Of a stretch of DNA of 64,000 bases, positions 1-64,000 are shown in pieces. Within the stretch, counting starts at the first letter, position 1; each line of letters opens with the position of its first letter. The notes beneath the pieces are model-generated. The model was not told the DNA's origin. It saw only the letters and a program-made list of their open reading frames with translations, and ran no database searches. Origin of the DNA: Ptychodera flava. Taxonomy: Eukaryota; Hemichordata; Enteropneusta; Ptychoderidae. The position numbers and the translations under genes are program-made. The stretch covers positions 31,799,841-31,863,840 of the forward strand of contig NC_091940.1 in the NCBI RefSeq assembly GCF_041260155.1, given 5' to 3'.

Positions 1-490
1 GTTTATAATAGTGTTAACATTGTGTTTGTTTTCTTCATTTTCTCTGAAAACCTATCGGCACACATACAACAAACAATGAATTTTATTTAAAGTGCCTAAT
101 CTAGAACAAAAGTCAGGGGTCACCATGCAAACTAACACTCTGATAAGAAAATCAATTTACCTAAAATTTACAGATCAGAGACTTTCAAAATGGTGTCTAT
201 ATCCTGTATTAATTCTATAGAGAAATGTGAAATTTTCAATTTACACAAATGCAAGACTCCAAAAAACATCAATGACTCCAGCAGCTCCACAATAAGTCCA
301 CACATGCAGCAGACCTGAACGATATCGTAAAAAATGTGCTTCTCTGAAAAATCTTCCCAAGGCACATTGTACTTAAAACAAACTGTGCATTACACATAAT
401 TCCATGCTCTTTCAATATGAGAATATATGCACCCAAACTAGCATTCACCCTTCCAAGCTTAACAAATGTAACCTTACCCTTACTCCACAG
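1..490 (+). other. Intron sequence upstream of the terminal exon
   Basis: This stretch is AT-rich and precedes the splice acceptor at 481-490 (pyrimidine-rich tract ending in CCACAG). I infer that it is the 3' part of an intron of a + strand gene that starts left of the window. An ATG at 404 is in frame with the exon but lies before the acceptor, so it is probably not used. No other feature is recognised here. Confidence 0.4.
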
Positions 491-646
491 GCCAAGGTCA
501 GTTTGAAGAACGGAGCAGTGGGACCTAAACTCATGGAAGCTTACAGTAAAATAAAGGACACAACATATTCGCCAGTTGAAGAGCAGCAGTATTCAGCGCC
601 TTGTCTAAATGCCATACAGACTGTCATCTCATTGGTCAATGAGTAA
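491..646 (+). CDS. Terminal coding exon of an unidentified + strand gene (5' partial)
   Basis: The sequence shows a good 3' splice site ending at 490, then a phase-0 open frame of 51 codons closed by TAA at 644-646. The encoded tail begins AKVSLKNGAVGPKL and ends AIQTVISLVNE. Its composition is that of an ordinary soluble protein, with no membrane segment or low-complexity run. I do not recognise the family. The rest of the gene must lie to the left of the window. Support comes from three agreeing signs: the acceptor, the open frame, and a long gene-free tract downstream with a poly(A) signal at 2160-2165, as expected for a last exon. The alternative is a chance open frame, because 51 codons alone is not strong evidence. 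Confidence 0.55.
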   Translation, partial: AKVSLKNGAVGPKLMEAYSKIKDTTYSPVEEQQYSAPCLNAIQTVISLVNE

Positions 647-2185
647 ATCAACATCAGATTTTGTGTATCGTGTTTCTGCTGTTGTAAAAATTACTTTTTA
701 TATTTCTCTATGAAATCCCACGCTCCTTTTTTTTTTTGCTTTGGTTGCAGAGACTTTTTCTCACTGTGTGTACTTTGTCATGCCTTCATGAATGATATCA
801 ATAGATCACAGCTGTTCATATATATTTTTATGAAGTGAGAATGTTTATAATTTTGAAAACTGGATAGTAAGGCTATAAAAGTATATCATTTTAGTAAACT
901 GATATTAATAAGGAAAGGCCAATACAACACTGTCAATAACTCCCCACTGCTGCCACCACAGTGGTCCTTTTATATCACGAGATCAAGTAGTTGTGTGTTT
1001 CCCTGATCTATCGACCAACAGCAGAGTGTGGAAAATACAGTTTAACAAGTGCACTATATTGCTGTATTTATATTACCATGGAAAAGTTGGTGTATTGTAC
1101 TTTATGCTGTGCACGTTTAAACACCATGATTAACTACTAGTAATTCCAGGCCATTGTCATCAGGAATGATGTCATTCCAATGGTATAGGCAAGAAAAACC
1201 AACGCATTGCACAAGATTGACCTCAAGGACAAATATGAAAATCTGTACTTAAACAACCATGTTCATGTTTTACTCTGTGTTAACACAGCATCCATACCCT
1301 GCTCAGAGGAGAACAGAGCATGTTTGTTTCAATATGGCAGGCACTTTACTGTAATGCAAGATGTGTAAGTACATGAATATTCAACATTGATATGGAATCA
1401 TTTGCATAAAATTTGAATACCAAAACAATGCTCATTAATACAATTTGCATAAATAATACTAATATACTTCACATCTTGCACAAAGTAAACCTCACTTTGC
1501 CCTGACTGAAATCGGCTTGCACTACTCACATTTCACTTTGAGGCTAAACTGCAGAATGTACTGATTATATACGGTGGTGCTGTTGATAACTTTTGAGTAT
1601 CAGTATACGGTAGAAAAACCAAGGATTGTCTGAATATTGTACTTTGTATATTTGTATCAACATATTTAACTTAATCAAGAATTGACATTATCTTATGTAT
1701 GATTGTATTGTCTGAACTGTCATCTTTATGCAAATGTAAGGTATTGTTTTTTACTTTCCTTTTCAAATAGTATTTAGACCTTTAGGTTCATTGCTCATAC
1801 TGTTATGTCTATTTCAATTTTGTTCGTCTTTCAGTGTGTTTACGATTGACAGAAGACCTCCTTGTGGTCACAAGGTCTGTACATGTAATATATAACAAAT
1901 TACTTGATATGAAGTATTTAATTATGGAAATGAATATGATCCAGAACATTGTAGAGATGTTTTTGATTCCCTGTACACTGCCAGGGGCCACAACTATATT
2001 ACCAATTATGGTACAAGATTAGACTGTAATGATTTAGTGTGATATTTTTCAAATGTGTAATTTACAGAGAAAGATTGGAATCATTTTCAGCTAATTACTA
2101 TGCTGGTTGTAAATGATAGTCTGAAATTGGCATCTTTCCTTGTGGCAGAATGATAATGAAATAAAATTAACGTCAATTTTCCAAC
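647..2185 (+). other. Probable 3' UTR of the gene ending at 646
   Basis: About 1.5 kb of AT-rich non-coding DNA lies between the stop codon and the first convincing + strand AATAAA (2160-2165). It holds no good open frame. The UTR assignment is inferred from position. Earlier weak poly(A) signals could end the transcript sooner. Confidence 0.35.
2160..2165 (+). promoter_or_regulatory. Candidate poly(A) signal AATAAA
   Basis: A canonical AATAAA hexamer lies about 1.5 kb after the stop codon of the terminal exon at 491-646. It is the most plausible 3' end for that transcript, but such hexamers are common in DNA of this AT content. Confidence 0.35.
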
Positions 2186-2445
2186 AAATGAACGTTTGAT
2201 GGGTTCTTTTTGGAAGTGGTAATTGTATTCCAGAATTGATTTATCTGCAGTGCTGGCTGACATGTATGGAGCAGTTTATCCAGAAAACAGATGCAGCCCC
2301 TGGTTTCCAGTGATAAAAATTTTATCAGATATACAGCAAATTGTGATTGATTTGCTTGGAACAGGGATAAACTCATGTCACAGCCATACCCCTATTCATG
2401 GTCTGAGAAAAATATTTGATGAAAAAAATAGCTGGCCAATAATGT

Positions 2446-2537
2446 AGCTGGTCACCCCCCACTTCTCTGCGAAAAGGTCCACACTCACCATTTAGAACAA
2501 TAGGCATGGGCCAAACCATTATGGTGAAAGGGTGAAA
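2446..2537. repeat. Degenerate copy of a roughly 93-bp short interspersed element
   Basis: It shares the core GGTCCACACTCACCATT, followed by AACAAT, GGGCCAAACCAT and GGTGAAAGGGT, with the better preserved copy at 36797-36889 and a third copy near 27845-27925. Its TTAA termini have decayed. The shared DNA makes overlapping - strand open frames at 2373-2684 and 36630-36968 look related; they are not genes. Confidence 0.6.
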
Positions 2538-4800
2538 ATGAATTTTATCCATGTCAGACTGGCTACTCCTAATGACATGTATCTGCTGATTTCTGGTGAG
2601 CTCAGAAAAGCTACTGAGTGCGACGAAAAAGTCAGGTGGCTGTTTGAAATGATGACTTGGAAATGCCCATGTGTGTACATCCACTGTGTGTCAGACTGTG
2701 AAATGCATATTGATTATTCAGAAATGAATGCAAGCAAGGACACTCACCAAAATGTAAGACGACTAGTGCACAGTTGTGTGGCATAGCAACTGATAAATTA
2801 TCTGGTATTACGATGACACCATAATCAAGTGATGTGTGTTGTGTTTACAGCACATGCCCCCACCAGTCACCAGATGTTAGCAAGTAACAGTAGTCCTCAG
2901 CAAATGATCACCAAAATGAGGCAAACAAATTTTTGCTGGGTGTATTTACTCTGTAGTCCTGGTTTGTTGACCCCCCCCCCCAAAAAAAAAACAAAACAAA
3001 CAGCGTCATTTTTACAAAATTTGCAATTTACTTGGATCTGCTCAGACTGTTTGTGTATGAGTACATGTATATACACCTCCACACCAATTATGTAGCATAA
3101 CTAAGATACAGGTCAATTATTCACGTGTGGTGAAAAAAAAGAAAATTTGAAGATAGATCGGAAGTTTGCTAATTGACCCTAAAATGTGAAAAATGCAGTT
3201 ACATCATACACAGCATGATTTGAATGATAGGCCAGGAGGCCATGTTCACTGTTTTACTACTGTTATAAGTACTTTAAACTTTTGTGTGTATCTGGTAGAT
3301 TCCGTACCAAATTTTATTCATGTGCACATATTTAACAAGGTTCATCATGGTGTAAACGGATGAAATTTCCACTTCGTAATAATTAAACCATTAAGTATAC
3401 GTGCTTTTATTGGTACATCACGCATAATTCTATACCATTGTAGCAAACACAATCCACATCAGCTGTATACATCTACTCAGAATTGTTCAAGGATGGATGT
3501 TAGTATGATACGATTTATTCATTAGAGTTTACCTAATTCTGTCTCCTTGTTTGCCCATGCTGAAAAATTTGTGAGCTCAAACTAAAATTGCCGATGCTTT
3601 TTTTATCAATTCTCTCTTTGCAACTTTCCAGCAATTTGTGGATTAAAGGTTAAACCATTATGCAATAATAAGTAACCATTTCTGCAAAGTCAACTGAAAT
3701 GCTATTTTATACAAATAACAGTGCATCTGATATCTCTGTGTGATGGCCAGGTGATTATTATCTCTATGTTATATTTGCATTGCAATGGCCTGTAGGGTAT
3801 ATTCTTCACCACACGCTGTAAAGTTAAATGTCAATCATGACTTTCAGGGCCCAAGTAAAGACTGTCTTTTCAACATGATTGTCCAAATTCAATCGAGATG
3901 AAACTTTTTTCAGTCTGATTTTGTGACCTGACTTTTCCTGTTTTTAAGAACTCTCAAATCAAAATTTAACAAAATTAAAATTTCTCAATATAAAAACACA
4001 AAATTAATGATGAGTAACGATGGTTTTTCCAGCAAGCTTGAGGGATAGTGGGCTAAGTTACAGTCCAGCATTGCCTTTATAGGATAAAGTTTGTATTAGT
4101 CACTGTGAAATGCACATCAAGACAGTCATTAGGACATTTTGCCCAGTGTTCATCAAGTGTGTGCCAGGCTTCCCAGTGATACCATCATAAACATCAAAGT
4201 GATTCAGCAAATATCCATTTTGTTTCATTTGCATCCATATATTTGTATCCAATGTACTTCTCCTTGAAAATGTTACCTTTTAGCCATTATGTGACTGCAA
4301 TGGTTGGGAATCATAGTGCTGCATTGATGACCATATATATTATTTCTACCTTCCTGCAAGATAGTTTACTCTGCATGGCAAATCTGGCACAAGCGGTATA
4401 TCTAAAGAAAATGCTTCCATGTTTTCTCATCAAGTGCAAAATATGAAAGAAGTTTTCCATTTTAATATATGATGTAATATCTGGAAAATGTTTTACCTTT
4501 CTACAAGCATTGGCTTCATGGCACAATGAAGCGAATTTAGTAGTACGCCCTCACCGACCAAATTTGCGTTTGCATTCGTTTTATCCCGTGAACCCTGACC
4601 TCCCGTCAAGAAGGAAGATTCCGGAACATCAACCTAGCGCAAACGCCTCTCCTAAAGAAACCCAAAATAAAGTTAGCATAATAATCTCTTCTTTAGTCAG
4701 TACGTAAACACGATCCATGCTTGTGTACATCCGCACAAGCAGGCATTTGCCCACGAACGTCACGGCCGGGGTCGATCGACTACACCTGAGGCTGAAATGA
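2538..4800. other. No gene recognised
   Basis: This is AT-rich intergenic or intronic DNA. It contains a short C-run followed by an A-run near 2970-2990 and scattered ACATGTA motifs. Short open frames in it lack splice context, composition bias or family resemblance. Confidence 0.4.
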
Positions 4801-5470
4801 CGTAATTTCAACCACAACTGAACGCATAGACTCTCCACAGTCGCTGTGCCTTGTTGTGTGCGCGCCCACGATGGCCTGCATTCGAAGGCTACGCTGTGCA
4901 GCTGTGAGCACGCGCTGCCAGACACAGCGACTGTCCGTTCTTGCAAGGATATGAATATTCATAAGGGTAGTGACGTCAAAAGAAACACGTATCTAATTTG
5001 GCGGAGAGAATTTATACTAGTAGCTTGTAGACCTATATACGCGGTATGTTTTTATTTTTCATTTTTCATTTTATTTGGCTATGGTACTTGTCTTTTTTAT
5101 TATAAACGGATGTGTGGAGTTCTATAAAAGTACCCGGATCAGGCAGAAATCCGACCGGTCGCTTGCAAGAACGTCCAGACCCTGGGATTCGCGTCGCGTC
5201 TCTGAAAGGCGCGCGTGTTCCAACAGGAAAGAACGCGAATCGCAGGGTCTCTGCCAGACTACTGAACGCACACCGCCGCACGCGACGGGTACGGACGTAT
5301 GGACCAGCAGCAGACGATCTCTGGTTTCTAGGGCCAAGACGCGTTTGTACACTGTATGTATTAGGATGGGTATGCAACCGCTCATATGAGTTCTCAGGAC
5401 GTGCGTTACCAAAAAGGGGGGACAGGGGGGACACTTTTTTCCACGGCAGTAACCGTCACCAAAAGGTTAG
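4800..5470. promoter_or_regulatory. CpG-rich block, possible promoter or first exon
   Basis: GC content and CpG density rise sharply here against AT-rich surroundings, especially at 5140-5400. Upstream lie a CRE-like TGACGTCA at about 4971 and an E2F-like TTTGGCGG at about 4998. A possible donor, AAAAG|GTTAGT, sits near 5465 on the + strand. Several short frames overlap on both strands and none stands out. I read this as a possible CpG-island promoter or non-coding first exon. Direction and target gene are unknown. Confidence 0.3.
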
Positions 5471-6020
5471 TAAAACTCCATTTTTTTAATTTAACCAATG
5501 TTTTGAACACTGTAAGCTCAAACAAGGAAAAAAATTGAAAAAGATGAAAAATCCGATCGCACACTCATTTGCATATGCATTTACGTCTTCACAAGAGCAA
5601 GACTACTAAACATGATTCACCTTTAGTTTTTTATTGTCTTGTTTATATATACAGTTAGGATACACCTTGTGCATTTTTAGACTAAAAAAATAGTGGAACA
5701 CTTGCAGTTCATACATAAAGTTCTGCTGATGTACAGTCATTTTTAATTATCAAGAAAAAATTTTGTAACTGATCCTGATTTTTTTTTTTTTGGCAGTGAA
5801 ATCAAGGAGGACTGCTGATTTTTTTCCTTCCAACATACTTGGAATACCAAATAATTTTATCATAAAGGACTCAAAACTCTTAGAACAAGATATAGGCAAG
5901 CACAATGAGGCTTTTATAAATTTGGTAATGCAAAACTACTGAACCACCATTGAAGCAAAGTAATAGTTTAAATATTTAGTTTGAAGGAAAACCTGAAGAA
6001 TAGTTTTAACAATATCCAGT
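5471..6020. other. No feature recognised
   Basis: Low-complexity AT-rich DNA with A and T runs. No open frame, RNA gene or terminal repeat was seen. Confidence 0.4.
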
Positions 6021-6367
6021 TTAAAGGGACAAAGTCACTCATTTTTGACATTATTTTAGTTAGGTTCTCTTGAAACATCATTTATTCAATTCTTTGACTG
6101 AAATATGCCCAATCACCAGATGATACAAGTAAACTCTCACCCTGTACATGGTTATAACACATGAATTCTTCTTCTATGATACATTTTTTGTTACATAAGC
6201 TTACCAAAAATTAAATGATGGGAGAAATCATGCATTATGTCAATGTACAGGGTGAGCTGTGACAACCAGTGATTGAGCCCATTTCACTGTTCTGAACAAG
6301 AAAAGCAATATTTAAAAATCAACTAAAACTTGGAAATGAGCAACTTTGTCTCGAAAATGTACTTTAA
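6021..6367. mobile_element. Palindromic non-autonomous element with TTAA ends (347 bp)
   Basis: The left end reads TTAAAGGGACAAAGTCACTC. The reverse complement of the right end reads TTAAAG, then an unmatched stretch, then GACAAAGTTGCTCATTT. An inner pair, CTCACCCTGTACAT and its complement, lies near 6136-6262, so much of the element can fold back on itself. TTAA at both edges is the target duplication typical of piggyBac-type transposition. It encodes nothing. Assignment to the piggyBac superfamily rests on the TTAA alone. Confidence 0.6.
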
Positions 6368-6787
6368 AATTCTATATCAGATAAGGGCGGGAGAAGGGGT
6401 GGATCTGAGGAACAGGTTACCTAATGGAAATTTTTAATACAGCTTCCATATGTTGGTGTGAGTGTTTGTGGAGACAACAAAATATTGCTATGACAAATTA
6501 CATGTATTGACTTTATTTTCATCTCAGATTTCATCAAACATTTGCAGTAGTGTCAGGTAAAATGGTCACAGTATCAGAGGCATACAACATCTAGTGCCGC
6601 AGCCATAATCATGACATCACAAAAGATCAGTTTGGCAGATGCATAATGTCTACCTTCCCACAAGTGCAAAGGATACGAAGAAGATTTGACGGGTTCACGA
6701 CGATATCCTTTTTAGTTCATAAAACAATTTTGAGCGAGTCCTTGTCACATGCCATAATGAAAATTTGATGTACATACACAGGACATA

Positions 6788-7205
6788 TTAAGGATGTACA
6801 AGCAATAAAATTGATAGTATTGTCATTTCCCTAAATTGTCGATTTTTAGATTCTTCACTGTATATCGAAACGTGAAATAAAATATGGGGGTCACTGCGCT
6901 CATTTGTGAGATACAAGACCATGCATTTTAACATTTAAATTTCATTTCCGAGAAAAAACTTGCAAAGTCAGCATTTTTTCCCCAATGTCTTTCTATGGGT
7001 GAAATCTTCCAATGCCATTTATCTCCACATTATATTCAAGCATGGTGACCATTCAATATCATTTTATCACTATTATTTGTTTCTTTTGACTTAGCAATGT
7101 GCAAATTTTCATGAAAATGGCAATAGGGACTGTTTTTCCAGCAATTCTCAATGTAAACCTATGGGAAAGGATAATTCCACCCGTATAATGCATGTACATC
7201 CTTAA
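6788..7205 (+). mobile_element. 418-bp TTAA element, copy A
   Basis: It starts TTAAGGATGTAC and ends GTACATCCTTAA, giving perfect 12-bp terminal inverted repeats that include the TTAA. Its interior matches the inverted copy B at 25801-26218, including the blocks GGTCACTGCGCT/GGTCACCGCGCT, CAGCATTTTTTC and TTTTCATGAAAAT. Both copies are exactly 418 bp from TTAA to TTAA. No coding capacity is visible. Confidence 0.75.
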
Positions 7206-8446
7206 CTAATCTTTTTATCTCTTTTTGTTGCAAACATACTGAATTAATGGTGTCCAAAACAAATAGGAATGACTGAATTCTGTAACTACAAGTCTATACA
7301 TTACACTAGGTCACAAGAGGACAATCAGTTTTATTACATTCATAACAATTTTTATCAGGCTATATGCAATTGAAAATTATGTATCAAACAGAGAAAAATC
7401 AATTATTTAAATACTCATTTTTTGTGAAGCTTCACAGGCAGTAAAATCTCCAGACAATTGAAAACATGGAGCAAATATTATGCCACTTTTGTTAACAGGA
7501 TGAAAGACAATGTAAAATTAAACAATTATGACATCAGATAAATATTTAAGGAAATCAAAGAAACAGTTAAGTAAAAACTTGTACATTGTGTTCATTGTCA
7601 GTTCAAGAACCAGACATAGAAATCTGGCATTCACAGAGGCCATGTTATGAATAACAGGAACAGAAAAATCCTATTTCCTTACATGTTATATCAGTGTTTA
7701 AAATATATCAATAAATGATGTAGCAAGGAATGGTCTGTCTCACCAGTACCCCCTCTCCCCCATTATTTGCAGTTTTTTTGATAACGTGAACTCTCTAATG
7801 GCATAAAGGTATAACACACACATATGCAGTATTCGAGTTGTAGATAATCTGTGAAACATGTTCAACATTAAAAATATTGAAAAAATTCATACAAAAAAGT
7901 ACAAAGTCATAAAAGCAAGAGTCAAACTCTAGTAACAATCAATTTGTTCAACTTAACCCAGTCTTGGGTGGTTCTTTTGAAAATACAGGCTTATTAATTT
8001 ATAAAAGTACAAAAGTTCTGCATTTTTTGTTTTTCATGGTATTGTGATGATTTTCATTTGAATCAAAATACATTTTTATGGTGTTTAGCTCACCAAAGGT
8101 CCACAAAGTGTAATTTTTGGCAAAGTCTTGATTCTAACTTGTTTTTGAATCTGAATTAAGTTTTGGTCCAAAAAATACCCTTTACACTACCTTAAAATAT
8201 GTCATTAGGGGACGACTGCATTAACTTGCATGGTACCTGAAACCCGAGTCCTTGCCTGAGCAACTCGGGTGACAAACAGAAAACTTTTAATCCCCAAGGT
8301 GTGAATTTTCATTGTTATGTTTATCTAATCCAGCTGGTGCTATTGTAGTGCCATTGTAGGAAAGGCAGGTCTGTGAAATTGATCCTCTAGGGAAGTAGGG
8401 TATTCCTAAGTTAATGGAGCCTTCCCGTAATGTACAGTGAAGTATT
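7206..8446. other. No feature recognised
   Basis: Plain AT-rich non-coding DNA. I see no supported gene, RNA or mobile element. Confidence 0.4.
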
Positions 8447-8970
8447 CCCATGTAATGCTAAGTTTTGCTAGGTGAGTTGAGCTGATCCAGCTAATGACTG
8501 CATATCTCACTAAACTTGCAACATGAACTTTTCAAGTAAAGCAATTAAAAGATTTTCCCCAAGATTGTCTTCATTTAAAATGAAGAATTTATGTTTACAT
8601 AAGTGTCAGTGCAGTGCAGTGCAGGTGAAGGAATTTCATAGAGCATGAATTCTACTATAGCACAATTTTTGTTATGTACCAAAAACTGGATGGAACAAAT
8701 CATTAATTTTCTCTATATACATGGTGCAAGGTTCAGCTGTGTCAGAGATTTTGCCCATTTCAGTGTGCAGAACAAAACGTATTCCCAAGTCATGCTAAAT
8801 TTTGCTTGGTGTCAATTATCTGTTCTAGCTAATGACTGCATATCTCAACATCAACTCTGTGTACTACTTTTTAAGTAGAGCAATGACATCTTTCAAGATT
8901 TTCTTCATCAAAAATGAAGCAATAATTTATGTTTACATTATCTCTCAGGTCACTGTGCAGGAATTGTGTA
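8447..8970 (+). repeat. Diverged tandem duplication, unit about 330 bp
   Basis: The block at about 8447-8640 recurs at about 8777-8970. Shared words include GCTAATGACTGCATATCTCA, CATGCTAA/TAATGCTAA and TTTATGTTTACAT, in the same order and spacing. Both copies are interrupted by small changes. Neither contains a good open frame. Confidence 0.6.
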
Positions 8971-9354
8971 AACAAAGTTCACAGCTGGCCACCTGGTTAA
9001 AAATTACCGTTAACTATTGTTTTAACAAATGTACATGTAAATAGTAATTTTTACTTGGTAAAATGAGAATACCCGAAGGACCTCCCCCTAAAATGAAAGT
9101 TATTAGATTAACTCTTAGATTAACATATTTTGTAAAGCAAAATTTTAACCAACAATGGAAAAATTCCTACAAAATACATGATGAATTTAAAGGTGGCCTA
9201 GTCATAGCTGCACTATGACATTGACATTACACTTTGATGATCAAATTATCGTAAAATACGTCTAAATAAATCACATAGCTTGTGCCTTTCAATGGACACT
9301 ATACATGTATATAGCTGCTTCAATTACCTACAGATTGCGGAATGTCTACAACAG

Positions 9355-10778
9355 CAGTGTTTTGCCCAGGAATTGTAAAGGTGGGACACAGTGTCCCATG
9401 ATTGTCAAAATAGGGGGACACTGAGTTACAATAGGGGTCAATGTGTGAGCGAAGAACGCAAAGCAAAGTAAAGTCACCAAGGCAGAAAGGTATACATTCA
9501 TTTTAAAATTAATATTGCTGGACGTCTCCTATAATGGTTTGTGGCAAAGTCATTTTAACTGGTTGTATTTACAGTTTCGAATTGTAAAAAAGACATCATC
9601 ATGATAAAATCAATTTCATGCGCATTTTTCTTTTATGGTGATTCTTGCCAGTGACTGCATTACATGTGTTTAACAGAAATAAAGAAGATGTTTCATTACG
9701 CTTATGACTCCAGAACTAGAAGTGGTTGAAGACAATAGTTTGATGCACATTGTAACCTGGGTTTTTATCATTACTGCTATAAAGTTCTCTTCTTTTTTAT
9801 AATTGCTCCAATGACTGACAATTTTCCCTGAAAATTGCAAAAAATAAAGTTTGAAAACACAAATATCTGAGAGAACTCCTTGATCCTCATGATAGCAATA
9901 GCACATTGCCATAAAGCTGTTTTGACAAGCTAGGTGGTTCTTGTTAAGATCAGCTACAATCGAGCTAGGGGGTCTTGACTATATAAGGAATTCAGCATGG
10001 TGACGTCGATCTCTCTGGCCTGCAGACGATCGGAGAGTTGTATGAGATTCCTTCTGGGGAAATTTAGGCAAATTACTACTTTGAAAGTCAGGGATATAGT
10101 GTTTCAACAAAATTGTGGGGTTGATGATATTTTTAGGTGAAGTCAAGAGCTTCCGGTACACCAAAATACACGTACAGTCAATGCCGTTTGATGCCATGTG
10201 CCCGGGCTAGTATAGTGACTGAAAATTTGATTCTCCGTACTTCACTGTACTAGCATATACATGTATTACAAGTAAAAGTTTCATTCAAAGTTGGTGGTCA
10301 ATAAAATTTGCTTTGTGAAAAGTTTGTTGTTCTTTTTACAAGCCTTCACTTCCGAAATCATTGCCTGGTTATCGGGATCGTACGTGGCCTGGTATTTGAG
10401 TCTGTCACCAAGGCTGCAGGGCTCAGTGGACGCACATCGCCTTGCTCATACCCTGAATCGTAAACTGTAACAGACTAACTGATTTTCCAATAGTGTTTAC
10501 ATTATGAGGAAAAAAATAGACTAAATTTTAAATGTTTCATTGTCTCAATAGAGAAGCAATAACTGTACGGGCTATCAAGTATGTAATTTGGTAGCTAAAA
10601 AAGTAGTCTCTCTGTGGACGCTGGACTTACAATTCTAGCCCTGATTTTAGTGCGTCCCTGCATGGAGGTAGTCTCTACTACCTCCATGGTCCCTGTGACC
10701 CATGTCCGGTATTTTTGCGGGACATTGTTGCTAATTTTGCGTCAAAAGACGCAAGAACGCACTCTGGGCAAAACACTG
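9355..10778. mobile_element. Non-autonomous hAT-like element (1,424 bp)
   Basis: Perfect 15-bp terminal inverted repeats, CAGTGTTTTGCCCAG, bound this segment. A CAG start and this length of repeat are typical of hAT transposons. The expected 8-bp target duplication is not clean: the flanks are TACAACAG and TAACAGAC. No transposase is visible inside. The interior holds a perfect 11-bp hairpin at 10661-10688. It also holds a - strand frame at 9979-10197 (72 codons from an ATG in good context), which I cannot assign. Confidence 0.6.
10661..10688. repeat. Perfect 11-bp hairpin with a 6-base loop
   Basis: CATGGAGGTAG pairs with CTACCTCCATG across a TCTCTA loop. It lies near the right end of the hAT-like element. 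Subterminal hairpins are common in such elements; a role here is inference. Confidence 0.7.
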
Positions 10779-10925
10779 TAACAGACTTTGATAATGTGTT
10801 TGTAACATGTGCCTTCTATGTTAATAAAACCTGAAGTGATCCATATATAACACACAATAGTATAACTGTTGAAAAAGAAAATTCTCTACTTCTTAATACA
10901 AAAACTCACAATTCATATATCTTAG

Positions 10926-11483
10926 AGGGTAAAACTGGTCACTATACATCAGAAAGTTGTACAGTTCCCTAACTTTATATCACATACTTACCTCAATCTG
11001 TCACTTAGAGAAAGTGATAAAATCACACCGAATGGTGAGGGAGGATTCAGAGACTTTGATTCACAATCCTGTAAAGGGATATTTGGAGAATCGTGTATCG
11101 CTATACAATTGAGAAATGATGCAATATGCAAGGCTGAAAAACACGGCATAGACGACTGTCACATACATTCAAAAAGTTGTTGCAGTATGGTCCAAAATTT
11201 CTCGAACAGATGCGAGGTTTGCAGAACACTGTACAACTGTCTGAAGTCAGCACGGTATAGGAGACGTATCAACTGCGAGACAGATGCATCTGACCAACCA
11301 ACAACATCCAGTGTCCGGTGGACATACATGACCAGAGAACAGTTGATGCAGGCATTGAAGGAGAAAAACCAGCTGATAGAAAATGAAAGAAGACAGACCA
11401 AATATTACGCATTGTGTGTTGACAGGATGAAAGAAAATATAAAAATCCAGAAGCTTAGATACAATGGAAACCCTAACGAATAA
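10926..11483 (+). pseudogene. Transposon-type protein fragment with Cys-rich motif and coiled coil
   Basis: A frame open from just after a TAG at 10923-10925 to the TAA at 11481-11483 gives 185 residues with no convincing ATG at its head. It contains HSKSCCSMVQ, then a CEVCRTL motif, a basic YRRR stretch, RWTYMTREQL, and a charged, probably helical tail rich in K, E, Q and R. As I recall the family, the layout Cys-X2-Cys, then R and L, then a YLT/YMT motif, then a coiled coil recurs in transposon proteins of cnidarians and invertebrate deuterostomes, often beside THAP-like DDE transposases. No DDE domain is visible nearby. It ends 330 bp before the left end of the large inverted element, though no link is proven. 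It could instead be an internal exon. Confidence 0.4.
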
Positions 11484-11925
11484 GGTTACCCTGCATTAAA
11501 AACAGTACTAAGCTACAATACCAAAGGGAAAATGACACATCGACACTGTACACAGCAGTCAGCACAATGCCATGGCATGAGACTGTTCATCACCCAACAA
11601 ATCGAAGTTGAAAAATGCGATAAAAAATGACTGAAAAAACCTCAAAAACCTAATCCACCGACAAGAAACTTGATAAATAACAATGGTACAATATCTAATA
11701 GACTAACAATAAATCTACTTAGCTGTATATTCCGAGTACCTGACGAAAACGGTAGACGATCCGACACCCCTGTGCTGCATGCTGCCATGCCATCGCGCCA
11801 CCGTGCCACACACGAGGAATGGAAGTGTACAAAAAAAGTACAAAAAGCACGATTAGAAGCAGCAAAGTGTGCGCATGCGTGCATCCTCGTACGCGGATGT
11901 CATTTCAAAGATCAAAGCAACGTGC

Positions 11926-14900
11926 TTCTTGAGATACTTGTTTTGTACCTGTAGAACCACAATCGTAGTGAAATCCACATGTGATCGTATCGTCCGTGCT
12001 CTCTGTTTCCAAATACGACTGGTGCTTCTTGCGAGACATATTTCGTATCCGTAGAAGCACACTGTAAAAAGACATGAAAATAAAGAAATTGCACCATTTT
12101 AACCACTTTACTCAAAACACCTTTTTTTGCCCATTAAATTATGACTGGTCCTTCTTGCGAGACATATTTTGTGCCTTAGAAGCACACTATTAAAAACATG
12201 AAAATATAAATAAATTGCACTTTTTTAACTAAACTTACTGATGAATTTCTTTCACAAGTTAATAAGCAATTGTGACGTATCTTCTACTTACCATCTTTAA
12301 TTTAAAAAAAAACCACACTTTTTCCTTATATCTTCGGATTTGTGCTTCTTGCAAGACATATTTTGTGTCCTTAGAAGCACACTATTAAAAACATGAAAAT
12401 ATTAAGAAATTGAACCATTTTACCATAACTTATTGATGAAATTATTTCACGTTTTATGAAGCAATTGTGACTTATCTTTTACTGACCATCTTTAATTAAA
12501 AAAAACACACTTTTTCTTTGTATCTTCCGATTTGTGCTTCTTGCGAGACATATTTTGTATCCTTAGAAGCACATTGTTAAAAAACATGAAAATATAAAGA
12601 AATTGCACCATTTTACCGTAACTTATTGATGAAATTATTTCACGTTTTATGAAGCAATTGTGACTTATCTTCTACGAAGACCACTTTCAATTGAATAAAA
12701 AAATTTTCCTTTGATATTATGGCTGGTGCTTCTTGCGAGACATGTTTTGTGTCCTCAGAAGCACACTATTAAAAACATGAAAATATAAAGAATTTGCGCC
12801 ATTTTTACCGTGACTTATTGATGAAATTATTTCATGTTTTATGAAGCAATTGTGACTTATCTTCCAAAGAACAATTTTAATGATTCAAATAAAAAAAACC
12901 ACACTTTCCTATTGAATTATGACTTGTGCTTCTTGCGAGACATATTTTGTATCCTTAGAAGCACATTGTTAAAAAACATGAAAATATAAAGATTTTGCAC
13001 CGTTTTAACGTAACCCATTGATTAAATTCTTTCACAGTTTATTAAGCAATTGTGACTTACCTTCTACCGACCACTTTCAATTGAAAAAAAAACTTTTTCC
13101 TTTGATATTGTAACTGGTGCTTCTTGCGAGACATATTTTGTGTCCTTAGAAGCACGCTATTAAAAACATGAAAATATAAATAAATTACACCATTTTAACT
13201 TAACTTACTGATGAATTTCTTTCATATTTTATTAAGCGATTGTGACTTATCTTCTACTGACCATCTTTAATTTTAAAAAAAAACTTTTTCCTTTTATATT
13301 CCAATTTGTGCTTCTTCCAAAAACATATTTTGTGTCCTTAGAAGCACACTATTAAAAACATTAAAATATGAAAATATAAATAAATTACACCATTTTAACT
13401 TAACTTACTGATGAATTTCTTTCATATTTTATTAAGCGATTGTGAATTATCTTCTACTGACCATCTTTAATTTTAAAAAAAAAAACCTTTTTCCCTTTTA
13501 TATTCCAATTTGTGCTTCTTCCCAAAAACATATTGTGTGTCCTTAGAAGCACACTATTAAAAACATAACAATATTAAGAAATTGAACCATTTTACCATAA
13601 CTTAGTGAAGAAATTATTTCATGTTTTATTAAGCGATTGTGACTTATCTTCTACCGACCACTTTCAATTGAAAAAAAAACTTTTCCTTTGATATTACGAC
13701 TGGTGCTTTTTGCGAGACATATTTTGTATCCTTAGAAGCACACTATGAAAAACATGAAAATATAAATAAATTACACCATTTTAACTTAACTTACTGATGA
13801 ATTTCTTTCATATTTTATTAAGCGATTGTGACTTTAACTTATACTGACCATCTTTTATTTAAAAAAAAACACTTTTTCCTTTTATCTTCCAATTTGTGCT
13901 TCTTGCAAAACATACTTTGTGTCCTTAGAAGCACACTATTAAAAACATGATAATATTAAGAAATTGCACCATTTTACCATAACTTATTGATGCAATTATT
14001 TCATGTTCTATGAAGCAATTGTGACTTATCTTCTACCGACCACTTTCAATTGAAAAAAAAAACTTTTTCCTTTGATATTATGACTGGTGCTTCTTGCCAG
14101 ACATATTTTGTATCCTTAGAAGCACATTGTTAAAAAACATGAAAAAATAGAGAAATTGCATCATTTGACCGTAACTTATTGATGAAATTATTTCATGTTT
14201 TATGAAGTAATTGTGACTTATCTTCCACAGACCAATTTTAATAATTAAATAAAAAACCACACTTTCCTATTGAATTATGACTGGTGCTTCTTGCAAGACA
14301 TATTTTGTGTCCTTAGAAGCACACTGTTAAAAACAGGAAAATATAAAGACATTACACCATTCTACCATAACTTAGTGATGAAATTATTTCACGTTATATG
14401 AAGCAATTTGACTTATCTTCTACACACCGATTTTAATCATTCAAAAAACAAAACAAAACCCACTTTGTCCTATTGAATTATGACTGATGCTTCTTGCAAG
14501 ACATATTTTGTGTCCTTAGAAGCACACCATTAAAAACAGGAAAATCTAAAGAAATTACTCCATTTTAACTTACCTTACTGATGAATATCTTTCATATTTT
14601 ATCAAAAAATGTGTCTTATCTTTTACACACCAATTTTAATTCAAAAAAAAAACATTTTTTCCTCTTATCTTCCGATTTGTGCTTCTTGCAAGACATATTT
14701 TGTGTCCTTAGAAGCACACTATTAAAAACATGAAAATACAAAGAAATTACACCATTCTACCATAACTTAGTGATGCAATTATTTCACGTTATATGAAGCA
14801 ATTGTGACTTATCTTCTACCGACCACTTTCAATTGAAAAAAAAAAACTTTTTCCTTTGATATTATGACTGGTGCTTCTTGCCAGACATATTTTGTATCCT

Positions 14901-16760
14901 TAGAAGCACATTGTTAAAAAACATGAAAAAATAGAGAAATTGCATCATTTGACCGTAACTTATTGATGAAATTATTTCATGTTTTATGAAGCAATTGTGA
15001 CTTATCTTCCACAGACCAATTTTAATAATTAAATAAAAAACCACACTTTCCTATTGAACTATGACTGATGCTTCTTGCAAAACATATTTTGTGTCCTTAG
15101 AAGCACACTGTTAAAACAGGAAAATATAAAGACATTACACCATTCTACCATAACTTAGTGATGAAATTATTTCACGTTATTTGAAGCAATGTGACTTATC
15201 TTCTACACACCGATTTTAATCATTCAAAAAACAAAACAAAACCCACTTTGTCCTATTGAATTATGACTGATGCTTCTTGCAAGACATATTTTGTGTCCTT
15301 AGAAGCACACCATTAAAAACAGGAAAATCTAAAGAAATTACTCCATTTTAACTTACCTTACTGATGAATATCTTTCATATTTTATCAAAAAATGTGTCTT
15401 ATCTTTTACACACCAATTTTAATTCAAAAAAAAACATTTTTTCCTCTTATCTTCCGATTTGTGCTTCTTGCAAGACATATTTTGTGTCCTTAGAAGCACA
15501 CTATTAAAAACATGATAATATTAAGAAATTGAACCATTTTACCATAACTTATTGATGCAATTATTTCATGTTTTATGAAGCAATTATGACTTATCTTCTA
15601 CCGACCACTTTCAATTGAAAAAAAAAACTTTTTCCTTTGATATTATGACTGGTGCTTCTTGCGAGACATATTTTATGTCCTTAGAAGCACACTATGAAAA
15701 ACATGAAAATATAAAGAAATTACACCATTTCAACGTAACTTACTGATGAATTTCTTTCATGTTTTATGAAGCAATTGTGATTTATCTTCTATAGACCAAT
15801 TTTACTAATTAAAAAGAAACACTTTTTCCTGTTGAATTATGACTGGTGCTTCTTGCGAGACATATTTTGTGTCCTCAGAAGCACACTATAAGAAGACATG
15901 AAAATAAAGAAAATTCATTATTGTAACGTAAGTTATCGACGAAATTCTTCCATGGGTTATGAAGCAATTAATATTGTGACCAATCTTCTACAGACCATTT
16001 AAAAAACCTTCTTGTTATATTAAGACTGGTGCTTCTTGCGAGACATTTATTTTGTGTCCTTAGAAGCACATTATTAAAAAACATGAAAATATAAAGAAAT
16101 TGAACCATTTTACCATAACTTGTCGATGGAATTATTCACGTTCTATAAAGCAATTGTGATTTATCTTCCACAGACCAATTTTAATAATTCAAAAAAAAAA
16201 CCACACTTTCCTATTGAATTATGACTTGTGCTTCTTACGAGACATATTTTGTATCCTTAGAAGCACATTGTTAAAAAACATGATAATATAAAGAACTTGC
16301 ACCATTTTAACGTGACTCATTGATTAAATTCTTTCACAGTTTATTAAGCAATTGTGACTTATCTTCTACCGACCACTTTTAATTGAAAAAAACTTTTTCC
16401 TTTTATATTCTGACTGGTGCTTCTTGCGAGACATATTTTGTGTCCTTAGAAGCACATTTTGTTAAAAGACGTGAAAATCAAGAAATTGCACCATTTTAAC
16501 GTAACCCAATAATGACATTCTTTCATATTTAACTAAGCGATTGTGACTTATGTTGTTCAGACCGATTTAATTCGGTAAAAACACTTCTCCGTTTATATTC
16601 TGACTTGTGATTCCTGCGAGACATATTATATATCCTGAAAAGCACACTGTTAAAAGACATGAAAATATAGAAGTTGCACCATTTTAAGGTAGCTCTTTGA
16701 TGAAATCCTTCCACAGCATCGTGATTTATCTTCAACAGACCTCCTTTTATTCACAAAATC
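11926..16760 (+). repeat. Left arm: about 26 dyad-centred satellite monomers
   Basis: Monomers repeat every 190-200 bp. Each carries a 39-bp core with arms GTGCTTCT and AGAAGCAC around a 23-base centre that usually reads TGCGAGACATATTTTGTGT then CCTT. Cores start at about 11928, 12022, 12149, 12343, 12534 and so on to 16607. Linkers share ATGAAAATATAAAGAAATT, the word TTGATGAAATTATTTCA, and GTGACTTATCTTCTAC, followed by an A-run. The outermost core near 11928 and the innermost near 16607 are the most diverged. Confidence 0.9.
14040..15620 (+). repeat. Higher-order repeat: two near-identical blocks of about 784 bp
   Basis: Within the left arm, four consecutive monomers (about 14040-14823) are repeated almost unchanged at about 14824-15607. 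Diagnostic variants recur at the same offset, including TTGCCAGACAT, the ACCATTAAAAACAGG linker and the ACAAAACAAAACCCAC tract. Neighbouring monomers differ far more from each other than these blocks do, so the duplication is recent. Confidence 0.8.
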
Positions 16761-17084
16761 CCTCTTCTTATTATAATTCCGTGTGTCTGAGGACCAATCT
16801 TCGGTTTAAAAATTAACCTTCATGTGTATCAAATAACAACCATTGTTTGATGTTGAAACATAGAAATATTCTGCTGGTTATCATCGCCTCTTTAAACACA
16901 TCTTGAAGATTTTTAAGCGCTAATTTCGAGGTTTATGACAGGTAAGTATATAGGGAACAAAAGACAATCCATCTGTTAATATATTCATAAACTTTTGACT
17001 TAATTACAAAAATCTGATAGTATAAAAACGTGGCAATTAGTAAACATTGAATGTATATTCTCTCTTGTTTTTGCTTTTCTGGTC

Positions 17085-17490
17085 ATGACAAGTATTTCAG
17101 TCATTTCTTGGAATGTGAATGGATGTCACGCTCTTTATAACGGTACAACTTTCTGTCTTCACAGAAGTGTAACCATTGCGCTGACTTTAATTTTCTACAA
17201 CAAACCCATTCTACAATGGCAAATAAGGCACATTGGAAAGTTGTTTGACGTGCGCCTATTTACTTCTCTTATGGAACAAGCAATTTTGCTGGTGTTGCGG
17301 TGCTGTTTCCGCGAAACAAAAATGTTGATGTTGTTTCTGTCAAAAGTATCCTACAAGGTCGTTTACTGCATTTGCATGTTAAAATGGATGATATTTCCTA
17401 TCATTTGCTCAATGTTTTTGCTCCTATCAATGGAGATGGTCGTTGCATTTTCATTCAAAGGCTTCGTACAGATTCATGAAATATGACTAA
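17085..17490 (+). pseudogene. 5' fragment of an APE-type LINE (endonuclease), frameshifted
   Basis: The frame at 17085 begins MTSISVISWNVNG, the typical start of the apurinic-endonuclease domain in L1/Tx1-like LINE ORF2. The signal then moves between frames. One frame gives FLQQTHSTM, which corresponds to the usual LQETH catalytic motif with Glu replaced by Gln. Another gives SNFAGVAVLFP, LLHLHVKM and YHLLNVFAPINGDGR, matching the later endonuclease motifs. The frameshifts and lost Glu mark it as dead. Its 3' part is probably the fragment at 21060-21530, same strand. The reverse-transcriptase core is missing, and the 3.6 kb between is taken up by other repeats. Confidence 0.7.
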
Positions 17491-17576
17491 AACCTACCTA
17501 CACCCCAAAGTTTAACATCGCAAATTACAGTGGATCGTAAATTCTACCAATTAATTGCTAGACATAATAAGAAATG

Positions 17577-18155
17577 CAATGCTTTGTATGAAATCTGTTT
17601 TATTTGCTACAGAAACATACCAGAAATATAAAATTGACTTTTAATAGAAAAAATATTTGGATTGTATAGCTGTAATAGCCATATTTTGAAGAGTAACGCA
17701 TTATCACAGTACTGCAGACTGGCACCTTTTTTCAAATTGTTAAATTATTCTTGTGAGTCATCTACTGAGCTTAACCTGGCTTGTTTAGTATTAGAAAGGC
17801 AATTTATTAGTCTTCAAAATGGCGTATTGTAATGTTCAATATTGTCTATCTTTGTTTCTGAAATAAGACAAACATTTACCCGATACCCTAAAGTTTGTAT
17901 CGGAAATTACTGTTACAGCTAATCTCAAATTTTACCAAAGTTTTACCTAGATATATTACAAAGACAATACTTTGTATGAAATCTGCTTTATTTGCTGCAG
18001 GGAAATGTCATAAATATATCAAGACTTTTAATAGCAAAAAAAAATGCCATACTTTTGCTACACATGATAAAAAAGGCAACGTTTATATAAAATCTGATTT
18101 GTTTGTTTGTTTCAAAAGTATGTCACAAATATGAAATAAACTTTTAATGGGAAGA
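17577..18155 (+). repeat. Diverged direct repeats around TTTGTATGAAATCTG
   Basis: A 70-90 bp unit occurs near 17577-17650, 17970-18040 and, more diverged, 18085-18155. Shared parts are CTTTGTATGAAATCTG, TTTATTTGCT(A/G)CAG and ACTTTTAATAG. The third copy runs into the palindrome at 18123-18317. Confidence 0.55.
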
Positions 18156-18317
18156 TAATATGATTTAGTAGCCATTTGGATCATTTTGGTGGGGCACCCA
18201 GATATGGCACATGTATTTCAGCAAATTTGCCATGATACGCGGGTACCCTTCCAAATATGATCCAAATGGCTACTAAATCATATCATATTCCTGTTAAAAC
18301 TTATTTCATATTTGTGA
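18123..18317. repeat. 195-bp near-perfect palindrome
   Basis: The left arm starts TCACAAATATGAAATAA and includes a perfect 25-bp stretch (ATGATTTAGTAGCC through TTTGGATCAT). The reverse complement of the right arm repeats both in order. The inner region, with TATGGCA and TGCCATGA, extends the pairing nearly to the centre. As single strands it would form one long hairpin. Confidence 0.8.
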
Positions 18318-18320
18318 AAT

Positions 18321-18433
18321 AATCGTAATCATACCAATCCATAATCCGATAACACTAGGTCAGAATTCGTATGTACGTAATACAACAGTTGTAAACATAG
18401 ACACAAAACAGCACAGAACAGAATAACCAGTAT
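18321..18433. repeat. Dispersed repeat, copy 1
   Basis: About 110 bp containing AATCATACC, ATCCGATAA, ACTAGGTCA and AACATAGAC recurs in the same orientation at about 19760-19875. On the - strand it directly follows the stop codon of the exon-like ORF at 18434-18691, so it may be that ORF's 3' flank. Confidence 0.65.
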
Positions 18434-18691
18434 TCAAACAAAGTCAAATTCATGAAAGAAAGATAATGGACCTCTGGCCAAAAGACTAAGAAGTGCTGTC
18501 AGACGTTTCGAAAATACTAAGCGCATTCTACCCCACATGTGGTACCCGCCATATATCAATCGCCAAGTTAAGCTTATTGGTAACGAAGGCCCAATGTCAT
18601 TGATGCTATCAGTGATCATTTGTCGAAGAGAGATATAATTGTATTTGTCTACCAGCTTGCGATACCTTCCAAAAAAGCGTTTGACATAATT
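18434..18691 (-). CDS. Exon-like ORF inside the fold-back element, unknown product
   Basis: On the - strand a strong acceptor (CTGTTTTTGTTCCAG) ends at 18692. An 85-codon phase-0 frame then runs to TGA at 18434. The product starts NYVKRFFGRYRKLVDKY and ends LSFFHEFDFV. It is rich in basic and aromatic residues, has no low complexity, and looks like a genuine protein C terminus. I do not recognise it. Upstream exons would lie at higher coordinates, where only repeats are seen, so this is probably a captured gene fragment or the last exon of a decayed transposon protein. A chance open frame cannot be ruled out. Confidence 0.35.
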   Translation of the reverse strand, partial: NYVKRFFGRYRKLVDKYNYISLRQMITDSINDIGPSLPISLTWRLIYGGYHMWGRMRLVFSKRLTALLSLLARGPLSFFHEFDFV

Positions 18692-18836
18692 CTGGAACAA
18701 AAACAGATTTCATATGAGCATAGCCTTCAGTATAAAAAGTTAAAGCATTGTAAAAAATGGTAGAGTTTGAGATTCGCTATTGCCTCCCTATATTTTTTTC
18801 TGTTAAAATTATTTCTTATTCGGGAGATCCCAAGAT

Positions 18837-20930
18837 TTGTTACAACCGATAACATAGTAACTAACCGATAACGTAGTAATTTTTTCTAACCGATAACGTA
18901 GTAATTTTTCCTAACCGACAATGTATCAACAAATTTACCGATAACGTATCAAATCAACTGAGAATATATTGGATGAAGTGATTCCTGGGAATAGATTCAT
19001 AGGGATAGATCTATCCTCGATCGAACGATCAATCCATTGATCAATCGATTGATTGACCGATTGATCTATCGATGAACTGATCTATCAATCGAGCAATATT
19101 TCTATCGATTGAATGAATTGATCGATTACTCGACTAATAGAACGATTGATAAATCTATATATGTATATATATGATATTATATATATATTTCGATGGATAG
19201 ATAGATCGGTCGTTGCTTAGATAAATAGAGAGATAGTGTATCAAATCAACCCTTAATGTAGCCAAGTGAATAATAACGTATCAAATCAATCGATGATGTA
19301 TATATTGAATCAACCAATTATATATTGAATCAACCAATAGCCTAGCCAAGTCAAGTAAACATTCCAATCAACTGATAATGCATCAAGCCAACAAATAAAT
19401 TATTAATCGACCGATAAAGTATTAATAAATGGAAACCAACTGAATATAAATTAGTGGTGTATCTTTGTTTTTTTTTTCAAAATCAATCAGTTACACCTTC
19501 AAAGTTACATATACTTGAAGTATACTCTTTTCGTGATATTACTCAGACATCACGAATCGAATTCCATCAATTTGGGTAATGCGAACTAATTATTAGTATT
19601 CCTGCAGAATGAATTAAAGATACAACACACATGATGTGAGTGTCTTTATCGACACACTTTCTAAGTTGGGAGGACTTCGAAAAAAAGTCTTCAATATGAC
19701 CGATTATAAAATTTCGTTACTTACAACGTCAGTATATCAAAATGACGATAAGCCTTTACAAAATAATTGCAATCATACCCATCCGTAATCCGATAAGACT
19801 AGGTCAAAATTCGTAATACACTAGTTATAAAACATAGACTCTTGACAGAACAGAACAGAGAGTAAAGTACCCGTACACACTCATGTAACTCTCATTCTAG
19901 GGCTGAATTACAGGTAAAATCTAGACTCATTGCTCAATTGAATTCCTTATAATCAAAATTAACTCCTGTATAAGCAAGCCAACAGATTTTGCAGACAACA
20001 TATTGCTTTTTTCTTTCCTTTTTACCCTTTCTGTCGTTATTCACGTAAATAACTGACGCTAACATTCCATTCAGAACTGTACATATATTTCACTGTTATA
20101 TTAAGCTGGCAAAATTGTGCGTTGCTGCACTAAAAGTCAAACCACAGAACTGTTGCTATACAAAAATACTAAAACAACACTACTGTGCATTAATCTCTGC
20201 GTGCATTCCTATGTCGTTTTCATGTTTTTTGCGCATTCTTGTTGGTTAAAGAGTAAAAAAATGAGGAGAAATTTAAAAAACCGCGTCACCGCATCATTTT
20301 TGCAATATGTCTAGTATGGGAACAAACTTAAATTTGTAACAATTTAGGCTAAACGGAAAAAATAAATTGAAGAAAAGAAAATTGGGTACGAGACAATGTG
20401 ATTACAAATCGATCTATAGATATATCTATCCATCTATCTAATGACGAATTTATCGATCGATAAATCGATCTTTCAATTAATTGATCTATTTTTCTATCGA
20501 ATTGATAGATCCTTCGTTCTATCGATCGATCTGCCCATCAATTTATCTACCGATCGATTGATCGATCGACCGACCATCTATCAAACATCAATATATAGAT
20601 CGATCGATCTATCGATTGAGTGATCGATTTATCTAGCGATACATTGATCGACCTATCTATCTATCTATTCATCTATCTATCTATCTATCTAATATCTATC
20701 CATCTATAAATCGATCGATCTATCGCTCCCCATGAATCACTGAATTAGATATTATCAGTTAATTGATACAGTATTGGTTGACTTTTCTACGTTATCAGTT
20801 GATTCAATCCGTTATTGGTTTATTGATACGTTATCGGTAAATTTGTTGATACGTTATCGGTTAGGAAAAATTACTACGTTATCGGGTTTGATACGTTATT
20901 GGTTAGTAACAAAGTTATCGGTTGTAACAA
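18837..20930. mobile_element. Nested fold-back element with CCGATAACGTA subrepeats (2,094 bp)
   Basis: Terminal inverted repeats begin TTGTTACAACCGATAAC at both ends, and 27 of the first 30 bases match. Each arm continues with several subrepeats of the type ACCGATAACGTA plus GTAATTTTTCC or TCAAATCAAC, in mirrored order. Inside these lies a second layer of ATCGAT/GATCTATC repeats (about 19010-19230 and 20400-20730). The centre (about 19450-20400) is non-coding. No target duplication is visible: the flanks are CCCAAGAT and GGCTTCTG. It lies inside the larger 13-kb element. Confidence 0.65.
19760..19875. repeat. Dispersed repeat, copy 2
   Basis: This is the second copy of the roughly 110-bp repeat at 18321-18433. 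It lies within the nested fold-back element. The exon-like sequence that follows copy 1 is not repeated here. Confidence 0.6.
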
Positions 20931-21059
20931 GGCTTCTGAAAAATACAGGTTTGTTATCCGGGGAGTGCATGTAGCCCCTCTAGCCCACGGCACATAAACG
21001 TATACTTTCAACTAATGCTGATGATATAAATACTCTTGTTACTCGTAAAACTGAATTTA

Positions 21060-21530
21060 GGGTTAAAATATTGGTTTTCTGTTTACAAGCATGCCATCAA
21101 AAATTATCTATCGTAAGTCTCTCGGGTCTTTTGGTTGGCCCTTGGCGTGGGCGTACTGATCACCTGCTTGAATTTTTTTGGAATAGTATTGGTCTCACGG
21201 TCCTTGGTACTTATTTGGGTAACAGTAGTGAGTATTAAAAAAACTGGATTGACTGTGTTAATAATGGTGGGATAGATATGCTCCAGCTATGCCATTCCAA
21301 GGCCGCGTCATGTAATAATCCCCTTGCTGTAACAAAACTCTTCCATCTTTTGATTTGCCTCTGTTCTCCTGCTTTTATCATCGATGAAATTCAACATATT
21401 TTTCTTGATTTCCTCTTGCAAGGAAAACTTTGGTTACCGAATCAATCAGTTTTTGCTCCATTGAAGTTAGGAGGGCAAAACCTTATCGATATCTTTTAAC
21501 GTTTGAAAGCTTTTAGGTGAAAATATCTTC
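21060..21530 (+). pseudogene. 3' fragment of an L1/Tx1-like LINE ORF2
   Basis: Broken frames give VLGTYLGNS, a motif that follows the reverse-transcriptase domain. The frame at 21278-21499 then reads through LFHLLICLCSPAFIIDEI and FLDFLLQGK to FAPLKLGGQNLIDIF. The pattern of F, W or L, a basic residue, then LGGQNLIDI is the conserved region after the thumb in L1-like ORF2 proteins. It probably belongs with the endonuclease fragment at 17085. The gene is dead: it has frameshifts and lacks the polymerase core. Confidence 0.6.
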
Positions 21531-21689
21531 AAAAAAATCTGTATTTAGGTCTGGATAATCCTTCATTTTTGTTCTCTGTTACACCTCTCAACTTTTTATA
21601 GTCAGTTTTCAGTATGTTTCTGGATGTCTACCTAGATTTTATCTTTAGCTTTTGAATATTATATGGTCTGGCTTACTAAACCACGAAAG

Positions 21690-24660
<2,971 letters not shown>

Positions 24661-24776
24661 TCATCTTTGAAATGACATCTGCGTACGAGGATGCCCTTAC
24701 ACGCATGCGCACACTTATGCTTTCCCCCTGCTTCTAATCGTGCTTTTCGTACTGTTTTTGTAACCCTCCATTCCTG

Positions 24777-25101
24777 CACACACTGATGACGACGCCGTTC
24801 TTCAAGGCAAATTTGATGACGTTTTGCGGTTAATTTTGCGACAGTCCCATTTACCGTAAAACGAAGTTTGGTAACGCACGTACCGAGAAAAAGTGACACA
24901 CATTATTTCACCATTCTCTCGAATTTACGCCTAACTATTGAAAAATAAACAGCTGCATGTTAGTTTTGTTTGTGTTCTAAAACGTAAACTGTGATTGGTG
25001 TGGCGTATTTCGAGGTCTATATAGGCTATATGGGAGAAGGCTGAATATGTGTTTCATACCCTGGTATATCTAAAACCTTCTCACTCGCTTCCGTGAGACA
25101 A
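24777..25101. promoter_or_regulatory. Right flank of the large element with a TATA-like motif
   Basis: DNA beyond the right end holds no supported gene. TCTATATAGGC near 25016-25026 resembles a core promoter and lies just before a locally CpG-rich stretch, but no transcript can be deduced. Confidence 0.25.
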
Positions 25102-25222
25102 GTCGAACGAACGCGCGCGCGCGACCATTTCCTAAAGACGAAACGTACACTTCAGATCATCGTCGAATGAACGCGCGCGCGTCCATAGTTACACCTAAAG
25201 ACGAAACGTACAATTCAGATGG
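25102..25222 (+). repeat. Two 60-bp tandem copies containing (CG)n runs
   Basis: Each copy runs GTCGAA(C/T)GAACGCGCGCGCG, a short spacer, then CTAAAGACGAAACGTACA and TTCAGAT. Uninterrupted CG runs are unusual in this AT-rich, CpG-poor DNA and could adopt the Z form; that is inference. Confidence 0.8.
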
Positions 25223-25800
25223 TTGTTGAGAGCGTCGCATATGCCATCTCTTGCTTTTCATTGTCCCAGGAGGCCCGTGCTACAACCAGAAAACCAATGG
25301 TATCTTACAGCAGGGTACTAGTATACATGTAATGACACTGTACAGTAAACTGACTTTGTCTACAAGATTCATATTCTATAATGCTACATGTACAACCAGT
25401 GGAATATTCCACACACACATGCATGGACAGTTTATATTCCACAGGCGGCTCTTTTGCCAACAAGCTGTTATGCCAACATGTGCATAATCCGTTTCAAAAC
25501 CCCAAACCTCCACTTTAATATATGCCGTCAGCTGTTGGGAGATCCTAACAACATGCACACATCAAGTACCTATACACACTTCATAGGACATAAATTAGTG
25601 GGATTTTCAACTGAGTACATATAACATGCATGGATCGGTGTGAAAAGGGTACTTTACAAAGTATATGCTATTGGGATTTTCTATAAGTCATTTTATGGGG
25701 CTGTTTTATGTGAATCAACCTCATGCATCATGATTTGGCGTATTACATGTAACAGAAATGTTACTGGGATTCTACCTACTGACCTATCTTTTTAACCCCC

Positions 25801-26218
25801 TTAAGGAACACAATTGTACGAGCGGTACGCGCGCGTGGAATTTGTCACTTCCCATAGGATTACATTGAAATTTGCTGGAAAAGCAATTTCTACTAATGTC
25901 ATTTTCATGAAAATATGCACAAAGCTCAGTCTAGAGAAATAAATAATACTGATCAAATAAAATTATATGGTCACCGCGCTAAATTTTGAGATAAACATCA
26001 TTGAATTATTTCGTCCATAGAAAATGCATTGGTGAAAAAATGCTGACTCAGCATTTTTTCTCACAAATGGCAAAATTCATGGTCATTTATCTCAAAAACG
26101 AGCGCGGTGACCCCTATATTTTATCACACATTTTGATAATACTTACAAAGGAGAATCCAAAAAATTGACAATTTAGAGAATGACATTACTTTTAATTTTA
26201 CCGATCGTACATCCTTAA
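25801..26218 (-). mobile_element. 418-bp TTAA element, copy B
   Basis: This is an inverted copy of the element at 6788-7205, with the same length. Its right end GTACATCCTTAA is intact, while the left end TTAAGGAACACAATTGTACG has an 8-bp insertion-like change. It is non-coding. Confidence 0.75.
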
Positions 26219-29200
26219 AAATAAATAAAGCAACACAATTGGACAAACTCTGTCTTTATGTCAAATACTGATATAATACTCTGCCATCTACAATCACAGA
26301 GTTTTGATCTGCACTATGATCATCACACAGGTGGCACTTATATAACCATCACAATGCTAGCCAGTGTCTAATAAAACCCTAGATAAAATGACTTGCCGTC
26401 TGATGGCTGTCAAAATTTCATTTATTGCTTGCTTTTATGATTGTAAACAGCCTAGCTATGTATAAATAACTACTAAAATACGTCCCTCTTGATAGCAGTA
26501 TAAATGGTACATAAATATTTGATGAATGCGGCCCTTTTCAGGAATGCTATAAAATCTCAAGTGATTGAATTAAATGCCAGATCTGCAGAGCTCAATATCC
26601 ATTTTATGACAGAGCTGCATAACAAAATAACAAAAGAAAATGTTATAACTTTACATAATTTGTTTTCCCCTGGTAAAATTTAAGATAAATTTTCATATTA
26701 TTTTCTGTTAAAACAGACATATCACCTCGTCTAACACTCCCAAATATTACCTTACCCACAGTAACCTTCAGTGTTGCACTTAATGAATTTGTGTTGAATA
26801 TGTAATCCCTTCAGTATTTTTGAAAATTTTATTCATTTTTGCAGATATTTTCTTTGGTTTTTTGATAATTTTCGTCCCATACAACAAATACATTATGTTG
26901 AACTATGAAATATAAGCCCTGCAAAAGAAAACTCATTATGGGCACAATATGCAGCGAATTATGGAATTGTGAATTTTGTAATTATTAAATATCAAATTCT
27001 AGTCTAGACTAAAATCCAGCAGCCAACAATTGCATTGGACACAACATTACACATACAGCTGTGTCAACAAATTGAACAGGGGTTATTTTGGCATGAAATT
27101 TGGAGTAGAATAAGAAATTGCGTTTTTACGAACAGAGCAAAAATACAGGAAAATACATCAGAAGTTAGTATGAGCATGCTACATGCAAGTACATATGCCA
27201 TGCAATGTAACTGGCATTTCACAGTCAGTAGCTCAGTCAGTCAGTAGCTCAGTAGTCTGTCACCTTATCATGTGTATTTTCCTGAGGTGTAAATGAATTA
27301 ATTTTATTGCAGTTTGTACTATGATCTTGTATTTGCAGAACACTGGGAAGACGGAACGTTTTCATTATTTTGCCTAGGATCGCATGCTTAGACTTTAACC
27401 ACCATCACATTGTGGTCCTCCTTCAGGGAAATACACAAAGACATAGAGATTCTATGCAAGTGGGGCTCGGGTTGAAATGGAGACATTTAAAGTTGCACAA
27501 GGTGTCAGTGGTTTGACATGATGTTTAAGACATTTATGCAGGCTCATTTTCTTTTGCATGATGTTGCATGGTCCTTGCTAAATAATGTGTTGCGGGCAAT
27601 ATGCCTACATGTATGGTCAGTGTGTGCCTTCGAAGATTTGAAATTTCTTGAAATTTCCTCCAGTCGGCCATCTACCAATATATGTAGACCTGTAAATTTT
27701 TGAGTCACAGAGAAAGCACCCGAGTCAATGACTTTTAAAATTGGCTTAGAGAACACTGATCATGTGTGTGTGTTTTTGCCTAGGTCTCTGTTCAGACTGA
27801 ACAGTACCAGTTCATCAGATGATTGGTAAACCATACATGAACCTAAATTTTCTGTAAACCATGTCATATTCACCATTGATGACAATGAAGTTTAGGCCAA
27901 ACCATAGTGGTGAAAGAATATGTAAACCACTATGGCAATTTGCAACTGTATCATGAAAAAAAAATACATGGCTCTACGCAAGACTACAATACAAGATCTT
28001 GAGATCTACTTTATACTGGTCAGGTCAAATGACAGCGGTTTAATCTGTGTTCACAACTGCTATAACACCATCAAGCATACATATCTCTCATGCAATAAAT
28101 ACAATACAGAAATCCACTGATGTACCTCTCAAAAAAAATACCTTCTCAAAGTTTTGATATTGTAATGTACAAGGGTAGTACTTTTTTATTACAAAACTCT
28201 GTATACGTGTAAATTTCTTGATGCAATGTCAAATTAAAACAAGATTTTTTTTTAACTGTACAGAACATGAAAAATACACAGGTAATTATAATAATAAATC
28301 AAATATCCTAATCACTGTACAACAATGTCTGCGGTGAAAATTTCAAAAAAAAAGATTGGGAAACCAAAAATTATTATTATGCATCTGAATCTGCAGACAA
28401 CCAGTATTTTTACAGTTTGATTAGGTCCGTTATTGCGTGTATACACAAATGTTCAACAAGTTGAAGCAGTACTCTCTACCCTGTTACCGAGTCTGACTAA
28501 AAAATATACTTTTTTTTTTCAGAAAGACTACACCTCTTTTCAATAGAGAAAAAGTCCTAGGACTAAAATATATATTTGTTATTATGTAGAAGTACATTTA
28601 GGTGTTTAATTTCAAAACACTCAAGCGTTTTTTACACCGGTTTCCTATTTGAAAGCCAGTGTTTCACCAAAAGTATTGTATCACGATTATTTGCAATGTC
28701 AAATAGACTTCTTTCAATTTATTTTACTTTCCTGAGATATTTTCAACACAAATAAAACTGTCATTTGTGTGACAAGTTACACAAAATTTCGGCACAATGT
28801 GACACTTTGCCGAACAAAAGCTTCTCTGCCAAAACCTTTTCAGAGGCAGATTAATTTAAGTAAATCTAAAGTACCAGCTATTTGAAGACAGACCGTAGAT
28901 TTCTGTCTGTTTTGTTGTGCCATTGTTTCAACTACGGTTGTATTGTGCAGACGTTTACTGATTATGCACACTTGAACATAAAACTTTTGAAATATTTGAA
29001 GTCTTTTTGATTCAGTCACAACAGTCATAACAAGTGCTCTATATAATTTCAAAATTTAGAGGGCATAATTTGCATGTTACATTCTCATGCAAATCTACTC
29101 TCTTGATGAACTTACAACATAAGGGGATACTCTGGCACCACAAGGCAAGGAGGGGACGCCTATTTTGCTGCAAGGCACTCTTGGAGCACAATCTATCATA

Positions 29201-29327
29201 TCAAAGTTAACGGATGGAATGAAAGTACTTGTACATGTATTTTCAAAAATCTATGGCTGAGATGCAAAGCTAAAGCATCTGCATTGGTGTGGAGATAGCT
29301 TGGAAATATTTTGCAGATATTTCACTG
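26219..29327. other. No gene recognised
   Basis: AT-rich DNA. It holds one diverged copy of the short TTAA repeat (about 27845-27925) and a small run of CAGTCAGTAGCT repeats at about 27222-27256. Short open frames lack supporting signals. Confidence 0.4.
27845..27925. repeat. Diverged copy of the roughly 93-bp short element
   Basis: It keeps TTCACCATTGATGACAATG, GGCCAAACCATAGTGGTGAAAG and their order, as at 36797-36889 and 2446-2537. Its TTAA ends are lost. Confidence 0.55.
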
Positions 29328-29685
29328 TTAAGGTAGTATGCGCCTCGTAAGTGAGAAACTTGAACCTTTGCTCAAAATTTTTCTCAATGCAACTTTCAAC
29401 CATATTCATACCAAATCAGGAATAGAAATTAGGGGTTACTGTACAAAGTTTGCCACAAGAGAAACAAATTACCTGATGTTTACCTATATTTGAATTTCAA
29501 AGTGGCTGCCATTCCTGCAAAAAGTCTAGACCGGAAAATGTAATTTTCGATTTTCGAAAAATACGTTAGTGAGCAAAATCCTTTCTTAAGCGCTTTAAAA
29601 TGAGCTCCTACAAGTGGTAGATCAGAAATGAACTGTAAAAATATGAGATTTAATGCATCTGTCCCTGAAGCGCATTTTACCTTAA
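29328..29685. mobile_element. TTAA-ended non-autonomous element (358 bp)
   Basis: The left end reads TTAAGGTAGTATGCGCCTC and the right end, reverse-complemented, reads TTAAGGTAAAATGCGCTTC, so 15 of 19 bases match. The interior is non-coding with a short palindromic TTTCGATTTTCGAAAA tract. It is a separate family from the TTAAGGATGTAC elements. Confidence 0.65.
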
Positions 29686-30324
29686 TACAACGGTAGGCAC
29701 GGATTTCATGGTTGATATTTTACCATTATCAACACATTTGCCTCTGGAGGAGAATCTGGCCATAAGCATTAAAAACCTAGTTTGGTAATGTACAGCTTAA
29801 ATCATAAACTGACTATTCACGTTGTTAAAATAATACATGTATTATGCACAGATGTCAGCATTTAAAAAATATATATCAATCTTGTATATATCAATATTTC
29901 ATTGTACCCATCCTTTGTGGAGAATGTCAAAACTTTGTTCATTGACAACTGCATGTTAGAAAGAATGGCTAATTTCTTTCCTTTAATGTAGGCAGTTTTA
30001 CTCTTGATATTTCAAGGTGATGTTTCATAAAAGAAACAGATGATCTCATCCTGGTGTTTGCACAGGATTCAGAACACAATCAGTGCACAAGACTTCAACG
30101 AAAAAGTCCACACTTTTATCCAAGCAGACAGGGAAAACAAAATGAAAGCTAGCTCCCGTAGTTTTCAGTAAGCCAGTGGGAAACACAGAAGTTTTTATAT
30201 TAAACAAAGTGATGATAAAGTGATGATAAATAAATAATTAATCTCAATTATTGATGAATTGTTTTCCTAGCTTTGCAAATTTTTGCTTGCAGTGGAAAGA
30301 AACACACAGATTGTGAGATATTTC
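29686..30324 (-). other. Probable 3' UTR side of the zinc-finger gene
   Basis: Non-coding DNA immediately downstream, on the - strand, of the stop codon at 30325-30327. It is likely 3' UTR at least in part. I could not fix a poly(A) site. Confidence 0.35.
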
Positions 30325-33300
30325 TCAGAATTTATCAAGAAGTGGATCATTATCTGGCTGCATATGGGCTACTTTGAAGTGTTGATTGACCTGACATCTG
30401 GAGTTTCCTTTAAACGAGCACAGCTGACACTTCATCGGTCTCTCTTCTTGCCGCTGATGGCGATGCATCTTCTTCGGCTCTGCAGTGTGATAGTCACAGT
30501 TCCAACAGCAGAGAACTGTGCGTCCGGATTCTCTCAGGATTTGCCGGCTGCACTGGAGGACGATGTCTCCAAATTTGATGGGCTCGTCCGGCTGCGAGGT
30601 CTTGCTGCTCTGGCTGTTTGTGGTGGTGTTCTCAGTGGGTGCGGTGGACCCTGTTGTCATGCTGAGTTCTAGTGGCAGGTACTTGTCGTGGAATGATATC
30701 TGCTGAGTCACTGGCGCCATTTCAGTACTGGCAGCTGATGTGGAAGCAGGTATGTTCCTTGGCAACACTGGGCTACTGGACCCGGAAGTATACGCAGTCT
30801 GTGCATTTCTCTGTTGGACTCCATGTGTTTCCCTGGGTGGAAGCCTAAAGGTATCCCTGCTGTTGGCCGGTTGCTCTCTTCTGGGTTGATTACCGATGCA
30901 CTCTGAGAACGACGAGGATGTGGGGGACGGCCCTGGCACTGGCAGACCCCCTCTGAAGTGGTGGTGCTGGCCGAATCTTGATGTCAGATTACGGTGATTT
31001 GAATGAAACTCGGCAATGCCATTTAGTGCTTGAGGAGGTGGTGGATGCGGAGGTGGTGGTGGTGGATGATGAAATGTAGGAGACTCGTATAGGAGTGTTG
31101 AATTCATTCTGTTTTCCACCATGTTTGGATTGGGATGCATGGTGAGGAGGCTCTCACTGACACTGGGAGGGCTTGGCAGAGTGGCATTAAAGGGAGGATT
31201 AAAAAGTGCTGCATCTTGCTGGAAATGTACCGGTGTGTATGTACGCGGTGACAGCAGACTAAACTCCGTAGGTCTCGGGCTTGGAGGCATGTACATGTGA
31301 CGATGCATGTGTCCGTAATGTGGGGCGACGTAAACATGTCCAGGACCTTGGTGTGAAGGTGGATGTGCTGGCGCTGGTTGTGGTGCATGTGTTGCACTTG
31401 AGACTCCAGACGGTGGTGGTGGAGGTGGTGGGGGGCCTCCAGTGGGATGGGGTGGCGGCAGAGTATGCACATGGCCCTGCAGAGGATGACCATGCATGGG
31501 CATCCTGTGTAAATTGTCCAGGGACAAGTTGGCAACAGTTGGCGTAGATGTATTGCAGTAAATTGGATGCATGTACGGCAGATTGACCCGTTGCAAGGAA
31601 TCAGACGAAACAATACTTGGCTGTGAAGCTGGAATATTGTTTGACACTCCTTGACTTGGTTTGTGGTGCACTGTAACTTTGGTGTTCTGAGGAAGATCAG
31701 GCTTGTTAGCAGTACTGCTGTTTCTGGAAGCTGCTGCGGTATGATGCGTCTGTTGTTCTGGCTCCTCAGAGCTTCCACTTTTGGCTTGTGCTGAACTTCT
31801 GGCTTTCTGTGAATTCCCTGTGTTTGGTATGGATGATGTCTTGCTGGATTTTGAGTTCTTTTGTTTAGTTCTAGTGGACCTTAATTCCCGTTTGCTACTT
31901 TTATCAGACTGCTTATTCTTTGCAGTATTGGGGACTGGGTTTTCTTGGAAGCTTTCCACGGGACCTGACTCAGTTTCAGGTTGGGTGTGACTCACTGACT
32001 CTTGCACTGGTGATGGTCTCATGGTTGTTTGTCTTGTCCTTACACCCTGCTCTCTGACTGAAGTTGGCATATTGGACATTTGGGGGATGGATGAACTTGG
32101 ACTTGACTGATTCATTTGACTGGTCTGGACTCTCGGCTGCTGTCCAACATCTCTACTTTGGGCAACCCCTGACAGAATATTTGACAGTGTAGCTGTTCCT
32201 GTGGATGTCCTTGGGTTTTGTGGATTCATGCTGCTGGCACTGACTGATGAGTTTTCTTGCCGTGTGATGCTGCCGGCTGTTTCAGACACTGGAAATGAAG
32301 TCGTTGTAATAGGATGGTGAAGAGGAACACCCATTCTTGGCACGTGCTGGTTTGAAACACTGGAATTGCTTGACGAATGGCTGGGAAGTCTGGTAGTGTT
32401 CAAGAGCGGCTGACTGTATGAGTTCGCAAATGACGGCACAGTGGACGGTCCTTTCCTCAAGGTGTCACTTCTCGGCTCATTGTGCATGAACCTTGTAGCC
32501 CCAATGCCAAACGGGGGTTGTGGGGGCATGTACGTTGTATTTGGTCTGGGCGTTGTATTTGGTCTGGGAAATCTCTGTTGGGGAAAGGTTCTTGTTGTGG
32601 AAGGCACTGAGGATAGGGACGGGGAGGTGAAGATTGGCGTAACAGTTGTAGCGCTACTGGTGGTTGCTGCCAATGTATTTGAGTGAATACTGTCATTTTG
32701 AAGGATGAAGTGAGGTCCGTTTGACTGACTGCTGTATGGCAATGCTGCACTTGAAGACATAACTGGCACAGAGGGTGGCTGCAATGCACTGGTTGTTGAT
32801 GCTGGCACGGCATTCTGTGATGACAACGTCACATGAGCAGGCCATGATAAAGTACTACGTACTGGGGCACTGGAAGTCGACGCTTGTGTCCCTGAAGGTA
32901 GACTAGGTGGTTGATACTGACTCTGCATATAAGGTGGAAAGCTTCCAATTCCATTTTCAATGTTCTGGGATGTTTGTGGCCTGGGAGGCACAGCCTGCTG
33001 GGGTCCCAGCTGGCCTAGAGATGACCTCTGAATTTGTCCTGGCATTGAAAATTGTGCTCTGTTTGTTTCAAGCCTGCCTGGCAACTGTGTTCCATTGCCA
33101 AGTGAAGGGCCCGCAGCAGGGCTTGGTTGGGAATAGTTACTGATATTCATGGGCAACGAGGTAGACAATGTTCTTGGAGGAGGCAGCATGTGCCTGGTTT
33201 GACTTCCACTGGTATCGTCAGTCCTAAGAGAATGAGCCGTGACATTCGGTACTCTTGGTGGAAAAGCTGAAACATTTTTGGCCATTGAACTCAGTGAAGC

Positions 33301-35663
33301 AGCAATGGGCATCCTTTGATAAACTGTACTGGTACGAGGCATCGCAATACTACTATGCGCAGAGTACTCACTGTTCAACTCTGACATTTGGTACGGTGCA
33401 ATGGCAGTGGTAACAGCAATAGCCGAGTTTGCAGTAGTTGTCTGGGTGCTGTTGAAACTTGTCGATGGGACCACAACTGGTCTGGATGTGACAGGGTTTG
33501 TGGGAATGTTTGGCATCCTTGGATGATAGTCAGAATAACTATTGACACTGGTAGTGTTCAAACTGACTGGACTTGCCCGACATGTGACAGGCAATGTAGT
33601 ACTTCCTTGCGGGTGATTCAAATTGGCAGATAGGTTTCCAGAAACACCAGCTTCATGCTGTGTGTTTTGTGCATCAGTGTTTTTCTGAGCAGACGACTGG
33701 GAACTTAGTACTGGAATATTATTGGGAAAGCCGGCATAGTTAGGTACTGCTAACGTTGGTCTTGTATCTGCTTCAAAACTTCTCATTGGTAAATGGGATA
33801 CAAACATGGTAGGTGCTTTTTGCAGTGGTTCCTGCAGAGATATTGGAGTTCTGGCATTTGTAAAGACTGGCTGAAACTGTGTTCTCGGATATCGTGCATT
33901 TGTAGCCAGTGACGTAACCATCGTGTTCATGTTCCTTGGTTTGTACATAGTAACGATGGGTGCAGTAGAAACAGTATTTATGCTCTGTGCAGAAGTAGCG
34001 GTGTATGGTCCACTTGAACTGAAGGCATGGGTTGCAGTGGGGGCTTCTGTAGTCGCTTGCTTGCCTGTACATTGGAGTTCAGATCCAGCTGCAGTGGATG
34101 GAACAGACTCATGTGCTGCTGACATAACTCCTGAACCAGACAGACTTGTACCATCTTGCTGAGTGCTCATGGGAAAGTTCATTGACCTGTTGTGTTGTAG
34201 CGCGGTATGTAAGGACGACATGTGTGCATCACTTTGCGAGGCTTGCATTGAATTATTGCTTTTACTAACAACAGGATTGGGCTCCAAGAGGCCAATCGTT
34301 TGTTGATGATTTTCACCACTAAATGACTGCGTGTACCTGTTGGAGCCAGCAGGGACTGTGTATGTGGTATTGTTCAATGTTTGAGTCCCTGGTAAAGTTG
34401 CATAGGACATGATCTGCGGAGTGTAAACAACTCCTGTACTTGAAGAGACAGTGATGTTGGCAGTTTTACTGACGTCGGACGTCGACACTGGCACGGTACT
34501 CTCAGAACTTGAAGACTGAGAGACTTGAAAGTTTGTGGCAAGGTTCCCGCTAGGAATGGCAGCTACAAGTTGAATGCTGGAATTTTGCAATGCTGGTGAA
34601 ACCTGAGCTGGGCTCACAACCGGTTTCAATACTGCCTGACCACTTGGCAACATGGCAAGCTGAACTTGATTTGTTGGTTGTACGGCCCCAAGCATAACTG
34701 GTGAAACGAGAGGCACAGCACTGTTAGTGTTTAATCCAGAGGTTGCCACTGTAACAGGTGGCACATTTATAGCGGAGTTTCCACAAATGGCAATGTTCCT
34801 TCCCATTCCGTATTGTTCTGGGATATAGCTCCCTTCTTGTCCAGCTATCATTGCTGGTAAACCCATAGCATTTTTAATGTTAGTGTATGCCGGACTGTTC
34901 AACAGCAGACTGTACTTGTACTTGCTTGGCCGCAATCTCAGTATATCCTTTATGTTAGGTGGTAGGTTTGCATTCACAGGAACCTTACCGCCATGCTTCG
35001 AAGTAACAGTGGCCGATGAATTTTCTTGGGAAGCTGGCAAATTTCCATATCTCTGTGCTATGGCAATCCCATTCATTAAAGTCTTTGAAGAATTGACATC
35101 AGGGCAGCTTGCAAGCTTGCTTTCCAGTTCATTATTGTTGTCGACTGGTATATGTCCCTGAAGAGTTCCGTTTAATACAGTATTGGGACTAGCCATGGCA
35201 GTGACATTTGCGTTATTGGCCGACACAGGCATGACCACCTGGATTCCGGTTTCTGAAGGCACACTTGATGCGGAGTTCAATGTAAACACTTTTGAAAGAC
35301 AGCCATCCAGTTGCCCTCCTGGCTGCAGGATAAACGGGGTGCTGGTCAGAATTGGAAGCCCTGAGTTGAACACCAGCGTTTTGCAGTCAGAGTTCATCAC
35401 ATTTGTAGCTGATGCGGTGTTCTGCGTGGCAGCGGACGTCGTCACCAACTTGACCGGCAGAGTTGCCATGACCACTGGCTGGTGTTGGTCTTTGGCAAGC
35501 ACAGGTTTTGGAGCAATGGGTTTGAACTTCTTCCGACAGAAATCATCAATGTCAGGACTGTTCAGTTTGTTCCCACTGCTACTTGTCTTTGACTTTTTGT
35601 TTTCCTGATCTTTATCATCGCCCTCGGTGTCAAGTTCAACTTGGATACTTCTTGTGAAAAAAC
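30325..35663 (-). CDS. Large low-complexity C2H2 zinc-finger protein, exon 2
   Basis: This exon follows an acceptor (CCCTTTTATTTCAG) and continues from exon 1 at 40452-40602 in matching phase (one base, then two), giving 1,829 residues in all. The protein is mostly Ser/Thr/Pro/Asn/Gln-rich and probably disordered. A more ordered patch around residues 280-320 contains IKDILRLRPSKYKYSLLL. A basic stretch (KRELRSTRTKQK) near 1310 may be a nuclear signal. Proline runs lie near 1458 and 1588, with a His/Met-rich stretch between them. The C terminus holds a degenerate finger (CWNC at about 1770, no final His), an ERPMK linker, then a standard CX2CX12HX4H finger at 1796-1817, 12 residues before the end. 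A nuclear regulatory role is inferred. I do not recognise an orthologue. The coding exon is far longer than usual for animals, and it overlaps several + strand shadow frames. Confidence 0.9.
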
Positions 35664-36796
35664 CTGAAATAAAAGGGAATATAAGAGATATGTTAGCTGC
35701 AGTGTTACTGTATTATAGCTTGGCAAGTCTGTACATGTGCATATGCTTTCCTTCTAATCACATCCTATTTATTGCAAAATTCAAAACGACAAAGTAATAA
35801 ATGTACATTATACAAATAAATATGTTGAAAATAGCTTTAGGTGACAATTGTAAACACTTGTACAAAATTGACTATGAAGAAGTGACATGTAATGTAAATG
35901 ATATGTAGTTGAAAATAGCACAGATAGTAGAGTGAAAAGACCACTTTTCACTATCATTATCACTTTCAGTGGCTATTGTAGGAACTTGACAACAATATTA
36001 CAGTCATCCTCACTCGCTTCCTATATTTCAGTTTGAAATTACTCTCTTCAACAGACTTCAAGAGTTTTGTACATCATGTTAGTTCTGTAAATACTGGCAA
36101 CAGTATGTAGTGTGCTTCTCCAGTTTTGCACATTGGCATTTTAATTTTAGTTGTTGTGTGTGCACATTATTGAGTGTGATGTTAAGAAAAGAGTTGACAC
36201 AAAAATTTCATGGAACTATACTGTGAAACGCCAAGAGCACATGTTTGCAGATTTGAGATGTTCGAAAATGTAATAATACTCTTTACTAGAGATAATTTCT
36301 TTGCAAGATTTTGTTTTATATGTATGTACAAAAATGACAGTAGTAAAACTTAAAAGGTAAAAGAAATCACATCATACTGTACATGTAACTATTTGGCTTC
36401 TTGTATTTTGATAGTACATGTGTTTTAACGCAGTTCAACTCACATCCGTACAAACGTTACTATGAGTATGGAGTACAGTGAAAATTAAAAGCTTTCACTA
36501 GCACTCGGTGATGTGAAAAACAAACATCCACAACTATTTTGAGCCAAGAGACACACCCTTCAAGGAAGTAATTTAAAGGCATGCCTGCTGCAGTCTTCTT
36601 GGAAAGCTGGTAAAATTATTTTGAGTGACTCATTTGTAGCTAGGAATGAGACCTGAACCTCGACTCGTACAGCCAGGACAGGAGATATTCACTGAAGCAG
36701 TGCAAAAATAGACTTTAAACAAGTCACACTTGGCAGGAAAATCGATCCTCTTTCGCCTATGGGGTTGCAGCTCACAATTGCTGGGATGATTTTGAC

Positions 36797-36889
36797 TTAA
36801 CCTGTTCACCCCCACATCCCTATAAACAGGTCCACACTCACCATTGATAACAATGGGGTTGGGCCAAACCATGGTGGTGAAAGGGTTAA
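36797..36889. mobile_element. Very short TTAA-ended element (93 bp)
   Basis: It starts TTAACCTGTTCACC and its complement ends TTAACCCTTTCACC, so it has inverted termini including TTAA. It is the best preserved of three copies in the window (others at 2446-2537 and 27845-27925). It lies in intron 1 of the zinc-finger gene. Confidence 0.6.
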
Positions 36890-39505
36890 AGTATATCAAG
36901 TTTTCAATGAACTTTGAGTCCATGTAATAACTCCACAAGTGCCAAAAATCCATTTCAATAACCATCAATACTAAATGTATATACTGATGTACATGTATTT
37001 TTCAATTTATCAAAAGTACGATTCACTATATTTGTTGTTTTGAACTTGATTGTGATATTTTTCGAGACGTCATGGGCACAAAAACAGACATTAAAAATAT
37101 CAAACTTAGTATGAAGAGGATTAATTTTGCATGATATCAGAGGATTACATGTAATTTTGCATAATATCATGTGTGTTTTTGAGATATTCAAACACTGAAC
37201 AACATGTTTCATTTTGGTAATATTCAAGACCCTGAACTGTTTTCATGATGTTTAAACACTGCAACTCATCACGGACATATCTCTAGCTAATACTAGAGGA
37301 CATTTCATTCACACTTCAATCAAATCCTAGATAGGCCATTAAACCAGATGGGAAAACAGAGAAAACAGATGCGTTGGGAAAAATGTAGTCAGTTTGATTT
37401 GCACTCTATGGGAAACAAATCATGAAAACAAAAGAATCGCAGGCAGTGTATCCCCATTGTTTATTCCAGACACAAAGTCCCCCATCTGAAATTCACGTGT
37501 GGCAATACAAACAGGTGTAAAGTGCTCATGATAGCAAAATCTACAATGGGCAGAAGAATTTTTAAAAACGTATTTGATAGTGCTTTTCATGTCTTGTTAT
37601 TCAATAAAATCAAGTTCTGTTAAGAACTAAAATTAAAGGTTTGCAGTATGTATGTTTTACTTTTTTATGACCTACCATTAATTTTGATCAAAGTCGTCCC
37701 GATAAAAGATTATATAATCCTGCATATTAATTGAAATATTTTCACTGGATTGGAAAACTTCATTCACTTTGAATTGCCAGAGCACTATTACACTACCCTG
37801 CTATGTATTTACATGAATGTGCAACTATTTCTGGCCTAGTTGGGTATTGTTGAACATGAGTTCTCTGCCCACAACACCTCAAAAAGTATTTCAAATCAAA
37901 TTCAAAATAATGACAATATGTACATGTACAGTGAAATTTTTCAAGAACAAAATTGCATATTTAGGTTAGTGATAACAAATCAAAGAGGTTTTGGGAGCTG
38001 GAATGTATAGCTTGTTCATAGGTCTTAGTCTCAGCCAGTATTCAATGTTGTAATTGTGACAAATGACACTATGTGGTGGGTTCAACCTCCAATGGTAGAT
38101 ACATGTACATTTTGCTTGCTGGCAATGAAATTAAAAAATCATCACAGATATCATTAACACTCATGGCACTAAACTGTCAAATACATCTGAGAATTTCAGC
38201 TCCGTTAACCAAGCCCAGGAAATGCACTTCTACATTACACAAACTCTTGATATTGCTCCCTCCATCCCCAAGTAAAATGTACTGATAATCGACAAGACTG
38301 AATGTAATTGAATAGAAAAAGCAACATACGATTTCATAAAATGGCAGAAAAGGTTTGGTCTTCAAATGAGTGTAACACTATTTCCTGTATGGTGCACTTA
38401 ATACAAGAAATTCTTAAAATTGTAGCAAGAGAGACAAAATCTAAGGGAGACATAGGGTATGGTCAATAGGACAACAGGGAAAATGAAATCCATTTAACTA
38501 ACGATGTATACAATAATAATTTTACAACTGAGCAGTGTTTCTACAAGGATTTGGAAATCTTGGTGTGTGCTAAGGTAGGAAGCATGGTACCATTTCTGTT
38601 GAAAACCTGATAGGTTGCAATTGCATCAATATTTCACAGCCCATGGGAACCCAGGTATTGTGACTGGGTACCGCCCTCAACAGAACACTGCTGACCTTGA
38701 GCCTGAAAGTTGCAGTTGACAAGTAACATCTTAAAAGACATGCTGTCTTTTAATGTTTTGTGACTATTGCATCTCTTCCTAAGACGCTGAAGCCATTTAC
38801 CAAAACTGAAGAACCGTTGAGGAATTGGTAAATAATTTTGATACGATTTTCCGTGAGTGCTATATTATTGCTGTGTGTATGCAGTGAGTGAAATGGGTTG
38901 AACGACATTTTGTAATACCGGTATTTCCTGCCATGTATAATATCATCCACAATGCTATTACAAATGGGGCGCAATACCATGTGAGATTCTGAAGAAAATG
39001 CAATCGTTGAAGTTCGTGCCAAGTCTATTGTTTCACTCAAAAGTGTGAGGTTGTGTAGTTTGGAAGTATAACTTTCATCTGCAAATTGTATCATTTTGAT
39101 TTTATTAGTTCACGAGAAGGGTAAGTATTGACGCTTGAGTTGAACATGGAGGAGGTAAGTGCAAGGCTGGAATTTGGGAAAACTACCGAGTGTAGATGAA
39201 GCACCCTGAAAAACGTCTGACAATTCCATTTGCATTGATGGAACAACCTTGCTTTTACGAGTGCGGTAATTCCATGGCCACAAAACCACGCATTTATTTG
39301 TATACATCGTCCGTTTTCCCAGGCTAAATTACAGAGAAAACCTTGCGAAGCGCTTGATAAGTATGCAAATTTATACAAACTTTAATTGAATGCTGTGATA
39401 CATGCCGTGTCTGGCGATAAGTGCTATTGAATTGAGCTGGATTTGTAGCCCTACCAGTTATCGCTGTTTTGATGGAGTTTCGTCACGTATTCAGCGTGTC
39501 AAGTA

Positions 39506-40138
39506 GGGGTCCAGACACTTCGCACCAAAACCAGTTCGCCCCACACAACTTCGCCCCCAAAACCATTTCGCACCAAACCACCTCGTCCCAAGTACTACCT
39601 CGTCCAAAGCCACTTCGCTCCAAGTACCACCTCGTACTAAAACCACTTTGCCCAAAGTATTATACCATCAACTCGTCCTAAAACAACGATGCCACGATTT
39701 ATCATAACGTTGATGTTACATGCAACTTATTTTGGCTACCACGGAAACATTTATTGATGCATGAAACCATAAACAGTAGACTAAGAAAAGAAAAAACACC
39801 AAACTACTCAATGCTACAACTCGGGTGCCGTGCGCGGAATCGCACGATGTCATTTTCTCGAAATGTGTACAATTTCAAGATTTCACTGTGTCCTGGGATG
39901 ATAGAAAGGTGATGGAAACTTCGATAGCAGTTGTTGGTTATTTTCAGCTTTACCGGGTGGCGATAAGTTTAGGGCAAAGTGGCATCGTTTGGGGGCGAAA
40001 TGGTTTGGGGCGACGTGACTTTTGGGGCGAAGTGGTTTTGGTACGAGGTTATTTTGGTGCGAAGTGGTTTTGGTGCGAAATGGTATGGGACGAGATGGTA
40101 TGGTGCGAAGTGGTTTTGGTGCGAAGTGTCTGGGAATC
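39506..40138. mobile_element. Small fold-back element with minisatellite arms and 8-bp target duplication (633 bp)
   Basis: GTCAAGTA flanks both sides (39498-39505 and 40139-40146). Just inside, CCAGACACTTCGCACC and seven further bases are identical in inverted orientation. Each arm, about 150-170 bp, is a mirrored string of 15-20 bp units of the type CCACTTCGCACCAAAA with variants (CCCC, CGTCCC). The middle is non-coding. An 8-bp duplication is characteristic of hAT-type transposases, so mobilisation by one is likely. It lies about 310 bp downstream of exon 1 in the zinc-finger gene's intron. Confidence 0.85.
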
Positions 40139-40451
40139 GTCAAGTACACCTATTCACTGAAGGGCTTCGCCGAGACAATGAAAGTTTGGGCAAAGCACAG
40201 CCACCAAAGCCAATAATCTCCCAAACTGTGGTAGAGGCAAGACACCGCCGCCGAAATTTCATTCAAAATTTACACAATTTTGTGCATAATTTAGTAACTT
40301 GCATACCGACAGCTTCTGTGCGAATTCCTATACATATGTCTTTGGACCTTCGAACGCTCACAGGGAACTTGGGGACCCCCAAAGCATCTTGACTCGCTCC
40401 CCTTTCCTCAGCATAATAAATAAGAGCTGAAATGAACAGTTAGCTACTTAC

Positions 40452-40602
40452 TTTTACCATTTTTGATAAAATTGTCCCCAACTTGTGACTCTTGCAACAT
40501 TCGTACTCCCTTTGTTGCTAGTTTCCTTTTCTTGCGGTCCATCAGTTGCTGAACGTCCGCTTGTACGGCTTTGCAGGAACCGCTGCCTTCAGAGGTATCC
40601 AT
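40452..40602 (-). CDS. Exon 1 of the large zinc-finger protein gene
   Basis: I chose the ATG at 40602 because it is the first in-frame ATG after an upstream in-frame stop (TAA at 40780-40782). Its context, GGAAAATGG, is favourable. The exon encodes about 50 residues beginning MDTSEGSGSCKAVQ, with a basic cluster RKKRK at residues 23-27 that may be a nuclear localisation signal. It ends in AAAA|GTAAGT, and its one-base phase joins exon 2 to give a Ser codon. The open frame continues upstream of the ATG without another start codon. Use of an upstream exon cannot be excluded. Confidence 0.8.
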
Positions 40603-41000
40603 TTTCCAAGCAAGCAGTAAGGTAAGAAGTTTCTTTTCCCACTCGTCCACGTTGTCGCGGACTACATAAAGTTTCACGTGTGGTGTCCCAAACAAAATTA
40701 TCGATGCAAAAGTGTACACAGATTCGGCTGTCCTGTCGACAGATCGACCGCGATAGGCAGCTGACGACAAAAATGTCGGTTATATCCCTCGTTCACCGCG
40801 ATATCCGCGTTGGATTCTTCACTTTTTATCACATGCCTCCTGCTTTCCCCTTCCCTTCGCAAACGAACGAATTTCGGACCGTTTTAGCCATTCTGACTCC
40901 GAACTACGTCTCCGAGTAAACTTTTGTTGCTCATAGTAAAATCCGCCATTTTGAACGCACTGCATGCTGGGGCGTAATTAATTAATTATTCATTATTTAT
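40603..41000 (-). promoter_or_regulatory. Probable 5' UTR and promoter of the zinc-finger gene
   Basis: GC and CpG content are raised here relative to the flanks. The position directly upstream of exon 1 implies a 5' UTR and a TATA-less, CpG-type promoter. No clear TATA box was found. This is inferred from position and composition. Confidence 0.45.
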
Positions 41001-41411
41001 TATACGCAACAGGTGCGTATTTTCAGTCACGGTCCCTGCATGCATGACCCACTTACGATACGATACTCACGTTAAAACGCCCTCGCTGTGGAGGGAACGT
41101 GTTGCAACTAAGAGAAGAAGCAATTTATTAAGTTGTCGCGTTCCTAAACTGTTCAGATCAGAGAGACAAGTTGTTGCACTGTAACAATACCATTGGCGAT
41201 TACTTGTGTGCTAACAAAAGCTATTATTAGGCCTAAGGCGTGCAGAGCAATTCCGTAAACCGTGGAGATCCCTACCCCATCCCTACCCCATCATGCGTAC
41301 ACTTCATAGGTCTATAAAATGTGCAAATATGAAGAAAGAGAGATTCAAAGAATGAAAAAAAAGAGAGAAAAGGGGGCTGCGTTTTCATAAGCGTGTGTTT
41401 GCAACTTCGGA

Positions 41412-41500
41412 AATAATATGGTGGTTTCAGTCGGATTCGAACTCACAACGCACGGCACCCAGTCGCCTAGCGACCAAGTAAGAGCGCTTACGTTCAGAGA
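41412..41500 (-). repeat. Possible tRNA-derived SINE fragment
   Basis: On the - strand a B-box-like GAGTTCGAATCCGAC is preceded at tRNA-like distance by AAGCGCTCTTACTTGGTCGC. The T-stem pairing is poor and no acceptor stem forms, so this is not a functional tRNA. A decayed tRNA-derived SINE head is the likeliest reading. Confidence 0.3.
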
Positions 41501-42389
41501 AGATGCTGCTATATCATATTCTTCATGGCATCCTAACTTGGAGGAAATATTTGCAAAATTATTCAATAAACCATAGACAGTCTCCACTCTCTATGCCAAA
41601 ACCTCCGGATGAACACTTCTTTTTGTCGTTTACAGGATGGTGTTTTGTCCTATAGCTACTTAAAAGGCTGAGTGTCAATATTTCTGTGAAAGTTTCCCAA
41701 TTACTCACAGCAGTGAGGTTGTAGACACAGGCCACCAACACTTAGATTACATCGATGATCAGTAAATGGAAAAATATGTAATTTTTAGCTTTAAAGGTAT
41801 GTTATTTTCGAGCAGTTGTGTTAGTCCAGAATGCTAAATTACAAACTTGGTCAACTTAGACAGATGTCGCATTAGATTTCACAAGAAAAACAAACAAACA
41901 AACGAACGAACAATCTCATTTTGCAAACGAATTTAGTTTAGCAAACCTGGAACCAATATTAAGATACAGTTTGAGGAACGTTAAACGTCTGGAGTGAAAT
42001 CGAAAAAAGATTGGTAAACAAATATTGAACAGAAAGTGAAAAGCTCTTGAAAGACACTTCACGTTCTTCCTATTCGAAAAAAAGATGCGCCAAATCCTGG
42101 AAGAAAGAAAAAGTGAATCTGTCACTAACCGTGCACCTCACCAACTTGAAGATATAACCGTACACAAGTTTTCTTTGTTTTTGTTTCTTGTGACGTAGTC
42201 GAAGGATACATGACTGAATACACTTTAACCTAATTAGACTAGAACACTTAGCAAAAGTCGATAGATATGGACAAACAGCACTTCGATAGTAAAGAAAGTA
42301 AAGGTGCTGTTGTTACGAAGGTATAGTTTATCTCACATAAAGGTTACACGTAAAGCTCCTAGCGGCAACATATCGACACTGGTATATTG

Positions 42390-42545
42390 AAACAATAAAG
42401 CACAACCAGCGACGGTATACCACGAGATTTTGACAAGTTCATGACATATATGCACGAGCGATAGCGAGTGCATATATGAAGTGAACTGGTCAAAATCGAG
42501 TGGTATACCGTTGCTGGGTGTGATTTATTGCTATTATATCATAAC
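42390..42545. repeat. Palindrome of about 150 bp
   Basis: AATAAAGCACAACCAGC and CGGTATACCAC on the left pair with GTGGTATACCG and GCTGGGTGTGATTTATT on the right. The centre is a second palindrome (CATATATGCAC to GTGCATATATG). It is probably a hairpin-type non-autonomous element, lying close to the TTAA element at 42717. Confidence 0.65.
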
Positions 42546-42716
42546 AGTATATTAAAATTCTGGCATGGAACGTCAAAAACGGGTTTTTGCTCAAGCTGAG
42601 AGCTCGCTCGTATACCAGCCATGGTGTATCGCCAATATACCACGGTTCCTTTTGCATCTTGACCAATCAGATCCCTGCATTTGCGCAATCAATATACTGG
42701 TATGATATAATAATTA

Positions 42717-43325
42717 TTAAAGGGGAAGTTCACCAAGGATGATTTTTACATATGTGCTAGCTTTGTGGTCACTTACCCCGGAAAGCTATTTTCGCCATTT
42801 ATAACTTGCACGATTTTTACAAAACCGATAGAAATAGTACAGGAAGTTGCTCATGTAATTTGAATCATGGGAAAAAAGCGCCAAACTTGGAGCTTGCATC
42901 ATGTGATATGGAAGGCACCATTTTCCCATGGGTATGGCATTGTCCACTCACCCATGCTTAAACCAGGCTGTGCGTATTTACATAACTTTTGTTTATACTG
43001 AGTATCCTTGCATAAACGGTGAATCACTTATAATAAACTGTCCACTGTCAGATTTTGTGTTGCTGTTTACTACTGTGTTACTGTGAGTGGACAATGTGGG
43101 GGCCATACCCATCCGAAGATGGTCCCTTCCATATCACATGATGCAAGCTCCAAGCTTGGGGCTTTTTTCCCATGATTCAAATTACATGGGCAACTTCCTG
43201 TACTATTTTTATCATTTTCGTAGAAAATCGGGCGAGTTATAAATGGTGAAAATAGCTTTTCTGGGGTAAATGACCACAGAGCTACCACATATGTAAAAAT
43301 CATCCTTGGTGAACTTCCCCTTTAA
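42717..43325. mobile_element. TTAA-ended element with about 240-bp inverted repeats (609 bp)
   Basis: Both ends begin TTAAAGGGGAAGTTCACC, and the first 40 bases are identical in inverted orientation. Similarity continues for about 240 bp with scattered mismatches, leaving a central loop of about 120 bp. It is non-coding; a - strand frame at 43070-43303 is only the arm read through. The TTAA ends suggest piggyBac-type mobilisation. Confidence 0.8.
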
Positions 43326-43554
43326 TTAAAACATCAAGATCTTAATTATGGGTCGTTTTTCATACAAACTGGACACACACACAATGTTGGCGGCAAATGC
43401 ACAAAGTTGAAGAAGCCAATTACCATTTACGAGGATATCGGATGTTTCCTGAGTTAGGACGTAACATATGTTCGAATGATATTAAAACAATGAAAAGAGT
43501 TCACACTTATTGAAGGGAACATGAAAATTTCACGTGAGGGGTTTATAAGAAAAT

Positions 43555-44800
43555 AATTTCTTACTACACCCATTTAAACAGTCCAGTCTATGTATGCTTT
43601 CTAGACGCCACCAAAGCTTTTGATCGCGTCAACCACTGGTCCTTGTTTAAAAAACTTATAGACAGAAATGTGCCCTGGTATGTAATTCGAATAATAATGT
43701 TTTGGTATCGAACACAGTCTTTTTGTGTAAGATGGGGAAAATCCTTTTCCTCACTTTTTACTGTGAAAAATGGTGTCCGTCAAGGCAGTATTTTATCTCC
43801 ATATTTATTTAATATTTATATGGATGATTTGAGTCTTCGTTTGAAAACTTTAAAAAAAGGTTGTAACATCGGCGGTCTTATTGTTAATCATCTCATGTAT
43901 GCAGATGACATTGCTTTAATGTGCCCATCAGTCGGTGGGTTGCGTAATTTAGTGTAACTCTGTGAAACATACGGCATCGAACATGATATTGTTTTTCACC
44001 CAAAAAATCAGAATGCATGTATTTCATTCCATGTAAATTTGGTCTTGGTACAGATAAGGTCCTACCAATTTATTTAGGGGTAAGATATTAAATGTTGCAT
44101 CCCAACACAAATATCTAGGTTATGTGTTCTCTGAAAAATTGACAGACGACGCTGATATTACGAGACAAGTGCGTAAATTCTATGGCCAGGCAAATTCACT
44201 GATTCGCAATTTTGCACATTGTAATAATCAGGTGAAGGTTTCGTTGTTTCGCTCGTATTGCACTAATATGTATTGTTCTCAGTTATGGTGGCAATATAGT
44301 GTAAAGAATATGCACAATATAAGAGTGGCTTTTAACAATGCCTTTCGTATTCTCCTGAGTCTACCACGGGATTACAGTGCTAGAGGAATGCTTGTATCAA
44401 ACACTGTTCCATCTTTCGACTCTCTCAGACGGAACCTATTGTATAAATTCTCCGTAAGACTGCATAATAGTAACAATAGCATCTTGAGGAAAATAGTGAG
44501 CTCCGACGTATTTGTATTCTCAAAGTTTCATGAGTCTTACAGAAAGACAATGTATCTTTTACACCGGTAGTTGTATGTAGCTGGTCTTTTTAACACAGAA
44601 GCTTTAACTCTGATTGCGCTTTGTACCTTTTACTTCCCTGTTTTTTTAACCTCCTTTTTCCTTCTTTTTGTAGTTCCAATGGTCTGGGGGGTTTTTTTCT
44701 GTTAGATAGGTGTCTACGTGATTTTTTTTAGTGTTATATGGGATGTAGTTTACAAATCCTGATTTAAATAAATAAATAAAAAATAAATAAATAAATTGTC
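43555..44800 (+). pseudogene. 5'-truncated LINE with reverse-transcriptase domain
   Basis: The frame from about 43555 contains YVCFLDATKAFDRVNHW, GVRQGSILSPYLFNIYMDDL and HLMYADDIALM, so the YADD catalytic motif is intact. After a stop and frameshift near 43957-44124, the region following the polymerase continues with FYGQANSLIRNF, SLFRSYCTNMYC and FRILLSLPR, up to TAG near 44570. The motif order matches L2/CR1-type (Jockey group) LINEs. The 3' end is marked by an AAATA-rich tail at 44764-44795, normal for such elements. The endonuclease is missing, so this is a dead 5'-truncated insertion, unrelated to the L1-like pieces at 17085 and 21060. Confidence 0.85.
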
Positions 44801-47800
44801 ACATAGACTTTCAAATATTAATTGTTACATGTAAATTGACATATCAAGAGCTGTATTTATGTTTAAGATTGGATATATCTTTTTATTTTTACTATCCTAT
44901 GATAAAAACCACATATAAAACGGCCATCCTATTCTAAAACATTACGGGAGTAGAAATATAACGGACAAGGCAGGAGGACAGAAAAAAACAACGAGTAACC
45001 CAAGCGTATCATATGCGATGCACCATGTCTAAGCTTGTTTATCGAGAAATAAAGTCTTTGTAGTACCAACGAACTTTCAACGTCTCGTGCTGTCAATATT
45101 GTAAAGATTCCGAGTACCTCTTCTTAGCAGGCCAAGTAATCAACTAAAAAGCACGAAAAAACTATTAGTAATGTACTGTCATGATCAGTACTTCTAGTAG
45201 CGAGATGCGCTTGGCAAACCGTGACCACAGTCTACACCTATGCGGTGACTCAAAACTTCCAAAGTGAGCTATGAGGGCGTCTGGGATGGAATTGTCATTT
45301 TATCCTGTTATGATATCTTCTCCATCCGGGTTCCTGGTCTTCAGTTTCAGATCAAACTGATCCAGTTTTTCAAGGCGTCATATTGCTAAGTACGCTCCTT
45401 TTATTGGAAAAATTGCACCTTTCTGCGCATTTTTCGATTTTTTACCTTCTGCTACGAGTACATGGGAGCCTATACACGTGAGCCTCGAAAGTTACTTTGC
45501 GGGAACATCCAAGAGATTGTAAAGCATTCCGGGTTCATCTTTTACCAAACTCAAACTATACCTCTTTAAGTTTAACCTAGCAAAAAGTCAACCCTTCAGT
45601 CGCTTACTTGAACATAAAACGTAGTGTGTTCATCCAAGAACAAAAGTTAGTAGTGCCAGTTGTGTACTTACATTAAGAAAGGATTGACGATGACTTCCAT
45701 TCCATCAAGACAGCTTACAATCTCTTTTTCCAATTTGTAAATATTATATCAAGTATTAATGATGCATTGATTGTATGGAGAAACATTTTTTTATGTAATA
45801 GGAGTCTTTTCAAGCAAAAATTCATGTTGATGAATTCTATATGTATTTATTGACATCAAAATATTGGTGAAGTTTGTTGTCAATGATAAAATCTGCCAAT
45901 GAAATGGAACACAAACAAAGGTTTACCGCACAGCGTAAGGCATCTACTTATAAGTCATGGTGTGCTTTTTATTTTTAAGATATTTAAGCATACGTATACA
46001 GTTAACTCTAGATTTAATTACCTATTACTCCTATAGGAGTAAGATCTGTGTATAAGCTGAATGTATAAAAATTATAAGGAATTCATTGACTATAGAAGAA
46101 TAATTTTCATCGTAAGAACCTAGAAAACTTGGTGAACATTTCCAAATAAACTTACTCAAAGAAATCTTAGTCCCTTGTGAAAGGAAAATAAACACCCTCT
46201 TCTGAAGAGAGTCATAATGATGATTGATTTAATATTTTGCTGAATTGTCAAATACCCCGGTATTGATGGTTCAATATCTGACATTTTCAAGCGTACACAT
46301 TGTAACGCGGTAATGGATTCCCAAAACAGTGATAAGGTCAACACGTGCATGCAGAAAATTGTTAAATTATGTCTTAATCACATATGCGCATTTTAGTTCT
46401 GAAAAGTGAACTGAAAGTTGTAATAGTGCCACTTCATGAAAAATACCCGGCCTGGTTTGTTATTTCCATGTCGATAGTGGAACCGAACCCCGTGAGATAA
46501 ACAAAAAACGAAAATAAATCATAACGCTTGGGGACATAATTTATAAGAGACCGGGGATGAGAAACATACCGTTCCTTTGACCTAATTATGATTTAATCAC
46601 AAAAGTTTATATTTTCCATCAACTGATTTAACCGTTAATTTGTGTTCAATGAGGACTGGAAATGTTAGAGTATCTTTGAGGCCAAATCATTGTCACTGAC
46701 AGTGTATAGAATAGTCTCAGCCTCATCATGTATATATGTTGTTTAGGTTTACCGAGAGACGGAAAGGTCACACGACCAGACGAGGTCATGGAGAGTACAG
46801 CAGGTGCGGAACTACGATAGCGCCCCCTTACATTCGTCGGAATTTTTACAATCGTTCAGGGCATTATTTATTGAACAAATCAGTGATATTGCTGATATTA
46901 CTGATATCACGATTCTGACGATTACATATAAACTAGGTTGGTAGGACTGGTTTGTAGACATTTGTTGTGTAAAGGAGCAAATTTTCCATGTGTCGCTGAA
47001 TAAAAATCAACTGCTATACACCATGTAGTAAGCGAGCTTTGACAGTTTGGGGCCAAGTTCATTCCTCTTTTGCGGAACTTGTGCATGTGTAAATTGTGAT
47101 ACTGGGGGAGTGGCGCACGGTACGGACGTGTAGGTCAAGGGTCACAGAGGAACACCAATTACATGCAAACAACACAGATCAGACAATGCGTTCAAGTATC
47201 GAGTACTGGTAGTGGCATGCTCGTTGTATAGTGCGAGTTTCTGATACCCTCATCTATGGCATTGGAACTACCCAGTATCACTTGAGGCAACCAACTCTCA
47301 AACAAAAGCGGAATCGAGTGGAATACGAAAGGGCACAGATAAGTAGGCTTATCTTTAGTTTCGAGAGTTCGCCGTTCATATGCCTGTGAGCCTCATTGCA
47401 CATCAACAACGCAGCGAAGAGCCTCGTAAGGTTGGTAAAAGCATGTTTGTGTTTTCAACAAAATCCTAGTAAATGTGTGTCAATGGAGTTCATCCACCTT
47501 CATGTTATGTAATTTGTAAATTTAAAAAAGCAGGATATGTACAATGGTTGACGAGTAGGAACACTCCGTGATGGCGTAGAACTATAGTTATCATACCAAT
47601 ACTTTATCCGCATGAGCGGAGTGTATGCTTTTATATAAACGAGAAGAGTTGCCGTGAGGTCCAAAGTCCGTGCAAGCTGCGTGCAAAATCCCTTTGCCTA
47701 GTCCAAAATAATCCTCCATGGTATGTTAGGCAGGGACGTTGGTGATGTCACTGCTTGAACCGACCTCCATGTATATCCAACTGCGAATATTGGATAAGCG

Positions 47801-48989
47801 TTATAGTATAGGTAGGCCTAACTGTTTTGTAACCATTGAGTACAAGAGTTGTTGAAAGCTATCCAGGGCTAGTCAAAGTTTGCGCTTTGCCTACTAGAAA
47901 GTTCAAATACACTACAAGTAGCTAAAGTGTAACATGCTAGTGCCATCATATGACCTTAAATTGTGATCAAAAAACTGATTTGCCATTGTATAATGAGGAT
48001 ATGCAATAAGACAAGATAGGAGACGTACATACGAAAGTACCGCGGGCGTATTACATTAATATTAAAATCACCAGTGCTCTTACGCCTATTTGCGAAGAGG
48101 CGTGCAACCATATACCTGGAGAGTGACTACTGTCATAGTGCAATTTCCCAGTCACGGGTACATGTACCATAGAGGAAGACTTCTACGCCCACACCAGGCC
48201 TACAGGCGAACAATCGTCCCGAGGAACGCCAGAACCATTGATAGTGGATGGTAGAACGTTGAGATGATGCTGACTTTTTGAACTTGGATTTTAACAGGTT
48301 GTTGGCAAACTTTACATTATTCCTAGTCTATTGTATAGTTTCAAATAACTGTACCGTACACTATTGTACTATTGCTATTGTAGTATGTACATTAAATTTT
48401 GATTCACTTCGCTGCGCCATATTCCACTTCCGAGCCTGTAGTAGAAAGTTTTTAGCACCACATTGTGAATTCGTTCAAATTTACTTTGTTAGACAAATCA
48501 TAGAAAATGACTGGTGTTCAGAGCCATGAAGCCATAGCGGCAATAGCGCTGTAAAGTTTTCGTCCGCGCCGGTCTGACTGTGTACTACATGTATTATCGG
48601 CCGCCGGGCTGTTGGTATGGGGTTTGTGAACGAATTGTTGCACCGCTTAGACTGTGAATATGATAACTACAACATCGAAACAGATCTAAAAGTTGAACGA
48701 AAACATCACAGATCAGACGTTTAACAAATTTCAGCCTTGAGAGTTTTCGAACGGACCGCGTCGGCGGGCAGAACTGCGGGCGAATGCTCGGGCCTTGGAA
48801 GTTATAATATGCAGAAGATAGTGCAGGATATGCATTTTGACCAAAACAAGCAATAGATAACACATCTGTATTAAGATAGTCACGTGACCAATATTAACTC
48901 AGGCCGTGCCATATACGACGAGGTGCCATTCAAATCAAAGGTAACACGTAAGTCAAAGGGGTTTTTTTGTTCACTGTCCATGGAAATAG
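44801..48989. other. No gene recognised
   Basis: Intergenic DNA. It contains a perfect 18-bp palindrome, TTACTCCTATAGGAGTAA, near 46025-46043 and scattered short frames without splice context. Nothing supports a gene. Confidence 0.35.
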
Positions 48990-49289
48990 GTTGCTTCCGT
49001 GTTAGTCTTCCGACAATTGGTACGTTTTTATACTTACTATGAATTTTGTCGAACTATTTCTGAGATTATCATAGCGCGGGCTCACACAAATTTATTACAA
49101 TGTCTTGATCTACCACCAAAAGATAAAGTAGGAGTTCCGCTTCGGGAAAACGCCATTGAGCAACAAACGCAATTCACGCAACTCGTTTTAAACACGGTCA
49201 CTGGGGAAACAGTGCTTCTTAACTTTCACACTAATATGAAAAGCTGCTTTGATCAGCTTCTCGGATGTATACAGGCGCTGAAATTTTGA
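48990..49289 (+). CDS. Candidate terminal exon, unknown product
   Basis: A possible acceptor (pyrimidine tract, then GAAATAG) ends at 48989. From there a phase-0 frame of 99 codons runs to TGA at 49287-49289. The product contains ISEIIIARAHTNLLQCLDLP and ends CFDQLLGCIQALKF. It has no ATG near its start, so it would have to be an internal or last exon. Its composition looks protein-like but I do not recognise it, and no partner exon was found. A chance frame is possible. Confidence 0.28.
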   Translation, partial: VASVLVFRQLVRFYTYYEFCRTISEIIIARAHTNLLQCLDLPPKDKVGVPLRENAIEQQTQFTQLVLNTVTGETVLLNFHTNMKSCFDQLLGCIQALKF

Positions 49290-49645
49290 GGAACTTTTGA
49301 CAACGAAGTCGAATTATTTGTTTCGACGGTATTTTGCTGAGAATTCACGTGAACTCCGCTGGCCGATCGCGACGTCCAGAAGCAAGTCAAATTACTGAAC
49401 AACAATCGGTCGCCAATCCGCCCAGATTTTCGTTTCTTGTCATCGCCCTGCTTTTGCGTATCCCAGTATGCAGGTCGACATGATTTGATATCTATTAGGA
49501 GTACGAACCTGTTCACTGTACAATATGCTGGTACCTTTGTGTACAAGGGAAGGGCTACTGTGTCAGGGGGTGCCACACTCGTTTGAACTCTGCTTCGGAA
49601 AGTTTATTTTGTGGACGCTATGGGTCATTGCATACGTTGCATATT

Positions 49646-49838
49646 AAACACCTATTGCCTGGTCATGAGGGCTATAGCGACCGTCTATTGCCCCGAGGGC
49701 CGTGTGTTACCAGAAACACATCGCTATTCCCCGAGGCCGTAGGCCGAGGGGTATAGCGATGTGTTTCTGGTAACACACGGCCACGAGGGGTAATAGACGA
49801 GCGCTATAGCCCGAATAAAGACCAGGCTATAGGTGTTT
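49646..49838. repeat. Near-perfect palindrome of about 190 bp
   Basis: GCCGTGTGTTACCAG and AAACACATCGCTAT on the left pair with ATAGCGATGTGTTT and CTGGTAACACACGGC on the right. The outer parts also pair (GCCTGGTC with GACCAGGC, ACACCTAT with ATAGGTGT). The axis lies in GAGGCCGTAGGCC. It is GC-richer than its surroundings. It is probably a hairpin element and abuts the inverted pair bounding 49842-50360. Confidence 0.75.
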
Positions 49839-49841
49839 TAC

Positions 49842-50360
49842 AACACACCACATGCTCATGTTGTATTGTTATATAGTTTTTAATGTGTTTTGATATTTTG
49901 CACCACAACAATCCATTGTGACAAGTTTACCGGGCGATGTTTCCACAGCGGTTTCAGTTGTACGTACGTGGTACCACTATCCGAAAAACATTCTAAGCAT
50001 ACCTAGCGACATCCTTAGTTGCACTTTAATCTTTTCCGTCGATGAGCTGTTCAAGTTCCTACGCTGTTGGAATGTTGGAAAATGTTGGAAAATCTGTTTC
50101 AGAGAATGTGTCGTCACCTATCCCGGACGCACATCACGTTCTAGTCACCCGCCATTGTTGCAAAGCTGCAGACGACACTATGGTCACGTGACCGGGCACT
50201 TTTCCAAATTTGGTCAGAACTATTTCCCTAGGGAAATAGCTTTTCAAAAAATACCCTCTGACGTCACTTTTGTCGAACCGATGGGGACTAGACGTATCTA
50301 TTTTCTCGTCACGTGACGTATTCTGGCGAATCGCGACACGGAATGAGCATGTGGTGTGTT
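49842..50360. mobile_element. Possible element bounded by 18-bp inverted repeats
   Basis: AACACACCACATGCTCAT at 49842-49859 recurs inverted at 50343-50360. Between them lies a 132-codon + strand frame at 49918-50316 that I cannot assign. No target duplication is seen. This could instead be the inner part of a larger hairpin structure with the palindrome on its left. Confidence 0.45.
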
Positions 50361-51052
50361 ATATTAACGTATAAGGGTTTGTTATCGCGTCGCGACCGCG
50401 ATTATATGCCGGTGGGTCGCGACCGGTCGTAAACAAAGGTAAAACAATCCAGTGTACGTGTTAGCAGCCTATGATAAAAGTCTTGCGTGTGCAGTCAAGC
50501 TAGCCCCAAGTCCATGGTACGGGTGCGGAAGCGGTGCCTGATTGTTGTCTTTGAGTTATGTTTGGAGGGACTTTGGAAATTTGTCATTACTGTGGGCTGT
50601 TATGGTAAAGGGCCCAGCCGAGCCATCTCCACTAACCAAGTATGTTCATTCTATTAGGTTGGGCTTGGCTATTTAAATCACTGACCACTTTCCGTGTAGG
50701 ACAAAGAAAAGGATGAGCTTGGGTCCACAGATTGAGAGTGAGACCATGTCTTTGTCAATGGAAGGTTCCCTTCATTGAAATGATATGTTCATGACAGGGG
50801 TAATTTTGTCAATAGAGAAGTATAGTAGTGTAGGGTGATCGAAATTGCAATTTCTGCCGGCAGTAGTCCTGATTTCGAAGTTAAAAATAAATACAACGAG
50901 ATATCACCCTATACGCAACAACTCGTCACTGTTATAATTGGTTGTTTATCGAAAATCCCGTGTTGCTTTTATGACTCATATGCCTTATTTGGAAATTATT
51001 TCATTTTTACGTAAATAATTTTCTTATTTATTTATTTTTTTCTGTATTTCAG

Positions 51053-51417
51053 ACAGTCTCTCTTGTGGACATTGCCGGACGATATTGCGCAAAATACAAA
51101 GACGCAATCGGAGTAATCTGTCTTTGTTAGTGTAAAAAGCGGTCGCAGATCGATACACATCATTTTACATGTTGTGACAACTTGTGTTAGACAATCACCC
51201 CGCGTCATCGTTTTCGCTCTGGAAACTGTCCTGTGATTTTACTTTCGGTTTCACTCGAAGAACTTTCCCCTTTGGTGTTGTACACTTGAAGCTTGTCGGT
51301 AAAGTTGTGCCGTTTGTTAATGGTGAAGTCTCCGTGAAGGTTGAAAATTGAACGATCTGATTTGTGCTCTTTGTTTGGATTTTATTACGAGTTGCTCTTT
51401 GTACCGGGATCCACACG
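51053..51417 (+). other. 5' UTR exon of the SLC10-like gene
   Basis: A textbook acceptor (long T-rich tract, then CTGTATTTCAG) ends at 51052. The following sequence leads to the ATG at 51418 and holds an in-frame GTG-initiated extension of 18 codons that I reject as a start. I infer a non-coding first exon further upstream, possibly in the CpG-richer area near 50100-50420. Confidence 0.5.
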
Positions 51418-53007
51418 ATGGTTGCCTACGAGGGAATTCGATTTATCTCCGCGTTGTTGCTATCATCGTCGATGGTGTCGCTTACCGCGTCACAACAGTA
51501 TGACTTGATTGGAAATACGACGGTCTCAGCCCTGACCACCCAACCCAAGCTGATGAGGTCACTGAGTCCGCTGCCGCCCCTTACATTGGTGGCGGGTGAT
51601 ACTACCGTAGTCAAGTTCAACTACTCGGGAATTTTGGAGGAGGGTTTGGTCTTGGAAGTGATGATCAGAGACCCTCTCGTCATCGGGTTTCTCGGTTCGA
51701 ACTATTCAAAAATGGAATTCCCACTGGAGCAATATATCTTCGATTCAATAGAGGTTGACCTGGAAGCCCATGCAATCGGTATCACCGCGATCGAAACTAA
51801 AATCATTTTCACGGGCGCGAGCACCAGACTGGGCATGGAAGTCGCCGTACCTCTTGAACCGTACGCCGTCAAGGTGCTACGACCGTACATGGAGCTGAGC
51901 AAGGCCTACAATTACGTCCTGCTTCCGCTCATCGTCTGCAACAACATCGCACTCGGTTCCGCAGCCGACGTGAAAGTGATGTGGTCGAAGATCAAAAATC
52001 CCTTACACATGACCGTGGGAGCGTTCTGTCAGTTCGTCTTGATGCCACTGATGACATTCGGCTTGGCTTTCCTGTTCCAGCTGGATCCCTACACCGCCAT
52101 TGGCCTGCTTACGGTTGGCTGTGTACCTGGTGACCGACTGAGCACAATTTTGACGTCTTTGATCGGTGCCGACCTGGAGCTCAGCATCACAATGACCATC
52201 ATCTTCGCGGTCATTGCACTGGGGATGACGCCACTCAACATGTTCATCTATTCCCGTCCCTTCGTCAACAGATCCAATTTGCCCATACACGTCGTTATCC
52301 CCTTCTTTGAAATGTTTTTGCAGATTTTAGCCCTCGTCGTTCCCATCTCTGTCGGTTTGCTGATCAGTTGGAAGGTGGAGTGCCTTAAGAAGGCTTTGAA
52401 GAAGATCTTGAAGCTACTGTCACTCACTTGTTTGATCGCTACGCTCATACTGAACATGCTCACTAACAAATACGTGTTTTCCGCGCCACCTAATTTGATT
52501 CTTTGCGCGTTTCTGGTGCCTTTTCTAGGGTTCAACTTGGCCTACTTGATTGCTAGGATCGTACGCGTTAGTTACATCCCTGGTAAGACCATCGGCGTCG
52601 AAACTGGAATCCAGAACAACATCTTGGCAACGGCCATCCTGCGACATTCGTACCCCCAGCCAGAAGCCGATCTTCTGTCGCGGGTTTCAATACTTGCCAT
52701 CGTGGCCTCGATAGTCGACGGGCTTGTGTGGGTCATCGTGCACAACATTCGGAGTTGCATAAATAACCAACTGAAGAAGCGGAGGGCGAAGAAGAAGCAA
52801 CGCGGAGACGCCGACGACGATGCAGACCCTAAAACGGCGCCGATGGCGCCCGGCGAGGACACCGACTCCGACGAAGACTTTTACACAGTTAGCGATATAG
52901 AAGAGGACGCCGCGAACTACAATGCGCATGCGACGAAGAAACCGGACCAATGGTATAAGAAAGACAAGGAACAAGAAGTCACAGATATGAGAGAGTCAAA
53001 TGTTTAA
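51418..53007 (+). CDS. SLC10-family (sodium/bile acid cotransporter-like) membrane protein
   Basis: An intronless coding region of 529 residues. I start at the ATG at 51418 because an N-terminal signal sequence follows at once (FISALLLSSSMVSLTA, residues 9-24). Residues 25-160 form a long ectodomain with three N-glycosylation sites (Asn33, 68, 95). Eight to ten membrane segments follow between about 164 and 445. The SLC10 signature GIQN is present as ETGIQN at 395-400. The other conserved loop reads GCVPGDR (234-240), where most transporters have CCPGG, so the second Gly is Asp and sodium binding may be altered. The long ectodomain resembles SLC10A3/A5-type members rather than NTCP or ASBT. 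The tail (450-529) is basic, then acidic, and lies in the cytosol by prediction. The substrate is unknown. Confidence 0.9.
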   Translation: MVAYEGIRFISALLLSSSMVSLTASQQYDLIGNTTVSALTTQPKLMRSLSPLPPLTLVAGDTTVVKFNYSGILEEGLVLEVMIRDPLVIGFLGSNYSKMEFPLEQYIFDSIEVDLEAHAIGITAIETKIIFTGASTRLGMEVAVPLEPYAVKVLRPYMELSKAYNYVLLPLIVCNNIALGSAADVKVMWSKIKNPLHMTVGAFCQFVLMPLMTFGLAFLFQLDPYTAIGLLTVGCVPGDRLSTILTSLIGADLELSITMTIIFAVIALGMTPLNMFIYSRPFVNRSNLPIHVVIPFFEMFLQILALVVPISVGLLISWKVECLKKALKKILKLLSLTCLIATLILNMLTNKYVFSAPPNLILCAFLVPFLGFNLAYLIARIVRVSYIPGKTIGVETGIQNNILATAILRHSYPQPEADLLSRVSILAIVASIVDGLVWVIVHNIRSCINNQLKKRRAKKKQRGDADDDADPKTAPMAPGEDTDSDEDFYTVSDIEEDAANYNAHATKKPDQWYKKDKEQEVTDMRESNV

Positions 53008-54100
53008 ACAAAGCAGAGCTTTCCTTACAGTCGCAACACGGCGAAACGTGACAGCTGTGAAAACCGAAACTTTTGAGTGAAAAGCTTTCAGTCTATTTTA
53101 TGATTTTGCCGCTTTATTTTATATTATAATTATACAGACTACTGTCTGCTCTTACAGTGTTCACAAAAATTCGAAAGTGTGCTTGAGCTCACCGTTTGTT
53201 AAAGGGATATAGTCGTCGGAACTGCGCCTGTGCGAGTTTCCGGTTTACAAACAATATATGTCGTGCATGATATCAGGATGCACCTCATTATCATAGCTGC
53301 AACATTTAAATTATACGATGATAGATTATGACAGACATGTTTTAACTGTCATCAATCACCATTGTGCCTTGGATACATTGTTGCCGTGGCTCGTATTGGT
53401 CCCATGCGACCTTTGAGCGCAGTTCCGACGACTATATCCCTTTAACTGTTTTTCACTGAGTCGAAGTTACGGTAAATTTAAATCTGGATAAAATATGTTT
53501 CTATCAGATAGAAAATTGAAGACAAAGCACACTTGTCATGAACATAGAATTAATAGAAAGTGTAATTTTTGTAATTTCATCGCGTAAAATTAACGGGAAA
53601 GTTTGTCGCTACCCTGGATCGCTCGGTAATTCAAGGTTCGATTTACAGGTAAAATGGGTATCGTCCTTTCTTGAATGGAATTTCAGTTTTTTTCTCTACA
53701 GACATGTAATAAGTTTTGATTTCCCGCCAAGGGATGGAGATGCAATAGTATGGTAGCTGCCAGATTCCTAACCTATTGTTTGTGGTGTTGGTTCTTGCAG
53801 AAAAAGCAACGCGCCGCGGATTATGCAAGCTTACATCGTCTTGTTCAACAACCAATGAAACTTACGTTTTTCACAACTTGGCGATACATGTTTCTCGTAT
53901 TTTATGATAATAGCTCTGTTTTGTTGGCTAGCTTTGCTTTTGTTTTGTTTTGTTTTGAACAGCCCTGTTGTTTCTAAAATTAATACATAAATGTAAAGTT
54001 CTGGAATAAGAATTACCATATCATAGGACGCTTTTTCGAGGGCCGTGTCATTCGATTTTATGATGCACGTTCTACCGAAATCACTCGAACAATAAACACG
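53008..54100 (+). other. Probable 3' UTR of the SLC10-like gene
   Basis: Non-coding DNA after the stop codon, with an AATAAA at 54091-54096. It includes the TTAA element at 53199-53445. The extent is inferred. Confidence 0.35.
53199..53445. mobile_element. TTAA-ended element with perfect 29-bp inverted repeats (247 bp)
   Basis: Both ends begin TTAAAGGGATATAGTCGTC and continue GGAACTGCGC, a perfect inverted match of 29 bases including TTAA. The interior is non-coding. The perfect termini suggest a recent insertion, within 200 bp of the SLC10-like stop codon and probably in its 3' UTR. Confidence 0.85.
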
Positions 54101-60247
<6,147 letters not shown>

Positions 60248-61652
60248 AGTATGTGTGTAATGTGTTCGGGTTCAGCAAATTTTAATGTGCCAAATCTTTG
60301 GTTTTTCCTCTATATTTTCTTCGCACAAAGAAATACCGCATTAGAAAACCCCGATAGTCATAGTGTGACAGAATACTCCATTATTTGAAACTATACACGG
60401 GGTCAAGATCAAAACTATTCGGCTTACGGGCTGAACAAAATGAATAACGCGATCTGCTTGACTAAAATTTCACTTGTACATTTTAGAAATTAAAAGAATC
60501 AGTATTACCGAAAGCATGCTCCCTTTGTATTTCGCCGAGAATTCAATGCGTCCTGCGTCAATCGGAGACGATCTCGCGGGAAACGACTCGAAATTACGGA
60601 TAATTTGTACACTATCATTGAAAACATCGGTGGCGGCATGATAACGAGCAAATTTGTCTGCCAAGTTTATACCATATAGTGTGAACTGATCGATGCCGCT
60701 ATCATCGCCAATATTCCGCCGCGTGTAACAGTTTTTAGCATGCAACGCTAGTACGGTCCGCATTTGATATACTAGTGTATACAACGGGGACTTGAAAAAT
60801 CACTCTGGCGAATAACGATAAAGCCATCTACGTTAATTAAGATTCATTGAGAAATGGACCTTCGACACGCGCTGTACAAATCACCGTGACCGTGGCTTAG
60901 CGTCGAAAACCCCATTAGTGTTTTTTTTTCAAGAGAGGGAAACGCCGTATATTAATGAAGGAAACGTTTTAATAAGAATCGATTAGTGGATGTGAATTAT
61001 TGCCATTTTCGCACATGTAGCAATTGGACATCAAACAATGTCAATATGCCATCGACCGACACGACGCGAAACCAACGCGGTCCGTCGCTCGTTGCTACTA
61101 CTAGCTTGTGCGCGATACCCCTTCTACGATTGGATGTGTTTTTCGCCGAGTCTATGTAATATCTTTTTGATGAGCGCTCATTGTAGTTTGAACCAGTTCC
61201 GACAAATGGCATTACTCATCCAGATCAAAATGAGGAATAGTTAGATTCGAAGGCAATGACTTAGGTACATGGCAAAGGGTACCTACGGGGGAGGGGCGGA
61301 ATCCAACCGACATTAGGGCCTATACAAACAGAAAATAATCTTCTCACGCACTGCCATCTTGCATGTGTGCTGCTCGCTTTTGTAATGACGACGTCAGTCA
61401 CAAGTGATTTGAACATCGTTACTGTTTCTAATTACTTGTTTGAAAACCGTGGATTCAAGCCAGCGCTACTTTGTTTGGAATTAAATGTGCCCTATCAAAG
61501 GAAGAGTGCACATCATGCATGTCAAATCGGCCCCGTTCTACACCTCTACTTCAATGTATACTTATGTTTCTACTTCTTCTGTCTGAAGATTGCAGGATGC
61601 ATGAAACTTAAGTTACAAATATCGTTATTTTGTACTTGAAGTAATTTTGTGT

Positions 61653-61654
<2 letters not shown>
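60248..61654. other. No gene recognised
   Basis: Intergenic DNA with a GC-richer stretch near 60510-61130. A - strand frame at 60470-60784 has mixed composition and no splice signals. No family was recognised. Confidence 0.35.

Positions 61655-61732
<78 letters not shown>
61655..61732. repeat. (TA)n microsatellite
   Basis: An uninterrupted TA run of about 75 bp. The Ile-Tyr frames on both strands are artefacts. Confidence 0.95.
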
Positions 61733-61734
<2 letters not shown>

Positions 61735-62439
61735 ACAAATATATCTTTAGGAAGCGCGCTAATAGTGTCATGGTTGTGAATTGCAAAAGTTTTATCATCA
61801 ACTCCTCTAGTCTCTACCCACTCGCAGTAATGAATGGCCTTTCCCTTAAACAGAGGAGCTATACATTTGAAACAAATTGATGGCATCATCGCACTCAAAT
61901 TACGATCAAGCGGATTGGAATAAAGACAGTATCAGGAATCTCTCGGGTTTCTGCAATGAAAATAAAAAATCTCCCAAAATAAAATGACGTTTGGGGAATA
62001 TTGTCAATAAAAATGACATTGAAATCACAGTTGTGTTACATATCTTTTCAGACCTCTCTCCGATTCTGACTGTCTCTGTAGACCCCAAAAATCCTTGAGA
62101 AAATAAACAGGACGAGACCTGAATAGCAATTGGCGTGAATCAAGGTGAAACCTATTTTCTAGCCAGTAAATGTCCCCGTCACAAGACCGTATAATTTTAC
62201 TATTTGGGATATAGACTTTCATTTTCGTCTCCTTCATGAGTGGGTGAAATTTCGACATTTAAGCGATTCTACTGATATAGGCCTCTCTGGGTTTCTAAAT
62301 GTAATAACTCGTTTTACATTATTTTTTTGAAGTTGGATTTCAGATAATTGGCCACGTGCTCACTTTGGGTGTCAGAAAAGGGCCGGCATACATATTAATG
62401 TCCCTTTCTCGGTGCATTAGACAATGAAACAGTGAGCCC

Positions 62440-62450
62440 GCCTATAAATC
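62440..62450 (+). promoter_or_regulatory. Candidate TATA box
   Basis: CCTATAAATCA lies about 95 bp before the ATG at 62537, leaving room for a start site near 62475 and a short 5' UTR. The pairing with that ATG is inference. Confidence 0.35.
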
Positions 62451-62536
62451 ACCAGCACGCGGAGGTGTTCGAGCCTATTCATTTAATTTAATACTCGGTT
62501 ATATATTTGACACTAGACGTGTCACCTCTGCCGAAA

Positions 62537-62727
62537 ATGGCAACGCCCCGTTCGGCAACCGATGCTGAGATGATGGAAAGACTTCTCCACTGCGCCAGAG
62601 GGAGGTTAGCCCTTTCAGCTCGACACCTCGAACCTGAAATACAAACCTATAACGCCAGAAAACGTGTAACATTTTTGCATTATCTCGCTTCTTGTGTTCA
62701 GCGGCACGCAGACAAAATGCTAAATAG
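62537..62727 (+). CDS. Candidate first coding exon, unknown product
   Basis: An ATG in good context (GAAAATGG) opens a frame beginning MATPRSATDAEMMERLL. It reads through LALSARHLEPEIQTYNARK to a possible donor, AATAG|GTGAAA, at 62727/62728. Without splicing, the frame would stop at TGA three bases later (64 residues). A TATA-like motif lies about 95 bp upstream and local GC is raised. I do not recognise the protein, and the remainder of the gene would lie to the right. A short intronless gene of 64 residues is an alternative. Confidence 0.4.
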
Positions 62728-64000
62728 GTGAAAATTGAATTTTCGGATGATTGAATCAGGCCAGCGGGCCCCGCTGTGGTCTAATTGGGATGATCCAGTG
62801 CTAGTCATATCCGTAATATCTTTCTCATTTCCATGTTTATTGTAAAGATAAATCACAAAAATACTCCAAAACGACACATATCCAATCTATTCGCACGTTG
62901 AGTTCATTACAGTTGTGCATAATACCTTTTTATTAGCAACACACCGTCTCGGGTGGCTTGTTCATTGTGCCGAGCAGACCGCCAGTGACGGTGATTCAAG
63001 GATAACGCAGAGTTCGTATGAATGGAGACATGATACCCGCATCTCCGTATTTGCAATACTGCACAGCCGGGGGTGCAGGGATTCCTCAATTCTAGAATAC
63101 AGTGAACTACTCCAACCTGACACTTCATCGGCTCGAGTAACGAAACCCACGCGAAAAAAAAGCATATACTTCTGAAATTGACATTCATTCAGCGTCCACC
63201 CTAGCTTAAGCGCCCTAAGCCGCGTTGGGGATTTGCTCCGTGCGTGTAAGGCAGAAAGTGGCAGCCTCTCGTCAAGGAAGCATACATCGGATCGTTGAAG
63301 AGGGATCTTCGTGTTTTTCATCCGAGTACAAGGAGAAAAATGAATTCGGCGCCTATATTCGATCGGAGATATCACCTTCATCGCTAAAAGACCGCGAAAT
63401 AATAGAGAAAAACTGTGTGTAATTGAGCTGATGGTTATCAAGCGAAAGGTTCGGTGGATTAGACTCGGCGTCGCGGGCGTTGATCAGCGTTGGCCGTACA
63501 AACTGGTGCTGTACTAATCAAAGATATTGCGTGCTATTGGTGATATTTTCCTCACGGGATTTCACCTGTCATTCTAAATTGAGACGGATCCCCTACCGCT
63601 GTCAGCGCGCAAGGAGCCCTTCAAGTCACCGAAATCAAGGTCACGGCTCGCCTCATCGCCATGGAAACGAACCCGGTCAAGAGGAAGAAAAGTCGAGATT
63701 CGACCTGAAGAATTGATCCGCCCGTATTTTTCTAAAACGGCGGAGGCTTTACTTGGGCGCGATCGAGCCAGGGGCACACCGCGAAGTGTCGGTTTCACCG
63801 CACCATAAAGAATCAACAAAAAACACATCATCCTCGCTTTTATCACTTTTGTTCGTTTCATTACATCGATACGCGTCCGTGCCGAAAACAATAGAATGGC
63901 ACATTTACATACGCGTTGAATGTTATCATATGAAAATTACTTAAATATTGATTATTTTTAAAAAAGTAACTCACAGCTTCCATCGTCATTCTATGATTTT
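62728..64000. other. No further gene recognised
   Basis: GC-richer DNA with many overlapping short frames on both strands (for example 62962-63441 on the - strand). None has splice context or family resemblance. If the first exon at 62537 is real, this is its first intron. Confidence 0.35.

Follow-up and report, generated by a model that had tools for sequence, protein, structure and literature searches.

A probable non-autonomous foldback-type transposon with inverted arms of tandem repeats that share a 39-bp dyad

Results

The 64-kb window (the whole stretch of DNA analysed here) contains, between positions 11814 and 24776, an element of 12,963 bp that we interpret as one non-autonomous foldback-type DNA transposon, with a 7-bp duplication made on insertion and a 39-bp dyad as its putative transposase binding site. 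We give this reading a probability of roughly 0.7. An earlier note on this DNA had proposed a foldback-type transposon, and that interpretation is supported by a 7-bp repeat at the edges, by inverted termini of 147 and 157 bp, and by opposed arrays that share the dyad of the termini. The element is a real example of a known design and is not categorically new; new here are two repeat classes that clearly match only in the dyad and, as the data suggest, an exchange of sequence between the arms after insertion. The element may belong to a dispersed family, but no second copy, empty site or transposase was seen, which counts against the preferred reading. A search for relatives in viral contigs, an unlikely place, gave 0 matches with four DNA patterns, and a peptide query returned 14 stretches there, none of which was confirmed.

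Borders and termini

Alignment of the two ends and the 7-mers abutting them showed that the edges previously claimed, 11814 and 24776, are exact. The left copy of the putative target-site duplication, CACACAC, lies at 11807-11813 and matches the right copy at 24777-24783 exactly, with zero offset from either terminal edge; the earlier note had mentioned these copies only as a possibility. Allowing the edges to move by 2 bases, a flanking match of at least 7 was obtained by chance for 46 of 20,000 random position pairs. A putative target-site duplication, of the kind that belongs to the foldback-type class, is present at both edges (CACACAC). The 7-mer is low-complexity (CA)n, which counts against the foldback-transposon reading. 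An inverted pair at 6788-7183 and 25832-26218 (∼400 bp, 75%) brackets the element at unequal distances, and these are perhaps two copies of another dispersed repeat.

Both terminal inverted repeats were delimited by self-BLAST and global alignment. The left one (11814-11960, + strand) begins with GAGGAATGG and consists of 108 bp of end sequence followed by the first dyad, and the right one (24620-24776, - strand) begins with CAGGAATGG on that strand. In a global alignment of 11814-11960 with 24776-24620 in inverted orientation, 130 of the 142 ungapped columns matched and 12 did not, with a few indels besides, an identity of 91.5% (a difference of 8.5% plus indels). Self-BLAST reported the inverted pair 11815-11964 and 24775-24616 at 81% over 165 gapped columns (E 1e-38). 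The expected inverted match of more than 100 bp between the outer ends was thus borne out, and long terminal inverted repeats typical of the foldback-type class are present, the 147- and 157-bp termini being continued by inverted arrays of one repeat family. The dyad lies inside both termini, at 11922-11960 (bases 109-147 from the left end) and at 24658-24620. The tip of the left terminus also carries an inverted dyad-like motif, with p 0.002, the lowest value attainable with 500 shuffles, for all three dyads compared; the corresponding comparisons for the right tip were weaker (p 0.05, 0.07 and 0.59), and six comparisons of both tips with the dyads in the other orientation gave no signal (p 0.15-0.72).

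An open frame crosses the left terminus and most of the right terminus, and the left frame was used for a homologue search. We rejected a protein-coding terminus, as the relevant part of this frame (residues 60-107 of 11631-11951) shared three words with no candidate. An ORF of 185 aa with a CxxC motif is located at 10926-11483, 330 bp outside the left end. It was considered as a piece of a transposase and rejected, having no Pfam hit and two NCBIfam hits far under their cut-offs (E 0.029 and 0.19); no homologue at E 0.001 was found among 23 candidates.

Repeat arrays of the arms

We defined the arms as 11814-16741 (4928 bp) and 21699-24776 (3078 bp), which agrees with the earlier estimate of about 8 kb in total (8.0 kb). 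The dyad pattern, GTGCTTCTTG ... GAAGCAC (39 bp, up to 3 mismatches), was scanned over the 64 kb and gave 35 matches, every one within the element, and none in 100 shuffles. The left arm holds 21 of these, on the + strand at 11922-16455, and the right arm 14, on the - strand at 21798-24658, as anticipated if both ends pass into oppositely oriented arrays of one dyad-centred monomer. The inverted repeats are internally made of tandem subrepeats, another property of the foldback-type class.

Units were cut with hand-placed borders, 26 on the left and 17 on the right. The left array (11922-16741, + strand) has 26 dyad units, nearly all of class A (∼194 bp), and local alignment to the A unit runs on to ∼16881, beyond the border of the arm. 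By sequence comparison with the left arm, the inner part of the right arm (21699-22330, - strand) is a class A block of ∼3 units; the outer part (22331-24658, - strand) is an irregular class B array with a median spacing of 175 bp, interrupted by an (AT)n run at 23192-23335. In three right units (R08, R09 and R11) the dyad is damaged; in one of these the 144-bp (AT)n run splits it. Inspection by eye places this run, a perfect (AT)72, inside the dyad of one B unit.

Class A spacing ranges from 184 to 204 bp (mean 193.9, 22 intervals) and class B spacing in the outer right arm from 101 to 235 bp (median 175, 13 intervals). The monomer spacing had been described as nucleosome-like, which, judged from these distances, seems a fair description of A but a loose one of B. 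The arms are unequal in size and class, the left being almost all A and the right having B outside and ∼3 A units inside, and this inequality counts against our preferred reading. The difference in repeat class, together with the fact that tandem repeat is most of the arm sequence, would suit a plain satellite array that a chromosomal rearrangement had disrupted and in part turned round, with no transposon involved. Against this, the two outer ends are closed by one end sequence of 108-118 bp, inverted at one end relative to the other and with a direct 7-mer outside it. Inversion alone is not expected to produce such an arrangement, and we regard the rearrangement as very unlikely.

Conservation of the dyad

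Mean pairwise diversity was calculated for 25 class A units (L02-L24, R14 and R15; L00, L01, L25 and R16 were dropped) and for 10 class B units (R00, R08, R09 and R11 were dropped, and R13, which contains an A/B junction, was kept). In class A it was 0.060 in the 39 dyad columns versus 0.206 elsewhere, in class B 0.159 versus 0.370, and in the six fuller class B units 0.185 versus 0.329. When all circular windows were ranked in these three sets (192, 178 and 175 windows), the dyad came second from the bottom each time, with its neighbour one base away as the single lower value. The dyad is the least variable part of both repeat classes. Of its 39 columns, 16 were invariant across the 29 dyads aligned (all of the 35 but six A dyads).

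Within the dyad, the A and B consensus sequences aligned with a score of 23, the largest score of 500 shuffles being 12, while outside it they had no match (p 0.35). In profile searches between the spacers, no A to B match was better than E 0.95, with R13 left out, and the best B to A match had E 0.14. A clear match between classes A and B is confined to the 39-bp dyad, which the termini also carry. When single B units were compared with A outside the dyad, R03 (p 0.003) and R00 (p 0.007) differed from the other four (p 0.06-0.98), and these two of the six units compared hint at a remote kinship of the classes there.

The presence of the dyad within both termini (11922-11960 and 24658-24620) bears on the origin of the arrays. 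MITEs and Helitrons have been described as capturing tandem repeats (PMC12628747), and the transposon could likewise have captured a pre-existing host satellite, in which case the dyad array did not grow from the terminus. Yet the dyad is part of both termini, and the B units of the right arm are by eye closer to the terminal dyad than the A units are; growth from the terminus is therefore the simpler account, and we consider capture improbable.

Low dyad diversity could also stem from conversion hot spots or from a host protein. The dyad might be kept as a hot spot of breakage or hairpin formation, or because a host DNA-binding protein involved in nucleosome positioning or heterochromatin marking recognises it, and not for a transposase. 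In single-strand DNA folding, four of the five dyads tested did better than their shuffles (z -3.6 to -5.7), and the regular A spacing of 184-204 bp would agree with such a role. The left terminal dyad, however, folds no better than shuffles (z 0.16), B spacing is irregular, and the presence of the motif in the termini points to transposition, and we thus rate this alternative as unlikely but worth keeping in mind. A structured RNA or ribozyme in the monomer was rejected, no Rfam match reaching its gathering score in the 64 kb; the 15 matches up to E 5 within 11700-24900 (best E 0.43) were each far under theirs. The sequence CTGATGA in some A units presumably only recalls hammerheads. No tRNA genes were found.

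Exchange between the arms

The left arm contains a 783-bp higher-order repeat of four units (14031-15513, + strand), in which only 6 of 700 columns show a substitution between 14031-14730 and 14814-15513 (99%); this is a four-unit duplication. The inner right block, over 350 columns inwards from 22329, has 98% identity with the left arm at two places, starting at 14381 and at 15164. This inter-arm tract has 7 substitutions in 350 columns, followed by 32 in ∼270, and with the 350-column cut, chosen after the profile was seen, it differs from the termini (12/142; Fisher p 0.0016) and from the columns that follow (p 5e-7). Because the tract (98%) is more alike than the termini (91.5%), and assuming that the termini were identical at insertion, we suggest that the arms exchanged sequence after insertion. 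The high identity of the right-arm tract and that of the left-arm duplication end at nearly one unit position (∼14730, 15513 and 21985), and a single event may have made both.

Long, near-identical array tracts such as these are hard to assemble, and only one sequence was available, so the inverted arms and the 99% four-unit duplication might be thought to be products of misjoined reads or haplotypes. Unit make-up is very different in the two arms, however, and the two termini show an 8.5% difference plus indels, a pattern not expected if one set of reads had been duplicated in inverted orientation; we give an assembly artefact hardly any credence.

Interior of the element and remainder of the window

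The 5-kb interior (16742-21698) has a longest stop-free frame of 160 aa, and no transposase was found in it. Pfam searches with five ORFs of the interior, and with two segments translated through stop codons, gave no domain, in particular no THAP domain and no transposase; the one match, to Mo25, was at chance level and under the cut-off (E 0.26). A THAP transposase need not be present in a non-autonomous copy. Two segments, ∼17091-17479 and ∼21117-21550, resemble what we take to be scraps of an L1/Tx1-type retrotransposon; since Pfam returned nothing for them and PDB one chance hit (E 1.1), the resemblance is a tentative one. A second inverted-repeat element is nested at 18837-20930, with inverted repeats at 18837-18982 and 20930-20794 (∼140 bp, 81%) and 25-bp subrepeats (CTAACCGATAACGTAGTAATTTTTC) at 18861-18925 in the left one. 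We saw no duplication flanking it by eye. There are thus two foldback-looking structures, one within the other.

Elsewhere in the window, two short minisatellites with 15-17-bp units (39511-39653 and 39993-40133) stand in opposite orientation and are 78% alike. An inverted pair at 42716-42951 and 43083-43326 (244 columns, 89%) lies just before a reverse-transcriptase ORF at 43538-43954 (Pfam RVT_1, E 1.6e-19). An ORF at 51361-53004 encodes an SLC10-type transporter (Pfam SBF, E 8.7e-26); its relative from Saccoglossus kowalevskii, 53% identical, was the only one besides itself at E 1e-20 among the 7,997 best-word candidates scored. From this one clue, the host is probably a hemichordate, of a species other than this acorn worm.

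Discussion

If the foldback-type reading is correct, a transposase supplied in trans would bind the dyad, perhaps in dimeric form. Selection would favour arms that carry many sites, and sites would multiply by unequal exchange. The two arms would convert each other, also after insertion, and later insertions would fill the interior. By analogy with Galileo, the occurrence of the dyad at the terminus and throughout the arrays is in keeping with a transposase site.

A more speculative view, which we think doubtful at best, is that the arms show a satellite forming around a transposase site, with selection keeping only the 39-bp dyad and an approximately nucleosome-length spacing. Spacers would then be replaceable, giving two classes with unrelated spacers. 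If this were true, arrays freed from the element would be satellites with a built-in protein box, and through them a transposase-derived protein could acquire a role in marking chromatin, for which CENP-B on alpha satellite offers an analogy.

The purpose of long repetitive foldback arms has been called uncertain (PMC3688188), and among the papers examined the idea that the repeats act as extra transposase sites was tested, for foldback-like elements, only in Galileo. Here, from the sequence alone, constraint on the repeat seems strongest at one 39-bp site, which two diverged classes and the termini have in common, and the dyad offers a defined target for a binding test. The analysis also suggests that the arms go on exchanging sequence after insertion.

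Comparison with known foldback systems

Long inverted repeats made of tandem subrepeats are known from FB of Drosophila and from TU of sea urchin, the host of TU belonging to the sister phylum of the hemichordates. Their subrepeats are short, ∼10-31 bp in FB and 15 bp in TU, versus 175-194 bp here. The hAT superfamily makes an 8-bp duplication, and the one found here is of 7 bp; the right end presumably does no more than recall hAT ends. Galileo families have a ∼40-bp terminal sequence in common.

Sea-urchin foldbacks are cited in the Tetris paper (PMC4079207), which was the only item on them found in the open-access literature. No hemichordate foldback was met in the titles and abstract openings examined, which as open-access material without supplements is weak evidence of absence, and five words from the dyad and termini occurred in no open-access paper. 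Two chromosome-level hemichordate genomes were described in 2024 (PMC11175523).

The earlier note had named FB and Galileo as the nearest design. A foldback type with subrepeat arms does fit, but the closest published design we found is Tetris of Drosophila virilis (PMC4079207). As described there, Tetris has a flanking domain followed by ∼220-bp AT-rich tandem repeats in both inverted arms, a 37-bp stretch, ∼80% alike, common to flanking domain and repeat, a variable middle without apparent coding capacity, and target-site duplications of 8-10 bp; its authors note that the repeats also form kb-size satellite-like arrays and place it in the Mutator superfamily (PMC4079207). Compared by description, our element likewise has a flanking domain, then repeat arms, a middle with no apparent coding capacity and a putative target-site duplication, and its 39-bp dyad parallels the shared 37-bp stretch. 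The two differ in duplication length (7 bp here, not the 8-10 bp that Tetris shows as a putative Mutator member), in arm length (4.9 and 3.1 kb here versus up to 1,735 bp), and in that ours has two repeat classes clearly matching only in the dyad and a probable hemichordate host. If the host call is right, a Tetris-like plan is extended to a deuterostome.

Galileo, of the P superfamily, has a 7-bp duplication (PMC3573991), as found here. Galileo group F has long inverted repeats with ∼210-bp tandem units, and its two arms change size independently (PMC3688188, PMC3573991). In Galileo-G, THAP-domain sites are reported near the terminus and in two repeats. Of four repeats just the first two have the site, and transposition was not observed in vivo (PMC3688188). 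Both of these last points count against our preferred explanation. In the view of its authors, a large number of sites could confer specificity and compensate for length (PMC3688188). The arms described here are ∼2.5 to 4 times the 1.26 kb reported for Galileo, and no THAP transposase came up in the five ORFs and two stop-crossing segments of the interior. What our element has in common with Galileo, as described in those sources, is a 7-bp duplication, long inverted repeats of tandem units, and arms of independent size.
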